Below, piece after piece: positions 1 through 58,656 of a DNA stretch of 58,656 nucleotides; the stretch's first letter is position 1, and the number at the start of each line of letters is the position of its first letter. The stretch is taken from assembly GCA_009392515.1 (NCBI GenBank), contig VFGE01000033.1, positions 1-58,656 of the forward strand. Reading direction: 5' to 3'. Source of the stretch: SAR202 cluster bacterium. Its GTDB lineage: Bacteria; Chloroflexota; Dehalococcoidia; Lucifugimonadales; UBA6952. The notes beneath the pieces were generated by a model. That model was not told the origin of the DNA, searched no databases, and worked only from the letters and a program-made list of their open reading frames with translations. The position numbers were made by a program, and so were the translations under genes.

Positions 1-5
1 AATTA

Positions 6-77
6 TGCCGAGGGGCGGATTTGAACCACCGACACGAGGATTTTCAGTCCACTGCTCTACCCCTGAGCTACCTCGGC
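6..77 (-). tRNA. tRNA-Phe (GAA)
   Basis: Read on the minus strand, a 7-bp acceptor stem GCCGAGG/CCTCGGC closes a complete cloverleaf. The anticodon loop is CTGAAAA, which places GAA at positions 34-36. The T arm contains GGTTCAAATCC. The discriminator base is A and no CCA is encoded. The anticodon stem has one T-T mismatch. A good promoter lies just upstream on the same strand. Confidence 0.93.
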
Positions 78-86
78 GATTCAATT

Positions 87-115
87 AATATAACTAAGTC
101 TGTGGTCTAGGTCAA
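87..115 (-). promoter_or_regulatory. Promoter of tRNA-Phe
   Basis: On the minus strand a -35 box TTGACC (110-115) and a -10 box TATATT (87-92) are separated by exactly 17 bases. The -10 box ends about 10 bases before the mature 5' end of tRNA-Phe, so the leader would be only a few bases long. Confidence 0.7.
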
Positions 116-124
116 GGAAGGGGG

Positions 125-154
125 TTAACATTTTTTATAGAAAAAAAGTATAAT
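125..154 (+). promoter_or_regulatory. Promoter of tRNA-Leu
   Basis: A -35 box TTAACA (125-130) and a perfect -10 box TATAAT (149-154) are separated by 18 bases. The tRNA starts 26 bases downstream. The two divergent tRNA promoters stand back to back, with 9 bases between their -35 boxes. Confidence 0.65.
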
Positions 155-179
155 GCTAATTCAAGCGTATTTTTCTTGG

Positions 180-263
180 GCCGAAGTGGCGGAACGGTAG
201 ACGCGGTGGTCTCAAACACCATTGTCCCTAAAGGACGTGTGAGTTCGAATCTCACCTTCGGCA
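180..263 (+). tRNA. tRNA-Leu (CAA)
   Basis: This is a class II tRNA with acceptor stem GCCGAAG/CTTCGGC and discriminator A. The anticodon stem GTGGT/ACCAT encloses loop CTCAAAC, giving anticodon CAA. The long variable arm after the anticodon stem is typical of leucine tRNA. The T loop is GTTCGAAT. The stop codon of the converging gene at 264-1079 directly abuts its 3' end. Confidence 0.95.
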
Positions 264-1079
264 TTAAAACTCTATTTCATGATTTATTGTATTTGAAGCA
301 GTTGGTAATACTAACTTAAATCGATTGTTATTTTGACGATTTAAGATATTCATTTGCTCACTAGGTAAAAGGTATTCTTTATTAGTAATTAATGAACCTA
401 ATCTATATACTATCGAAAATTTTGTCCCAAGTTTGTTTTTAAAAAAATCGTCATATTGTATTAATGCTTCAGTTTTACCTTTTTGTAATTGTTCAATATA
501 GATTTGTTCTTTGCTATTTGATTCCCAAGGTTTTAATTCTAAGTGTTGTTCTATATCTTTAAGGACTGGTTTTTTTTCATATAATTTTGCAAATAATTTT
601 CGTAAATAAAATTTACTTCCCAAAACGAATACATCGACTGGTTTATCTATTTCAATCCCTCCATTGTCTAAAATATATTGCCATGAGAGAGCTTCTTCGT
701 AAGTTGTTTTATTGAAATATAAACAACTTTTGTTTGATACGAGTGCTGGAACATTAAATGAGTGGCTAAAGGTTTGTAAAACCCATTCAGATTGGTGATG
801 TAACGCATTTATCCATTGGTCTTTTATCCCATTTTGAATTAGTGTCTCTTTGTCATCCCAATTAATTTGGTTATCTAAATGATTTCTATTTTTTCGGATG
901 TTTTTAATTAAATTTGGAAATTGAAGAGTGTCAAAATCCTGAATTAATACCGAGAATTCATTACGTAAAATTTTAGTAATTTGATTGGTTGTTAAAGGTT
1001 TGTTTTTATTATCGAGTGCTAAACTATATTCCAAAAGTACTTGTAAGAGGGCATCTATGTTAGTTTGCACATTAACCAT
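264..1079 (-). CDS. Hypothetical protein, 271 aa
   Basis: I do not recognise this family. The protein is soluble-looking, with no signal peptide or membrane segment, and is rich in Asn, Gln, Lys and Ile. It opens with a predicted helical stretch (about residues 5-65). The middle holds aromatic residues, including a run around residues 107-135. It is the second gene of a likely two-gene unit with the 86-residue protein upstream: the gap is 12 bases and the orientation is the same. Its stop codon sits against the 3' end of the converging tRNA-Leu gene, with no room for a terminator between them. Confidence 0.7.
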   Translation of the reverse strand: MVNVQTNIDALLQVLLEYSLALDNKNKPLTTNQITKILRNEFSVLIQDFDTLQFPNLIKNIRKNRNHLDNQINWDDKETLIQNGIKDQWINALHHQSEWVLQTFSHSFNVPALVSNKSCLYFNKTTYEEALSWQYILDNGGIEIDKPVDVFVLGSKFYLRKLFAKLYEKKPVLKDIEQHLELKPWESNSKEQIYIEQLQKGKTEALIQYDDFFKNKLGTKFSIVYRLGSLITNKEYLLPSEQMNILNRQNNNRFKLVLPTASNTINHEIEF

Positions 1080-1091
1080 TATTCTTTGTTG

Positions 1092-1352
1092 TTATTCAAC
1101 AATGTCTGGCTCTATAGAAAGAGGGACATTTGTAAATTCTCTCCAAGGTTCGAATTGAGCAACAAATTCTTGTCCAGCCTCTATAGAAGTTAGTCCTTTG
1201 ATTGCTCGTCCTGGGTCATATCCTCTAGTTACTGCGATTGCTTGAATTCCTGAAGGCATTGAGCGCACTCCACCAAGATTTATTTCTTCCATTTCATCGG
1301 TTTGTAAGATCAAATTTAATCCTTTAGGATGAATTTTCCAATAAACTTTCAT
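1092..1352 (-). CDS. Hypothetical protein, 86 aa
   Basis: This small protein of unknown family has no membrane segment and no cysteines. The open frame extends upstream to 1469, but I place the start at the ATG at 1350-1352. A GGAG ribosome-binding site precedes that codon at normal spacing, and the upstream extension would run into the promoter and start of the divergent crotonase gene. A Gly/Pro-rich centre (GGVRSMPSG) and an acidic C-terminus can be seen. It lies 12 bases upstream of the 271-residue unknown protein and is probably cotranscribed with it. Confidence 0.6.
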   Translation of the reverse strand: MKVYWKIHPKGLNLILQTDEMEEINLGGVRSMPSGIQAIAVTRGYDPGRAIKGLTSIEAGQEFVAQFEPWREFTNVPLSIEPDIVE

Positions 1353-1423
1353 CAGTCTCCTTAATTGATTTCCTCTGGTCAAATATTTGTGTATTATTAT
1401 AGCATTATTGGTTGGAGGATAAA

Positions 1424-2191
1424 ATGGACTACAACAATTTACAAATACAAATTGATAAACATATTGCAACTATTACCCTAAATCGTCCCAGCGTACTGAA
1501 CGCTTTAAGTGCTAATTTGACATCAGAACTACATCAAGCACTAGATGAATTAGGTGCGAACAAAAATGTATGGGTCATAATTTTAACAGGATCAGGGCGA
1601 GGATTTTGTAGTGGCGCAGATGTTTCAGAATGGGGGAAATCAGATAGACCTGTTCCAACAAGACCATTGGTAGAATTAGGAATTCACATACGAGAAACAC
1701 CGCAGCCTGTCATTGCGGCTATAAATGGGATTGCAGCAGGCGCTGGTTTAACTATAGCAATTTCATCTGATATGCGCATTGCTTCCTCTGATGCTCGGTT
1801 TTCAAGTATTTTTGTCAAAAGATCAATTGTTTTAGATACAGGTGCTTCTTATTTATTACCAAAACTCGTAGGCCCAGGAATTGCCTCAGAAATGTCTTTA
1901 ACGGGGAATGTTTATGATTCTGAATGGGCGTTTCGAGTTGGTTTAGTCAATAAGGTGGTACCCTCTGACAACTTGATGGCTGAAGCAAACAATATGGCTC
2001 AAGATATTTTATCTAATCCTCCGTTAGCAGTGCAAAGTATTAAAAAAATGTTGAATAACGAAGACCCTGATATGAATAGGATCGTGAAGCTAGAAGTAGA
2101 AGCAACTGCTTTGTTACGAAAGACAAAAGATAGTGTAGAGGCTGTTGATGCCTTCAAGGAAAAGCGTTCCCCAATATTTAAAGGAGAATAA
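1424..2191 (+). CDS. Enoyl-CoA hydratase/isomerase family protein
   Basis: This crotonase-fold protein of 255 residues probably acts on an acyl-CoA in fatty- or aromatic-acid breakdown. The oxyanion-hole segment GRGFCSGADV lies at about residues 58-67. The second CoA-binding loop, around AAGAGLTIAISSD, lies near 104-116. By my alignment both glutamates used by true hydratases are absent: Thr110 and Phe130 occupy those places. An Asp is present at 138 (LDTGAS), as in PaaG/isomerase-like members, so isomerase is more likely than hydratase. The start is ATG at 1424 behind a GGAGG site at 1414-1418; a TTG at 1412 is inside that site. The gene abuts the converging GNAT gene at its 3' end. Confidence 0.88.
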   Translation: MDYNNLQIQIDKHIATITLNRPSVLNALSANLTSELHQALDELGANKNVWVIILTGSGRGFCSGADVSEWGKSDRPVPTRPLVELGIHIRETPQPVIAAINGIAAGAGLTIAISSDMRIASSDARFSSIFVKRSIVLDTGASYLLPKLVGPGIASEMSLTGNVYDSEWAFRVGLVNKVVPSDNLMAEANNMAQDILSNPPLAVQSIKKMLNNEDPDMNRIVKLEVEATALLRKTKDSVEAVDAFKEKRSPIFKGE

Positions 2192-2710
2192 CTAAATCCC
2201 TGCGACTGAACTTCTTCTTTCCATTAAAGTTACATCTCTCCATTTACCCTTGTAGACTCCTCGTTTCATAATGGAAACTTTTTCTCGAGTGCCAACAATT
2301 CTAAATCCAAATTTTTTGTGCAATTTAATACTTGCAATATTTTCAGGAAAAATATTTGCTTCTAAAGTCCATATGTTTTGCTTTTCAGATAATTCAATTA
2401 AATTCTTTAATAAAGTACTACCAACACCATTATTTCTATAATTTTCTGCTATGTATATACTGACTTCACATACTCCACCAAATTGCCCAGTAGTTTCTAT
2501 TGTTGATAAAGCTGCCCAACCTACTATTATGTTTTGATCTGTTGCAGTCAAGCGTGGTTTTTTAATGTGTGAATTATTAAACTGTTCCCAGCTGGGGGCT
2601 TTTTCTAGAAAAGATGCATTATCAGAATCAATTCCTTGTTGATATATCTCTAATATATTCTTAGCATCAGAATCTTGCATATTCCTTATGTGGAAATCAA
2701 TCAAGCTCAT
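2192..2710 (-). CDS. GNAT N-acetyltransferase, phosphinothricin-acetyltransferase-like
   Basis: This 172-residue protein of the GNAT fold resembles the Pat/YncA branch, which acetylates small amines such as methionine-type analogues. The acetyl-CoA-binding signature appears as YRNNGVGSTLL near residues 90-101. It is followed by NIASIKLHKKFGFRIVGTRE at about 123-143, the typical GNAT C-terminal beta-strand/helix. The protein is full length for the family. It lies 4 bases downstream of the glycosyltransferase gene on the same strand, so the two are probably cotranscribed. It shares its 3' boundary with the converging crotonase gene. The substrate cannot be predicted from sequence. Confidence 0.87.
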   Translation of the reverse strand: MSLIDFHIRNMQDSDAKNILEIYQQGIDSDNASFLEKAPSWEQFNNSHIKKPRLTATDQNIIVGWAALSTIETTGQFGGVCEVSIYIAENYRNNGVGSTLLKNLIELSEKQNIWTLEANIFPENIASIKLHKKFGFRIVGTREKVSIMKRGVYKGKWRDVTLMERRSSVAGI

Positions 2711-2714
2711 CGTA

Positions 2715-3749
2715 TTAAACTAACATTTTATAAAAAGATTTTGCACTTTTATCCCAAGTGTATTCTAGAGCATATTCCCGACATTTATCTCTATCTATAT
2801 CCATGACCCTATTGGTTGCTTTTTTTAAGTCATTATCGAGAACCCCAACTTCTTGGTTTTCTATAATATCTTTAGGCCCAGTTACAGGATATCCGACTAC
2901 AGGGGTCCCTGAGGCTAAAGATTCTAATGTCACTAACCCAAACGTATCAGTTTTGCTTGGGAAAACTAAGGCTGTTGCTGAGGCGTAATATTTAGCTAAT
3001 TCTTTTCCTTTTAACTTTCCAACAAATATTGCGTTCGGATAGTTTTTTTTCAATTTTTTTAATTGAGGACCGTCACCAACTAGTACTTTACTACCTTCTA
3101 TTTCTAAATTCAGAAATGCTTCTATATTTTTTTCTTTAGCAATCCTTCCAACATAAAGCCACATCGGATTTTTATAATGGGTAGATAACTTAGGTGTATT
3201 TGGATTGAATAATTCTGTGTCTACTCCTCTTGTCCAAAGTTTTAGATTCGTAAATCCTTTATTGGAAAGTTCTTGTTTCAACGACTGTGTCCCAACTAGT
3301 GTATGAGTGGCCGCTTTGTGAAAATTCTTCAAATATGCATAAATCCATGTTTTGGGAATACCAAATCTCATATTAATATACTCAGGAAGTTTGGTTCCGT
3401 AATTACTAACAAATGGAACATTGTTGTTTTTACAATATTTTCTAGCAGCATGCCCAATTGGACCTTCAGTTGCAATATAAATATAGTTTGGATTGAATTT
3501 TTTTACTATTTTTTTGAATTTAAACCATGCATTGAGTGCTAAAGAAATTTCTGAATAGGTTGGGCAAGGGATTCTTATAAAATCCTGAGGGGTTACCATT
3601 AATATTTCATGGCCTAATTTTTCAAGTTGTTTGGCTAGCTCAGCCAAGGTAGTAACTTCCCCATTTGTTTGAGGGTACCATGCATCTGTTGCAATCAAGA
3701 TTTTTTTTCTTGTTACCTTAGTTTCTTTATTTGTATTATTAAATTTCAT
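2715..3749 (-). CDS. GT4-family glycosyltransferase
   Basis: This 344-residue retaining glycosyltransferase has a GT-B fold. The N-terminal ATDAWYPQTNGEV (about residues 20-32) matches the glycolipid-type GT4 enzymes that add mannose, glucose or sulfoquinovose to lipid acceptors. The donor-binding half contains YVGRIAKEKN and, near residue 267, the EX7E-type segment DTFGLVTLESLASG. There is no signal peptide, so it should act at the inner face of the membrane. The start ATG at 3747-3749 follows an AGGA site. It is separated by 73 bases from the end of the fbp operon and may be read through from it. The acceptor is unknown. Confidence 0.88.
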   Translation of the reverse strand: MKFNNTNKETKVTRKKILIATDAWYPQTNGEVTTLAELAKQLEKLGHEILMVTPQDFIRIPCPTYSEISLALNAWFKFKKIVKKFNPNYIYIATEGPIGHAARKYCKNNNVPFVSNYGTKLPEYINMRFGIPKTWIYAYLKNFHKAATHTLVGTQSLKQELSNKGFTNLKLWTRGVDTELFNPNTPKLSTHYKNPMWLYVGRIAKEKNIEAFLNLEIEGSKVLVGDGPQLKKLKKNYPNAIFVGKLKGKELAKYYASATALVFPSKTDTFGLVTLESLASGTPVVGYPVTGPKDIIENQEVGVLDNDLKKATNRVMDIDRDKCREYALEYTWDKSAKSFYKMLV

Positions 3750-3822
3750 TCATAATCCTCTAGTAACGAATGGAATCTAAATTCACTTTGACATATTAAC
3801 ATATTTTATCAAGTATTTTTAA

Positions 3823-4917
3823 TTATTTACCTTCTATCTTTGTCGACATCAAATATTTTTCATCTTGATAGATATGTATTGGAATATTTTTTTTAATACT
3901 GAGCGAAACATTATTAGAAACTTCAAGAATATTCTCTTGTGAAATATATTCTATAACCTTCCCTGAAGGTAATTTAATTATGTAGGAATAATGAGATCCC
4001 TTAAATTCTATGGACTCAACGATACAAGATCCTTTTTCTTGTGATAGATCAATATTATTTCCTCGTATTAGGATTTGTAAATTTTGCTTATCAGTAATTA
4101 TTGCTTCTTTGACTTTAATTTCTCCGATTTCAGTATGTAATGTTTGAGGATCAGTGATAGTCACATCAATAAATGAAGCAGGATCCATAAACTCTGCAAC
4201 AAATTTTGTTAAAGGCTGATTATATATATATTCAGGTGTATCAATTTGTTCAATTTTGCCATTATTCATGATTGCAATTCTATCGCCAAGAAACATGGCT
4301 TCTTCTTTGTCATGAGTGACAAAAATAGTTGTTGCTTCAGCTTGTTTAACAATTTCTTTTATTTCTTCTCTAATCTTAATTCGTAAAGCAGCATCCAGAT
4401 TAGATAAAGGTTCATCAAATAGCATAACAGTAGGATTGGGGACTAATGCACGGGCAAGAGCAGTTCTTTGTTGTTCTCCACCAGAAAGCTCATTTGGCAT
4501 TCTTTTTAATAAGTTTTCAAGACCAACTAAACTAATTATCTTTTCAACTCGTTCAGTGGATTTGTTTGATTTGTCTAACCCAAATTCAATATTTTTTTCA
4601 ACATTCAAGTGAGGAAATAAAGCATAATCTTGAAAAACCATTCCCACTTTTCTATTTTCAGGTTTTACAAATTTACCTGGCATTGAAACTAATTGCCCAC
4701 CAACCGATAAAGTACCGTTTGATGGTTCTTCAAAACCAGCTATCAATCGTAATAAGGTGGTTTTTCCACACCCACTAGGACCTAGTAAAACTAAAATCTC
4801 ACCATGATTAACAGTAAGAGTTACATTTTTTACAGCGTCTGTTGTTTTTGAATACGTTTTGCCTATTCCAATACATCTAATTACTGGAAAGTTTTTATTG
4901 TTTATTTGATTTAGCAT
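3823..4917 (-). CDS. fbpC: Iron(III) ABC transporter ATP-binding protein
   Basis: This is the ATPase of a binding-protein-dependent importer, 364 residues. Walker A GPSGCGKTT lies at about 46-54, the ABC signature LSGGEQQ at 144-150, Walker B VMLFDEP near 164-170 and the H-loop FVTHDKEEA near 200. The C-terminal 120 residues form a TOBE-like regulatory region, as in FbpC/AfuC. It is the last gene of the fbpA-fbpB-fbpC order and follows the permease stop by 13 bases. Assignment to iron(III) rests on the company of FbpA-type and DtxR-type neighbours; on sequence alone it could also be a spermidine- or sulfate-class ATPase. Confidence 0.9.
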   Translation of the reverse strand: MLNQINNKNFPVIRCIGIGKTYSKTTDAVKNVTLTVNHGEILVLLGPSGCGKTTLLRLIAGFEEPSNGTLSVGGQLVSMPGKFVKPENRKVGMVFQDYALFPHLNVEKNIEFGLDKSNKSTERVEKIISLVGLENLLKRMPNELSGGEQQRTALARALVPNPTVMLFDEPLSNLDAALRIKIREEIKEIVKQAEATTIFVTHDKEEAMFLGDRIAIMNNGKIEQIDTPEYIYNQPLTKFVAEFMDPASFIDVTITDPQTLHTEIGEIKVKEAIITDKQNLQILIRGNNIDLSQEKGSCIVESIEFKGSHYSYIIKLPSGKVIEYISQENILEVSNNVSLSIKKNIPIHIYQDEKYLMSTKIEGK

Positions 4918-4930
4918 ATCTTTTATTTAG

Positions 4931-6490
4931 TTATTCTTGGATACCTTTATCAAACATTATAAACATTGGTAATCCAGTAAATAACAATAGTATACCAGAA
5001 TATACAGCAGCCATACCAAATCCAGCTTCTGTTGCATGTGTCCATATAGAAGTAGCTAGTGTATTGAAGCTAAGTGGAGCCAGAATAAGTGTAGCTGGTA
5101 ATTCTTTCATTATAAGAATAAATACTAAAATAAAAGCACCTGTGATTCCTGGAGCCATAGAAGGGAAATTAATTTTTTGCCATATTTTGAAATTTGATGC
5201 TCCTAAACTTTTAGCCGATTCTTCTAGTTTAGGGTTAATCTGAGAAACTACAGGTTTTATAATTCCAATCGCAACTGGAATAAATAATATAATGTATCCT
5301 ATTGCTAATAAAATCATGGTTTGATATATGGGCATAGCAAAATTTATTCCGAAATAAACAACAGCTAATGCTACTACAATACCTGGCAAAACAAACCCAA
5401 TATAGGATATTTTTTCTATTGTTTTACTAAAGGTATTTTTATGCTTTGCAATTAATAAAGCTATAGGTACTGCAAGTAATACTGTAGCGAAAGTACCTAT
5501 AAATGAAGCATATATAGAGTTTGTTATTACTTCAATTTTGAAAAAATCATCATAGTTGATAGTAAAACTGTAACCCCAATTAATTAATACCGATATTGGT
5601 AATATTACACTTATAAAGATTAGAAGGCTGATTAGTAATACTATAACCCATTTGAATTTACCGAGGTCAATCAGTTTTGTGTTTTTTGATACTGAAGCTG
5701 TAGATCTATATAGATTGGAGTTTGCAGATTCAGGTTTATAAAACCAAATTGTTAATAGTCCAATCAATATTAGTATAGTGGAAGTACTTGCTGCTGCTGC
5801 TCTTTGTATAGTTTGATATTGATTATAAATAACATAACTAAAGGATTTATATTGTAATAGAGATACTGCCCCGAAATCACTTACTACATAGAGAGTTACT
5901 AATATAGCTCCTACTATTATTGATGGTTTTAGTATAGGAATTATGACTCGTATATATGTATCCCAAAAAGATTTACCTAAGCTGTATGAAGCTTCTTCGT
6001 AGCTATAATCTAATTTTGTTAATGATGAAGTGACACTAATAAATATATATGGATAGCTAAGTAATGTTAAACATAGAAAGGCTCCCCAATATCCATATAA
6101 ATCAGGTATTTTTTCGATACCAATTATTTGTAAAGTGTCATATAAAACTCCCTTTGGACCAAAAAGGATAATAAACAAAAATCCATATATGTAACTTGGG
6201 AACACTAATGGTAGGCATAATAAAACTCTAAATATATTTTTCAAAGGTAAGTTTGATCGAATTGTGAGAATTGCTAATGGAACTGAGATGCATATAGAAG
6301 CTAAAGTTACTGTAACAGCGAGTAATATTGTATTCCAAGCAAGACGTAGAGTTTTAGTTTCAAGTAAATATTCGTAAAAATCATTTGGGTTTGATAATAA
6401 ATTTATTGCGACATAGCACAACGGTACTGCTACTAATAGCAGTACCATTGTGGCAATAATTTGCAATATTGATTGAGATGATTTAAACAT
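4931..6490 (-). CDS. fbpB: Iron(III) ABC transporter permease, fused two-domain
   Basis: This 519-residue inner-membrane permease is made of two homologous halves, giving about 12 membrane segments, as in FbpB/SfuB. Each half carries an EAA loop that contacts the ATPase: YEEASYSLGKSFWDTY near residues 170-185 and LEESAKSLGASNFKIW near 425-440. It forms one unit with the upstream lipoprotein gene and the downstream ATPase gene. The ATG at 6488-6490 has no clear Shine-Dalgarno sequence. A stem-loop stands in the 188-base gap before it, so expression relative to the binding protein is probably reduced. Confidence 0.9.
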   Translation of the reverse strand: MFKSSQSILQIIATMVLLLVAVPLCYVAINLLSNPNDFYEYLLETKTLRLAWNTILLAVTVTLASICISVPLAILTIRSNLPLKNIFRVLLCLPLVFPSYIYGFLFIILFGPKGVLYDTLQIIGIEKIPDLYGYWGAFLCLTLLSYPYIFISVTSSLTKLDYSYEEASYSLGKSFWDTYIRVIIPILKPSIIVGAILVTLYVVSDFGAVSLLQYKSFSYVIYNQYQTIQRAAAASTSTILILIGLLTIWFYKPESANSNLYRSTASVSKNTKLIDLGKFKWVIVLLISLLIFISVILPISVLINWGYSFTINYDDFFKIEVITNSIYASFIGTFATVLLAVPIALLIAKHKNTFSKTIEKISYIGFVLPGIVVALAVVYFGINFAMPIYQTMILLAIGYIILFIPVAIGIIKPVVSQINPKLEESAKSLGASNFKIWQKINFPSMAPGITGAFILVFILIMKELPATLILAPLSFNTLATSIWTHATEAGFGMAAVYSGILLLFTGLPMFIMFDKGIQE

Positions 6491-6623
6491 ATATTGAATT
6501 GGTGTTTTCTAGTTATAATGTGTCGGGAATCATGTGGGTGCAAATCACTTTTGCTTATCTATTTTGCTTGAACGGATAAAATTTTTCTCAACAGGCTCAA
6601 CATTGCACATTATTAAATTATTA

Positions 6624-6654
6624 TCAGAGGCATGAATTGAATTCATACCCCTGA
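6624..6654 (-). promoter_or_regulatory. Intercistronic stem-loop between fbpA and fbpB
   Basis: A long inverted repeat has arms of 15 bases with two mismatch positions around a one-base centre; its core is ATGAATT/AATTCAT. It starts 24 bases after the fbpA stop codon in the direction of transcription. On the minus strand it is not followed by a T-run, so it is not a classic terminator there. A T-run follows it only on the plus strand, where no gene needs one. A plausible role is partial termination or 3' protection of fbpA mRNA. Confidence 0.45.
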
Positions 6655-6678
6655 TTTTTTTTATTTTCCTTACGATAA

Positions 6679-7803
6679 TTATTCTAACACTCCTGCATCT
6701 TTTAGCATTTGAGCACTGCCCTCAATATCACTTAATGAAGCAAGTGATATCGCTGGTTTATTTATATCATCAAAAGGTGTGATCATTGGATGTTTCTTTA
6801 CGCCACTAACTAAAGGATATTCTCTAGTTGAATTTGCGAAGTAGCTTTGAGCAACTTTAGAAGTCATAAACTCAATGAACTTTTCTGCATTTTCAGTATT
6901 TGCAGCTGATTTAAGTATTCCAGCAGCTGAAACCATGACCATAGAACCTGGCCCTCCACCTGTTGGATGATAGTTTCTAGCTTTGAATGCATCACCTGCA
7001 GCTTTATCTAGAGTGAATTTGTAGAGGTAGTAGTGGTTAACAAACCCTACATCGATTTCACCTTTATCAGCAGCTTCAACTTGAGGTGTGTTTTTTGGAT
7101 ATACTTTTGCACCATTGTCTCGGATACATTCAATCCATTTTTTGGTTTCAGCGTCACCCCATTCGGCACGCATGGCTGTAATCATAGTCTGGAATGAAGA
7201 ATTACTTGGAGCCCAACCTATTCTTCCGTTCCATTTAGAATCACAGAATCCTTGCATAGTAGCTGGTAGATCTGATTCGTTAACAGTTGCTGTATTATAT
7301 ACAACGACTCTTGCACGACCAGTGATACCTGTCCAAAGCCCTTGAGGTGATTTTGCCCATGTAGGAACAACATCAACCATGGTTTTTTTACCATCATCGT
7401 CAGTGACTTCTTTCATTAAGATATGATCGTGTAACGGTTGAAGCATATTTTCTACTGAGCCTATAGCACCAGGATCTTGAGCATAGAAAATATCAGCAGG
7501 AGTTTTATCTCCTTCTTCCATTAGTAGTGCTGCCATTGGTGCAGATGATCCGTATTTAACTTCTACGTTAATACCTGTGGAATCTTCAAACTGCTCAATT
7601 ATTGGTCCAACTAAAGATTCTTTTCTACCTGAATATATAACAAGGTTTCCAGGATCCTTTTCGACCTCTTTAATAACTTCAACTTCCTTAATAACTTCTT
7701 TTTCAACCTCAACTATTACTTCTTCTGCCTCGGCAGTACATGCAACTACTGCAAGTAACCCTATAAGAAGGCCTAATCGAGATATACTTTTAAAAATTTC
7801 CAT
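6679..7803 (-). CDS. fbpA: Iron(III)-binding lipoprotein, FbpA type
   Basis: This is the extracellular substrate-binding component of the iron importer, 374 residues. A lipoprotein signal ends in LAVVAC with the lipidated Cys at 22. It is followed by a charged Val-Glu-Lys-Ile linker (about residues 28-50), a hallmark of Chloroflexota solute-binding lipoproteins. The mature fold begins NLVIYSGRKE (52-61). A His-Tyr-Tyr triplet at 257-259 matches the tandem tyrosines that bind iron in FbpA proteins. Translation starts after an AAAGGGG site. It is transcribed from the palindrome-overlapped promoter at 7883-7910. Iron as the ligand is inferred from these residues and the DtxR-type neighbour. Confidence 0.9.
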   Translation of the reverse strand: MEIFKSISRLGLLIGLLAVVACTAEAEEVIVEVEKEVIKEVEVIKEVEKDPGNLVIYSGRKESLVGPIIEQFEDSTGINVEVKYGSSAPMAALLMEEGDKTPADIFYAQDPGAIGSVENMLQPLHDHILMKEVTDDDGKKTMVDVVPTWAKSPQGLWTGITGRARVVVYNTATVNESDLPATMQGFCDSKWNGRIGWAPSNSSFQTMITAMRAEWGDAETKKWIECIRDNGAKVYPKNTPQVEAADKGEIDVGFVNHYYLYKFTLDKAAGDAFKARNYHPTGGGPGSMVMVSAAGILKSAANTENAEKFIEFMTSKVAQSYFANSTREYPLVSGVKKHPMITPFDDINKPAISLASLSDIEGSAQMLKDAGVLE

Positions 7804-7845
7804 TTTTCCCCTTTAAAGTGTATTTAGTAAGGGCTAGTAAAAAAT

Positions 7846-7861
7846 ATTAGTACGTACTAAT
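7846..7861. promoter_or_regulatory. Operator 1, perfect 16-bp palindrome
   Basis: ATTAGTACGTACTAAT is a perfect 16-bp palindrome between the dtxR-like gene and fbpA. It has the same arms (ATTAGTA/TACTAAT) as the second palindrome 34 bases away. It lies in the expected 5' leader of fbpA, downstream of the transcription start. Isolated half-sites, such as TTAGTAA at about 7823-7829 and TTACTAA at 7862-7868, flank it. The likely ligand is the DtxR-family protein encoded next door. Confidence 0.72.
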
Positions 7862-7879
7862 TTACTAACAAAGCTGAAA

Positions 7880-7895
7880 ATTAGTATATACTAAT
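7880..7895. promoter_or_regulatory. Operator 2, perfect 16-bp palindrome over the -10 box
   Basis: ATTAGTATATACTAAT is a second perfect palindrome and differs from operator 1 only in its two central bases. It contains the whole -10 box of the fbpA promoter, so a bound repressor would exclude RNA polymerase. The centre-to-centre distance to operator 1 is 34 bases, a little over three helical turns, which would put two repressor dimers on roughly the same face of the DNA. Confidence 0.75.
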
Positions 7896-7910
7896 AAATG
7901 AATATGTCAA
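7883..7910 (-). promoter_or_regulatory. Promoter of the fbpA-fbpB-fbpC operon
   Basis: On the minus strand a perfect -35 box TTGACA (7905-7910) is followed after 16 bases by TATACT (7883-7888), one base from the -10 consensus. The -10 box is inside operator 2. The expected leader of fbpA is about 70 bases and contains operator 1. Confidence 0.75.
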
Positions 7911-7928
7911 CACTAAAAAGGTAAAAAG

Positions 7929-8693
7929 TTAGTTTATTATCGAGCTGACAAAAATGTTGTGGGCAACGGTGTTACTGAAAGTAATATCTTGATCGTTAGA
8001 ACGAATTGTTGTAACTCCTCGAGTTTTGGAGATATCAACAATTGTAATTTTTGCACCAGGAACTAAACCATTACGAACTAGATATACCAGAAGATCATTA
8101 TCCTCAGGGGGGATTGATATAATACTATATTCATTATCAACCTGTGTATTTAGAAGGCGTAAGGTTAGTGTTGGTTTATGTTTATTACTACCAGGTATTT
8201 TTTGTCCAAATGCTCCGGTAGTGGGATGGTCAAGTAATTCTATTAATCGTTTTTCGACTTTTGGTGAAATTGCATGTTCTAATAAATGAGCTTCCTCGTA
8301 GGCATGTTCTAAATCTAATCCTAAAATATCCACAACCAATCTTTCTGCTAACCTATGTCTTCGTACGATAAATTCAGCAGATTGTTTTCCCGCACTTGAT
8401 AATTCTAAGTCTTTTGGATTTGGGGTAAGTAATCCTTCTTTAATTAGACGCTTTATCATGGCACTTACTGATGGCAAGGAAGATCCAAGGTTTTCTGATA
8501 CAGGGGCATTTTTTAGATATTCAGCAAGCTCAGTCAATGAAATTTTATTTTCATTATTTTCTTGTAGATAATAAATAGAAAGAAGGTAATTTTCAGCCAC
8601 CATTGAGAGCCTTTTTTGGCTGTGGTAGGGAGAATTTGCTAATATCTTATTTGCTCCAGTATTATTGGATTCTTTATTACTAGTTTTACTCAT
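7929..8693 (-). CDS. DtxR/IdeR-family metal-dependent repressor
   Basis: This 254-residue protein would bind DNA when loaded with iron or manganese. A winged-helix region (about residues 28-95) is followed by the DtxR metal-binding and dimerisation helices, seen in RRHRLAERLVVDILGL and EAHLLEHAISPKVEKRL. A FeoA/SH3-like C-terminal domain covers about 165-254. I choose the ATG at 8691-8693 because a GAGGG site precedes it; the ATG four codons upstream has none. The gene lies directly upstream of fbpA on the same strand, and twin palindromes stand between the two, so it is very probably the regulator of the fbp operon. Iron versus manganese specificity is not resolved. Confidence 0.9.
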   Translation of the reverse strand: MSKTSNKESNNTGANKILANSPYHSQKRLSMVAENYLLSIYYLQENNENKISLTELAEYLKNAPVSENLGSSLPSVSAMIKRLIKEGLLTPNPKDLELSSAGKQSAEFIVRRHRLAERLVVDILGLDLEHAYEEAHLLEHAISPKVEKRLIELLDHPTTGAFGQKIPGSNKHKPTLTLRLLNTQVDNEYSIISIPPEDNDLLVYLVRNGLVPGAKITIVDISKTRGVTTIRSNDQDITFSNTVAHNIFVSSIIN

Positions 8694-8717
8694 ATTTACC
8701 CTCATTTAGATATATGA

Positions 8718-8746
8718 ATTTTACACCACTAAATTTAATATTACAA
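8718..8746 (-). promoter_or_regulatory. Putative promoter of the dtxR-like gene
   Basis: On the minus strand TTGTAA (8741-8746) and TAAAAT (8718-8723) are separated by 17 bases, directly after the purT stop codon. The -10 box matches five of six consensus bases and the -35 box four. No copy of the ATTAGTA palindrome is present, so autoregulation is not indicated. Confidence 0.45.
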
Positions 8747-8749
8747 AAT

Positions 8750-9931
8750 TTACATTATGATATTTATTTTAGATACGACTAGTCGTGCTTTTTCTCTTGC
8801 ATCTTCGATATTTTCTCCAATTGCTAATCCGACTCCAAGCCTTCTATGACCATCTATATTTGGTTTGCCAAAAAGTCTTAAACTAGTATTAGGCAAAGAT
8901 AAAGCATCTTCAATTCCTTTGTATTGAATATTTTGAGATTTTCCTTCTGATAGAATTGCACAAGAAGCAGAAGGGCCAATTTGATGTATTTTATGAATTG
9001 GAAATCCCAATATCGCTCTTACATGTAAAGCAAATTCAGATAGGTCTTGTGATATAAGAGTCACCAATCCCGTATCGTGTGGTCTTGGTGATAACTCACT
9101 AAATATCACTGAGTCATTTTTGATAAAAAATTCTACACCAAATAACCCTTTACCTCCCAGAGCTTCAGTAATACTTTTAGCAATATCTTGTGCTTGATTC
9201 AAAGCTTTTTTAGACATTGGATGAGGTTGCCATGATTCTCTATAATCTCCATCTATTTGTACATGGCCTATAGGTGGACAAAAGGATGTTCCTTTACTAT
9301 GTCGCACAGTTAATAAAGTTATTTCATAATCAAAATCTAAAAATTCTTCAACAATTATTTTTTGTGATTTCCCACGAGAATTACTAATAGCATAATCCCA
9401 GGATTCGAGAATTTCTTCTTCAGAATATAAGATTTTTTGGCCTTTACCTGATGAGCTCATAATAGGTTTAATTACACAAGGAAATCCTAATTTATTTGTA
9501 GCTTTTTTAAGTTCTTCTGGAGAGGATGCAAAGTAGTATTTGCTTGTAGGTATTCCTAGTTCTTTGGATGCTAGATCTCTAATTCCTTCACGATTCATTG
9601 TTAGAAAAGTAGCTTTTGCTGTTGGAATAATATTATAACCTTCTGATTCGAGTCTTAATAAAACATCGGTGGCGATCGCTTCAACTTCTGGTACTACAAA
9701 ATTTGGATTTTCTTTTTTAATAATTGATTCAAGTGCATTTGGGTCAGTCATTGATAGAATATGACTCTTGTGAGCGACTTGCATTGCTGGCGCATTTGCA
9801 TAACGATCTACAGCTATAACTTCAATTCCGAACCTTTGAGCCTCAATAGCTACTTCTTTACCAAGTTCTCCAGAACCTAGTAACATTAATTTTGTTGAAG
9901 ACTTACTATGTGGTGTTCCTAGAGAAATCAT
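8750..9931 (-). CDS. purT: Formate-dependent phosphoribosylglycinamide formyltransferase
   Basis: PurT makes formyl-GAR from GAR, formate and ATP, the folate-independent version of the third step of purine synthesis. The 393 residues match the usual length. The N-terminal [20 protein letters not shown] (about 16-35) is the family's nucleotide-fold start. The ATP-grasp centre includes [12 protein letters not shown] near 155-167, and the metal-binding segment [10 protein letters not shown]...[12 protein letters not shown] lies near 265-290. It stands between the MFS transporter gene and the dtxR-like gene on the same strand, with a gap of about 23 bases to the MFS gene. No other purine gene is in the window. 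Confidence 0.93.
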
Positions 9932-9954
9932 GTTTTACTTCCGATCATAAATAT

Positions 9955-11208
9955 TTATTTTTCTAAAGGATTTTCAGGATCATATTTATACTTTGCAATA
10001 TTAGGAATAAAGTACCATATACCTGCAACAACAAAAATAGATATAAATCCTCCCATAACCATAGTGTAACTTGCTCCAATTATCGAAGATACTAAAGTAA
10101 CTTGCACTGTACCTAAGTGGTTTGCTCCCATTGCTGCAAAAGAATGTACACTACTAGCTCGACCTAATAGTTGATCAGGAGTAGTCAGTTGAACGAGTGT
10201 TTGTCTCATAACCATACTAATTGAGTCTAATAATCCCAATAGGGCAATAATAATTAAACCTACTATGAATATAGGGTTGATTCCAAAAAGGATAAGGAGA
10301 ATAGCATACATTAATGTACCTATAAGAACTATAAATCCTTTTCGTGGCCATTTGTTCATATAGAATACTATAAATGTTCCTATTATTCCTCCAATAGAAT
10401 CTGCTGATGCTAGCATAGCAGTTCCTTGTGCTCCCAAACCATATAGCTTATCTGCAAATACTGGAAATAATTCCCTGTAAAATGAAAAAATCACAACTCC
10501 TATATCTAAAAGGTACAGGCCTGGTAATAATCTATGTCGCTTTACAAATCCTAATCCTTCGACAAGAGAAGAAATAGTACCTTTGCGATTTTCTTCCATA
10601 TTAGGCTCGCCAGATGCTCTAATTAATGCAGGTGATAAAATACTAAAAAAGGCTGTTGTTGATGCAATGAGAAAAGCGCCAGAAGCTCCATATGTTTCAT
10701 AAACTATTCCGAATAACAATGGAGCAATTACCATAGCGATTTGTCTTGTTGAAACTTGAACGGTGACGCCGTGAGGTAATAATTCTCTAGGTATTACTCT
10801 TGGTAACATTGCTGGTCTAGCAGCATTTCCAAGCATTTGTACAATAGTGCAAGCAAACGTAACCGACCATATATGCCAGACTTCTAATTTTTCTGAATAA
10901 GCTAGAGAAGCTAAAATGGCCAGTGAAATAAACACTACACTTTGTGTCATAATCATAAGCTTTTTTCTATTTACTCTGTCAGCAAGGGTTCCACCGTATA
11001 ACGCTAATGGAAGTTGAATTAATTGAATGGCACCCAATGCTCCTACTTTGGCAATTGAACCTGTCTGATCATATATCCATTGTCCGCTAATAAGTAATCG
11101 TAGGACCATAGTGATAGATTGAAATGCTAAACCAGACCATAGAAAGGTGTAGTCACGGTGTTTGAAAACTGCCCAAGGTTTTGAATTATTTGAATTATTG
11201 TTAATCAT
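9955..11208 (-). CDS. MFS transporter, exporter-like
   Basis: This 417-residue integral membrane protein has about 12 hydrophobic segments and the major-facilitator loop-2/3 motif GGTLADRVNRKKLM near residues 73-86. It is of the MFS_3 class that includes enterobactin and drug exporters. The short N-terminus starts KPWAVFKHRDYTFLWSG, typical for this group. The neighbouring iron locus makes a metallophore exporter conceivable, but no siderophore biosynthesis gene is present, so the substrate is unknown. The start at 11206-11208 has only a weak ribosome-binding site. Confidence 0.85.
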   Translation of the reverse strand: MINNNSNNSKPWAVFKHRDYTFLWSGLAFQSITMVLRLLISGQWIYDQTGSIAKVGALGAIQLIQLPLALYGGTLADRVNRKKLMIMTQSVVFISLAILASLAYSEKLEVWHIWSVTFACTIVQMLGNAARPAMLPRVIPRELLPHGVTVQVSTRQIAMVIAPLLFGIVYETYGASGAFLIASTTAFFSILSPALIRASGEPNMEENRKGTISSLVEGLGFVKRHRLLPGLYLLDIGVVIFSFYRELFPVFADKLYGLGAQGTAMLASADSIGGIIGTFIVFYMNKWPRKGFIVLIGTLMYAILLILFGINPIFIVGLIIIALLGLLDSISMVMRQTLVQLTTPDQLLGRASSVHSFAAMGANHLGTVQVTLVSSIIGASYTMVMGGFISIFVVAGIWYFIPNIAKYKYDPENPLEK

Positions 11209-11333
11209 AGAGGTTCAAATTTGTATAGTAAACCTGATCATTCTAGCTAATAAAGTTTTAAGAGTTAATACGTTAATTCGTGTATTTATCAGTTTAATAG
11301 AAAAAAACTTTGCAGATATCGTTTATTGAATTT

Positions 11334-11363
11334 TTAAACAAGAAAATTTTTGTATACTATAAT
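11334..11363 (+). promoter_or_regulatory. Putative promoter of the DUF3500-luciferase-like pair
   Basis: A consensus -10 box TATAAT (11358-11363) lies 30 bases before the start codon, with a weak TTAAAC (11334-11339) 18 bases upstream as -35. A TATACT overlaps the -10 position. The following ribosome-binding site is a strong run of G followed by AG. Confidence 0.4.
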
Positions 11364-11392
11364 GAATACTTGTTAAAAGTAGGGGGGAGTTT

Positions 11393-12403
11393 ATGGCAAA
11401 TACATATAAACAAATGATAGATGAACATAAGCATATTAATACTACGAAAGCTATGAGAGAGACTGCTTTAGCTTATTTATCTACCTTATCCGCAGATCAA
11501 AAAAATAAATCTACTTTTGAATACATGGATGGAGAAAGGCAGTTTTGGTATTATCCACCTATGAATAGGCATGGTTTGGCTTTGAGGGATATGACAGATG
11601 ATCAACGAAAAGCAGCGATGTCACTTGCTGAAGCTTCTCTTTCTTCAAATGCATACAAATATATGCAACAAATAATTGATCATGAAGCAATATTAGGCCC
11701 GATAGAAAAATCAAAAGGGATTATTTCTTTTGTGAGAGATTGTGAATTGTATTATTTTACAATTTTTGGCAACCCTTCAGCGAATGATGAACCTTGGGGA
11801 TGGCGAGTAGAAGGGCATCACATTTCATTTCACTTTAGCATATGGGGAGACACGGTAATATCTGCAACTCCTTTTTTCCTTGGAGCAAATCCTGCAGAGG
11901 TTAAAGAAGGAGATTCAAAAGGATTGAGAATTCTTAATAAGAGAGAAGACTTAGGATTAGAATTATTTAATAGTTTGGATATTGATCAACAAGCAATTGC
12001 TAAAATTGCAGATGATCCCCCTTTCGATATTTTAACTTATAATTCCACTAAAGCTGTGTTAATGAAAGAAGAAGGTATATCTGGAAAAGAAATGACTGGT
12101 GTTCAACAAGAAATACTACTATCTTTAATTGACGAATATCATTCAGTTTTTCCACAGGATATATACCAAGATAAAATGGAAAACATTCAGTCAAAAGGAT
12201 TAGATGATATGTATTTTGTATGGGCTGGCGGTAATAAACTGGGCCAGCAACATTATTATAGAATCCATTGTGGTAATTTATTTATTGAATATGATAATCG
12301 TCAAAATGATGCAAATCATACACATTCAGTTCTTAGGGATGTAGAAAATGATTTTGCTGAAAATGTGCTACGTCAACATCAATTATTATTCAAAGTTTTA
12401 TAA
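11393..12403 (+). CDS. DUF3500 family protein
   Basis: This 336-residue cytoplasmic protein of the DUF3500 family has no assigned reaction. Conserved-looking stretches are ERQFWYYPPMNRHGLALRDM (residues about 46-65), the WGWRVEGHHISFHFSIWGD segment near 139-157 with two adjacent His, and a C-terminal HYYRIHCGNLFIEYDNRQND near 288-307. The His-rich beta core suggests metal or substrate binding, but that is inference. The start ATG follows a very strong purine-rich ribosome-binding site. The luciferase-like oxidoreductase starts 10 bases after its stop, so the two are almost certainly coexpressed and may act on the same compound. Confidence 0.85.
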   Translation: MANTYKQMIDEHKHINTTKAMRETALAYLSTLSADQKNKSTFEYMDGERQFWYYPPMNRHGLALRDMTDDQRKAAMSLAEASLSSNAYKYMQQIIDHEAILGPIEKSKGIISFVRDCELYYFTIFGNPSANDEPWGWRVEGHHISFHFSIWGDTVISATPFFLGANPAEVKEGDSKGLRILNKREDLGLELFNSLDIDQQAIAKIADDPPFDILTYNSTKAVLMKEEGISGKEMTGVQQEILLSLIDEYHSVFPQDIYQDKMENIQSKGLDDMYFVWAGGNKLGQQHYYRIHCGNLFIEYDNRQNDANHTHSVLRDVENDFAENVLRQHQLLFKVL

Positions 12404-12412
12404 GGAGTTTAT

Positions 12413-13546
12413 ATGGGATTGCAATTCGGTGTTTTTGATCATATAGAACCAGTTGAAGATGCTTCTTTACAAGATGTATATGAATCAAGACTAGAACAAA
12501 TACAAAAATTGGATAAAGCTGGTTTTTATTGTTATCACTTGGCTGAACATCATACTCCTGCAGTTCATAGTTTAGCTCCATCACAAAATGTTTTTTTATC
12601 TGCAGCATCTCAACTGACTAGCAATATTAAGCTTGCACCATGTGTGTATGTACTACCTCTTCATCATCCACTAAGACTCATTGAAGAAATTAGTATGTTA
12701 GATACGCTTTCAAAAGGAAGAATGGAAATAGGCGTTGGTCGTGGTGGAGTTATGGAAGCATTTTTCTGGGGGCAGGAAGCTGATTCTGAAAGTAATTATC
12801 AAAGATATCTTGAAACTTTAGAAATTATGAGACGCGGTTTATCGAACGAATATCTTAATTTTCAGGGTGATTTTTATGAGTTTGAAGAGTTACCTATGCG
12901 AATGCATTCATTACAAAAACCTTATCCTCCATTATGGTACATGAGAAATGCTGAAACTGCAGCGATGGAAGGAATGAATACTATGGTTGTAGGCTCCTTA
13001 GACAGTATTCATAAAGAAGCTGAAAAGTATAAAGAGAAATGGGAAGAATATCAAGGTAAAGGAACTAAAACTTTACAAGGAGAAGATCCCAAAATAGGAT
13101 TGGTTGTTCATATGACTTTAGCGGAAACTGATGAAGAGGCAATAAAAATAGCACAACCTGCATGGGAACAATATCGTTGGAATTTAGAAGCACCAAGAAG
13201 AATGGAAGCAGAAAAACGCAATCTCGATCAGTTTAAATCAAGTAATCCTAATCAATTTGGTTTCGTAGGAGAAAGGCCGAAAAATGCACCTGATCGCGAA
13301 CTGAGGAAGGATATTTCCGCAGAACTTGAAAAATTTGATGACGGAAAAAAAGTTCAAAATCCTGGACGGTTAGGCGGAGTTGCGATGGCTGGTTCCCCTG
13401 CATCAATGATGGAATATATGGACGAATATATACAAAGCGGCGCGAACTATTTTGTGTGCTCATTTCAATGGGGGTCTATTTCTAATAAAGAAGCAGAACA
13501 AAGTATCGAATTATTCATTAATGAAGTAATGCCTAAATATGCTTAA
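12413..13546 (+). CDS. Luciferase-like (LLM class) flavin oxidoreductase
   Basis: This 377-residue member of the bacterial-luciferase-like TIM-barrel family uses FMN or F420. It starts MGLQFGVFDHIEP, with the paired-His segment LAEHHTPAVHSLAPSQNVFL at about residues 43-62 and the flavin-phosphate region KGRMEIGVGRGGVMEAF at about 100-116. It is in the subgroup of monooxygenases that open or hydroxylate organic substrates rather than the H4MPT-reductase subgroup. It follows the DUF3500 gene by 10 bases. Its 3' end overlaps the converging hydrolase gene by 4 bases. The substrate is unknown. Confidence 0.87.
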   Translation: MGLQFGVFDHIEPVEDASLQDVYESRLEQIQKLDKAGFYCYHLAEHHTPAVHSLAPSQNVFLSAASQLTSNIKLAPCVYVLPLHHPLRLIEEISMLDTLSKGRMEIGVGRGGVMEAFFWGQEADSESNYQRYLETLEIMRRGLSNEYLNFQGDFYEFEELPMRMHSLQKPYPPLWYMRNAETAAMEGMNTMVVGSLDSIHKEAEKYKEKWEEYQGKGTKTLQGEDPKIGLVVHMTLAETDEEAIKIAQPAWEQYRWNLEAPRRMEAEKRNLDQFKSSNPNQFGFVGERPKNAPDRELRKDISAELEKFDDGKKVQNPGRLGGVAMAGSPASMMEYMDEYIQSGANYFVCSFQWGSISNKEAEQSIELFINEVMPKYA

Positions 13547-14439
13547 ATTTGTTCAATAATTGAGTCTGAAAGTGAATTAATTTGATCTGCTACTATTTGT
13601 GAGTCTTCTTGAGGAAGAAAATGACTGCAATGGTTATATTGAAAATCCTCTGCATTTGGAAATTCCTTCCAAATTTCTGGCCATGTCACAGAGTCACGAA
13701 AAGGTTCTCCTGTAGGATTAGGTGTAGTCCCTTGTTTTCTAGAACGTAATATTTTTACTGGGCATTCAATCTTTGCAATATTATCCAATACCGAAGGACT
13801 AATATAAGCACCATACATGCTAGCTTCTATTGGAGGAGGACAAGTTAGATGATAGGTTTCTTCTCCTTCATCTTTTACAAGTCCATGGGTACAATAATCT
13901 TGTAATGCTTCTTCTTCCCAATTTGCAAAATTAAAATGTGTTCTTAAACGGTCAACCATTTGTTGAGGTGAATCCCAGCTATTTCTTCTTTTTGCCGAAG
14001 GATGAGTTCCAGGCATTTTGGGTCTTTTCGAGGTTTCTTCATATCTTTGTCGATTAAATAAGCTTGGGTCGCACAAAACTAATCCGCCAAAACGATCTGG
14101 GATTAATCCTGCTACCCTTGTGATAATATACCCACCCATTGAGTGTCCAACCCCAATAACATTTTTTAGGTTCATTTTTTCGATTAATGAAATAATATCA
14201 GGTGCAAAAGATTCCCAAGGGTAGGGGGGTGGGGATTTTGTACTATAGCCATGCCCTCTAAGATCTAAAGATATAACGTGTTTGTTATTTAGTTTTCTAA
14301 TAACATTATCCCAAATTCTGCCGTGGAATCCTGTTGCATGACAGAATAAGATAGGAGGGCCATCGCCTTCCCACTCATATGCGCAATAGGTAAGGTTTTC
14401 ATTTATATCGACAAAAATAGATTTTGGGTTATCTTGCAT
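13543..14439 (-). CDS. Alpha/beta hydrolase
   Basis: This 298-residue alpha/beta-fold hydrolase has the oxyanion-hole motif FCHATGFHGRIWD near residues 31-43, the nucleophile elbow GVGHSMGGY (Ser near 97) and a C-terminal catalytic His in NHCSHFLP. A cap-like insertion lies between about residues 125 and 205. It is likely an esterase or epoxide-hydrolase relative. There is no signal peptide. It overlaps the converging luciferase-like gene by 4 bases and lies 20 bases downstream of the ABC-2 permease gene on the same strand, so cotranscription with the exporter is possible. Confidence 0.86.
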   Translation of the reverse strand: MQDNPKSIFVDINENLTYCAYEWEGDGPPILFCHATGFHGRIWDNVIRKLNNKHVISLDLRGHGYSTKSPPPYPWESFAPDIISLIEKMNLKNVIGVGHSMGGYIITRVAGLIPDRFGGLVLCDPSLFNRQRYEETSKRPKMPGTHPSAKRRNSWDSPQQMVDRLRTHFNFANWEEEALQDYCTHGLVKDEGEETYHLTCPPPIEASMYGAYISPSVLDNIAKIECPVKILRSRKQGTTPNPTGEPFRDSVTWPEIWKEFPNAEDFQYNHCSHFLPQEDSQIVADQINSLSDSIIEQI

Positions 14440-14459
14440 AGTTATATTCCAATATTGTT

Positions 14460-15275
14460 TTAGGTAGTAAGGTCGCGGTTTTTAAATATTGCTATTGATA
14501 GAGATACAACAATTAATGATAGCCCGCTAACAACTAGGAGTTCTGTTATATCAATACTTGTATTACTAGTGTCAATAGAAGAATAGTATTTAAATAAAGA
14601 TAGATTATTAGTTGATTCTAATACTTCAGGTAAAAATTTATGAAATCCGTTCCATAGATACGAGACTATTGTTATAAGAAAACTTAAGCCTAAAGTCAGG
14701 CCTTTATTCCCAGTAATTGCACCTATAGCAAAACTAATTGCTGTATATCCGATAGCTAACGTGAAAACTTCAAATCCTGCACTGATAATTACAGATGATT
14801 GTAGACTATTCATCTCAAATGAATTTTTAAATAAAATAACGGTAAGTGTATAGAGTGATGAAATCACAATCATTCCTAAAAGGATTGCAATGAATTTCTC
14901 AATAGCTATTTGTACTCGAGAAATTGGTGTTGTTACTAGTAATTCTAAAGTTCCATTACTTTCTTCACCAGCAATTGAATTAACTGCATTTATAATTCCA
15001 TAAATAATTAGTATGAATGGAAGCATTAATCCATATACTTCGATATTTAACCATCCAGCTGGGGTGGAAATACCAACGTCAGAGGAACCACCATAGAAAA
15101 GAGCTTTCATTTCTTCAGGAAGCGCATCCATTAGGTCATTAAAACCTTCACCCGCTTCTTGCACTGCAGGATACATTGTCATGACAAGGAAAACCAAAAG
15201 TACAGTACCGAGGTTCCAGTAAATTAAGGAACGCTTTTGATCATATATTACTTTAGTTAATATTCTAGATAACAT
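14460..15275 (-). CDS. ABC-2 type exporter permease
   Basis: This 271-residue membrane protein has about six hydrophobic segments, starting with YWNLGTVLLVFLVMTMYPAV near residues 18-37. The motif ESNGTLELLVTTPISR (about 104-119) is characteristic of ABC-2 permeases of the NatB/drug-exporter class. It begins 2 bases after the ATPase gene ends, so the two form one export complex. Substrates of such pairs include lipids, drugs, polyketides and Na+. Nothing here decides which. Confidence 0.87.
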   Translation of the reverse strand: MLSRILTKVIYDQKRSLIYWNLGTVLLVFLVMTMYPAVQEAGEGFNDLMDALPEEMKALFYGGSSDVGISTPAGWLNIEVYGLMLPFILIIYGIINAVNSIAGEESNGTLELLVTTPISRVQIAIEKFIAILLGMIVISSLYTLTVILFKNSFEMNSLQSSVIISAGFEVFTLAIGYTAISFAIGAITGNKGLTLGLSFLITIVSYLWNGFHKFLPEVLESTNNLSLFKYYSSIDTSNTSIDITELLVVSGLSLIVVSLSIAIFKNRDLTT

Positions 15276-15277
15276 TT

Positions 15278-16165
15278 TTATTTTCTCTCGTAGTAGTTCA
15301 TAAATAGATCTTCTAATGAGGGTTCTTCACTAATTATGTTAAGAACTTCGTATTTACTTATTTCTTTGATTACTGAATCAAGTGATCCAGTAACATTTAA
15401 TTTTATTGAGCTATTTTCTGAGTCAATTTTTTGTACATTTCCCATAGTATCAAAGAGGGTAGTTGGAGGAGCGCTCTTAAATTCAATTTCAATGGTTTTA
15501 ATAGCATTTGATTTTAATACTTCTAGTTCTTCTTCAACAATTAATTCACCCTCTTTTATAAATCCTACAGTTTCAGCAACTTTATCAATTTCTGAAAAAA
15601 TATGAGATGAAAGGAAAACAGTTGCTCCGTTATTTTTTGATTCTTGGACCAACTCAATTGTAGTTTGCTGCAAAAATGGATCTAAACCACTCGTTGGTTC
15701 ATCGAGAATTAATAATTCAGGTTTATGCATAAAAGCTAGAACTAATCCAAATTTTTGCTTATTGCCCTTAGATAAAGTTTTTATTTTTTTTGTCGGCTCA
15801 CAATTTAATCTTTCGACTAGTTCATTGACATAGTTCCAATCAGTTATCTTTTTTAAGTTACCAAAAAATTTTAGTAATTCATTCCCAGTTAATTTATCAT
15901 ACATTGATAATTCACCAGGTAGATATCCTATTTTGTTAAACATTCCAATATTTTTTTGTGTGGGTTGCTGCCCCAATACGCTTACTGTGCCTTCAGTGGG
16001 GTTGAGCATGCCAAGCAGTGTACGAATTGTTGTCGTTTTGCCGGCTCCATTTGGTCCAATAAATGCATATATTGTATTTGTATTGACTTCAAGATTTAAT
16101 GAAGATAAAGCTTTGAATTTACCATAATATTTAGTAAGATTTTCAATTTTAATTGCGCTTGCCAT
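15278..16165 (-). CDS. ABC exporter ATP-binding protein
   Basis: This 295-residue ATPase of the CcmA/drug-exporter type has Walker A GPNGAGKTT near residues 37-45, signature LSKGNKQKFGL near 131-141, Walker B LLILDEPTSGLDP near 150-162 and switch His in FLSSHIFSE. The C-terminal 75 residues form the small extra domain common in these exporters. It is the first gene of a likely three-gene unit with the permease and the alpha/beta hydrolase. It is separated by 120 bases from the divergent fluoride-channel gene. Confidence 0.9.
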   Translation of the reverse strand: MASAIKIENLTKYYGKFKALSSLNLEVNTNTIYAFIGPNGAGKTTTIRTLLGMLNPTEGTVSVLGQQPTQKNIGMFNKIGYLPGELSMYDKLTGNELLKFFGNLKKITDWNYVNELVERLNCEPTKKIKTLSKGNKQKFGLVLAFMHKPELLILDEPTSGLDPFLQQTTIELVQESKNNGATVFLSSHIFSEIDKVAETVGFIKEGELIVEEELEVLKSNAIKTIEIEFKSAPPTTLFDTMGNVQKIDSENSSIKLNVTGSLDSVIKEISKYEVLNIISEEPSLEDLFMNYYERK

Positions 16166-16285
16166 GTTCTCATTTCCTATCCTCGATAAAGTCTATAAGA
16201 TTTTCGATCACTAAGCAATATCGACCTAATTTATGATAATGTTCTTTGTAGTACAATAGTGAAAATATATAAAAAGGACGACCAT

Positions 16286-16657
16286 GTGATAGTTTTATTT
16301 CAAGTAGGTTTAGGTGGAGCTTTAGGGGCAATCTCTCGTTATCTATTAGCGACATATATAGAATCATGGGGATATAACAACCAAGTATCAATTTTTGTTG
16401 TTAATATTTTAGGAGCCTTGGTTGCTGGTTTTTGTATAACAACATTAGAGTTAAATGTTGAATCTAAGTTTTTTCAAACATTTTTTATAGTTGGATTCTT
16501 AGCATCATTTACAACTTTTTCAACAATAGCCGTTGCTACTGATCAACTATTTATTCGTGGGCAATATTTAATAGGATTTATGAATATCACAGGGAATATA
16601 TTTTTTGGGCTACTAGCTGGTTTAATTGGTATATTGGTTGCTAGAGCTATAAATTAA
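16286..16657 (+). CDS. crcB: Fluoride channel CrcB/Fluc
   Basis: This small membrane protein of 123 residues exports fluoride as a dual-topology dimer. It has four hydrophobic segments. Family marks are GGALGAISRYL near the N-terminus, the VVNILGALVAGF segment, and ASFTTFSTIA, which carries the pore Phe/Thr/Ser residues. I prefer the GTG at 16286 because a GGA site precedes it at normal distance and the first helix then starts at once; the frame is open from a GTG at 16259. I see no fluoride riboswitch in the 120 bases upstream. The stop overlaps the converging zinc-ribbon gene by 4 bases. Confidence 0.88.
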   Translation: MIVLFQVGLGGALGAISRYLLATYIESWGYNNQVSIFVVNILGALVAGFCITTLELNVESKFFQTFFIVGFLASFTTFSTIAVATDQLFIRGQYLIGFMNITGNIFFGLLAGLIGILVARAIN

Positions 16658-17061
16658 TATCTTACTGGCAAGGTATGTATATTACCTTTTTGGTTGGATT
16701 TAATATCCTCAGAATACGATGATGAAGAGTGAGATAAATTAATACCACAACTACTACAGTATCTCTTTAAAGTGAGAGGGAATCTTATAACATTATCGCA
16801 ATTGAGACAGAGTGTAGGAATTTCCCAGTCTCTGCCTTCGTTGATCCATTCTTCATGACTTTGCTTGTGTTTGCCACGTCCATGGACAACACTACAACTT
16901 AGTCCACCATGTTGTTCTTCAAGGGATCGTTTGTCGTAAGGTTCTTTATCATCGATGTCTAATGAAGCTCCACACCAGTAACAAAAACGTTTACCTCGTG
17001 GAGGATGTCCACATATCCTGCAATTTTCAAATGAGAATTGAAACGGCTCTATCTTGTACAT
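16654..17061 (-). CDS. Double zinc-ribbon protein
   Basis: This 135-residue protein has two zinc ribbons: CRICG...CYWCG near residues 14-31, and CLNC...CSSCG near 99-118. Between them is a basic His-rich stretch HGRGKHKQSH. There is no membrane segment. I cannot name a family. Such proteins bind nucleic acid or act as small adaptors. It overlaps the converging crcB by 4 bases and stands alone on its strand, about 80 bases downstream of the DUF1295 gene. Confidence 0.75.
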   Translation of the reverse strand: MYKIEPFQFSFENCRICGHPPRGKRFCYWCGASLDIDDKEPYDKRSLEEQHGGLSCSVVHGRGKHKQSHEEWINEGRDWEIPTLCLNCDNVIRFPLTLKRYCSSCGINLSHSSSSYSEDIKSNQKGNIHTLPVRY

Positions 17062-17140
17062 AGATTATCCAATTTAGATCGTAAGTTTTAGGTTATTATA
17101 TAGCTATTATATAAATATGCCAAATTCTAATATTTATTGA

Positions 17141-17932
17141 CTATTTATTTCTTTTGAGTAAATTAGGAAATAAACTTGGGGTTTTGGATATATATTTGTT
17201 GTATTTAGGTTTAGTATTGATGAGTTCAGATTCTAACATAGATACCCCTGAAATTTTTATCATGATGAATGTTAGTAATAGAGGGCTAATCAAACTTAGA
17301 TATCCATATTCAGAAGAGAGTCCAATAATTCCAATGCCAAACCACAATACTATTTCTCCAAGATAGTTAGGATGTCTAGAATATTTCCATAATCCGGTAT
17401 CCAAAACAGTTTCTTTATTAGTTGATGATGAGTGGTTTTTCTTAAAAATATACATCTGAGCATCAGCTATACCTTCAGTTAGCAGCCCTGTGAAGAAAAT
17501 AGAAACTCCAATAAAATCAATTATAGTTAATGAAGAAGGATTGTTATCACTAAATATAACTATCATAGGTAAAGAAATGATACACATTATGCCGCCTTGT
17601 AAGAGAAATACTTTAAAGTAGCTTGTAAGCCAATATATATCCCCAGCATTTTGTCTAAATTTTTGATATCTCCAATCCTCAGGTTTGTTAGCATTTCTTA
17701 TAGCTAAATATCCTGAGAGTCTTGCTCCCCATATAGTTACGACTATAAGAATTAATAATTGACGAATAGAATTAATTTCAAAGTAAAGTGAATTTGTTAT
17801 TGCTATAACTATAAAACCTAGTCCCCATACAATATCAACAATAGATGAATCTTTAAGATAAATACTAATTATCCATGCTAGGGTAACTACTGTTAGACCA
17901 GTTACTGCAGTAACTGTAATACTTTCCATCAT
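17141..17932 (-). CDS. DUF1295 membrane protein, steroid-reductase/methyltransferase-like
   Basis: This 263-residue protein with about six or seven membrane segments belongs to the DUF1295 branch of the steroid 5-alpha-reductase/isoprenylcysteine methyltransferase superfamily. The diagnostic cofactor-binding segment WKYSRHPNYLGEIVLWFG lies near residues 187-204. A WGARLSGYLAIRN motif lies near 68-80. It probably modifies a lipid, but whether by reduction or methylation is not known. It is monocistronic as far as can be seen. Two consecutive ATG codons open the frame, and neither has a clear ribosome-binding site. Confidence 0.85.
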   Translation of the reverse strand: MMESITVTAVTGLTVVTLAWIISIYLKDSSIVDIVWGLGFIVIAITNSLYFEINSIRQLLILIVVTIWGARLSGYLAIRNANKPEDWRYQKFRQNAGDIYWLTSYFKVFLLQGGIMCIISLPMIVIFSDNNPSSLTIIDFIGVSIFFTGLLTEGIADAQMYIFKKNHSSSTNKETVLDTGLWKYSRHPNYLGEIVLWFGIGIIGLSSEYGYLSLISPLLLTFIMIKISGVSMLESELINTKPKYNKYISKTPSLFPNLLKRNK

Positions 17933-18040
17933 GTCTATACCATTATATTGTTGTTTTAATATTAGAAATTGATAATAATTTTATTTACAATATTATTGTA
18001 TCAATTTATTAGTAATTAAATAAAGAGGAAGAGGTAAATC

Positions 18041-18328
18041 ATGGCAACTTATTTAGTGGGGGATGTTCGTGTGCGCGAGCCTGATAAATACAAAGAATAC
18101 CTGGTCGAAGTTCCAAAAATTGCTGCAAAACATGGGGGTAAATATTTGGTTCGAGGTGGAGAACTTACTTTAAATGAAGGGGATTGGGCACCAACAAGAA
18201 TGGTAATAATTGAATTTCCTACAAGAAAAGATGCTATGAATTTTTATGAAGGAGCTGAATATGCTCCCTGGAAAAAAATTAGAAATATGTATGCGGATTC
18301 TGATCTTGTTTTTGTAGATGGCGTGTAA
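18041..18328 (+). CDS. DUF1330 family protein
   Basis: This 95-residue dimeric alpha/beta-barrel (ferredoxin-like) protein of the DUF1330 family is full length. Family marks are the start TYLVGDVRVREPDKYKEYL, KHGGKYLVRGGE near residues 32-43, and the MVIIEFPTRKDAMNFYEG segment near 56-73. Homologues are small cytoplasmic proteins without a proven reaction. A good AGAGGAAGAGG site precedes the ATG. The gene is followed by about 130 AT-rich bases without a recognisable signal. Confidence 0.88.
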   Translation: MATYLVGDVRVREPDKYKEYLVEVPKIAAKHGGKYLVRGGELTLNEGDWAPTRMVIIEFPTRKDAMNFYEGAEYAPWKKIRNMYADSDLVFVDGV

Positions 18329-18460
18329 TATTACACATCATGATTTTAAATTCATATTTCCCATCTAGCTTGTTTCATTACAAAATGGTATTTTAATTGA
18401 ACAATTGTTTTAAATTTATTAAAAGAGTATTTAAATATAAAAAATCATAGGAAGGTAAAT

Positions 18461-19252
18461 ATGGACGCTGGAAATTTATTAGGTTTCATGTTTGTTCCAG
18501 GTGCTATTGGTGTTGTGGGTGCTTTAGCTGCAGCAGCTTGGAGGGTCCAAAGCGCAACCTCAGCTAGAAAAGATGTTGAAATTAATCGGTTAAAACAACA
18601 ACTTGAAGACCTTCGGGCTATTAGTGAGGAACGAGTAAAATTGGCTTCTGAGCAATCAAAAGCTGCCGAGCAAAGACTTCAAGAACAACTAAATCAAGAG
18701 GTTGTTAGAGAAGAGCAAGTTGTTGAAGAACGGAAACGTTCAGCAATATCGGAAGGATGGAGATTAGGAATTTCTATTTTTGCTGGAGCGTTATTAATTG
18801 GGAATATAATGTTTTTCGGTAGTTTAATATTTGGTTCAGGAGTGTCATTTGAAGCTACTTCTACTGAAACCAGTCAAATTAGTGATTCCGGAGAAGAAAT
18901 AGGGAAAGGTATCTCTATTGTCTCTCCAGCTGAAGGAACAGAAGGTTTAGGTAGAGTTGCTGTTCTTGTAGCTAGTTTTAATATTTATGTCATGAGTAAT
19001 TTAGTCGTACTTCTTGGAATAGTTTTGGCCGGAGTGATGATATTTTTGGCTTATAAAAAGACTCCAGAAGTTGAAGCAGAAACTCTTGATTTACTAGCTG
19101 CTAGCAGCCCAAAGAAATCGCGTTTTTCTTTGCCATTCGGTGGTAAAAAAGATGATTCCAAACCTGTTGCTGAACAAACTTCGACTTCTGATCCTGCTCC
19201 TGTTGTTGAACCCACACCGACTACAACAGAACAAGAAAAATCAGAAAATTAA
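18461..19252 (+). CDS. Coiled-coil membrane protein of unknown function
   Basis: I do not recognise this 263-residue protein. It has a membrane segment at about residues 6-27 and an Ala/Glu/Gln-rich coiled coil at about 38-95. A second membrane segment follows near 105-127, then an extracellular or periplasmic loop with Ser/Thr/Glu and a third membrane segment near 180-200. The cytoplasmic tail ends in a Pro/Thr-rich low-complexity stretch. The architecture suggests a membrane-organising or scaffolding role, but that is inference. An AGGAAGG site lies before the ATG. The flavin oxidoreductase gene follows after 38 bases on the same strand. Confidence 0.75.
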   Translation: MDAGNLLGFMFVPGAIGVVGALAAAAWRVQSATSARKDVEINRLKQQLEDLRAISEERVKLASEQSKAAEQRLQEQLNQEVVREEQVVEERKRSAISEGWRLGISIFAGALLIGNIMFFGSLIFGSGVSFEATSTETSQISDSGEEIGKGISIVSPAEGTEGLGRVAVLVASFNIYVMSNLVVLLGIVLAGVMIFLAYKKTPEVEAETLDLLAASSPKKSRFSLPFGGKKDDSKPVAEQTSTSDPAPVVEPTPTTTEQEKSEN

Positions 19253-19290
19253 AATTATTACATATAAGTAAATATCGTTAATATAATACT

Positions 19291-20517
19291 ATGTTTGATC
19301 ACGATATTATCATCATAGGTTCAGGTGTTTCAGGTTTATCCTGTGCCAAAATTTTGAATGACAATAATAAAAAATTTGTTCTTTATGAATCACAAACTCA
19401 AGTTGGTGGGCGCATGTCCACGGATCTTGTAGGTGAACACAAACTTGATAGAGGGTTTCAAGTTTTTATCAAAGGATATCCTTTATATGAAGGTGTATTT
19501 GATGTTGATCAACTTTCTTTACATTCTTTTCTACCTGGGGCACTAATTCGCCTGAATAATCGTTTTTATAAGGTGGTAGATCCATTTAGAAATATTATTG
19601 AAGGTTTTAAATCCATTTTTACACCTATTGGTTCATTACTAGATAAATTAAAAATATTAAAACTTCGTATAAGTTTGTTGTTAAAAACATCGGGTAATTT
19701 AAAGAACAATATTTCTACATATAATTATTTGAAAAAAAATGGTTTTAGTGAAGAAATGATTAATAATTTCTTTGTTCCTTTTTTTGGTTCAGTTTTATTA
19801 GATAAAGATTTATCTACGGTAAAAAGTACTTTTGAAACGGTATATAAAGCAATGTCTTCAGACAATATATGTTTACCAGAAAATGGTATTGTGGATTTCC
19901 CAAAAAGCATATATAACCAATTGCCAAAAGATCAATTTTGTTTTAATGCAGAAGTGATAGCTATAGACAATCATGTGGTTACATTCGCAGACGGTTCTTC
20001 AACATCTTCTAAATCAATTGTAATCGCAACAGACGCTACCACTGCTTCAAATCTTACTCAATCATTTGAATCTCCACTCTATTGCGGCACTACTTGTTTG
20101 TATTTCGTTACATCTAGTCAATTAATAAAAGAACCGATGATTATCACTAATGCTGGAGAGGGTTTTATAGATACCATATGTTGTTTGACCAATGTGAATC
20201 ATTTGTACTCTTCCCAAAATCTGATATCGGTAAACGTAAATAAAATTATACCTGACATTACGCACGATGAAATTGTTGATTCTATAAAATTAGAACTACG
20301 ATCTTGGTTTCCTAAAATTGATTTTGATTTTATAAAGTTATATGAAATTCCAAATGCACTACCCAAGCATACTCCGTCAGAATTTAATAGAATGAGAAAC
20401 ATACCACAAGGAGAGAATGGTGTGTATTTTTGCGGTGATTATTTATATGGTGCTTCAGTTAATGACGCTATAAAATCTGGTTTAGAAACAGCTGAAATTT
20501 TATTGTCCTTAGATTAG
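19291..20517 (+). CDS. FAD-dependent amine-oxidase-like oxidoreductase
   Basis: This 408-residue flavoprotein of the protoporphyrinogen-oxidase/phytoene-desaturase superfamily opens with the dinucleotide-binding motif DIIIIGSGVSGLSCAKIL (residues 4-21), then ESQTQVGGRMSTD. The C-terminal FAD contact is NGVYFCGDYLYGASVNDAIKSG near 378-399. It is shorter than PPO or carotenoid desaturases. Members of this group with similar length are annotated only as NAD(P)/FAD-dependent oxidoreductases. It ends in a 4-base overlap with the converging luciferase-like gene. The substrate is unknown. Confidence 0.85.
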   Translation: MFDHDIIIIGSGVSGLSCAKILNDNNKKFVLYESQTQVGGRMSTDLVGEHKLDRGFQVFIKGYPLYEGVFDVDQLSLHSFLPGALIRLNNRFYKVVDPFRNIIEGFKSIFTPIGSLLDKLKILKLRISLLLKTSGNLKNNISTYNYLKKNGFSEEMINNFFVPFFGSVLLDKDLSTVKSTFETVYKAMSSDNICLPENGIVDFPKSIYNQLPKDQFCFNAEVIAIDNHVVTFADGSSTSSKSIVIATDATTASNLTQSFESPLYCGTTCLYFVTSSQLIKEPMIITNAGEGFIDTICCLTNVNHLYSSQNLISVNVNKIIPDITHDEIVDSIKLELRSWFPKIDFDFIKLYEIPNALPKHTPSEFNRMRNIPQGENGVYFCGDYLYGASVNDAIKSGLETAEILLSLD

Positions 20518-21551
20518 GGTTTGCATGTATCAATGACAAGTTTTGTCGAATCGATTATTGGTCTTGCTGCAACTACTCTTACTATAGCAGTATCTAATCC
20601 TTCAGATAGTTTTATAAAATGGTCTTTTGCTCCATCTGGTGCCCCGAAATATCCAACTTTGAGAGCCAATTCATCAGGGAAACTATCTATAAGTTTATCT
20701 TGACTTGCTCCTTCTGATCGCATTGTATCTAATTTATTCAATTCTTCAGCAAAACCCATACGTTCAAAATGTCCTCTGTATCCCATTCTTTTTTCTGAAG
20801 GGCTTGCATTTGGACTTCCAAGAGCATACCCTAACATAGATTGAATAAAAGCTTTTCTTGCAAGATCTACATCATTATCAATACACATACGTATATACTG
20901 GACAACTTTTATCTCATCAGGATTTCTGTTATTTTTTTCTGCTTCTGTTTTAATTATCTCTCTGCTCCAGGCAATCTGTTCTGTAGAACACCAATTTAAT
21001 GCAATGCCATCGGCTAATTTTGCCCCAACACCGAGCATTTTAGGTCCTAAGGCGGCAAGATATATTGGTGTAGGATATTCATTTCCAGTACCTAAATTTG
21101 CGTTGTGTAGGCTTACAGTATCACCAGTATAGTTAACTGTTTGATTGTGTACTAATGGTTTAATTATAGAAAGATAATCTGTCATTAAACTCAAGACAGA
21201 AACTTTACTCAATCCTAAAGAATTTCTTGTAGCTTCTCTGTAAACTCCGCCTGAACCAATTCCAAGAATAAATTGTCCATGTGTTCTTTTGGAAATAGTA
21301 GAGGCGGTCATTGCCAAGGCAAATGGACTTCGTAAGTTTACTGGTGAAACGCCGATTCCTGTACTTAAACCAGCATCTGTATGCTCTCTTGTGGCATTCC
21401 ATCTTTCCAAGCATAAAACAAAACTATCATATACTCGATGTTCCGGTGTCCAAATGCTAGTATACCCATATTGTGAAGCATATTTACTCATTTCTAGGTC
21501 TTGGTCATAACTAATTCCTAAGCTAGTATCTAGTCCAATTCCATATTCCAT
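20514..21551 (-). CDS. LLM-class oxidoreductase, F420-reductase-like
   Basis: This 345-residue TIM-barrel protein belongs to the F420-dependent/methylene-H4MPT-reductase-like branch of the luciferase superfamily. Marks are the TGIGVSPVNLRSPFALAMTA segment (about 64-83), HGQFILGIGSGG near 92-103 and PIYLAALGPKMLGVGAKLADG near 161-181, the usual phosphate-binding and cofactor region. It may use F420, which would fit the SCO1664/DUF3090 pair at 50256-51529, but FMN is equally possible. It has a good AGAGG site and lies about 70 bases from the divergent tRNA-Gln. Confidence 0.86.
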   Translation of the reverse strand: MEYGIGLDTSLGISYDQDLEMSKYASQYGYTSIWTPEHRVYDSFVLCLERWNATREHTDAGLSTGIGVSPVNLRSPFALAMTASTISKRTHGQFILGIGSGGVYREATRNSLGLSKVSVLSLMTDYLSIIKPLVHNQTVNYTGDTVSLHNANLGTGNEYPTPIYLAALGPKMLGVGAKLADGIALNWCSTEQIAWSREIIKTEAEKNNRNPDEIKVVQYIRMCIDNDVDLARKAFIQSMLGYALGSPNASPSEKRMGYRGHFERMGFAEELNKLDTMRSEGASQDKLIDSFPDELALKVGYFGAPDGAKDHFIKLSEGLDTAIVRVVAARPIIDSTKLVIDTCKP

Positions 21552-21620
21552 TATTGCCTCTTTTCTATGAATTGTTGAATATCTACATGGTTTTATAGTA
21601 TGGTAGATACTCTGTTCATT

Positions 21621-21689
21621 GCCCGATAGTGTAGCGGTAGCACGTCAGCCTTTGGAGCTGAAATCCCTGGTTCGAATCCAGGTCGGGCA
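21621..21689 (+). tRNA. tRNA-Gln (TTG)
   Basis: Acceptor stem GCCCGAT/GTCGGGC contains one G-T pair. The anticodon stem TCAGC/GCTGA encloses loop CTTTGGA, giving anticodon TTG. The T arm is CCTGG-TTCGAAT-CCAGG. The discriminator is A and no CCA is encoded. The D loop is short. A weak promoter (TTGAAT at 21575-21580, TATGGT at 21599-21604) lies upstream. Confidence 0.92.
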
Positions 21690-21694
21690 GCATT

Positions 21695-21883
21695 TTAACT
21701 CTCGATACAGTTTAAACGCTGTAATAAGTCTTCAGCCCACAATTCAAGTAAATGCCACATATCCTTTCCGCAGTGAGGACATTCTGTGTCACCAAATCTT
21801 AAGCGTGTAGCACAATTATTACAACTAAATGTTTCAGAAATTTTGTTTACAATTATCATTGAATGATTTGAGGATTTTTCCAT
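21695..21883 (-). CDS. Small zinc-ribbon protein, 62 aa
   Basis: This short protein has one zinc ribbon, CNNC...CPHC, at about residues 21-39, followed by a Trp/Leu-rich amphipathic helix (WHLLELWAEDLLQRL). Its function is not known. It ends 6 bases from the 3' end of tRNA-Gln and lies downstream of a second small zinc protein on the same strand. The two-Cys-pair layout and the company of a sister gene support a real gene despite the length. Confidence 0.6.
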   Translation of the reverse strand: MEKSSNHSMIIVNKISETFSCNNCATRLRFGDTECPHCGKDMWHLLELWAEDLLQRLNCIES

Positions 21884-21917
21884 GTTTCTATTATCTAGAT
21901 TTATGATTTTAGGGGTT

Positions 21918-22148
21918 TTATAAATTCATGTAGTCGCTTGCAGGAAGTGTGTCAAGTTCTTCTTCTCTCGATTCATTTCTTCCAGTAATCTCTCGATATT
22001 CTGTGACATCTTGATTGCACGATGGACAAAATATAGTTTCCGACGATGTTAACATCATGTTTTCTTTTTTTACCGAAATTGTTTCTATTTTTGCCCTACA
22101 TTCGTTTTTAGAGCAAAATATATTAATTTCTATTTCATCTCCAGCCAT
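21918..22148 (-). CDS. Small zinc-binding protein, 76 aa
   Basis: This short acidic protein has two cysteine pairs, CSKNEC near residues 12-17 and CPSC near 41-44, which can bind one zinc. The C-terminus is acidic and unstructured (REEELDTLPASDYMNL). The family was not recognised. An AGGTGG site precedes the ATG. It precedes the other small zinc-ribbon gene by 34 bases on the same strand and is divergent from nadK, with about 155 AT-rich bases between them. Confidence 0.62.
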   Translation of the reverse strand: MAGDEIEINIFCSKNECRAKIETISVKKENMMLTSSETIFCPSCNQDVTEYREITGRNESREEELDTLPASDYMNL

Positions 22149-22303
22149 TTTGCCACCTAAAGATAAGTTAATTTATATAAACACTTACTTAATATACCAA
22201 AATATAAAAAACTTAACATCTGAAAAGGTCATTCATTTAATATCTGATTTACATATAAATAGTAATCAAATGAGTTTAATGTTACTATTTATTTGGAGTT
22301 AAT

Positions 22304-23137
22304 ATGAAAAATATTGGTGTTGTTTACAATAATTTAATACAAGGTACTAAAGAGGTAGCAAGAGATTTGAGTGAAAAATTTCAGTCAAAGTCTATAGGTT
22401 TCGTTTGTGATTTGGAAAATCTACCTGCAAATTCTGATGTAAATGTTTTGATAGTTGTAGGTGGAGATGGAACAATATTAGCAGCTGCGCATAAGGTATA
22501 TAACTCAGAAACATCTATTTTAGGTGTTAATATGGGGACCTTGGGTTTCATGACTGAACTTAATGTCGAAGAGGCACTTTTAAATATTAACGACGAATTT
22601 ATAGACCATACCCATATTGAAGAACGAAGTATGGTAGAGGCTGCAATAGTTCATTTCTCTGAAGACACTTCATCTAATTTTACCTTTCTTGCACTAAATG
22701 AAATAGTGGTAGGGAGTGGATCTGTTGCAAAGATGGCCCGAATTGAAGTTAAAGTAGACGGTCAATGGCTAACTGAATATAGGTCTGATTCCGTTATTGT
22801 TTCTACAGCGACAGGCAGCACAGGGTATTCATTATCAGCCGGCGGTCCAATATTGTATCCAACCTCTTCTGATATATTATTACAACCTGTTGCAGCTCAT
22901 TTGGGTTTTGGTAGCGGTTTGGTTTTACCATCAAATAGTTTAGTTGAACTTAAAGTCATTTCAAATGGTTCTGCAGCAATTAGTGCTGATGGTATTGTTA
23001 CGAATAAACTTACAAAAAACGATAAAGTTTTAGTTAAATTGAGTGATAAAAAAGTTAAATTTTTGCGCCGAAGCAAATCTTTTCATAGTTATCGCAATAT
23101 TATGAAATTTTTTGGTATGAATGATTCATCAAATTAG
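22304..23137 (+). CDS. nadK: NAD kinase
   Basis: This 277-residue NAD kinase makes NADP from NAD and ATP or polyphosphate. All family motifs are present: VVGGDGTILAAA near residues 51-62, NMGTLGFMTEL near 75-85, LALNEIVVG near 128-136, and the substrate-binding STATGSTGYSLSAGGPILYP near 166-185. A GGAG ribosome-binding site precedes the ATG. The Nudix gene starts 13 bases after its stop, so the pair is probably one unit linked to nicotinamide-nucleotide turnover. Confidence 0.95.
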   Translation: MKNIGVVYNNLIQGTKEVARDLSEKFQSKSIGFVCDLENLPANSDVNVLIVVGGDGTILAAAHKVYNSETSILGVNMGTLGFMTELNVEEALLNINDEFIDHTHIEERSMVEAAIVHFSEDTSSNFTFLALNEIVVGSGSVAKMARIEVKVDGQWLTEYRSDSVIVSTATGSTGYSLSAGGPILYPTSSDILLQPVAAHLGFGSGLVLPSNSLVELKVISNGSAAISADGIVTNKLTKNDKVLVKLSDKKVKFLRRSKSFHSYRNIMKFFGMNDSSN

Positions 23138-23150
23138 ATTGGGGTAGATT

Positions 23151-23690
23151 TTGGATGAGAAAACCATATCTAGTAAATTGATTTATGATGGTGAAGTTAT
23201 CAAAATGAAAGTTGATACTGTTAAATTAACTAACGGTATCATTACCACACGAGAGATAATAAATCACAATGGTTCTGTAGCTATAGTTGCTCTTGATAAT
23301 GATAAAGTCTCACTACTTATGGTGAGACAATATCGAAAAGCGGTTGAAGAAGCAATATTAGAAGTTCCTTCTGGAACTTTGGAGTTAGATGAAGATCCTT
23401 TGGATTGCGCTTATAGAGAACTGGAAGAAGAAACAGGCTACATTGCAAAACATATGGAAAAAATTGGTTCTATTATGATAAGTCCTGGTTTTCTAAACGA
23501 AAAAACAGATATATATTTTGCAAAGGATTTAACATTTAGCAATATCAATCTAGATGAAGATGAGATTTTGCTGGTAGAAAAATATTCTATTAAAGAAATA
23601 CTTGAACTGATAAATAGAGAAATTGTAACTGATGCTATGACTATTGCTGCAATGCATTATGCTATTCAGAAGGGCAAAATTTCTATATAA
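23151..23690 (+). CDS. Nudix hydrolase, ADP-ribose pyrophosphatase type
   Basis: This 179-residue Nudix enzyme of the NudF/ADP-ribose pyrophosphatase class cleaves ADP-ribose and similar nucleotide sugars. The Nudix box reads GTLELDEDPLDCAYRELEEETGY (about residues 76-98) with all catalytic Glu/Arg residues. The preceding VRQYRKAVEEAILEVP is typical for this class. The start is a TTG at 23151 after a GGGG site; the first ATG would cut off the usual N-terminal strand. It follows nadK by 13 bases, consistent with recycling of ADP-ribose from NAD breakdown. Confidence 0.9.
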   Translation: MDEKTISSKLIYDGEVIKMKVDTVKLTNGIITTREIINHNGSVAIVALDNDKVSLLMVRQYRKAVEEAILEVPSGTLELDEDPLDCAYRELEEETGYIAKHMEKIGSIMISPGFLNEKTDIYFAKDLTFSNINLDEDEILLVEKYSIKEILELINREIVTDAMTIAAMHYAIQKGKISI

Positions 23691-23764
23691 GATTTTTATT
23701 TTTCATGTTAGAATAAAGTTAGTGTGTTTTTTGATTAATAAACAAAAGTGATCTGGAGATTAAT

Positions 23765-25450
23765 ATGGCAGTATATCAACACGATGTTTTAGTAGTGGGA
23801 GCTGGTCTTGCTGGTATGAGAGCTACCTTAGCTGCTCAAGAAGCTGGTGCAGATGTAGCAATGATTACTAAAGTCCATCCTGTACGTAGTCATTCTAATG
23901 CAGCTCAAGGCGGTATAAATGCTGCCCTTGAGAGTCGTGGTGATGATTGGGATGACCATGCATATAACACTGTGAAGGGTAGTGATTATCTAGGAGACCA
24001 AGATGCAATAGAAATTATGTGTCAAGAAGCTGGACCTGCAGTTGTTGAACTTGAACATATGGGTGTTGTATTTAATCGAGATGAAAACGGGCGATTAGGT
24101 ACTAGGCATTTTGGTGGACAGGAAGTGGCACGAACATTTTTTGTAGCAGATATTACTGGGCAGGCTCTTTTGCATGCCTTATATGAACAAATTATGAAAT
24201 ATAATCCACGTGTGTATGAAGAATGGTTTGTAACCTCTCTTGTAGTTGAAGATGGTAAATGTTGTGGAGTAGTAGCTTTAGAGCTAATGACAGGGCAAAT
24301 ACATCTAATAAAAGCTAAGGCAGTAATACTAGCTACTGGAGGTACAGGAAGATGTTTTGAACCTAGCACAAATGGCCTCGTAGTTACTGCTGATGGTCAA
24401 GGTTTGGCTTATCAAGTAGGAGTTCCTCTTATGGATATGGAAATGGTTCAATATCATCCTACTACACTCAAAGGTAATGGGGTATTAATGACAGAGGGTG
24501 CTCGAGGAGAAGGCGGTTATCTTCTTAATTCCGAAGGTGAAAGATTCATGAAGACATATGCTCCAAATTTTATGGAGCTTGCTTCGAGAGATGTAGTTTC
24601 AAGATCTGAACAAACTGAAATTAATGAAGGTAGAGGAATTGATGGTTGTGTTCTTCTTGATTTGAGACACCTAGGTCGAGAATTGATTGAAACAAAACTT
24701 GCATATATTAATGAAGTTGCAATGGATTTTGCTAATGTAAATTTGGCTGAAGAACCATGTCCGATACGACCAGGTAATCATTACGAAATGGGAGGAATAA
24801 AAACTGATGTCCATGGTGTAACTAGTATGCCTGGATTGTATGCAGCCGGAGAATGTGCGAATGTTAGCGTTCATGGTGGAAATAGACTGGGTGCAAATTC
24901 TTTACTAGATACCGTTGTATTTGGTAAAAGAGCAGGGATCCATGCGGCAGATTATTCTAAACAAATCGAACAAATTAATGTTCCTGACTCTATAGTTTCT
25001 CTAGACGAAGGCAGAATTAAATCCTTTTTTGATAAAAAAGATAATACAGATACTCCAGCAACGATTAGATTAGCCATGGGGCAAGCTATGAACGAAGGAG
25101 TTGCAGTTTTTAGAGATGAAGAAGGAATGCAAGCAGCATATAAAACTATTTTAGAATTAAAAGATAGATATAAGCGATTAGGTGTTCATGATAGTGGGAA
25201 AATATTTAATACTAACTTATTATTTGCATTTGAATTAGGTTTTATGCTAGATACTGCAGAAACTATTTGTGTAAGTGCTTTGGCTAGAAAAGAAAGTAGG
25301 GGAGCACATTACAGAACTGATATGCCTGAACGTGATGATGAAAATTGGATGAAACATATTTTAGTACAAAATACAGGCGAAGATATGCCTGCAGTAGATT
25401 TCTCTCCAGTTACTATCACTCGTTGGGAACCACAGATTAGGAGTTATTAA
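23765..25450 (+). CDS. sdhA: Succinate dehydrogenase/fumarate reductase flavoprotein subunit
   Basis: This 561-residue catalytic subunit interconverts succinate and fumarate. FAD-binding VVGAGLAGMRATLAAQEAG lies at about 10-28. The covalent-FAD His is in VRSHSNAAQGGINAAL near 41-56. Substrate-site motifs are RHFGGQEVARTFF near 114-126, RPGNHYEMGGIKTD near 336-349 and GECANVSVHGGNRLGANSLLD near 360-380. There is no Tat signal, so the enzyme faces the cytoplasm. It is the first gene of a tight three-gene operon: 1 base to sdhB, then the CCG-type subunit. Direction in vivo is probably oxidation in an aerobe, but sequence does not settle this. Confidence 0.95.
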   Translation: MAVYQHDVLVVGAGLAGMRATLAAQEAGADVAMITKVHPVRSHSNAAQGGINAALESRGDDWDDHAYNTVKGSDYLGDQDAIEIMCQEAGPAVVELEHMGVVFNRDENGRLGTRHFGGQEVARTFFVADITGQALLHALYEQIMKYNPRVYEEWFVTSLVVEDGKCCGVVALELMTGQIHLIKAKAVILATGGTGRCFEPSTNGLVVTADGQGLAYQVGVPLMDMEMVQYHPTTLKGNGVLMTEGARGEGGYLLNSEGERFMKTYAPNFMELASRDVVSRSEQTEINEGRGIDGCVLLDLRHLGRELIETKLAYINEVAMDFANVNLAEEPCPIRPGNHYEMGGIKTDVHGVTSMPGLYAAGECANVSVHGGNRLGANSLLDTVVFGKRAGIHAADYSKQIEQINVPDSIVSLDEGRIKSFFDKKDNTDTPATIRLAMGQAMNEGVAVFRDEEGMQAAYKTILELKDRYKRLGVHDSGKIFNTNLLFAFELGFMLDTAETICVSALARKESRGAHYRTDMPERDDENWMKHILVQNTGEDMPAVDFSPVTITRWEPQIRSY

Positions 25451-25451
25451 T

Positions 25452-26420
25452 ATGAAAGTAAAATTAGATGTTGGTCGTTTTAATCCTGAATCTGAAGGAG
25501 ATAAAAGTTTTCGACAGGAATTTGATTTAGAAGTAGAAGAATATTACACCGTTTTAGATGCTTTAATGCAAGTTAGAGATTATGAAGATCCTTCCCTTGC
25601 TATGAGATGTTCATGTAGAGCTTCTATTTGTGGATCTTGTGCGATGAAAATTAATGGGACATCTGGTTTAGGGTGTAACACAAAAATTGTGGACGTTATA
25701 AAGAAAGATGGTTCGGTAAAAGTCGACCCTGCTGGTAATTTACCAGTAGTGAAAGATTTAGTAGTAGATATGCAACCTTTTTGGAGTAAGGTTCGAGAGA
25801 TAAAACCTTTTTTACAAACTAAAGGTCCTGAACCTGAAGATGAATATATTGCACCACAACAAGCTATGCTAGATTTAGTAAAACCGGTTGGTTGTATAAT
25901 GTGTGGAGCATGTGTTTCTGATTGTACAGTTCTTGAAGTTGATAGTAATTTTATAGGTCCTGCAGCATTAGCAAAAGCTTCACGTTTTATAGACGATCCT
26001 CGTGATGAAATGAATTCAGAACGCTTTGCTCAACTTAATCAATATACAGGCGTATGGGATTGTACAAGATGTATGGCTTGTGTTCAAGTATGTCCGAAGG
26101 GTGTTGCTCCTATGGATCGCATAATGTCTATTAGAGACCAAATAATAAATGCTGGAATAAAGAATACTAATGGTGCAAGGCATGCTGAAGGATTTGCATC
26201 TATTGTGAAAAAATATGGGACATTGGATGAAACTCAGTTAGTTATTAAAACATTTGGTGTCTTCAATCCTATTGTTGCATTAAAGAACATTAAAGCATTA
26301 TTTGGTTTATTGCCTGTTGCTTTTAGAGCATTGAGAAAAAATAAACTACCACCGGTATTCCATCATAAGATTGCTGGAGTTTCATACATAAAAAATATAT
26401 TTAAGAAATTGGGTGCATAA
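25452..26420 (+). CDS. sdhB: Succinate dehydrogenase iron-sulfur subunit, extended
   Basis: This 322-residue electron-transfer subunit is longer than the usual 230-260. The plant-type 2Fe-2S site is RCSCRASICGSCAMKI near residues 53-68, with a later Cys at 75. Ferredoxin-type clusters are bound by CIMCGACVSDC near 149-159 and CTRCMACVQVCPKG near 204-217. About 90 extra residues follow the last cluster and end in a basic, hydrophobic tail. Such an extension is common in type E complexes that dock on a CCG subunit rather than on a cytochrome b. It lies 1 base after sdhA. Confidence 0.93.
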   Translation: MKVKLDVGRFNPESEGDKSFRQEFDLEVEEYYTVLDALMQVRDYEDPSLAMRCSCRASICGSCAMKINGTSGLGCNTKIVDVIKKDGSVKVDPAGNLPVVKDLVVDMQPFWSKVREIKPFLQTKGPEPEDEYIAPQQAMLDLVKPVGCIMCGACVSDCTVLEVDSNFIGPAALAKASRFIDDPRDEMNSERFAQLNQYTGVWDCTRCMACVQVCPKGVAPMDRIMSIRDQIINAGIKNTNGARHAEGFASIVKKYGTLDETQLVIKTFGVFNPIVALKNIKALFGLLPVAFRALRKNKLPPVFHHKIAGVSYIKNIFKKLGA

Positions 26421-26421
26421 G

Positions 26422-27318
26422 ATGAAAGTTGCTTTTTATCCAGGTTGTGTTTCAAAGGGCGGATGCCCTGAATTGTATCCTGCCACTTTGAAAATTTGTG
26501 AAAAATTAGGAATTGAATTAGATGAACTTGAAGGCGCATCATGTACTGGTTCTGGCGTACTTCAAGAGAAAGATAGATTGCTTGGTGATGTTTTAAACGC
26601 ACGTACATTTGCAATGGCAGAACAAAAAAATCTTCCTATAATGACCATTTGTTCAACATGCCAAGGTGTAATGGCTCAAGCAAATAAACGTTTAACAGAT
26701 CCTGATAATCCACAGTATTTAGAAGAGGTTAATACATTTCTAAAAGAAGAAGGACTTGAATATAAAGGTACAACTGTAATTAAACATATTTTATGGATAT
26801 TAGTAGAAGATTTCGGTGTGGAACATGTAAAATCTCTATTTGTTAGAAAATTGAGTGACTTAAAAATCGCACCTTTCTATGGATGTTATATTGTAAGACC
26901 CTCTTGGGCTTTAGATTTTGAAGATAATCCTGATCGACAGCAATCACTAGAAATATTAATCGAAGCTGTAGGAGCTGAAGTTGTAGACTTTGAAGGTAAG
27001 ACTCGTTGTTGTGGATTTCCTATTTTAACGATAAATGAAAAGAATTCTGTATCGATGGTTGCCAAACATACATCAACTGTTCAAGAATTAGGTGCAGACG
27101 CTATGGTAACCCCTTGTCCTCTTTGTCATCTAAATTTAGACGGATATCAACCTAAAGCAAGAAAACAATCAGGAGTTTCAATACATATGCCGATATTGCA
27201 TCTCCCACAAATGATAGGAATTGCTTTAGGGTTTAGCCCTAAAGAGATGGGATTAGAACGACATATAGTTTCGACAGAAGCTATCAATAAGGTTCTTAAA
27301 GAAACTAACGCTGTTTAG
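26422..27318 (+). CDS. CCG-domain subunit of type E succinate dehydrogenase (SdhE/HdrB-like)
   Basis: This 298-residue protein contains two cysteine-rich CCG domains, as in heterodisulfide reductase HdrB and SdhE/MfrE subunits. The first is around YPGCVSKGGCPE, CTGSG and CSTCQG. The second is around YGCYIVRPS, RCCGFP and CPLCHLN. In type E complexes this subunit replaces the membrane cytochrome b and passes electrons to quinone. I start it at the ATG at 26422, which gives the family start MKVAFYPGC; an in-frame GTG at 26413 lies inside the sdhB stop region. No separate membrane-anchor gene follows, since the next gene converges and overlaps by 4 bases. Confidence 0.9.
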   Translation: MKVAFYPGCVSKGGCPELYPATLKICEKLGIELDELEGASCTGSGVLQEKDRLLGDVLNARTFAMAEQKNLPIMTICSTCQGVMAQANKRLTDPDNPQYLEEVNTFLKEEGLEYKGTTVIKHILWILVEDFGVEHVKSLFVRKLSDLKIAPFYGCYIVRPSWALDFEDNPDRQQSLEILIEAVGAEVVDFEGKTRCCGFPILTINEKNSVSMVAKHTSTVQELGADAMVTPCPLCHLNLDGYQPKARKQSGVSIHMPILHLPQMIGIALGFSPKEMGLERHIVSTEAINKVLKETNAV

Positions 27319-28613
27319 TCACGTAGCTTTGATGCAGAATATGAGAAAGCTTTAATTGTTTTTTCTATATCCTCATCTGTTAAAGCCAATGACATATACA
27401 ACTTGTTCCCTGGTTTCAGTATCCCTTGATTCAACATTAAATTATTGAATTTACTTAATAGGGCACTATTCCCTGTGGCGAGATCACGGTAGTTATTTAT
27501 TTCTTTATTGGTAAATACAATATCAAATACCGTATTGTCCCCAGTAATCTGTGCTTCTATTTCATATTGTTGCATGGAGTCTGCTAAAGCTTTTTTGAGC
27601 TTAGTACCAATTTCATGCAGTCTATTATAAGCAGAAGGATCTTTTAATTGTTTTAATGTAGCTAAACCAGCAACAGCTGCAATAGGGTTTCCATTTAGGG
27701 TACCAGTTTGCGGAATATAGTTGTTTTGATGTAACGCACCATCATAGTGTTCCATAATTTCTTTTTTCCCAGCCACTGCTGCAAGTGGAAAACCACCTCC
27801 GACAATTTTGCCAAATGATGCCAAGTCAGGAACTACGCCAAAGAATTCTTGAGCACCTCCGTATGATAGTCTGAACCCAGTAACAACTTCATCAAAAATT
27901 AAAGGTATATTATATTTGATCGTTAATTCTCTCAACTGTTTTAGAAACCCTTCAGTTGGGGAAATAATTCTTTGTACTGGTTCAACAATAACTGCAGCTA
28001 TATTATCTTTTTCTTTTTTGATAATAGATTCAGTGGTTTCAATATCATTGTATGGGGCAATTAAAACTGTTTCAGCTATTACTTTTGGTATTCCAGCTGA
28101 GTCAGGTTCAGGTTCTGGGAATTCTTTATCTAAAGTTGGAACTTGGCTCATGAGAGCATAATCATGGGAACCATGGTAGCCACCCTCAAATTTTAATATC
28201 TTATCTTTGCCAGTATATGCTCTTGCAACACGTAAACATTGGAATGTAGCATCAGTACCACTAGTGGTGAATCTTATCATTTCAGCGCAAGGTACTGCTG
28301 AACATACTTCCTCAGCTAACTCAATGATAGATTCGTTGTTTAGGAAGAATGTAGAACCTTTTTCCATTTGCGTTTGTACAGCTTTAACAACAGATTCATT
28401 TGCATGTCCAAGTATCATTGGGCCAGAACCAATAAGGTAATCTATATACTCGTTTCCACTTAAATCATATATCTTCGAACCTTTGCCATGACTTACAATA
28501 AAGCCCTGCTCAAACTTACTCGACATGTTGCCGAGATTACCAGCAGGCATGTATTTATTAGCTAATTCTTCTGATATTTGTTCCTGTTTACTTTGTGGTT
28601 TTCTGTTATACAT
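27315..28613 (-). CDS. Class III aminotransferase, glutamate-1-semialdehyde-aminomutase-like
   Basis: This 432-residue PLP enzyme is related to HemL. The PLP pocket includes RFTSGTDATFQCLRVARAYTG near 100-121, the Asp in PLIFDEVVTGFR near 235-246, and the PLP-binding Lys in SFGKIVGGGFPLAAVAG near 267-283. The N-terminal GSGPMILGHANESVV segment is HemL-like. No other tetrapyrrole gene is near, so a HemL role is uncertain; related enzymes act on other omega-amino acids. It converges on the sdh operon with a 4-base overlap and is read together with mdh upstream (12-base gap from the mdh stop). Confidence 0.86.
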   Translation of the reverse strand: MYNRKPQSKQEQISEELANKYMPAGNLGNMSSKFEQGFIVSHGKGSKIYDLSGNEYIDYLIGSGPMILGHANESVVKAVQTQMEKGSTFFLNNESIIELAEEVCSAVPCAEMIRFTTSGTDATFQCLRVARAYTGKDKILKFEGGYHGSHDYALMSQVPTLDKEFPEPEPDSAGIPKVIAETVLIAPYNDIETTESIIKKEKDNIAAVIVEPVQRIISPTEGFLKQLRELTIKYNIPLIFDEVVTGFRLSYGGAQEFFGVVPDLASFGKIVGGGFPLAAVAGKKEIMEHYDGALHQNNYIPQTGTLNGNPIAAVAGLATLKQLKDPSAYNRLHEIGTKLKKALADSMQQYEIEAQITGDNTVFDIVFTNKEINNYRDLATGNSALLSKFNNLMLNQGILKPGNKLYMSLALTDEDIEKTIKAFSYSASKLRD

Positions 28614-28625
28614 ATTACTAAGTTA

Positions 28626-29555
28626 CTATTGCTTGCTCATTACGTCAATAAGTTCTTGGACTGCATTAGCTGATGCATTGAGGCTTGATTGTTCTTCATT
28701 GGACAGTTCAATTTGAATTATTTCTTCTATTCCTGATGCCCCAATCTTTACTGGAACACCAACATATAAGTCATTGATTCCATATTCTCCGGTCAAATAG
28801 GCAGCACAAGGTAATATTCTATGCTGGTCTAATATAATTGAATCAACCATTTCTGCAACGCCTGCAGAAGGTGCATAATAAGCAGAACCAGTTTTGAGAA
28901 GAGACACTATTTCAGCTCCTCCGTCTTGAGTTCGTTTGATTATTTCGTCTAATTTTTCTTTTGAAATTAGTTCACTAACCGGTACACCTCCAACAGTTGT
29001 GTAGCCAAGAACAGGAACCATAGTATCTCCGTGTCCACCTAGGACATATGCTTGAATATCTCGTATGGAAACATTCAATTCTTGAGCTAGAAAAGTTCTG
29101 AATCTTGCTGTATCAAGTACACCAGATTGGCCTATAACTTTTTCGCGTGGAAGACCACTCGATTGATATACCCTTTGGGCCATAGCATCTAGGGGATTAG
29201 TAACAACAATAATTATGGTATCGGGAGAATATTTTACTATTTCTGATGTGACTGAATCCATAATTTTCATATTTGTAAATAGTAAATCATCTCGGCTCAT
29301 TCCTGGTTTTCTTGCAACACCTGAAGTTATTACTACAATATCTGAATTACTAGTATCTTTATAATCGTTTGTGCCTATTACTTGTGCATCGCTTCCGACT
29401 ACGGGGCCTGATTCAAGCATATCTAGAGCTTTACCTTGAGGTAAACCTTCAACGATATCAATCAATACTACATCTGCATACTGTTTTTCAAAAATTCTCT
29501 GAGCAGTTGTTGCACCAACTTGGCCAGCGCCAACTATAGAAACTTTCTTTCTCAT
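28626..29555 (-). CDS. mdh: Malate dehydrogenase
   Basis: This LDH-like malate dehydrogenase of 309 residues oxidises malate to oxaloacetate with NAD. The NAD fold starts [16 protein letters not shown]. The substrate-specificity loop [10 protein letters not shown] (about residues 81-90) contains the Arg expected for malate rather than lactate. [17 protein letters not shown] and the catalytic His in [11 protein letters not shown] are present. The start is the ATG at 29553-29555 behind GAGGAAA; the frame also opens at a GTG four codons upstream. It lies next to the sdh genes and probably shares a transcript with the downstream aminotransferase. Confidence 0.95.
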
Positions 29556-29675
29556 CCATTTCCTCACTTGTGTTTATTTATTTATTTAATTAGACAAAAA
29601 AGGCATAAAGGTAGTCTAATTATAAGATATCTGCTCTATTGTGTTGGAGTAATTATATCCTTAACATAGGTTGTA

Positions 29676-31238
29676 TCACAGAGGAATATTACCATGCTTT
29701 TTAGGTGGAGTCGAGTCACGTTTATTTTGTAACATTTCAAGTGCTTTTATGATTTTTGGACGAGTTTCGATGGGATCAATGATATCATCAATATAACCTC
29801 GCCCAGCTGCCAAATATGGGTTAGCCCATTTATTCCTATATTCTTGTACAAGTTGAGAACGTAGTTCGTCAGGATTTTCACTTTTAGAAAGAGCAGCTCT
29901 TTGTAAAATATTAACAGCACCTTCTGGCCCCATAACTGCTATTTCAGCAGATGGCCATGCATAGTTAATATCTGCTCTTAAATGTTTACTACCCATAACT
30001 AAATATGCGCCACCATAAGCTTTTCTTGTAAGAATTGTTATTTTGGGGACAGTGGCTTCAGCATAAGCATATATCAATTTGGCTCCATGCCTGATAATTC
30101 CTCTATGCTCTTGATCTAAACCTGGTAAAAATCCTGAAACATCAACTAGAGTTATGACAGGTATGTTGAAACAATCGCAGAATCTAACAAATCTTGCAGC
30201 TTTTTCGGAAGCATCAATATCTAAAACACCAGCTTTAATCATTGGCTGTTGGGCAACAATACCTACAGATTTTCCGTTCATTCTAGCCAATCCGATAATA
30301 ATATTTTCTGCAAACTTTTCCTGTATTTCCATAAAGTCACCATTATCAATAATTCTGGCAATTATTTGTTTCATATTGTATGGTTTGACATGATCATCAG
30401 GAACAATATTTTGTAGCTCTGGGTCCATTCTATTAATATCATCAATTGCACCATTATTAGGTACGTCATCCATATTGTTTTGAGGAAGAAAGCTTAATAA
30501 TCTTCGAACTTGTTCTAAACATTCTTGTTCTGAGGAATAAGCAAAGTGAGCAACACCACTAGTAGTTGCGTGGGTAGATGCTCCCCCAAGCTGTTCATGA
30601 GTGACAACCTCACCAGTTGCAGCTTCAACAACTGAAGGTCCAGTTATATACATTTGGCCAATTTCTTCAACCATAAAAATGAAGTCCGTTATTGCTGGAG
30701 AATATACTGCTCCTCCAGCACAAGGACCTAGTACAACGGAAATTTGTGGTACAACACCTGAGGCCAGGGTATTTCTTAGAAATATATCTCCATAACCTGC
30801 AAGGCTTACTACTCCTTCTTGTATCCTTGCACCTCCAGAATCAGTTAAACCGATAACTGGAGCACCATTTTTAATTGATAGATCCATTACTTTGCAAATC
30901 TTTTCTGCAGAAGCTTCTGATAGAGACCCTCCAAATACGGTAAAGTCTTGTGCATAAACATAGGTTAATCTCCCGCCAACTTTGCCAAATCCAGTGACTA
31001 CGGAGTCTCCATCATATTTTCTACCTTCTGGGCCCGTGTCGCCGGACCAATGTGTTACAAATGGGTCTAGTTCTTCGAAAGTGTCAGGATCGAGAAAAAA
31101 ATCTATTCGCTCACGTGCAGTTAGTTTACCTTTTTCGTGCTGACTTGCAATTTTATTTCTTCCACCACCGCGTTTCCCTCTTGCTCTTCTCTTATGCAAG
31201 TCTTCTAAACGCTGTTCGTTTTGTTTTTCTATAGCCAT
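29676..31238 (-). CDS. Acyl-CoA carboxylase carboxyltransferase subunit (propionyl-CoA type)
   Basis: This 520-residue carboxyltransferase moves CO2 from biotin to acetyl- or propionyl-CoA. Both crotonase-like halves are present. The N-half carries LTDSGGARIQEGV near 129-141 and GPCAGGAVYSPAITDF near 169-184. The C-half carries DVSGFLPGLDQEHRGIIRHGAKLIYAYAEATVPKIT, split over about 360-396, and RKAYGGAYLVMGSKH. It matches PccB in length and motif order; methylmalonyl-CoA decarboxylase alpha is the alternative. No biotin carboxylase or biotin-carrier gene is in this window. It is probably monocistronic, with about 120-130 gene-free bases on each side. Confidence 0.9.
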   Translation of the reverse strand: MAIEKQNEQRLEDLHKRRARGKRGGGRNKIASQHEKGKLTARERIDFFLDPDTFEELDPFVTHWSGDTGPEGRKYDGDSVVTGFGKVGGRLTYVYAQDFTVFGGSLSEASAEKICKVMDLSIKNGAPVIGLTDSGGARIQEGVVSLAGYGDIFLRNTLASGVVPQISVVLGPCAGGAVYSPAITDFIFMVEEIGQMYITGPSVVEAATGEVVTHEQLGGASTHATTSGVAHFAYSSEQECLEQVRRLLSFLPQNNMDDVPNNGAIDDINRMDPELQNIVPDDHVKPYNMKQIIARIIDNGDFMEIQEKFAENIIIGLARMNGKSVGIVAQQPMIKAGVLDIDASEKAARFVRFCDCFNIPVITLVDVSGFLPGLDQEHRGIIRHGAKLIYAYAEATVPKITILTRKAYGGAYLVMGSKHLRADINYAWPSAEIAVMGPEGAVNILQRAALSKSENPDELRSQLVQEYRNKWANPYLAAGRGYIDDIIDPIETRPKIIKALEMLQNKRDSTPPKKHGNIPL

Positions 31239-31368
31239 AGCAACCTCAAGAAAAGTTATTTCTATTCAAACGGTGAGATGCTAACAAATAAACAACAAAC
31301 TAGCAAGTCAATAAAACTTTATTTTGCTGATATTATTTAACAATAACTACCCATGTACTTATCAAGAG

Positions 31369-32139
31369 CTATATTATTTGCATTAAACCTTCAAATAGGA
31401 GTCTTAATGCCAAAATTGTAAGGACAATGTTAAAGGCTTTTGAAAATACTTTTTCTGGCATCCAGAAAAGAATAATCTTACCTGACCATGTTCCAATTAT
31501 CCCAAAAATAATCATACCAATTATTAAAGGGATATAATTGGAAAAGGAAAATCCCAATAATCCAAAAGTTATAATTTTCACACCATGCTTCCACGTCATA
31601 AATGCTGCATGTGTCGCTACTGTTGATTTTCTTTCTTTTGTAATTGCACGGATAAATGGGGCAATTATTGGACCTGTTCCACCTACAAACATTGTTACAA
31701 ATGATGAAAATGCACCAAGCCCAATGAATTTTATATTACTTGCTTTAACATTTTTTGCAATTGGTCCATAAAGGGAATATAGAATAAATACCCCAATAAA
31801 TGATTGAAGTAAATATTTGGGTAAATCAACAATTATTTGGCCTCCAATAGCCACGCCTATAATAGTTCCTATGATAAATGGAGCCATATAAGCAACTGTT
31901 ATGTGTCGCCACAACATTAATGCTCTAGATATATTTGAACTCATTTGTATTACAGCATGGATAGGTATGATTACTAATGGATTCATAAATGAAACCATTA
32001 TAATAATTAACATTGCTCCACCACCCAGCCCAAAAGAGGCAGTAATTGTTGAAGTGAAAAAACTTGCTAAACAAAGAAGGAAAAATTCTAATGTAGAAAG
32101 TTCTGGTACATTAGCAATAATATCCGTAATAAATGTCAT
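31369..32139 (-). CDS. TauE/SafE family anion exporter
   Basis: This 256-residue membrane protein has about seven or eight hydrophobic segments. The first repeat half has LASFFTSTITASFGLGGGAMLI near residues 23-44, and the second has SFVTMFVGGTGPIIAPFIRA near 139-158, the paired Gly-rich motifs of TauE/SafE. These proteins export sulfite, sulfoacetate or other small anions. The gene follows the molybdenum hydroxylase gene by 14 bases and is probably cotranscribed, so an acid product or substrate of that enzyme is a possible cargo. Confidence 0.87.
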   Translation of the reverse strand: MTFITDIIANVPELSTLEFFLLCLASFFTSTITASFGLGGGAMLIIIMVSFMNPLVIIPIHAVIQMSSNISRALMLWRHITVAYMAPFIIGTIIGVAIGGQIIVDLPKYLLQSFIGVFILYSLYGPIAKNVKASNIKFIGLGAFSSFVTMFVGGTGPIIAPFIRAITKERKSTVATHAAFMTWKHGVKIITFGLLGFSFSNYIPLIIGMIIFGIIGTWSGKIILFWMPEKVFSKAFNIVLTILALRLLFEGLMQII

Positions 32140-32153
32140 ATTTTAAGTGTGAT

Positions 32154-34433
32154 TTATATTTTATTTAACGTTTTTAATATTGAAGAAGGAGTTAGAGGGA
32201 GGTTAGTCATTCTGACATTAGTAGCATTAGATATAGCATTGGCTATAGCTGCTAATGGAGGAATAATGGGTGCTTCGCCAACTCCTCTTACACCAAAAGG
32301 GTGACGTGGATTTGGAACCTCAACAATAACACTGTCAATCATAGGTAAATCAAGAGTTGTGGGCATTCTGTAGTCTAACAAAGTCGAATTGGCAATTGTT
32401 CCATCAGGTGTATAAAAGAACTCTTCATTTAAAGCCCATCCGATACCCTGTACTGTAGCACCTTGAACTTGCCCATCTACATAAGCGGGTTGCATTGCGG
32501 TTCCAGCATCAATAAATGCAGTACATCTGATTATATCTACTTTCCCAGTTTCTGGATCAACTTCAACATCAATAATGTTTCCAGCAACGATTGGCCCTAG
32601 ACCGCCTTGGGTATCTGAAGCAGAGCAAGTTATTGGCCCTCCAGTGGCCATTAATTTTCCTGATAATTCTTTGAAGGTATATGAGTCATTGCCAAAAGAA
32701 AATACACCGTTTTCAAACTTAATATCTTCTGGTTTAGCCTCCCATAAAATTGCAGCTCTTTGACTCATCTGTTTTATAATTTCATACGATGCACTTATTA
32801 CTGCTAATCCTGTATCAAAAGTAATCCTGCTTCCCCCTGTTCCTCCAGTCCAACCTACAGAGTCGGTATCAACTACAGAGGGATTAATATCTTCTGCATT
32901 TATCCCTAATATTTCAGCAGCTTGCATTGCTAAGCTTAGTCGAGTGCCAGATAAATCAATTGACCCAGTGATTAGATTTACAGTCCCATTTGAGTTGACA
33001 TTTAGAGTGGCTGAAGATCCAGTTCCTCCTGCCTGTGAACGAAATCCTACGGCTATACCTCGCCCTCGATTAGGGCCTTCTAGTGGAGTATTATAATGAG
33101 GGTGGTTTTTCATAGCCTTTTCTATTTCTTCGGTTCCTACTTCAGGCAATATAGGACCACTTGGCATTCTGTCGCCTTTGCGGGCAACGTTTAGTAATCT
33201 TAGTTCAAGAGGGTCCATATCTAGTTTTTCAGCGATTTCATCAATTATGCATTCAACGGCAAAAGCGGCAGTTGGTTGTCCCGGAGCTCTATATGCTTGG
33301 ACTTTTTGTTTGTTACAAACTACATCGTACCCATCTACTAAAAAATTCTCTATTTTATATGGTCCAAAACTTGTCATAGCGCCACCTCCAACTGGAGAAC
33401 CAGGGAAAGCACCAGCTTCATATGCCATATAATGGTATCCTGCAGTTATTATACCATTCGAAGTTACTCCAATTTTACACTTACTATAGGTTGCAGATGT
33501 TGGCCCTGTACCTTCAAAAACTTCTTTTCTGCTCATAATAATTTTGACTGGGAGCCCTGATTTTTTTGACAATATAGCTACGACAGGTTCTAAATATCCT
33601 ACTCCCTTTCCACCAAATCCTCCTCCAATTTCGGTTGGAATGACTTTAACTGTGGATTCTGGAATATCAAGTATATTTGCAGTAATAGATCGGACATTAA
33701 AACTCCCTTGTGTGCATGTCCAAATAGTTAATCTACCCTCATTATTCCAATCAGCGGTTGCTGCAAAAGGTTCTATGTATCCCTGATGTACAGTTTCGGT
33801 ATTGAATTCTCTTTCTATAATGAGGTCAGCTTCTTCAAAACCTTTTTCTAAGTCTCCTCTTTGAAATTGAATATGCCCCGCAATATTACTATTTTTCCCA
33901 GTATCTTCACCTGCTGAAAACCTATCTTCTCTAAAAACAGTAGTAAGGCTATCATGAAGAAGAGGGGCATTTTCTGCCATTGCTTCTTTTAGACTAACAA
34001 CTGCAGGTAAAATTTCATATTTAACTTCAATAGCTTTAAGAGCTTCTTCTGCTATTGCTGGGTTATTAGCTGCTACAGCAGCTATTGCATGGCCAATGTA
34101 AAGCACCTTATTTTTTGCTAATGTGTTTTCTGCAATCATACGTGGATTTCTTTGAACTTGCGAAAAATCAATATCGGCATTTGTGAGTAGTGGAAAATCA
34201 TTTGCTGTGGTGACCGCTTTAACTCCAGGTATAGCTTCTGCCTTCTTTGTATCGATTGATAAAATTTTTGCATGCGCATGAGGACTTCGTAGTATTTTAC
34301 CGTACAACATTCCTGGAAGGTCGATATCAGCACCATATTTTGCTTTACCTGTTACTTTTTCATAACCATCATGTCTTATAGGTGTTGTTCCAATAACTCG
34401 ATAAGGTTTGTTTTTTTCAATTGAGGTACTCAT
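32154..34433 (-). CDS. Xanthine-dehydrogenase-family molybdopterin-binding subunit
   Basis: This 759-residue large subunit of a molybdenum hydroxylase has the aldehyde-oxidase/xanthine-dehydrogenase a/b hammerhead domain over about residues 20-130, with KVTGKAKYGADIDLPGML near the start. Then follow the Mo-binding motifs GGGFGGKG near 270, QAYRAPGQPTAAFAVE near 377-392 and the catalytic Glu in GVRGVGEAPIIPP near 719-731. The loop is AYRAPG, not the AYRCSFR of true CO dehydrogenase, so CO oxidation is unlikely. The 2Fe-2S and FAD subunits that normally accompany it are not in this window. The start has a GGAG site. The substrate is unknown. Confidence 0.9.
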   Translation of the reverse strand: MSTSIEKNKPYRVIGTTPIRHDGYEKVTGKAKYGADIDLPGMLYGKILRSPHAHAKILSIDTKKAEAIPGVKAVTTANDFPLLTNADIDFSQVQRNPRMIAENTLAKNKVLYIGHAIAAVAANNPAIAEEALKAIEVKYEILPAVVSLKEAMAENAPLLHDSLTTVFREDRFSAGEDTGKNSNIAGHIQFQRGDLEKGFEEADLIIEREFNTETVHQGYIEPFAATADWNNEGRLTIWTCTQGSFNVRSITANILDIPESTVKVIPTEIGGGFGGKGVGYLEPVVAILSKKSGLPVKIIMSRKEVFEGTGPTSATYSKCKIGVTSNGIITAGYHYMAYEAGAFPGSPVGGGAMTSFGPYKIENFLVDGYDVVCNKQKVQAYRAPGQPTAAFAVECIIDEIAEKLDMDPLELRLLNVARKGDRMPSGPILPEVGTEEIEKAMKNHPHYNTPLEGPNRGRGIAVGFRSQAGGTGSSATLNVNSNGTVNLITGSIDLSGTRLSLAMQAAEILGINAEDINPSVVDTDSVGWTGGTGGSRITFDTGLAVISASYEIIKQMSQRAAILWEAKPEDIKFENGVFSFGNDSYTFKELSGKLMATGGPITCSASDTQGGLGPIVAGNIIDVEVDPETGKVDIIRCTAFIDAGTAMQPAYVDGQVQGATVQGIGWALNEEFFYTPDGTIANSTLLDYRMPTTLDLPMIDSVIVEVPNPRHPFGVRGVGEAPIIPPLAAIANAISNATNVRMTNLPLTPSSILKTLNKI

Positions 34434-34479
34434 TACACTCCTTTGATATATGGTGAATAAGAATTATAAGCTGGCATTT

Positions 34480-36051
34480 TTATTTATTGAAATATAAATT
34501 CCAATATTCAAGACTATCTACAACAGCAATCCAGCTTGCCTCTATAATATTAGTTGATGCCCCCATTGTTTGCCAAGACTGATTGCCATCAGTTGAATCA
34601 ATTAATACTCGAACAAAAGCTTCTGTGCCTGATCCTTGGTCAATGACCCTGACTTTATAGTCAGTAAGCCGTACAGTATTTAAGTTAGGATAATCTTCTA
34701 TTAAAGCTTTTCTCAATGCAAGGTCAATAGCATTTACAGGGCCATTTCCTACCGATGCAGTATGTCTAATTTCAGATCCTATTCTCAATTTAACAGTGGC
34801 TTCTGTTAGAGTGTCTTCAATCAAGGAACTTTTACTTTCAACAATTACTCTATAGTCAATCAGTTCGAACATTGGCACAACATCATTTATTTTCCTATGT
34901 GCAAGCAATTCAAAAGATGCCTCAGCTCCTTCATATTGATGACCTTTACTTTCGCGAAATTTAATTTCTTTTGATAATTCAGCTACATTTTCAGATATTT
35001 TGTTTGAAGGAAATCCAAGTTCCTGTAATTTGAAGGCAATGTTACCTCTACCTGAAAGCTCAGAAACAGTCATCCCAGTTGTGTTTCCTACTAATTCTGG
35101 CTTGATATGTTGGTAACTGTCAGCGAGTTTCATTACCGCAGATGCATGTAGTCCACCTTTATGATTAAAAGCATTAGCTCCAACATACGGTTGAAAATTA
35201 TTAGGAGGAATATTTATAATTTCGCTTGCAAATTTATGTAATTCAGTAAGTTTGCTTAATTCTGATTGATTTAAAACTGCTCTATTTAACTTTAAAGAAA
35301 GATTTGCTGCAATGCTAAGAATATTAGCATTACCGCATCTTTCACCATATCCATTTAGTGTTCCTTGAACTTGGGTTACACCTGAATCTACTGCAATTAA
35401 GCTGTTAGCTACAGCTAGTTCACAATCATTGTGTGTATGGATACCTAGTTCTGTATCTAGATTATTTTTCACTTCTTGGATAATTTTTTGAATTTCAAAT
35501 GGCATTGATCCACCATTTGTATCGCAAAGTACGATACATTCAACTCCAGATTCAACTGCTTTCTTAAGGCACTGTAATGTGAAATCTTTATTTGATTTAA
35601 AACCATCAAAAAAATGTTCTGCGTCTAAAAATACTCTTTGACCTTTCGATTTCAGAAATGCAATAGATTCAGAAATCATATTTAAACCTTCCGTCAAATC
35701 TGTATTTAGGATATCTGTGACATGGAGGTCCCAAGTTTTCCCAACAATGGTTGCAACTTTTGTTTCCGAATCTACCAAAGAAAGTAGATTGGAGTCATTA
35801 TGTGCTTGTGATTGTACTTTTCTTGTTGATCCAAAAGATGTAACGATAGAATTGTTTAATTTGAGTTTTCTGACTTCTTTGAAATATTCTTCATCTTTTG
35901 GATTGGAGCCAGGCCATCCACCCTCTATATAGGAGATACCTGCTTCATCAAGTTTTTTTGTAATCTTTAACTTATCATCTAAAGAAAGAGAAATGCCTTC
36001 TTGTTGTGCGCCATCCCTTAAGGTAGTGTCATAAAGATAGACTTGTGTCAT
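34480..36051 (-). CDS. cimA: (R)-citramalate synthase
   Basis: This 523-residue enzyme condenses acetyl-CoA and pyruvate to (R)-citramalate, opening the threonine-independent route to isoleucine. The N-terminal TIM barrel starts YLYDTTLRDGAQQEGISLSL (residues 5-24). It carries the CimA-type GGWPGSNPKDEEYF near 40-53, the HTHNDCELAVAN metal site near 199-210 and GTLNGYGERCGNAN near 228-241. The C-terminal regulatory LeuA dimer domain (about 390-515) is present, so feedback inhibition by isoleucine is possible. No other branched-chain amino-acid gene is in the window. It stands 46 bases from the molybdenum hydroxylase gene on the same strand. Confidence 0.92.
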   Translation of the reverse strand: MTQVYLYDTTLRDGAQQEGISLSLDDKLKITKKLDEAGISYIEGGWPGSNPKDEEYFKEVRKLKLNNSIVTSFGSTRKVQSQAHNDSNLLSLVDSETKVATIVGKTWDLHVTDILNTDLTEGLNMISESIAFLKSKGQRVFLDAEHFFDGFKSNKDFTLQCLKKAVESGVECIVLCDTNGGSMPFEIQKIIQEVKNNLDTELGIHTHNDCELAVANSLIAVDSGVTQVQGTLNGYGERCGNANILSIAANLSLKLNRAVLNQSELSKLTELHKFASEIINIPPNNFQPYVGANAFNHKGGLHASAVMKLADSYQHIKPELVGNTTGMTVSELSGRGNIAFKLQELGFPSNKISENVAELSKEIKFRESKGHQYEGAEASFELLAHRKINDVVPMFELIDYRVIVESKSSLIEDTLTEATVKLRIGSEIRHTASVGNGPVNAIDLALRKALIEDYPNLNTVRLTDYKVRVIDQGSGTEAFVRVLIDSTDGNQSWQTMGASTNIIEASWIAVVDSLEYWNLYFNK

Positions 36052-36127
36052 TTGCTGCCTTTCTCATAGGATAACTCTATAAAAAACGAACGTTAGCATA
36101 GTAGGGGGACACGGTCAATAGTTAGAA

Positions 36128-37138
36128 TTAAGGCAAGATATACTTCTTAGTTACTTTTTCTGACATTAAGTTGGCTAACTTTTCTTTGTAAATCGCATGT
36201 TTTTCTATGTGTTTTTGACAATTTAATAACAAGGTTTCTTGTCTATTTTTCATTTTGTTCCATCGTTCAGGATTGTTTTTTTCAATTTTATTCATCTTTT
36301 CTTGAAATTCTGGACTATCAAATTTTTCCATTTTTTCACAAAGTTCTTTTATTTTTAATTCTTTATTTTCTATATAATGCTTGAGCTTCATTATTCTTTC
36401 TTTTCTAGGGTAAGTTATATCTGTTTGATTATTTTCTTTTGCAGTGATTTCATAGTTAATATTTTCTTGTTGTAAGAATGTTTCGGCTTCTTCTTTCGTT
36501 AGAAACCCCTCTTTTAATTCTTGAAATATTTTTTCTTTGACTGTTTCACTATCATTGTTAGATATTATTTCGATATTTTTTTCAAGGTCTTGTTGCAATA
36601 TTTCTATCTTTTCAAAAACACCTTTGTTGGCCATGCTAGTCATTTCTTCGATTCGTTTATTTGAATATCCCATTCGAAGTTCATTTTTCTTTTCAGAATT
36701 GAAAGTAAGTGTTAATCGCATGTTTTCGACAGCTCTTTTAACAGGGTATAAATTTTCATCTGGATTACTATCTGAAGACGCAGACACTAAAGTTGTAGTT
36801 CCAATGGTTGAAAATATAAGTATTGCTGCAGCAATAGAACTCCATCGGGAAATTATTGATGGAATAGCTTTAACAAATTTACCTGAAATTTTATTCAGAG
36901 ATATTGATTGGTATTTTTCTTTATCATTAAATTTTTTAAGCAAAAGTGTTTTTGATTTTGTCTTTGTTTCTTCATTTATTGTGCGTTTGAATTTTTCATT
37001 AACACTAGTTGCCAGAAGCAAGTCTTGTGATAAATCGTTTTGTAATTCAGGATACTTTACCAGACAATCTTTGATACTATAGTTTTGATTTAATATTAGA
37101 TCGATACATTCATCCAGGATTTTGTTGTAATTTTGCAT
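36128..37138 (-). CDS. DUF5667 membrane protein, probable anti-sigma factor
   Basis: This 336-residue protein has a cytoplasmic N-terminal part (1-98), one membrane segment (about 100-121) and a long exported region. The exported part starts with the DUF5667 segment NPDENLYPVKRAVENMRLTL (125-144). It then becomes Glu/Lys-rich coiled coil to the end, with few hydrophobics. It follows the sigma factor gene with TGA-A-ATG spacing, so translation is coupled, the usual arrangement for an ECF sigma factor and its membrane anti-sigma. The function as anti-sigma is inferred from this pairing and topology; no zinc-binding motif is seen in the N-terminal part. Confidence 0.8.
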   Translation of the reverse strand: MQNYNKILDECIDLILNQNYSIKDCLVKYPELQNDLSQDLLLATSVNEKFKRTINEETKTKSKTLLLKKFNDKEKYQSISLNKISGKFVKAIPSIISRWSSIAAAILIFSTIGTTTLVSASSDSNPDENLYPVKRAVENMRLTLTFNSEKKNELRMGYSNKRIEEMTSMANKGVFEKIEILQQDLEKNIEIISNNDSETVKEKIFQELKEGFLTKEEAETFLQQENINYEITAKENNQTDITYPRKERIMKLKHYIENKELKIKELCEKMEKFDSPEFQEKMNKIEKNNPERWNKMKNRQETLLLNCQKHIEKHAIYKEKLANLMSEKVTKKYILP

Positions 37139-37139
37139 T

Positions 37140-37676
37140 TCAACGCCCCAAGTCTTCTGTTATATATAAGTTGTTTGTCTGTAAAATTTCACGAAGTGCT
37201 TTTAAACCACTTCGTTGTAATTCTCTAATTGCTCCGTCAGATTTTTCCATAATTTGCGCTACTTCTTTTGAACGTAATCCACTTACAAGTCGGAGTTGTA
37301 TGACTTGTTGCTGTAATGTGGAAAGTTTAGTTAAAGCTAATTTGATTTCTTCTTTATCTAGGTTTTCTAAAACTTTTTTTTCGGTATTATTAAAACTTTC
37401 CATATTAATAACATCTTCTATATTAATCGTTGGATATTTTTTCTTTCTGTAGTAATCAATAGTAATATTATGGGCAATTTTATAAATCCATACTTCAAGA
37501 GGTATCCCCTTATTTTTAAACCCATCTATATGTTCTAGAGCTTTGATGAATACATCGGACGCTAACTCTTCTGCCTCGCTAAAATTTGAGATTCTTACTG
37601 CTATATAATTAACTACTTTTTCGTAGTTGTTTTCAAACAGATTTGCTATATCATTTTCGGTAAAATTGTTTGCCAT
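37140..37676 (-). CDS. ECF-type RNA polymerase sigma factor
   Basis: This 178-residue sigma-70 of the extracytoplasmic-function group lacks sigma regions 1 and 3. Region 2 spans about residues 12-82, with EELASDVFIKALEHIDGF and IYKIAHNITIDYYRKKK (core-binding and -10 recognition). Region 4 spans about 118-170, with the helix-turn-helix LRSKEVAQIMEKSDGAIRELQ. It forms a two-gene unit with the DUF5667 membrane protein. Its upstream region holds two inverted repeats with the same GAAAT/ATTTC arms (37759-37774 and 37808-37822). Confidence 0.92.
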   Translation of the reverse strand: MANNFTENDIANLFENNYEKVVNYIAVRISNFSEAEELASDVFIKALEHIDGFKNKGIPLEVWIYKIAHNITIDYYRKKKYPTINIEDVINMESFNNTEKKVLENLDKEEIKLALTKLSTLQQQVIQLRLVSGLRSKEVAQIMEKSDGAIRELQRSGLKALREILQTNNLYITEDLGR

Positions 37677-37919
37677 AAGAACCTACAATGAACCAATTAT
37701 ATTTATCACACTTCTAGTTACATAGCTTTAAACGAACAAAAGATAAAAATGTCAGGTGTGAAATTTATATTTCAATTAATTTATCCTATCACCCTCTATT
37801 TAATATTGGAAATGTAATTTCCCCCAGAGGTTTTATAGTATATTCAAACAATATTTGATTTGATTAGAGTTTTTATTTAAAATATCTATTTGTTTATCTA
37901 AATTACGAAAGAGTACAAA
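37677..37919. promoter_or_regulatory. Divergent control region of sigma factor and phosphatase genes
   Basis: This 243-base AT-rich region is the longest gene-free stretch. It contains a perfect inverted repeat TGAAAT-TTAT-ATTTCA at 37759-37774 and a second one, GGAAAT-GTA-ATTTCC, at 37808-37822. The shared arms GAAAT/ATTTC suggest one DNA-binding protein or two RNA hairpins. I cannot assign a clear -35/-10 pair to either gene. Confidence 0.4.
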
Positions 37920-38363
37920 ATGTATAATCGACCATCACCACCTGAATTATATAAACCTGAATGGGTTATAGAAGGGGAACTTGCGCGTTCACAACGACCT
38001 GGTTACCCAAAAGATAAACCTTCTTTTTCACTTATGAATGAATGGATGGAAACAGTTTTATCATTAGGAATTAAAAGTATCATATGTATAATGGATCAAA
38101 ACCAAGTAAATAAATATAATGGCATAGATAATATTGAGGATGGTCTTTTTAGTTTTTATAAAAACAATGGTTTAACAGTACATCATATGAATGTTGAGGA
38201 CTACAAAAATCCACCTTTAAACCAATCAGAGGTTGATAAAGTTGTAAAGACATATTCTGAGCTTGAAAAGCCAGTATTAATTCATTGTAGTGCGGGAAGA
38301 GATAGAACAGGAAAGGCAGTAGCCTCAATTACCGGTAGTGATAATTTTGGTCTTTGGTCATAA
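37920..38363 (+). CDS. Short tyrosine-phosphatase-like protein
   Basis: This 147-residue protein contains the phosphatase signature HCSAGRDRTG (about residues 121-130) with nucleophile Cys and Arg, and a plausible general-acid Asp in the NVEDYKNPP loop near 97-105. It resembles dual-specificity phosphatases. Only about 17 residues follow the P-loop, where most family members have two or three more helices. The protein therefore looks short at its C-terminus. The stop codon is one base from the converging tenA stop. No continuation is seen in the other frames, so a natural short form and a truncation are both possible. Confidence 0.75.
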   Translation: MYNRPSPPELYKPEWVIEGELARSQRPGYPKDKPSFSLMNEWMETVLSLGIKSIICIMDQNQVNKYNGIDNIEDGLFSFYKNNGLTVHHMNVEDYKNPPLNQSEVDKVVKTYSELEKPVLIHCSAGRDRTGKAVASITGSDNFGLWS

Positions 38364-38364
38364 A

Positions 38365-39033
38365 TTACACAGACCAACTTGTTCGGTTTAAAGACATTGT
38401 CCAGAAGTCTAATTCAAACCTACAGCTGTCAATATAAGCTTTTTTCATTTTTTTAATTTGGAAATCACTAGAATTGGATGCTATGGTATTAACCAAGTCT
38501 CTAAGCCAGTGAGCTAAATCAACAAATTCTGGATTCGAATACATTTCGATCCATTCATTATATAAAGGATCGTTGTTTTTTATTTTGTTTCTTTTTAATT
38601 CCAAACCTATTTCTGCATAGGTTAACATACATGGTAATAGGGCAGCTATTATCTCTGGAAATTCTCCTTCATAAGCAACCTTTACTAAGAAATTAGTATA
38701 CGATTCCATTGCAGGAGCAGGTTGAGTGTTTTGTAAATCTGACAAAGTTATTTCGAATTTTTCACAATATCCTATGTGAAGGGTGATTTCATTATTTAGT
38801 GTTTCTTCTAGTAATTTACTAAAACTACTCATTGTTTTATAGTCTGGAGACTTTGCGGTTGCTAAAGCAAGAATTTTACTGTATTCGATTAAAAAGAGAT
38901 AATCTTGTTCAATAAAAAACTTGAAACTATCCTTATTTAAAGTTCCATCTCCTATACCTTGGGTAAAAGGATGGTTCATAATAGCAGTTTGAATATTTTT
39001 TGTTTCTTTATAAATTGACTCTACAAAGTTCAT
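38365..39033 (-). CDS. tenA: TenA family protein (aminopyrimidine aminohydrolase/thiaminase II)
   Basis: This 222-residue TenA-fold protein salvages the pyrimidine part of degraded thiamine. Recognisable are EQDYLFLIEYSKILALATAK near residues 41-60, LPCMLTYAEIG with the catalytic Cys near 130-140, and the C-terminal RFELDFWTMSL with the catalytic Glu near 204-214. I start at the ATG at 39033, which has an AAGG site and gives the usual N-terminus; the frame is open another 41 codons upstream into the glcD start region. I see no TPP riboswitch in front of it. It is divergent from glcD. Confidence 0.9.
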   Translation of the reverse strand: MNFVESIYKETKNIQTAIMNHPFTQGIGDGTLNKDSFKFFIEQDYLFLIEYSKILALATAKSPDYKTMSSFSKLLEETLNNEITLHIGYCEKFEITLSDLQNTQPAPAMESYTNFLVKVAYEGEFPEIIAALLPCMLTYAEIGLELKRNKIKNNDPLYNEWIEMYSNPEFVDLAHWLRDLVNTIASNSSDFQIKKMKKAYIDSCRFELDFWTMSLNRTSWSV

Positions 39034-39136
39034 AGTTACCTTAAATATTAGATGTGATAATTTATAAGTATTATATGGTAAAATTTTATGAAACGTAACA
39101 ATTTTATGTATTTGAAAATCAATTGAGCTGTATTCT

Positions 39137-40558
39137 ATGATTAACTCCGGACTCATTAAAGAATTAAAAAAAATAGTTGGTGATGATTATGTCATGCATC
39201 ATCCAGATGAATTATTGGTTTTTCAGTACGATGGATCTACTGATAAATCTTTACCGGATGTTGTGGTTTTTCCAAAATCTTCAGAAGACATAAGTTCGAT
39301 TGTCAAATTAGCTAATAAGTACGACCAATATATAATTCCTCGAGGTGCAGGTACAGGTTTGTCAGGGGGTGCTGTTCCAATGTATGGAGGAATAGAATTA
39401 GTTCTCACACGAATGAATTCAATATTATCTATTGATGTCGAAAATAGATTGGCGCTAGTTGAGCCAGGGGTGGTTAATTTAGACTTATCGAAATACGTTT
39501 ATTCAATGGGCTTGTTTTATGCACCAGACCCTTCTAGTCAGATTTCCTGTACCATTGGAGGTAATATAGCAGAAAATTCAGGGGGGCCTCATTGTTTAAA
39601 ATATGGGGTAACAACTAATCATGTTTTAGCATGTGAAATTGTTACAGAAAGTGGAGACATAATTTGGCTAGGCGATAGATTTCGTAATGTTCCTGGGTAT
39701 GATTTGCTTGGGGGATTTGTTGGTTCAGAAGGGATGATGGGTATTGCCACAAAAATTATTGTTAATTTATTACCTATTCCTCAATCTGTAAAAACACATT
39801 TAGCATCTTTTGCAACTATAGAACAAGCTAGTTTTGCAGTCAGTAGTGTTATATCTTCAGGTTTAATTCCAAGTGCTATAGAAATGATGGATAAATTAAC
39901 AATAGAAGCTGTTGAAAATGTTGTTAAATGTGGTTATCCAGATACAGCTGGAGCTGTTTTGTTGATTGAATTAGATGGAGGAAATGAAGAGGTAAATGAG
40001 CAATCTAAACAAATTATGGACATATGTAATAGCTTGGAATGTCAAGACATTAGCGTGGCAGCTAGTCTGGAAGAACGAAATGCATTATGGCGAGGTCGCA
40101 AAGGTGCGTTAGGAGCTTTAGGTTCTTTAGCACCAAATTACTTTTTAGTTGATGGAGTGGTTCCCAGAACCAAGTTGCCGGAAACATTACAAACAATTTC
40201 TAAAATAAGTGAAAAAATTGATTTACCTATTGCAAATGTTTTTCATGCAGGAGATGGTAATTTGCACCCTTGCATTTTGTTTGATGAACAAGAGACTGGT
40301 ATGGCTGAAAAAGTTTTAGGAGCTGGAGGAGAAATCTTACAGGCATGTGTGGATGTTGGTGGGACATTAACAGGAGAACATGGTGTGGGATTTGAAAAAA
40401 AAGAGTTTATGTATAAAATTTTCTCTAATTCAGATTTAGATCAAATGTTACGGTTAAAAAGTTCTTTTGCACCTAATGGTCGCCTTAACCCTGGTAAAGT
40501 GTTCCCAGGAGGCCCTAAATGTTTTGATATGGGTAACTACAACAGTTTTAAATCTTAA
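39137..40558 (+). CDS. glcD: Glycolate oxidase subunit GlcD (FAD-linked)
   Basis: This 473-residue catalytic subunit oxidises glycolate (or D-lactate) to glyoxylate. The FAD-binding PCMH domain covers about 35-215, with IPRGAGTGLSGGAVP near 71-85 and GFVGSEGMMGIATKI near 194-208. The C-terminal domain has FHAGDGNLHPCILF near 371-384 and GTLTGEHGVGFEKK near 409-422. It is the first gene of glcD-glcE-glcF (gaps 10 and 2 bases). Together with the glyoxylate aminotransferase facing the operon, this makes glycolate the likely substrate rather than lactate. Confidence 0.93.
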   Translation: MINSGLIKELKKIVGDDYVMHHPDELLVFQYDGSTDKSLPDVVVFPKSSEDISSIVKLANKYDQYIIPRGAGTGLSGGAVPMYGGIELVLTRMNSILSIDVENRLALVEPGVVNLDLSKYVYSMGLFYAPDPSSQISCTIGGNIAENSGGPHCLKYGVTTNHVLACEIVTESGDIIWLGDRFRNVPGYDLLGGFVGSEGMMGIATKIIVNLLPIPQSVKTHLASFATIEQASFAVSSVISSGLIPSAIEMMDKLTIEAVENVVKCGYPDTAGAVLLIELDGGNEEVNEQSKQIMDICNSLECQDISVAASLEERNALWRGRKGALGALGSLAPNYFLVDGVVPRTKLPETLQTISKISEKIDLPIANVFHAGDGNLHPCILFDEQETGMAEKVLGAGGEILQACVDVGGTLTGEHGVGFEKKEFMYKIFSNSDLDQMLRLKSSFAPNGRLNPGKVFPGGPKCFDMGNYNSFKS

Positions 40559-40568
40559 GGTAGTTTTG

Positions 40569-41807
40569 ATGGTATCAATTGATTATGATTTAGAAAAATA
40601 TAAGGTGGATGGTTTTATACCGTCAAAAAAAATATCACCAAAATCTCCTGAATCACTTGCAGATCTCTTAAGAATCGCATCAGAAAACAGGTGGAATGTT
40701 ATTCCCTTTGGCTTTGGTAACATGATGAATATTGGCTCGATTCCAAATGGTTATGATATAGCTTTAGATTTAAACGAGATGCCAAAATATATTGAACATA
40801 ATTCAGAAGATCTAACTGTTACTTGTAGTAGTAATATCAGCTTTAGAGAATTAAGTTTAAAATTAAAGGAAAAAAAACAATGTTTACCATTAGATTCACC
40901 TCGAATTGATGAACAAAGTATTGGTGGATTATTAGCTTGTAATTTACCCGGATCTTTAAATGCTTGTTTCGGTTACATTCGAGACTACGTCATAGGAATG
41001 AAGACAGCCACGCCATTTGGGCAAATCACAAAGAGTGGAGGGACAGTTGTAAAAAATGTTACTGGGTTTGATCTTACTAGATTGCACGTTGGGGCACTTG
41101 GTACTCTTGGGATTATAACAGAGGCATCATTTAAGATTATTCCTCTACCAGAGTGTCAGATGTATTTTAAAATAGATAATGAAAATACCGATGTGTTGAT
41201 TGATTTGATTTCGTCATTAAATACTATTTTACAGTCTTATGGGGTTTCTGAGTTATTAATAGACAATTGTGGAGCTACTCGCATTTATATGACTTGTGTG
41301 GGAACAGATAAGATTGTTAATGAAAAACTATTAGAGATTAAAACTGTTTTATTTGATCACGATCAGGATCTTTCTCTTAATGAAATTGAAGAGGAAGAGT
41401 GGTTAAATATTCAAGATTTTGGGTGGATAGATAGAGGTGATTTTGTTTTGGGTAGAATAAATTGTTTGCCAACAGATACCATAAAGATATTGCAGCAACT
41501 AAAACACGATGTTCCCAAGAGTAAAAACCAAACAATTGACACTCTTACGAATCCTAAACGAGGAGTGATCAAATATAAAATAAGTACAGATAATATTGAA
41601 GATATAATTCAAATGATTCAGAATATCAGAGAGAAAGTTCGAAAATATAATGGCTATACTGTAATAGAAAATTCTACAACTTTTGATAAAGGTAAATTAA
41701 ATATATGGGGAGATATTCCTGAATCATTTCCTTTGATGAAAAAATTGAAGTCTGAATTTGATCCAGTTCATATTTTAAATTCAGGTCGATTTATTGGTGG
41801 TATATAA
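40569..41807 (+). CDS. glcE: Glycolate oxidase subunit GlcE
   Basis: This 412-residue second FAD-binding subunit of the glycolate oxidase complex has a PCMH-type domain over about 15-190. It carries RWNVIPFGFGNMMNIGSIP near 38-56, IGGLLACNLPGSLNACFGYIRD split over 118-140, and GGTVVKNVTGFDLTRLHVGALGTLG, split over about 158-182. The start at 40569 has AAGG upstream; the frame opens further upstream inside glcD but that part is a shadow. It has the usual GlcE-like C-terminal end with NIWGDIPESFPLMKKLKSEF. Confidence 0.9.
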   Translation: MVSIDYDLEKYKVDGFIPSKKISPKSPESLADLLRIASENRWNVIPFGFGNMMNIGSIPNGYDIALDLNEMPKYIEHNSEDLTVTCSSNISFRELSLKLKEKKQCLPLDSPRIDEQSIGGLLACNLPGSLNACFGYIRDYVIGMKTATPFGQITKSGGTVVKNVTGFDLTRLHVGALGTLGIITEASFKIIPLPECQMYFKIDNENTDVLIDLISSLNTILQSYGVSELLIDNCGATRIYMTCVGTDKIVNEKLLEIKTVLFDHDQDLSLNEIEEEEWLNIQDFGWIDRGDFVLGRINCLPTDTIKILQQLKHDVPKSKNQTIDTLTNPKRGVIKYKISTDNIEDIIQMIQNIREKVRKYNGYTVIENSTTFDKGKLNIWGDIPESFPLMKKLKSEFDPVHILNSGRFIGGI

Positions 41808-41809
41808 AT

Positions 41810-43102
41810 ATGGGGATGGAAATTAAACGAAAAAACACAATATTCACTGGTACGCAAATGGATATCCAAGATTTATATAAATGCGTTCATTGTGGATTAT
41901 GTTTAAGTTCTTGTCCGACTTATACGGTTCTGGGTAAAGAAACTGACTCTCCTAGAGGTAGAATTGCTTACATGAAGGCAATATATGAAGAAAAGACTGA
42001 CCTTACTCCACGTATTGTTTCTCATTTAGACTCTTGTTTGCAATGTAGAGCCTGTGAGTCAGTTTGCCCATCAGGAGTACCATTCGGACGACTTATGGAG
42101 CACACAAAATCATATATAGTTAATCAAAAAAAATATTCATTTTTCCGTTCTGTTATCAATAAATTTCTTTATAAAATTGTTTTTCCAAAACCATTTATAC
42201 TTTCGTTAACTTCTATTGCAATAAAAGTTTATAAATCTCTTCAAATACACAAAATTAGAATAATAAAACCTACTTTTATGACCCCTTTGGATAAAATGAT
42301 TACAGATACACCTAAAGAAGTATTTCGGGCTGAAGGATCTGTTTTTTATTCAAGTACAACTGATAATAAGAAAAGTGTTGCATTATTGTCTGGATGTGTC
42401 ATGCCTATTGTCCAATCTGACACCATGAGAGCTACTGTGCGTGTTTTGAATAAAAACGGATGTGACGTATTTGTGCCCGAACTACAGAAATGTTGTGGTG
42501 CTTTGAATATTCATGGAGGCGATCTAGAAGGAGCAAAATCATTAGCCAAGGCTAATATAGATGCATTCATAGAGTTAGATATTGAAGCAATAATTGTAGT
42601 ATCTGGTGGTTGTGGTGCGATAATGAAAGAATATTATGATCTATTCCAAAATGATCCAGATTACTTAGAGAAGGCTATTAAGTTTTCAAGCAAAGTGAAA
42701 GACATAGCAGAATACCTTATAGAAATACCTATAATAAAGCCTGAAAAAAAATTAAATTATAATGTTACCTATCAAGATTCATGTCATCTATCTAATGTTC
42801 AAAAGATAACTACGCCACCCAGAAAACTTTTAGAAGAAATAGAAGGTATAACCATTATTGAGATGGAAGATAATAAATGTTGTGGAGCAGCTGGAGTTTA
42901 TTCACTATTTCATAAAGAAATGTCATCAGTTCTCGCAGGATCGAAAATGGATTCTATAGAATCTACAAGAGCAGATGTTGTTATAAGCGGTAATCCTGGA
43001 TGCATGATACAAATTAATGGTGAGGCTAGTAAGAGAAAATCTTCGATTAAAGTTATGCATTTAGTTGATATTTTAGATGAAGCGTATACTTATCCTAGTT
43101 GA
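41810..43102 (+). CDS. glcF: Glycolate oxidase iron-sulfur subunit GlcF
   Basis: This 430-residue electron-transfer subunit has two 4Fe-4S sites, CVHCGLCLSSCP near 23-34 and CLQCRACESVCPSG near 74-87. Two CCG domains follow, with LSGCVMP/KCCGALN near 200-240 and DSCHLSN/KCCGAAG near 323-363. It links the flavoprotein subunits to the quinone pool. It starts 2 bases after glcE ends. Its last 13 bases overlap the 3' end of the converging aminotransferase gene. Confidence 0.92.
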   Translation: MGMEIKRKNTIFTGTQMDIQDLYKCVHCGLCLSSCPTYTVLGKETDSPRGRIAYMKAIYEEKTDLTPRIVSHLDSCLQCRACESVCPSGVPFGRLMEHTKSYIVNQKKYSFFRSVINKFLYKIVFPKPFILSLTSIAIKVYKSLQIHKIRIIKPTFMTPLDKMITDTPKEVFRAEGSVFYSSTTDNKKSVALLSGCVMPIVQSDTMRATVRVLNKNGCDVFVPELQKCCGALNIHGGDLEGAKSLAKANIDAFIELDIEAIIVVSGGCGAIMKEYYDLFQNDPDYLEKAIKFSSKVKDIAEYLIEIPIIKPEKKLNYNVTYQDSCHLSNVQKITTPPRKLLEEIEGITIIEMEDNKCCGAAGVYSLFHKEMSSVLAGSKMDSIESTRADVVISGNPGCMIQINGEASKRKSSIKVMHLVDILDEAYTYPS

Positions 43103-44265
43103 TTAATTGCTTCTTTTGCTGAAACATTCATACCTTGAGCTTTAAGCTCTATTTCTAAAGCTTCTAAGAATCTGAATACATTTTCTCTTTTTGAATTTTC
43201 GCCCATAAGGCCTATTCTCCAAACTTGTCCAGATAATGTGCCAAGACCAGCAGATATTTCGATATTGTGATTTGTTAATAACGAAGATCTTAATTGTTGA
43301 TCATTAATTTTTTCTGGTATCTTAACTGTTGTAAGGCTTGAAACATTATTGCCTTCTGGTACAAGCATTTCTAAACCCATAATTTCTAAACCTTTGCGAA
43401 GAGTATTACAGTTATCCGTATGTTTTTGTATTCTTTCTTCTATTCCTTCTTCGACTAAAAGCCGTAAACCTTCACGTAAACCATAAATCATAGTGATAGG
43501 GGCGGTATGATGATATGTTCTTTGCGTTGCGCCCCAATAGGTTTTTTGAAGTAGTAATAAATCATAGTACCAAGTATTTGGGGGGACAGATCTTCGTTCA
43601 ATTTTTTCTATACTTGCTTGGTTGGCAGTGACTGGGGCCAGTCCTGGAGGGCAACCCAGACATTTTTGAGTGACACTGTAGGATAAATCGATATTCCAAT
43701 TGTCTATTTGTAAGTCAACTCCTCCTAGAGAAGTAACTGTATCTGCAACAATCAAACTGTCATATTTATGAGCTAAATCAGCAATATCTTTTATTGGATT
43801 AAGCACTCCAGTTGAGGTTTCTGCATGAACAGCGAGGACGACATTAATACTTGGATTATTTTTCAAAGCCTCTTCTATAACTTCTAATTCAACAGGTTTA
43901 CCCCATTCGAAAGCTAATGGGATAATATTTGCTCTACTTCGTTTTGCAACTTCTATCATTCTATGTCCAAAATAACCGTTTTCTATTCCGAGAACAGTAT
44001 CTCCTGGTTCTACCACGTTAAGAATACATGATTCCATGCCGGCTGTTCCAGTTCCTGATAATGGTAATGTCATAGGATTTGATGTTTGGAATGCAAATTT
44101 CAACATTTCATGCACATCATCCATTATTCCTAGAAAAGTGGGGTCTAAATGACCTACCACTGGCTGTGTCATAGCTTCTAAGACTTCAGGATTAGGATTA
44201 CTGGGGCCAGCTCCTAAAAGGAGTTTTGGGGTTATGTTTAATTTTGAAAACTTATTGTTGCTCAC
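43090..44265 (-). CDS. Alanine/serine-glyoxylate aminotransferase (class V)
   Basis: This 391-residue PLP enzyme probably converts glyoxylate to glycine with alanine or serine as donor. Marks are LLLGAGPSNPNPEVLEAM near residues 15-32, LSGTGTAGMESCILN near 65-79, VADTVTSLGG near 172-181 and the PLP-binding Lys in SVTQKCLGCPPGLAPV near 195-210. It starts with GTG that overlaps the stop of the upstream SDR gene by one base (TAGTG), with a GGAGT site just before. It faces the glc operon and overlaps glcF by 13 bases. The donor amino acid is not settled. Confidence 0.92.
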   Translation of the reverse strand: MSNNKFSKLNITPKLLLGAGPSNPNPEVLEAMTQPVVGHLDPTFLGIMDDVHEMLKFAFQTSNPMTLPLSGTGTAGMESCILNVVEPGDTVLGIENGYFGHRMIEVAKRSRANIIPLAFEWGKPVELEVIEEALKNNPSINVVLAVHAETSTGVLNPIKDIADLAHKYDSLIVADTVTSLGGVDLQIDNWNIDLSYSVTQKCLGCPPGLAPVTANQASIEKIERRSVPPNTWYYDLLLLQKTYWGATQRTYHHTAPITMIYGLREGLRLLVEEGIEERIQKHTDNCNTLRKGLEIMGLEMLVPEGNNVSSLTTVKIPEKINDQQLRSSLLTNHNIEISAGLGTLSGQVWRIGLMGENSKRENVFRFLEALEIELKAQGMNVSAKEAINQLG

Positions 44266-45044
44266 TAAAGTACTCCTGATGTTCCACCATCTATGTTCAT
44301 TGATGTTCCTGTTATATAACTTGCTTTACCGGAAGCTAAGAAGGAAATGATGTTTCCTGCTTCTTCTGCTTCACCGAATCGCTTTAAGGGTATATTCCCA
44401 CTTCTTTCCTCATAATACTGTTCAATATCTACACCTTTTTCATTATGAAACCGATTTTGATGTTGTCCACTTTTAATTAATCCGATAAGTACAGTGTTCA
44501 CTAATATATTATATTGAGCTAAATCTTTTGACATAGCTTTTGTTAATGCAATTCCAGCGGCTCTACTTACAGAAGTAGGGACAGAATTAGCTCCAGGCTG
44601 TTTTGCCCCTAGATTTGTAACATTGATGATTCTTCCACCACCGACTTTTTTCATTTGTTCTATTGCTAGTCGTGAAAATCGTATTGCTGCAAAAAATTTG
44701 AGGTCAAGGTCGTGTTGCCAGACATCATCATCTACAGTTTCAAAATTGTTAGCATTAGATGTTCCTGCATTATTTACAAGGATATCAATTCTACCAAATT
44801 TGGTTATGCATGATTCTACGACATTTTTTATGTCATCTGGATTTGTCACGTCAGCTGAAATTCCAATAATTTCACCTTTAGCAGTGGCTTTAATTTCATT
44901 TACTGCACTGTCTAGAAGTTCTTGCCTTCTTGCACAGATAACAACATTAGCACCTTCTTCACACATTATTTTGGCAGATGCTTTCCCAATTCCTTCACTA
45001 CCACCTGTAATAATTGCAACTTTACCATTTAATTCCAAATCCAT
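44265..45044 (-). CDS. Short-chain dehydrogenase/reductase with altered triad
   Basis: This 259-residue Rossmann-fold SDR has the cofactor motif TGGSEGIGKA near residues 13-22, the structural LVNNAGTSN near 87-95 and an intact C-terminal YITGTSMNIDGG. At the active site the usual Tyr-X3-Lys is replaced: the segment reads PTSVSRAAG, with Thr for Tyr and Arg for Lys. The preceding Ser is also not evident (NVTNLGAKQP). It is therefore either an SDR subgroup with another mechanism or not a dehydrogenase. It is cotranscribed with the glyoxylate aminotransferase (1-base overlap). Confidence 0.87.
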   Translation of the reverse strand: MDLELNGKVAIITGGSEGIGKASAKIMCEEGANVVICARRQELLDSAVNEIKATAKGEIIGISADVTNPDDIKNVVESCITKFGRIDILVNNAGTSNANNFETVDDDVWQHDLDLKFFAAIRFSRLAIEQMKKVGGGRIINVTNLGAKQPGANSVPTSVSRAAGIALTKAMSKDLAQYNILVNTVLIGLIKSGQHQNRFHNEKGVDIEQYYEERSGNIPLKRFGEAEEAGNIISFLASGKASYITGTSMNIDGGTSGVL

Positions 45045-45126
45045 AATATACCTCTTTGTTTTCTAAATATAGAATTAAGAAAAATCATATAGTAACGTAA
45101 ATATGAAAAGAGTACAAATTTGATAT

Positions 45127-45552
45127 TCAGGAATCTAATATATTATTGCGCTTTTTGTGCTCACGCATCGTGCAATTATTCATAATTACCTGGATCCCTT
45201 TTTGTGAAGCTTTTTCAGCAGATTCTTGATCTTCAATAGTATCTTGCATCCAGATTGTTTTGGTTCCTATTTTGATTGCATCATCAACTATTGGGGCAAC
45301 GAATTCAGGTCTTCGAAAAATATCAACAAGATCGATTTGTATATCGTCAGGGATATCAGTTAATGATGGGTAACATTTTTTATTGAGTACTTCAGAAACC
45401 GCAGGGTTTACAGGTATAACATTGTATCCAGCATTTTCTAGATACCACGCAACTTTATAACTATCTTTTTCGGTATTTTTTGATATACCAACAACAGCAA
45501 TATTTTTGGATTCATCTAGTATTTTATCTATTAATTCCTTTTGGTTTTTCAT
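45127..45552 (-). CDS. CoA-binding domain protein (YccU-like)
   Basis: This 141-residue Rossmann-fold protein of the CoA-binding family is like the N-terminal part of succinyl-CoA synthetase alpha. The core is NIAVVGISKNTEKDSYKVAWYL near residues 17-38, then AGYNVIPVNP and KTIWMQ...GIQVIMNNCTMREH near the C-terminus. It has no catalytic domain, and these stand-alone proteins have no firm function. The start is after a strong GAGGAAAT site. It is divergent from the D-glutamate cyclase pair, with about 110 bases between. Confidence 0.88.
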   Translation of the reverse strand: MKNQKELIDKILDESKNIAVVGISKNTEKDSYKVAWYLENAGYNVIPVNPAVSEVLNKKCYPSLTDIPDDIQIDLVDIFRRPEFVAPIVDDAIKIGTKTIWMQDTIEDQESAEKASQKGIQVIMNNCTMREHKKRNNILDS

Positions 45553-45662
45553 ATTTCCTCTTTAGGTTAATATTGTAATAAATTTTGATAATTGTATTGA
45601 TAAAAGAATATTGTTACAATTCGTAAATTATACACTATATTCATATAGTAAGAGGTCAATAT

Positions 45663-46433
45663 ATGCAATCGACTAAAGAATTTCGCCAAAAAGTCAGGAC
45701 AGGGGAATGGGTAAGCCAGACATCTGGTGTTGAATATGACATAGTGCAAACGAATGTTGTGATTTTACCCAAGGAGTATGCATTTGACTTTTTACTCTTC
45801 TGCCAAAGAAATCCAAAATCTTGTCCGATTATAGAAGTCTTAAATCCAGGTCAATTTGAACCAATAAATTCAGCACCACAGGCTGATATAAGAACTGATA
45901 TTCCTAGATATAATATATATAGAGATGGAGTATTCATAGAAGAAGTGTTTTCTATAGAAAAGTATTGGACTGATGATTTGGTGACATTTCTTCTGGGGTG
46001 CAGCTTTACATTCGAGCATGCACTTTTACAGTCAGGAATACATCTTAGGCATATTGAACAAAGTAAAAATGTTGCCATGTATAAGACAAATATCTCTACT
46101 GAAACCTCAGGAAAATTTCATGGTCCTTTGGTTGTATCTATGAGACCAATAAAGAAAGATAGAATTATTGATTCAGTTGTTATTACTTCAAAATTAGAAA
46201 GAGCACACGGTGCTCCTCTTCATATTGGTAGTCCTGAAGAAATTGGAATAAAAGATATTGCAAATCCTGACTACGGAGAATTTGTAGATATTGCGGATGA
46301 TGAAGAACCAGTTTTTTGGGCATGTGGAGTTACTCCTCAAGCAGTAGCACTAGATAGTAAACCATCTTTAATGATTACTCATAGTCCCGGTCATATGTTT
46401 GTTACAGATTTAGTTTCTGATGATATAAAGTAG
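45663..46433 (+). CDS. DUF1445 / D-glutamate-cyclase-like hydro-lyase
   Basis: This 256-residue protein of the DUF1445 (putative hydro-lyase) family is equivalent to one of the two domains of the eukaryotic D-glutamate cyclase DGLUCY. Family marks are FRQKVRTGEWVSQTSG near residues 7-22, LPKEYAFDFLLFCQRNPKSCP near 36-56, DIPRYNIYRDG near 79-89 and the conserved end FWACGVTPQAV...MITHSPGHMFVTDL. It should act in D-glutamate to 5-oxo-D-proline conversion, but the reaction has not been assigned to this half alone. AAGAGG lies before the ATG. The partner half follows after 6 bases. Confidence 0.9.
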   Translation: MQSTKEFRQKVRTGEWVSQTSGVEYDIVQTNVVILPKEYAFDFLLFCQRNPKSCPIIEVLNPGQFEPINSAPQADIRTDIPRYNIYRDGVFIEEVFSIEKYWTDDLVTFLLGCSFTFEHALLQSGIHLRHIEQSKNVAMYKTNISTETSGKFHGPLVVSMRPIKKDRIIDSVVITSKLERAHGAPLHIGSPEEIGIKDIANPDYGEFVDIADDEEPVFWACGVTPQAVALDSKPSLMITHSPGHMFVTDLVSDDIK

Positions 46434-46439
46434 GGTTAT

Positions 46440-47282
46440 ATGTCGATAGAAGATATTATTTTGCAAAATGACAATAGAGGTGTTTCTCAATTACGTAAAC
46501 ATCTTCCAGAAAATTTTTGCATGGAAACTGCACAAAAGTTATTAAATAATGGTTCCAAAGTGATTATAGGAACAGGTTTCTATATTTATAGCCTCGATGC
46601 TCCAGAAACTGATGGACCTGTTGGTGTAGCGTTTTTAGCTAAAGCATTACAAACTCTAGGGTTTGATGTTTCGATTGTTAGCGATAAATATGGTTGCTTT
46701 TTGTTTGAAGAATTATTTGATACTAATCAAATAATAAATTTTCCTATTACCAATAAGGAAGATAGCGACATTTTTGCAACACAAGTAATAGTTGACAGAA
46801 AACCAGATACACTTATAAGTGTTGAGCGCTGCGGTCTTACTGAAGATGGCTCATTTCTTAATATGAGAGGTGTAGATGTTGGAGAATATACTGCGCGACT
46901 AGACAGTCTCTATGAATATGGTAATACAAACAACATATATACTATCGGTGTAGGGGACGGCGGTAATGAAATTGGTATGGGCAAACTTGCTAAAGAAGTG
47001 GCTGGATACGATAAATTACCTGATAAGCCATGCATAACACCAACTGATGATTTAATTATTGCTAGTGTTTCAAACTGGGGTTGTTATGGTCTTATATATG
47101 CATTAGCTAAAATCACAAATAAAGATCTCCTTCCTACAGAAGAAGAAAATTCTAACCTTATTATACGTATGGTAGATCAAGGTGCAGTAGATGGATTAAT
47201 ACCCAAAAAACAATATTCTGTTGATGGGTTTAGTATAGAAGAAAATAACAGAATATTATCGGAATTACGTAATTTAGAATAA
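46440..47282 (+). CDS. DUF4392 / D-glutamate cyclase C-terminal-like protein
   Basis: This 280-residue protein matches the C-terminal domain of D-glutamate cyclase (DUF4392). Marks are VIIGTGFYIYSLDAPETDGP near residues 41-60, SVERCGLTEDGSFLNMRG near 124-141, the Gly-rich VGDGGNEIGMGKL near 165-177 and VSNWGCYGL near 210-218. It follows the DUF1445 gene by 6 bases with an AGGG site between, so together the pair rebuilds the two-domain eukaryotic enzyme as separate subunits. The likely role is clearance of D-glutamate. Confidence 0.88.
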   Translation: MSIEDIILQNDNRGVSQLRKHLPENFCMETAQKLLNNGSKVIIGTGFYIYSLDAPETDGPVGVAFLAKALQTLGFDVSIVSDKYGCFLFEELFDTNQIINFPITNKEDSDIFATQVIVDRKPDTLISVERCGLTEDGSFLNMRGVDVGEYTARLDSLYEYGNTNNIYTIGVGDGGNEIGMGKLAKEVAGYDKLPDKPCITPTDDLIIASVSNWGCYGLIYALAKITNKDLLPTEEENSNLIIRMVDQGAVDGLIPKKQYSVDGFSIEENNRILSELRNLE

Positions 47283-47334
47283 ATAAACGACAAAATACTT
47301 AACTTAAATTTAATATTTTTCCTATTTATAGCAC

Positions 47335-47363
47335 TTGACACTCAAGCATAGCAATGCTACGAT
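47335..47363 (+). promoter_or_regulatory. Strong promoter of the surface-protein gene
   Basis: A perfect -35 box TTGACA (47335-47340), a spacer of exactly 17 bases and a -10 box TACGAT (47358-47363) form one of the best promoters in the window. The spacer holds an inverted repeat AGCAT-AGCA-ATGCT (47345-47358) that could be an operator. The predicted leader is about 90 bases. Confidence 0.75.
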
Positions 47364-47391
47364 TCGGTGAGTTGCGCTGGAATACACGCGC

Positions 47392-47420
47392 TTATATGCT
47401 CGTTCGAGCACCACATATAA
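47392..47420 (+). promoter_or_regulatory. Stem-loop in the 5' leader of the surface-protein gene
   Basis: TTATAT at 47392-47397 pairs with ATATAA at 47415-47420, and GCTC pairs with GAGC around a GTTC loop inside it. Five bases (ACCAC) are bulged. The hairpin sits at the front of the leader, about 28 bases before the ribosome-binding site. It could protect the mRNA from 5' decay. The leader is visibly richer in G+C than its surroundings. Confidence 0.5.
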
Positions 47421-47448
47421 TAGATAAACGGCTTCAAAGGCCAAATAT

Positions 47449-47454
47449 GGAGGT
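47449..47454 (+). promoter_or_regulatory. Ribosome-binding site that fixes the start at 47462
   Basis: GGAGGT lies 7 bases before the ATG at 47462. The frame is open from an ATG at 47354, but that codon lies inside the promoter, and only the start at 47462 puts a signal peptide at the N-terminus. Confidence 0.8.
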
Positions 47455-47461
47455 AGCCCGC

Positions 47462-49276
47462 ATGCTACTAAGAAACAGTAGATCGATAATCGGGATTTCA
47501 CTAATAATTGCTCTCGCTACATTTGGACTATTCTATAGTACAGCGTATGCTGGTGATGCAGATGGAGCCATTACTGATGATACAACATTTGCTTTCAAGC
47601 AAAATCATTTTGAACACTCAACTCAAGCACTTACTGTGGCTGGAGCCGTTGGGCAGACCCAAGCTTATGCAAGTCTAGGTGCTGATGGAGCAACTCAAGC
47701 GTTCACTTCTGATAACCTTAATAACGCTAATGTTCAAGCTGTTACACTCCCAGCTGTTGCAGATGGAGCTGCAACGACCATTACAACATCTGTAAAAATG
47801 CTCAAAGCTCATGAAGCTGGTTTCCCTAAGATTGTAGCTGATGGTGGAAATTGTGACAGTGGAGCAGTAGCAAACTCTACTGGTACTGTCGCGAGTGCTG
47901 CTCATAGAATTAATGGAACAGTAACTATCACTATGGGTGGTGGAGCTTTAACTGCTGGTGATTATGAACTCTGTTATAGAACCGTTGGTGGAATATTAGA
48001 CGGTGGTTCTCAAGATGTTACAATATCTAATGCTGCGCATCGTTCATTAAATGGTGCTTATAAACTAGTTGCTAATGGTGGAAATTCTGGTAGTGGAGCA
48101 ATTGCAAACTCTACAGTTACGAGAGTTGACGCACAAACTCTTCGAATATCAATGTCTGGTGGAGCTTTGGCTGTTAATACTGACTTTGAGTTAGTTTATG
48201 ACTGGGGAGGACTTGTAGATGGTGGAACTGTTGATGTAGACATTAGTAATGCTGCTCATACACCACTACTTGCTGTTGCAGCTGGTACATACTCAGGTAT
48301 GAAACTCGTTGCGGATGGTGGAACTGTTTCTACTGCAGCAGTTGCTAACTCAGCGGTCACTAAAGTTGACGCTAATACAGTGAGAATCACTATGTCAGGT
48401 GGTAGATTAGAAAATGCTACAGATTATGAATTAGTGTATGCATATGGAGGCTATTCAGATGCCGCAACAACAGATATAGATATATCTAACGCAGATCATG
48501 TCCCAATGTTAACAGCAAATGGATTACATAGAGTTGTTGCTGATGCTGGTACATGTGCTTCTAATGCAGTAGCAAACACTACGACTTCTGTTGTTGATAC
48601 AAACACACTTAGAGTTACAATGGGTGCTGGCCAAGTATTAGTACCAGGTAATTACGAATTATGTTACGGTTGGGGTAAAGATCCTAACAAACATTTTGGA
48701 TGGAACTGGACAAATGCTGGTAGAACAGTGAAGGTTACCGTTGGTTTGAATTCTGGCTGGGCTAATGAAGTTTCAGCAATTGAGGTATTTGTTAATCCTG
48801 CTGTAGCAGAAACTGGTGAAACAGCTGCTGCTTCCAAGAAGCCAAATGCAACGTTTAGAATGGGAAATAATGGTTTCTTCCCTACAGGGAATCAATTAGA
48901 CTTACTCTTCACATGTGATGAAAAGTGTAGTCCAGGTGCTATTTCTGCTTCTACTAAAGTCGGTATTCATGTTGTGAAAACAACAAGTGGTACAAGTGTT
49001 GATACATTTAAATCAAATAATCCAACAAATACTACAGAATTGAATGCAATGGCTAACGTAGGATTTAAACTCGATCAAACTACAAGTTCTGCAACAACTG
49101 CGACTGCAGCACCAGCTGCAATTCCAACAGCAACACCAGTCCCAGAATTACCTAAAGCTGGTGGAACAACTCCTTCAAACAATTTATTGATTGTTACAGG
49201 TTTAGCTGGAACATTGCTTATAATCATGAGTTCATTCTTTATATTTAGAAGAAGAGCAGAAGCTAGAATTAAGTAA
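47462..49276 (+). CDS. Secreted repeat protein with LPKAG-type C-terminal anchor
   Basis: This 604-residue protein of unknown family has a signal peptide at residues 1-30 (cleavage after AYA). A Thr/Ala-rich region is followed by four degenerate repeats of about 70 residues (about 120-405) and a C-terminal beta-rich region. A Pro/Thr/Ala spacer follows, then LPKAG, a hydrophobic segment and a basic tail FRRRAEARIK. That end has the layout of a sortase sorting signal. The mature part is poor in Lys/Arg and rich in Ala, Gly, Thr, Asn and Val, as in cell-surface layers and adhesins. It has its own promoter, leader and terminator, so high expression is likely. S-layer protein, adhesin or stalk protein are all open. 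Confidence 0.85.
   Translation: MLLRNSRSIIGISLIIALATFGLFYSTAYAGDADGAITDDTTFAFKQNHFEHSTQALTVAGAVGQTQAYASLGADGATQAFTSDNLNNANVQAVTLPAVADGAATTITTSVKMLKAHEAGFPKIVADGGNCDSGAVANSTGTVASAAHRINGTVTITMGGGALTAGDYELCYRTVGGILDGGSQDVTISNAAHRSLNGAYKLVANGGNSGSGAIANSTVTRVDAQTLRISMSGGALAVNTDFELVYDWGGLVDGGTVDVDISNAAHTPLLAVAAGTYSGMKLVADGGTVSTAAVANSAVTKVDANTVRITMSGGRLENATDYELVYAYGGYSDAATTDIDISNADHVPMLTANGLHRVVADAGTCASNAVANTTTSVVDTNTLRVTMGAGQVLVPGNYELCYGWGKDPNKHFGWNWTNAGRTVKVTVGLNSGWANEVSAIEVFVNPAVAETGETAAASKKPNATFRMGNNGFFPTGNQLDLLFTCDEKCSPGAISASTKVGIHVVKTTSGTSVDTFKSNNPTNTTELNAMANVGFKLDQTTSSATTATAAPAAIPTATPVPELPKAGGTTPSNNLLIVTGLAGTLLIIMSSFFIFRRRAEARIK
47821..48680 (+). repeat. Four tandem protein repeats in the surface-protein gene
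   Basis: Four units start near 47821, 48056, 48296 and 48523. Each follows the plan: KLVADGG, then AVANS near position 15, a VDANTLRITMSGG strand, a YELVY strand and a GG...DISNAAH end (the fourth ends early). Units 1 and 4 have a Cys in the first Gly-rich turn and another in the YELCY strand. Units 2 and 3 lack both, so the two Cys appear or vanish together. At the DNA level the copies have diverged. Confidence 0.8.
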
Positions 49277-49301
49277 TTCTAACAACATAAAAGAAATAAC
49301 A

Positions 49302-49337
49302 AACCATCTTGTCTTATAGGCAAGATGGTTTTTATTT
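49302..49337 (+). terminator. Rho-independent terminator of the surface-protein gene
   Basis: A 10-bp perfect stem AACCATCTTG/CAAGATGGTT encloses a 9-base loop that can close two more pairs. It is followed by a T-rich tail. It begins 26 bases after the stop codon. It is the clearest terminator in the window. Confidence 0.88.
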
Positions 49338-49349
49338 AAAGGAAATAAT

Positions 49350-50255
49350 TTGGAAACAAATTCGCAAATATTAGAAGATGTTGAAAATCATGCGGTGAAA
49401 GTTGCTAATTCAGCGGGTGAACTTGTTGAAAAATACTTTCATTCTACATTTGACATAAACTATAAGTCCGAGGGGTCTTCAGATCCTGTTACAACAGCTG
49501 ATATAGAAGCAGATCTTTTAATACGCAACCTAATAAGAGAAAAGTTTCCTGAACATTCAATTATTTCAGAGGAAAATGATCCTCACATTGTTTCTAATTC
49601 TGAATACTGTTGGGTAATTGATCCTTTGGATGGTACAAATAATTTTTTAAACAAATTCCCATTTTATTCGATATCTATAGGAATTCTTTATAAGGGCGAA
49701 CCTGTGGTTGGAGTCATACTACTACGAAATCTACCGTGGCAATCTTCTTCAATTATCAGAGCTCGTAAAGGAAATGGGGCATATTTGGATGATCAAAAAG
49801 TTAATGTAGTGTCTAATAATGAACCTCTACAAACAGGTTTGGCAAACATACGGTTTGCAAGATCACGTTATAAAGCAAAGAGAGAGCTGGCAAAAAATAC
49901 AGGTGATTTTAGAAGTATAGGGAGTACAGCATATGAAATAAGTCTGATTGCTACTTCTTCCTTACAATTAGCAGTTTTTAATCATCCTAAAATCTGGGAT
50001 ATCGCAGCTGGTATAACTATTGTAAAAGAAGCAGGAGGAGAGATTATGATGGAAGTGAAACCAAATAAATGGATTACTTCACCAACTGTATTTCTCAATT
50101 CTGAATTTGATACGTATCCCACTTTATATAATTGGAATCTTTCAATACTTGCTGGCCCATCTAATTTGATTGACTATGTTTCAAAGAATATTAAAAGACG
50201 TTCTTTTTTAGATATGTTTATTCGTCGTACCCGATGGAAATTAGGATTAACGTAA
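49350..50255 (+). CDS. Inositol monophosphatase family protein
   Basis: This 301-residue Mg-dependent phosphatase of the IMPase/CysQ family has metal-binding motifs ISEENDP near 72-78, WVIDPLDGTNNF near 88-99 and the late WDIAAGI near 212-218. DPVTTADIEADLLIR near 42-56 precedes them. Substrates in the family range from inositol phosphate and histidinol phosphate to PAP. The C-terminal 60 residues go beyond the usual catalytic core. The start is TTG at 49350 after AAAGGA, the only start in a suitable position. It begins 12 bases after the surface-protein terminator and converges on the SCO1664-family gene. Confidence 0.87.
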   Translation: METNSQILEDVENHAVKVANSAGELVEKYFHSTFDINYKSEGSSDPVTTADIEADLLIRNLIREKFPEHSIISEENDPHIVSNSEYCWVIDPLDGTNNFLNKFPFYSISIGILYKGEPVVGVILLRNLPWQSSSIIRARKGNGAYLDDQKVNVVSNNEPLQTGLANIRFARSRYKAKRELAKNTGDFRSIGSTAYEISLIATSSLQLAVFNHPKIWDIAAGITIVKEAGGEIMMEVKPNKWITSPTVFLNSEFDTYPTLYNWNLSILAGPSNLIDYVSKNIKRRSFLDMFIRRTRWKLGLT

Positions 50256-50990
50256 TTATAGTAAAGGCCATGGGTAAGGTCTTCGATCATCTTGAGGCTC
50301 AATATAAACTTTTTCTTCTAAAACTTTTTTTAGTCTCATTTCAAAAGCATCTACTTCACTTTTAGATAAATAGGTATTTAGTATGCTCTTCAGCCCATTT
50401 TTATTATGGAAAGAGTCATCTAGGTCCTGTATATCTTTTAAAAGCTCTGTAGGGATTATTTCAAGCATATAGTCCCAAATTACTGTTCTAAGCTTATATT
50501 CTTCATTAAAACATATCCCGTGATCTATAGACCAAATTGAATTATTGCTATCTTGAATACAATGACTTCCTTTTCGGTCTGCATTATTCGTTATGATATC
50601 GAATAAACAAATCTTTTTCATAATATCTGGATAGTCGTCTCGTAAGGTAAAGAAATTCTCATCATTAAGATAATCAACCCGATACTGTACTGATCCAATC
50701 CCAAAAGGCCCTATACGTATAGTAGTAGGGGGTATTAGGTTCCAATCTAATGCTTCACTGACAAGATAGCTTGCATATTCTCTTAGATACAAAGTTTCAG
50801 GTTCGAAATCCCATAAAGGTACTTCACCTAACATTGGTTTGTATACAGCCTCGCAACTGTTTCCGCTGTTATCTGACAAATTCAAATAAAATGTATAATT
50901 GGAACCAGTTTCAGTTGAAGTACACTTTGTTATTTCACCAAATGATAACAATCTTAAAACTACATCAAATGGTAATTCGCTGTTTTTCAT
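50256..50990 (-). CDS. SCO1664-family protein (PI3K/PI4K-like fold)
   Basis: This 244-residue member of the SCO1664 family is found mainly in Actinobacteria and Chloroflexota, with distant likeness to phosphatidylinositol 3/4-kinases. Kinase-like marks are EAVYKPMLGEVPLWDF near 48-63 (the ATP-binding Lys), FDIITNNADRKGSH near 131-144 and IWSIDHGICFNEE near 151-163 (metal-binding Asp). The substrate is not known. The DUF3090 gene stands 23 bases upstream on the same strand. The third member of the usual actinobacterial trio, a histidine-phosphatase-like protein, is absent from this window. Confidence 0.88.
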   Translation of the reverse strand: MKNSELPFDVVLRLLSFGEITKCTSTETGSNYTFYLNLSDNSGNSCEAVYKPMLGEVPLWDFEPETLYLREYASYLVSEALDWNLIPPTTIRIGPFGIGSVQYRVDYLNDENFFTLRDDYPDIMKKICLFDIITNNADRKGSHCIQDSNNSIWSIDHGICFNEEYKLRTVIWDYMLEIIPTELLKDIQDLDDSFHNKNGLKSILNTYLSKSEVDAFEMRLKKVLEEKVYIEPQDDRRPYPWPLL

Positions 50991-51013
50991 TACAATATTG
51001 AGGTTTCTAGAGT

Positions 51014-51529
51014 TTAATTTTTTCTAAAACATTCTTCCCATACACAAGAACTATCTTTAGTAGGAACTAAACATAGAGGACATAGTGGCCTACCTGCAGC
51101 ACAGACAGCAAAACTATCTTCAGCAAGTTGATCAATTATGTCGCCATCAGTATAGAAATTCACTTTTGGAGCATCAATATCAAATTCATTTGCATCATAA
51201 AAAGAAACGAAATAGAGATCTGAATCTTTATCATAGCCTACTTCTAGTTCACTTGCCTTAAACTCAACTTTTAAGTATGGTTCAATATTAGATAAAGGCT
51301 GATCTTCAAAATGTTTTATTGAATTACTAGGAGATTCAACCTCAATAGTAGAAACAGTTCGTTTTAAAGCTACAGCCATATTAAATAATTGTTCTTTTTC
51401 TAACCATATGATTGCAGAACTTTCATTAGATGACTCTATAATTATATGGAAAGTACGCTGACCTGGCTCACCTACGGATTCTGCACTTAATTTTGATATT
51501 TGACCGAAGTCATACTTTGCATAGCTCAT
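51014..51529 (-). CDS. DUF3090 family protein
   Basis: This 171-residue protein of the DUF3090 family starts YAKYDFGQISKLSAESVGEPGQRTF, split here over residues 3-27. A WLEKEQLFNMAVAL helix lies near 42-55. It ends in a cysteine cluster, FAVCAAGRPLCPLCLVP and CVWEEC, which probably binds zinc. The family occurs with SCO1664-like proteins in genomes that make cofactor F420, and the three luciferase-like enzymes in this window fit that. A direct role in F420 chemistry is unproven. It is the first gene of the pair. Confidence 0.88.
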   Translation of the reverse strand: MSYAKYDFGQISKLSAESVGEPGQRTFHIIIESSNESSAIIWLEKEQLFNMAVALKRTVSTIEVESPSNSIKHFEDQPLSNIEPYLKVEFKASELEVGYDKDSDLYFVSFYDANEFDIDAPKVNFYTDGDIIDQLAEDSFAVCAAGRPLCPLCLVPTKDSSCVWEECFRKN

Positions 51530-51641
51530 TTTGATGTTTCTATATTATTTGACAGTAAGCGGGTAATAGGTTCAATATATCTATTATACACTTAAGGCAA
51601 ATTCATTTCATATATTTATAAGATAAATTAGAGCAAAAAAC

Positions 51642-52298
51642 ATGGAAGAAGAAATTGAAATACCTATTTTCCCTCTCAATCTTGTGGTGTTTCCAGGTAG
51701 TAAAATAAATTTACATATATTTGAACCAAGATATAGGCAAATGATGAAATATTGTGTTCAAAATAATACTGGTTTTGGAATTTGTCTAATTAAAAACGGA
51801 GAAGAGGTAGGGGACTCAGAGACTACTCCTTTTGAAATAGGTACCTTTGTGGAATTCACAGAAATATATGAATTGCCTGATGGGAGGTATGATATAAAAG
51901 TTGAAGGTATTAATACCTTCAAAATTATAAAATTAATTCATGATGATTTGTATCTTAAGGCTAAAATATCTATGCTTAAAGATCGTAATCTGGAAGTTGA
52001 ATTTACTCTAAATGAAAAAAGACAAGTTATGAAATATTTAACTGATTATATAAATAGTGTGGCAGGTTTTAGAGGAGAATGGATATCTGATAGAAAGGCT
52101 CCTTTAGAATTAAATCCATTATTTACTTATGGGATGTCTATTCTAGAAATACCAAATATAGAAAAGCAAAAAATACTTGAAAATCCATCATTGAAATCTC
52201 AAATTGATACATTTATAAGTATTTTGCTTAAAGAAACCAAAAACAATCAAATTAGATTGGATAAAAAGTTTCTTAAAGATAAAACAATTCTAAATTGA
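51642..52298 (+). CDS. LON peptidase N-terminal domain protein
   Basis: This 218-residue protein consists of the Lon substrate-binding (PUA-like) domain only, without ATPase or protease. IPIFPLNLVVFPGSKINLHIFEPRYRQMM, split over residues 7-35, is the family's first strands, then GFGICLIKNGEEVG near 45-58 and VEGINTFKI near 87-95. The second half is helical (about 120-215). Stand-alone forms are common in bacteria and have no proven role; protein binding is likely. The serine hydrolase gene follows after 22 bases. Confidence 0.88.
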   Translation: MEEEIEIPIFPLNLVVFPGSKINLHIFEPRYRQMMKYCVQNNTGFGICLIKNGEEVGDSETTPFEIGTFVEFTEIYELPDGRYDIKVEGINTFKIIKLIHDDLYLKAKISMLKDRNLEVEFTLNEKRQVMKYLTDYINSVAGFRGEWISDRKAPLELNPLFTYGMSILEIPNIEKQKILENPSLKSQIDTFISILLKETKNNQIRLDKKFLKDKTILN

Positions 52299-52320
52299 TT
52301 TTGTGATATGATGAGTTAAT

Positions 52321-53550
52321 ATGAATTTTGAATTGACTGAAAAAAAATTAACTTATATCGAAAATCACATTCAGGAAAATTATATACAAACTGGGCGTTT
52401 TTCTTGTGGAGCTACCCTTTATTACCATAAGGGTGAAGTAATAGATGGTCCTTTGTTGGGCTTGATGGATATAGAGAGAGGCAAACATGTAACACGAGAT
52501 ACCATTTTTCGTATATTTTCGATGACTAAACCTATTACATCTGTTGCATTTATGCGACTTTATGAATTAGGTTTGGTATCACTAGATGACCCTGTACATA
52601 AATTTATTCCATCATGGAAAGATCTAATTGTATACCAGTCAGGAAATTTGAATAATTTCTTTGGTATACCTCCTTCCCAGCCAATGACTATTAAGCATTT
52701 ACTAACACATCAATCAGGACTTTCTTATGGGATTATGAGTGATACTAAGGTAGATCAAGCCTATAGAACTTTGATAAATTTATCAGATCCTAACTCCGGT
52801 ACGCTTGAAGACCTTATTGAGGTGTTATCTAATCTCCCATTGTTATTTACCCCAGGTAGTGCATGGAATTATTCTTTATCAACAGATGTTTTAGGATTTT
52901 TAATTTCAATAATATCAGATATGGATTTTGACGATTATTTAAAGAAATATATTTTTGATCCTTTAGAAATGAAAGATACAGATTTTTATGTCCCCGATGA
53001 AAAAATACATAGGTTGGCTGCAAATTATGTTTCAGTGCCTTCAAATTACTCCTCGGAAGAAAATTTTTCTGAATCTGAAGGATTACGATTAATAGATGAT
53101 CCTTTAGAGAGTATTTATGGAGAGAAGCCAGCTTATTTATCTGGAGGAGGAGGATTAGTTTCTACTTTAGATGATTATATGAATTTTTCAAGAATGTTGT
53201 TAAATAAGGGCGGGTTAGGCGATGCTTTTATTCTAAATCCTGAAACTGTAGAATTAATGACTCAGAATCATATTCCTAATAATAACGATTTGAACCAGTT
53301 TGCGATGACTGGTATACGTTGGGCTGAGTCCAGCTTCGAAGACGTTGGGTTTGGTTTAGGTTTTTCAACACAGACTGCTGATACATCTGAAGGTTCTAAA
53401 GGACAATATGGATGGGGTGGAGCTGCAAGCACATATTTTTGGATAGATCCACAGGTAGACTTGATTTGTATATTTATGACCCAGTTTGTACCTTCATATA
53501 CTTATGACATAAGGAATGAATTAAAACGGATAGTTTATTCTATTAGCTAA
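52321..53550 (+). CDS. Serine hydrolase, class C beta-lactamase-related
   Basis: This 409-residue enzyme of the penicillin-binding/esterase EstB group has nucleophile motif SMTK (near residues 67-70), the Tyr motif WNYSLSTDVLG near 181-191 and the third active-site element GWGGAASTYFWIDP near 364-377. There is no signal peptide, so it is an intracellular esterase or amidase rather than a secreted beta-lactamase. It lies 22 bases after the Lon-N gene. The stop overlaps the converging SDR gene by 4 bases. Confidence 0.88.
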   Translation: MNFELTEKKLTYIENHIQENYIQTGRFSCGATLYYHKGEVIDGPLLGLMDIERGKHVTRDTIFRIFSMTKPITSVAFMRLYELGLVSLDDPVHKFIPSWKDLIVYQSGNLNNFFGIPPSQPMTIKHLLTHQSGLSYGIMSDTKVDQAYRTLINLSDPNSGTLEDLIEVLSNLPLLFTPGSAWNYSLSTDVLGFLISIISDMDFDDYLKKYIFDPLEMKDTDFYVPDEKIHRLAANYVSVPSNYSSEENFSESEGLRLIDDPLESIYGEKPAYLSGGGGLVSTLDDYMNFSRMLLNKGGLGDAFILNPETVELMTQNHIPNNNDLNQFAMTGIRWAESSFEDVGFGLGFSTQTADTSEGSKGQYGWGGAASTYFWIDPQVDLICIFMTQFVPSYTYDIRNELKRIVYSIS

Positions 53551-54320
53551 AATAAACTTTTAGATTGTCCACCATCTACGTTTATCGAAGTCCCAGTAAT
53601 TAGGTCTGCATTATTTGATGCCAAGAACGTCGCCAAGTCTGCTACAGGTTCAGGCCAGCCAAATTTTCCCATAGGGAGGTTATTTTTAATAAAATCTTCA
53701 ACAAATTCTTTTGTATTTTCTTTTTGAAATCGCTCCCATCGTCCACCTTCAAAATAAATTGAACCTGGGGCGATAGTGTTTACAGTAATCCCTGTGCCAG
53801 CTAAATCTAAAGCAAGGTGTTTTGACATCGATATTAAAGCTGACTTTGTGGCCATATATGTTAATCCACCTCCATATTCGCGTCCATAAATTGAAGAAAT
53901 ATTGATTATTCTTCCCCAAGATTTATTTTTCATATCTGGTAAACATAGGCGGATTAGTTGTACTCCTGATAGAAGGTTTAGATCAAACGTGTTTTTCCAA
54001 TCTTCATCTGTAGTTGTATCAAAAGTTCTTCCAGTAGATCCTCCCACATTATTTATAAGGATATCAATGGGGCCAATAGATTTGACCGTTGCGCTATATG
54101 CTTCATTTGTACCTTCGTTAGTCGTAACATCAGCTTCTATACCTAATACTTTTACGCCTAGATTTGTTAACTTTTTTTCTGCAGATTTTATTTCTTCTTT
54201 ATTACGAGCACAGATTCCTATATTACATCCCTCTTTAGCAAGGGCTGACGCAATAAAAAACCCCAATCCTTTTGAAGCACCAGTAATAAGTGCTGTTTTA
54301 TTTTTAATTCCGAGTTCCAT
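53547..54320 (-). CDS. Short-chain dehydrogenase/reductase
   Basis: This 257-residue classical SDR has a complete active site. The cofactor motif TGASKGLGFF lies near residues 13-22, NNVGGS near 89-94, the catalytic Ser in INISSIYGRE near 138-147 and Tyr-X3-Lys in TYMATKSAL near 153-161. The C-terminal ITGTSINVDGGQS is intact. It starts 8 bases after the FAH-family gene ends, so the two share a transcript from the promoter at 55164-55192. The likely substrate is a 3-hydroxy or sugar-acid compound in the same degradation route. Confidence 0.9.
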   Translation of the reverse strand: MELGIKNKTALITGASKGLGFFIASALAKEGCNIGICARNKEEIKSAEKKLTNLGVKVLGIEADVTTNEGTNEAYSATVKSIGPIDILINNVGGSTGRTFDTTTDEDWKNTFDLNLLSGVQLIRLCLPDMKNKSWGRIINISSIYGREYGGGLTYMATKSALISMSKHLALDLAGTGITVNTIAPGSIYFEGGRWERFQKENTKEFVEDFIKNNLPMGKFGWPEPVADLATFLASNNADLITGTSINVDGGQSKSLF

Positions 54321-54328
54321 ATGATTCC

Positions 54329-55114
54329 TTACTCTGTTGATCTTTTTACAGGATTGCTTAAAGTACCAATTCCAGTTATTTCTATATCTACCACATCGCC
54401 GTCTTTTATATCGATAGGAACATCATCTGTTCCCATCCATACAACATCTCCTGGATGTAACGTTAAGTATTTTGTCATATTGCAAAGATATTCTGTAATT
54501 CCAAATATCATATTATTTGTTTTAAATTGATCTTGAATTTCGTTATTTACTTTCACAGTAGTGGTCATATCTTCTGGGTTAACATCAGTTTCTATCCAAG
54601 GCCCCATTGGTTTGAATGTGTCCGTATTTTTTGCTCTCCAAAGGGTTCTATCATTACCTTGCCATGTTCTTTCACTCACATCATTACCAATTGTATATCC
54701 CAAAATATAATCCCAAAGATTCGTTGGGGTAAGGTTTTTTGCAGTTTTGCCTATAACCACAACAAGCTCTCCTTCATATTGAACTTTATCTGTTGCATCT
54801 TTTGGGATAATTATTGTTTCATTATGAGCAATTAAAGCATTATTAGCTCGATATCCTATATCTGCTGCTGGGGGTGGAGATCCTTCTCTTCCTGTAATTT
54901 CTGCCATTTTAATTACATGACCCATATAATTAATTCCAGCTGCATAAAATGTTGATGGAACCACAGGTACAAGCAATTTTGCTTCCGTAAATGGGATACT
55001 TTGAGAAGTTTTTTCATAATTTGTAAAAGGGGTTCCTAATACAGGAGTTATGTTGTTATTTTCAATTATACCGTATAAAGGTTCGTTATTAATTTCTAGT
55101 CTACACCATTTCAT
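54329..55114 (-). CDS. Fumarylacetoacetate hydrolase family protein
   Basis: This 261-residue FAH-fold enzyme would cleave C-C bonds of, or decarboxylate or isomerise, oxo-acids. Active-site elements are the substrate entry YAAGINYMGHV near residues 57-67, metal-binding Glu residues in YEGELVVVIG near 113-122 and Asp in GNDVSERTWQ near 142-151. C-terminal LHPGDVVWMGTDD near 217-229 completes the domain. It is the first gene of a two-gene unit with the SDR and has a clear promoter. An AGGAG site lies before the ATG. Confidence 0.9.
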   Translation of the reverse strand: MKWCRLEINNEPLYGIIENNNITPVLGTPFTNYEKTSQSIPFTEAKLLVPVVPSTFYAAGINYMGHVIKMAEITGREGSPPPAADIGYRANNALIAHNETIIIPKDATDKVQYEGELVVVIGKTAKNLTPTNLWDYILGYTIGNDVSERTWQGNDRTLWRAKNTDTFKPMGPWIETDVNPEDMTTTVKVNNEIQDQFKTNNMIFGITEYLCNMTKYLTLHPGDVVWMGTDDVPIDIKDGDVVDIEITGIGTLSNPVKRSTE

Positions 55115-55163
55115 TTTTTATCTCCTGTGTAAATTAATTTTGTTGCGTTACTTTAGTGGCTTC

Positions 55164-55192
55164 AATATACTTTAACCATATATGCTAGTCAA
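55164..55192 (-). promoter_or_regulatory. Promoter of the FAH-SDR operon
   Basis: On the minus strand TTGACT (55187-55192) and TATATT (55164-55169) are separated by exactly 17 bases. The predicted leader is about 45 bases and ends in an AGGAG ribosome-binding site. The promoter lies in the 113-base divergent region shared with the luciferase-like gene. Confidence 0.65.
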
Positions 55193-55227
55193 TTAGGATT
55201 AGCTACATTTTAATGAGGGGAAGTTTT

Positions 55228-56187
55228 ATGAGATCTAATAATCGTATTGGTGTTGCAGTTAATGAATCTACTGCAAATGGGGTGTTACAAAGAATCAATC
55301 AATTAGAAATTTTTGGGCTTGATGCTGCATGGCTGACTACGGGTGGTGCAAGAGCTGATGCTTTGACAGTTTTTTCTGCTGCAGCTGTTCAAACAGAAAA
55401 TATATTGATGGGGACATCAATTATTCCTACATGGCCGAGACATCCTATTTCAATATTCCAACAAGTAAAAGTGATATCTGAGCTTGCTCCTTCACGATTT
55501 CGTTTAGGTATAGGTCCCAGCCACAAACCAAATATGGAAGGTATGTTTGGCGTTAATTTTCGTGATCCATTAGGGCATTTAGAAGAGTACTTAATAATTC
55601 TCAAAGATATTATTCAGGGTGACGGAGTTGATTTTAGTGGGAAATATTATCAAGCACATTCTCAAGATGGATTACATGCAGATATTCCAATAATGTCTTC
55701 CGCATTACGACAAAAAGCTTTTGAATTATGCGGAAAAATATCCGATGGTATTATAACTTGGGTTTGTCCAATGTCTCATGTAAAAAATGTAGCAATACCT
55801 TCAATTGAAAATGGAGCTTTACAAGCTAATCGTGATAGTGTTCCCCCATTAATCGTGCATGCCCCAATTTGTATATCAGAGGAGAAAGAATTGGTCAGGG
55901 ATGCTCTTAGATCCCAAATGGGAATATATCCTACCTTACCTTTCTACAACAGAATGTTAATGGATTGTGGTTATGAGGAGGTAGAGCATACTAAAGTCTG
56001 GAGTGATAGAATGGCAGACGACTTAGTCATATCTGGTACGGAAGAACAAGCTTCTGCCAAAATTGAAGCAATGTTTGATACAGGAATATCAGAGCTTTTA
56101 TTTTCCATACTTACTGTAGGAGATAATCGTGAGGAGTCCCTCGAAAGGACTGCAAAGTTCTTAGGAAAATATATTTCAAATATGTAA
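55228..56187 (+). CDS. Luciferase-like (LLM class) flavin oxidoreductase
   Basis: This 319-residue TIM-barrel protein belongs to the luciferase/F420-reductase superfamily. NRIGVAVNE opens the barrel. GLDAAWLTTGGARADALTVF near residues 32-51 and the MGTSIIPTWPRHPISIFQQV segment near 66-85 are typical. SRFRLGIGPSHKP near 93-105 holds the phosphate-binding turn. I start at 55228, where GAGGGG stands 7 bases upstream; an in-frame ATG at 55213 lies before that site. It is divergent from the FAH-SDR unit and abuts the converging acyl-CoA dehydrogenase gene with no gap. Confidence 0.86.
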   Translation: MRSNNRIGVAVNESTANGVLQRINQLEIFGLDAAWLTTGGARADALTVFSAAAVQTENILMGTSIIPTWPRHPISIFQQVKVISELAPSRFRLGIGPSHKPNMEGMFGVNFRDPLGHLEEYLIILKDIIQGDGVDFSGKYYQAHSQDGLHADIPIMSSALRQKAFELCGKISDGIITWVCPMSHVKNVAIPSIENGALQANRDSVPPLIVHAPICISEEKELVRDALRSQMGIYPTLPFYNRMLMDCGYEEVEHTKVWSDRMADDLVISGTEEQASAKIEAMFDTGISELLFSILTVGDNREESLERTAKFLGKYISNM

Positions 56188-57300
56188 TTAAAAATTTAAG
56201 CTTTTTGCAATTTTGCGTTTGTGGAATTTGGGATCACCTAGGAAATGATAGAGAGTTCTGGACATTTGTGTGTGTAAGGTAAGCCCATATTCTCGCAATG
56301 ATCCTATTCCAGCATGTACTGTATGCCCACCGTCACAAGCTTTTAAATAGGCTTCACTGGAAACTGCACTTGCAAGATGAATACTTGTATTTGAATCCAT
56401 ATTTGATTCAAGTTTCCATAAAGCTTCATATGTTGTCCATCTAGCTGCATCCAGGTGATTTACTATTTCTATGATATGGTCCTGTACTCTTTGAAATCTA
56501 CCAATAGATTGCCCAAATTGTTTTCTAGTTCTGCTATATTCGACCGAGAGATCGAATACTGCTTGAGAACCACCAACTTGGTATGAACATAGTATTGGTA
56601 AAGAATTTAAGATACCTGTATATAGGCTATCCCATTGGTCAGTATTAATATCTCCCAAAATCATATCGTCAGTAATTTTGACAGATTCAAAAGAGATTTC
56701 TGAAGATGCACTAAGAAAACCTTCTAATTGTTTTCTTTCAATACCTTCAGAATTGACATCAATAAAAACAATTGATATGGAATCTTTATTTTTTTCAGAT
56801 CTAACAGCACATAGGATATGGGTTGCACTTAATCCGTCTTGTACAAAAAGCTTTGTGCCAGTCAAAGAATTATTTTCTATGGAAAGGTTTATATATTTTT
56901 TATCCCATCCATAACTTGGTTCAGTAATTGCTGGAGTGACTATATATTCACCAGAAGCAATTTTGGGCAAAATTTCGGCCTTTTGTTTTTCATTTGCAGT
57001 TTGAAGAAGAATATTTACGGACAATATTCCAGATGAAAAAAAAGGTCCGGGAACTGGTCCTCGTCCAAGTTCTTCGTAAAGAACTGCTGCATCTGTTAAA
57101 GAGTTTTCTGATCCACCATATTTTTCTGGAACCAAAATTCCTAGCCATCCAATTTCACACACGCTGTCCCATAAATCTTTGTTAAATCCTGATTCAGTAA
57201 GATCTAATTCTAATATTGTTTCTTTAGAAAATTCTTGACTAACAAATTCTCTTGCTGTGTTTTTTATTAATTCTTGATCGGGAGATAGTGATAAATCCAT
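56188..57300 (-). CDS. Acyl-CoA dehydrogenase, smaller partner
   Basis: This 370-residue flavoprotein-family enzyme has the N-terminal helical domain (about 1-110), a middle beta domain with TPAITEPSYGW near 118-128 and a C-terminal helical domain with YSRTRKQFGQSIGRFQRVQDH, split over about 233-253. The end reads GGHTVHAGIGSLREYGLTLH, like the small subunits of heteromeric acyl-CoA dehydrogenases (FadE28-like). It lies 10 bases after the larger dehydrogenase gene behind a GGAGG site. A two-subunit enzyme is the simplest reading. Confidence 0.88.
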   Translation of the reverse strand: MDLSLSPDQELIKNTAREFVSQEFSKETILELDLTESGFNKDLWDSVCEIGWLGILVPEKYGGSENSLTDAAVLYEELGRGPVPGPFFSSGILSVNILLQTANEKQKAEILPKIASGEYIVTPAITEPSYGWDKKYINLSIENNSLTGTKLFVQDGLSATHILCAVRSEKNKDSISIVFIDVNSEGIERKQLEGFLSASSEISFESVKITDDMILGDINTDQWDSLYTGILNSLPILCSYQVGGSQAVFDLSVEYSRTRKQFGQSIGRFQRVQDHIIEIVNHLDAARWTTYEALWKLESNMDSNTSIHLASAVSSEAYLKACDGGHTVHAGIGSLREYGLTLHTQMSRTLYHFLGDPKFHKRKIAKSLNF

Positions 57301-57310
57301 TCGAATCCTC

Positions 57311-58543
57311 CTAGGATAATGTTCCTGCTTGCTCTTTTATTTCACGACCTATACCAATTCTTCTAGACATAATGACTCTTTGTATATCTGTAGTACCACC
57401 TGGATGTAATCCAACTATTGCACCACGATGTTGCAATTCTATTGCTCCATCATACAAACCCCATTTTTCGTCGTTTGTTATTGCATACGGGCCTAGGATA
57501 TCTAATATCTTTTCTGCAATTCTTAAAGCAGATGTTTTTCTGTAGAAAGAACTTTGAGGACCTTCATAGGTTCGTTGTTTGTTGGCATGAGCAAGCCAAT
57601 AGTTTCTCAAATTGAATAATCGTGTAATTTCAGACTCTATATAGATATCTACAATATTATCTTGTATATCTTGATTTTTTATTAATGGTTCTCCAAGACT
57701 TTCTGAATTTTTACAGTAATTAATAATTCTATCAACAAGGTCATTTTTGCGGATTTGGCCACCACCACCATGCTCAAGTTCTAAGTGAGTAGTTGCAACT
57801 TTCCATCCGTTATTTAGGCCGCCTATAAGGTTTGTTGCAGGTATTCTTACATTATCAAAAAATATAGTATTTTTTTCGCCAGTTCCTGCTCCACCTTCTC
57901 CTCCTGTCGTTAGCAAATCCATAGGGACAATAGTAATTCCAGGCAAATCCATTGGAACTATAAACCAGGATAGATTTTCATGGCGCTTACCTTCAGGATC
58001 AGTAAGACATATCATCCATGATTGTTCTGCTCCATGATTACTTCCAACCCATATCTTTTGACCATTGATTACATAGTCGTCACCATCTAGTATCGCTGTG
58101 GTTTGAACTCCAGCTAAATCCGAACCTGCGGATGGTTCAGAGAGAAGTTGCCAAGTTCTGACCTCTCCTTTGAATATGGGGGGGAGAAATTCTTGTTTTT
58201 GTTCCTCTGTACCCCATACTAAAATAGATGGTCCACCAAGCCTACCTCCTGAATCATAATAGGGAGGTATAGGGAGTCCATATTTACCCACTTCTTCTTC
58301 GATAATTATTGCATGATCTATAGTTAACCCGCCGCCACCATATTCGGTTGGAGCCATAGGCCAAAGCCAACCTTTTTCTCCTAAAGCTTTACCTACAGCA
58401 CGTCTAATCATATATTGATCATATGTTAGATCTTTTGGGTCTACTGGATGTTTTAAATCTTTTGAAATAGTAGTTTCTAGAAATGTTTTTACTTCTTTCC
58501 TAAATTCTTCTTGTTCTTTTGTGTATTGAAGTTCAAAATCCAT
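57311..58543 (-). CDS. Acyl-CoA dehydrogenase, larger partner
   Basis: This 411-residue dehydrogenase introduces a double bond into an acyl-CoA. The middle-domain FAD/substrate motif QLLSEPSAGSDLAGVQT lies near residues 126-142 and GQKIWVGSNHG near 155-165. The C-terminal helical domain has THLELEHGGGGQIRK near 253-267 and ends with GGTTDIQRVIMSRRIG. The start is ATG at 58543 after GGAGGT; the frame opens ten codons earlier without such a site. It is the first gene of the pair with the 370-residue dehydrogenase. About 113 bases remain upstream to the window edge. Confidence 0.9.
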   Translation of the reverse strand: MDFELQYTKEQEEFRKEVKTFLETTISKDLKHPVDPKDLTYDQYMIRRAVGKALGEKGWLWPMAPTEYGGGGLTIDHAIIIEEEVGKYGLPIPPYYDSGGRLGGPSILVWGTEEQKQEFLPPIFKGEVRTWQLLSEPSAGSDLAGVQTTAILDGDDYVINGQKIWVGSNHGAEQSWMICLTDPEGKRHENLSWFIVPMDLPGITIVPMDLLTTGGEGGAGTGEKNTIFFDNVRIPATNLIGGLNNGWKVATTHLELEHGGGGQIRKNDLVDRIINYCKNSESLGEPLIKNQDIQDNIVDIYIESEITRLFNLRNYWLAHANKQRTYEGPQSSFYRKTSALRIAEKILDILGPYAITNDEKWGLYDGAIELQHRGAIVGLHPGGTTDIQRVIMSRRIGIGREIKEQAGTLS

Positions 58544-58656
58544 TCTCTTACCTCCGTAATTGGAAATAACCAATTTGCTCTATCACATTAAGATTAAAGA
58601 CTAATATACTGTAGACCAAATATAATATCAATCGATTCTAGACAAGATTTATTATT

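Follow-up and report, generated by a model that had tools for sequence, protein, structure and literature searches.

Paired palindromes at a SAR202 fbpA promoter as probable operators of the neighbouring DtxR-family regulator

IdeR and DtxR, known from Saccharopolyspora, Mycobacterium and Corynebacterium, are three-domain metalloregulators that act at iron-uptake promoters through a 19-bp operator (TTAGGTTAGSCTAACCTAA). The IdeR operator consists of two interleaved TTAG-N6-CTAA units, each of which takes one dimer, and IdeR also binds a single unit alone, for which the one-dimer consensus TTAGGNNNNCCTAA has been proposed (PMC8464063). This 14-bp half-site, described at the nuo promoter of S. 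erythraea, has two quintets separated by a 4-bp spacer (PMC8464063). In the CCTAA quintet the first C is changeable, provided that a C at position 1 or 2 is combined with a T at position 3 (PMC8464063). A 2023 review asked whether IdeR-type one-dimer half-sites exist in other species, and what role they play (PMC10317159). The Mn or Mn/Fe relatives TroR and MntR are likewise DtxR-family repressors encoded with a metal ABC transporter. MntR has Asp or Asn at the position of IdeR Met10 and Glu at that of Cys102 (PMC10317159), and the TroR system has a dyad near or over the transporter promoter (PMC2628430).

The locus described here lies in a 58,656-nucleotide stretch of DNA from a SAR202 cluster bacterium, which was analysed whole and is called the window below. 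In the dark ocean SAR202 belongs to the more common bacterial groups, and nearly all of its members are uncultured. Our literature search found no paper naming both SAR202 and DtxR and none containing the palindrome reported here. We have found a 14-letter site on iron-uptake promoters across this mostly uncultured marine group (SAR202/Dehalococcoidia), where the literature searched describes no such switch. Judged from sequence, it is probably a real iron operator and a variant of the IdeR/DtxR kind. In this group the usual operator of the main iron importer seems to be a half-site lying across the -10 box, which bears on the question raised in the 2023 review (PMC10317159). The motif and regulator pair may also serve as a means of reading iron limitation from SAR202 genomes and metatranscriptomes.

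The fbp locus and its promoter palindromes

On the minus strand the gene order is purT (9931-8750), dtxR, the palindromes, fbpA, fbpB and fbpC (Table 1). A substrate-binding protein with the tyrosine pair, followed by a permease and an ATPase gene, identifies the operon as an FbpABC-type ferric transporter. An earlier note on this DNA had described two perfect palindromes 34 bp apart, one on the -10 box of a near-consensus promoter and the other in the leader, with a DtxR-family gene just upstream of fbpA. Each of these points was confirmed: both palindromes are perfect and lie 34 bp apart centre to centre, the promoter TTGACA-16-TATACT agrees with the consensus at 11 of 12 positions and has its TATACT inside O1, and the upstream gene encodes DtxR-family Pfam domains scoring over cut-off. 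O2 lies in the leader, at about +15 to +30 relative to the predicted transcription start.

Table 1. Features of the fbpA promoter region and neighbouring genes (window coordinates)
Feature	Position	Strand	Basis
Operator O1 ATTAGTATATACTAAT (predicted)	7880-7895	.	Read directly; one of two perfect genome-wide matches; identical to class-level de novo consensus
Operator O2 ATTAGTACGTACTAAT (predicted)	7846-7861	.	Read directly; same 34-bp spacing kept in G001
-35 box TTGACA, fbpA promoter	7905-7910	-	Placement relative to palindrome recurs across the order, mostly with a 17-bp spacer (16 here)
-10 box TATACT, within O1	7883-7888	-	Read directly; promoter match; order-wide -35 offset
DtxR-family regulator, 258 aa (Fe_dep_repress, Fe_dep_repr_C, FeoA/SH3-like)	7929-8705	-	Pfam, all over cut-off
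HTH insertion region, about residues 62-76	8478-8522	-	9 residues longer than IdeR; alignments and AF2
fbpA, ferric-iron-binding lipoprotein	6679-7803	-	Matches solved ferric-binding proteins in the PDB (best E 3e-68), with the YY pair kept
fbpB, ABC permease with two BPD_transp_1 domains	4931-6490	-	Gene calls and Pfam
fbpC, ABC ATPase	3823-4917	-	Gene calls and Pfam

Perfect copies of TTAGTANNTACTAA (TTAGTA-N2-TACTAA) occur at just two sites in the 1.55 Mb genome, O1 and O2. With up to three mismatches the motif was counted 16 times in the window against a shuffled expectation of 10.9; this excess is slight, and what counts as evidence is therefore that two copies are perfect, lie 34 bp from each other and are conserved. 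In a genome of the same genus (G001), whose DtxR is 89% identical, both palindromes, the -35 box and the spacing are unchanged. Near-matches were not more frequent than matches to a reversed-pattern control, either in the window's own genome (14 vs 33) or across 18 genomes (about 39 vs 57). Thus only location and conservation carry signal, and lone one-mismatch sites are weak evidence. A pattern search for a larger regulon in the window's AT-rich genome likewise gave one-mismatch matches no more frequent than the control. One of these (TTAGTATATACTAG, G000:C37:32585-32598) lies between divergent genes for an AIR-synthase-domain (SelD-like) protein and a thioredoxin/YyaL-like protein, and may be due to chance in an AT-rich genome.

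The earlier note had also proposed a distinct operator type for this lineage. The arm does depart from the known one, with TTAGT/ACTAA in place of the TTAGG/CCTAA of IdeR and DtxR, but the 14-bp geometry is that of the IdeR one-dimer unit, and the full 19-bp DtxR site was not the apt comparison. Since the one-dimer spacing is retained, the operator is better seen as a variant of this geometry, with a substituted fifth base (G to T) and an alternating RYRY core, than as something unrelated. In the window the quintet is ACTAA, in which the second C and the T are retained. Unlike the 19-bp operator, with its two overlapping dimers, these are predicted to be single-dimer palindromes. They share with the half-site of S. 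erythraea the two quintets, the 4-bp spacer and the expectation of one dimer, but differ from it in apparently being the normal operator of the main iron transporter class-wide, in lying within the -10 region and in often being doubled.

Among side observations at this locus, FbpA has a charged, repetitive linker (EVIVEVEKEVIKEVEVIKEVEK) at about residues 27-50, after the lipoprotein signal, and similar repeats are present in related FbpA proteins (e.g. L094). In G053, fbpA occurs in two tandem copies (L063 and G053:C12:44887-47209).

Occurrence of the site in the order and class

Homologues of dtxR are present in 48 of the 59 genomes of the order, and homologues of fbpA in 49. Palindrome-constrained EM was applied to 28 fbpA upstream regions from 28 genomes, the window's own (G000) being excluded, and gave the consensus TWAGTATATACTWA; 23 of the 28 regions scored at least 9 nats. 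The log-likelihood was 157 against 15-23 for shuffled regions, and in a class-level run, which used 27 fbpA regions of genomes outside the order and returned ATTAGTATATACTAAT, exactly O1, it was 96 against 39-43, the shuffles keeping base composition but not dinucleotide content. Held-out fbpA regions gave p = 0.00 in G043, G034, G006, G012, G011 and G032, and p = 0.03 in G047 and G051. The scan upstream of orthologous fbp operons, which the earlier note had set as a check, thus found the palindrome conserved, in two independent de novo runs; the idea of an operator confined to this genus gives way to one that is order-wide and largely class-wide. Many of the site-bearing genomes have a G+C content of 60-67%, so the palindrome cannot be put down to AT-rich sequence.

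The promoter context is conserved as well. Of 36 sites, 17 have the hexamer TTGACA at an offset of precisely -16 relative to the 16-mer when at least 4 of 6 matches are required (11 at 5 of 6 or better), while other offsets hold 0-5 (binomial 6e-13). This fixed offset identifies the TATACT of the palindrome as the -10 box, with a 17-bp spacer (16 in the window). Secondary sites group at a distance of 22-23 bp (11 cases), and the 34-bp distance is found only in the window's genus. Intermediates with TTAGG arms occur in the class (ATTAGGTATCCCTAAT in G233 and GTTAGGGCATACTAAC in G228), where some members keep one or two such arms. A clear site is absent at the fbpA homologue of the dtxR-bearing genomes G023, G021, G025, G005 and G004; most of these homologues are 38-50% identical and are possibly paralogues.

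In family f29 (L299, L301, L276 and L267; G153, G279, G296 and G305), a shifted palindrome near TTCGTRYRYACGAA replaces TTAGT...ACTAA upstream of fbpA, as in ATTCGTATATTCGAAT and ATTCGTGCACACGAAA. Its EM log-likelihood (31 vs 19-28 for shuffled regions) is suggestive only, and the element could be either a drifted operator or the site of another regulator.

The regulator protein

The regulator matches PF01325 (2.2e-9; N-terminal winged HTH), PF02742 (1.6e-21; dimerisation/metal domain) and PF04023 (2.4e-10; C-terminal FeoA/SH3-like domain), all over cut-off as expected of a DtxR-family protein, and so has the three-domain architecture of IdeR and DtxR. These are also its nearest solved relatives by sequence and by fold (Foldseek to IdeR, TM 0.75-0.86; AF2 model pLDDT 88.7). 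Of the ancillary-site ligands, His79 and Glu83 have aligned counterparts in His117 and Glu121; at the position of His98 the window protein has Tyr, where most of its relatives have His. The primary metal site differs, in that the sulfur ligands Met10 and Cys102 are replaced by Asn39 and His140, neither of which varies among 44 relatives. Given these replacements, the effector could be something other than iron. The pair does not match that of MntR either: Asn39 fits, His140 does not.

In the DNA-binding domain the base-contacting Gln43 of IdeR is Ala. An IdeR Q43A variant still binds its own site normally (PMC8464063), so this change need not account for the TTAGT arm. Proteins of the order also carry an HTH insertion relative to IdeR, which follows helix 2, precedes the recognition helix (77-89, AF2) and is conserved order-wide as LPxxExLGTSLPSV (dtxR proteins L005-L049). 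The idea that it gives rise to the TTAGT arm was considered and rejected: in other orders, G085, G103 and G240 pair an insertion-free DtxR with the same operator, and the insertion is therefore not required for operator specificity.

We tentatively propose, at rather less than even confidence, that DtxR proteins with the Asn/His metal site, carrying the HTH-turn insertion in the order, form a subfamily that is the iron sensor of SAR202/Dehalococcoidia. Its single dimers would read their palindromes mainly through the flexible alternating RYRY core, which doubles as the -10 box, and a second dimer about two helical turns away would provide cooperativity.

Proposed mechanism and rival readings

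Beyond fbpA, exact or one-mismatch sites occur just upstream of genes for imelysin (G006, G031), FTR1 (G036), a siderophore-interacting protein (G007) and a Peripla_BP_2 (FhuD-like) protein (G001; truncated frame, Pfam score just below cut-off). Less exact sites precede imelysin in G015 and G004, and a one-mismatch site precedes ferritin in a single case (G020). The site is absent upstream of imelysin in G040 and of FTR1 in G021 and G025. Imelysin is found in 5 and FTR1 in 4 of the 59 genomes of the order, so both offer few extra tests of the regulon. All identifiable targets are iron genes, which points to iron as the sensed metal.

We consider it highly likely, from the sequence comparisons, that both palindromes serve as operators for the adjacent DtxR-family metalloregulator for Fe-dependent repression of fbpABC, with one dimer per palindrome; that is, they are very probably landing sites of an iron-sensing repressor encoded next door. 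With enough metal in the cytosol (most likely Fe2+), the regulator would be metal-loaded and would bind as one dimer to each TTAG-N6-CTAA palindrome. The -10 box lies inside the palindrome, so occupancy would block polymerase: the dimer at O1 would cover the box and exclude RNA polymerase, and the dimer at O2, just inside the transcribed region, would reinforce the block. Under iron scarcity the dimers would leave, fbpABC would be transcribed and Fe3+ would be imported. In related genomes the same site would place imelysin, FTR1, siderophore-reductase and FhuD-like genes in one iron-uptake regulon. The comparisons show where the sites lie, that they are conserved and embedded in promoters, and that they go with dtxR and with iron genes; from these patterns we infer that the regulator binds, that its effect is repression, that each site takes a single dimer and that iron is the co-repressor.

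The palindromes might instead be Fur-family operators, leaving the adjacent DtxR to control something else, e.g. manganese. A Fur-family gene was detected in 54 of the 59 genomes, that of the window among them, and fbp-type genes are commonly under Fur control. Nevertheless, the site tracks dtxR and not fur: it is kept in four dtxR genomes without detected Fur (G001, G019, G027 and G053), and is absent in three fbpA genomes that have Fur and lack dtxR (G026, G029 and G058). The association of dtxR with the site gave a Fisher value of 0.003 at score 12, or 0.011 when the fragmented G056 (420 contigs; a strong site, dtxR not found) is counted as lacking dtxR, and depends on three dtxR-lacking genomes. 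In addition, dtxR is repeatedly beside fbp. Among 80 named dtxR loci, sites scoring at least 13 occur in 11 of the 13 with fbp genes against 4 of the 67 without, one of the four being L235, on a contig of G013, where FTR1 is divergent from dtxR. The order is variously dtxR-fbpABC, fbpABC-dtxR or divergent; rearrangements have thus left the linkage intact. General autoregulation of dtxR was also considered and rejected, since the site is nearly always missing where dtxR is not close to iron genes. The palindrome has the IdeR one-dimer spacing and is, we presume, unlike a Fur box. Control by Fur is accordingly improbable.

A DtxR-bound operator whose sensed metal is Mn2+, through an MntR-like sensor that took over iron genes, or both Fe and Mn, is unlikely but weightier. 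Asn in place of Met10 is shared with some MntR proteins (PMC10317159), the regulator matches MntR-type NCBIfam models, although below cut-off, and a response to both Mn and Fe is known from relatives, TroR among them (PMC2628430). Set against this are the iron-gene targets, among which no Mn transporter was seen, and the lack, at the Cys102 position, of the glutamate that MntR has there; from TroR and MntR the system also differs in operator sequence and in its ferric FbpA-type transporter. Readings without a protein operator are fainter still. That the palindromes are RNA hairpins or another leader element would suit O2, which lies in the predicted leader, but O1 is upstream of the predicted start and over the -10 box, across the order it is the distance from the main site to the -35 box, not to the start codon, that stays constant, and neither a terminator-like structure nor an Rfam family was found in the fbpA leader; we regard this as very improbable. 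Chance palindromes in AT-rich DNA are the least credible reading: near-matches are common genome-wide, but recurrence at fbpA throughout the order and class, G+C-rich genomes included, and the de novo motifs contradict it. Repression by the neighbouring DtxR-family regulator remains our preferred reading.

Some further loci were recorded in passing. An exact site in G027 (L088, G027:C39:703-716) lies 51 bases upstream of a Fic-family-like start, with a CoA-transferase-like gene on its other side and no obvious iron link. In G013 (L248/L252, G013:C97:4036-5661), one 993-aa open frame with two FTR1 matches is divergent from dtxR, and the intergenic stretch between them contains several weak operator-like sites.
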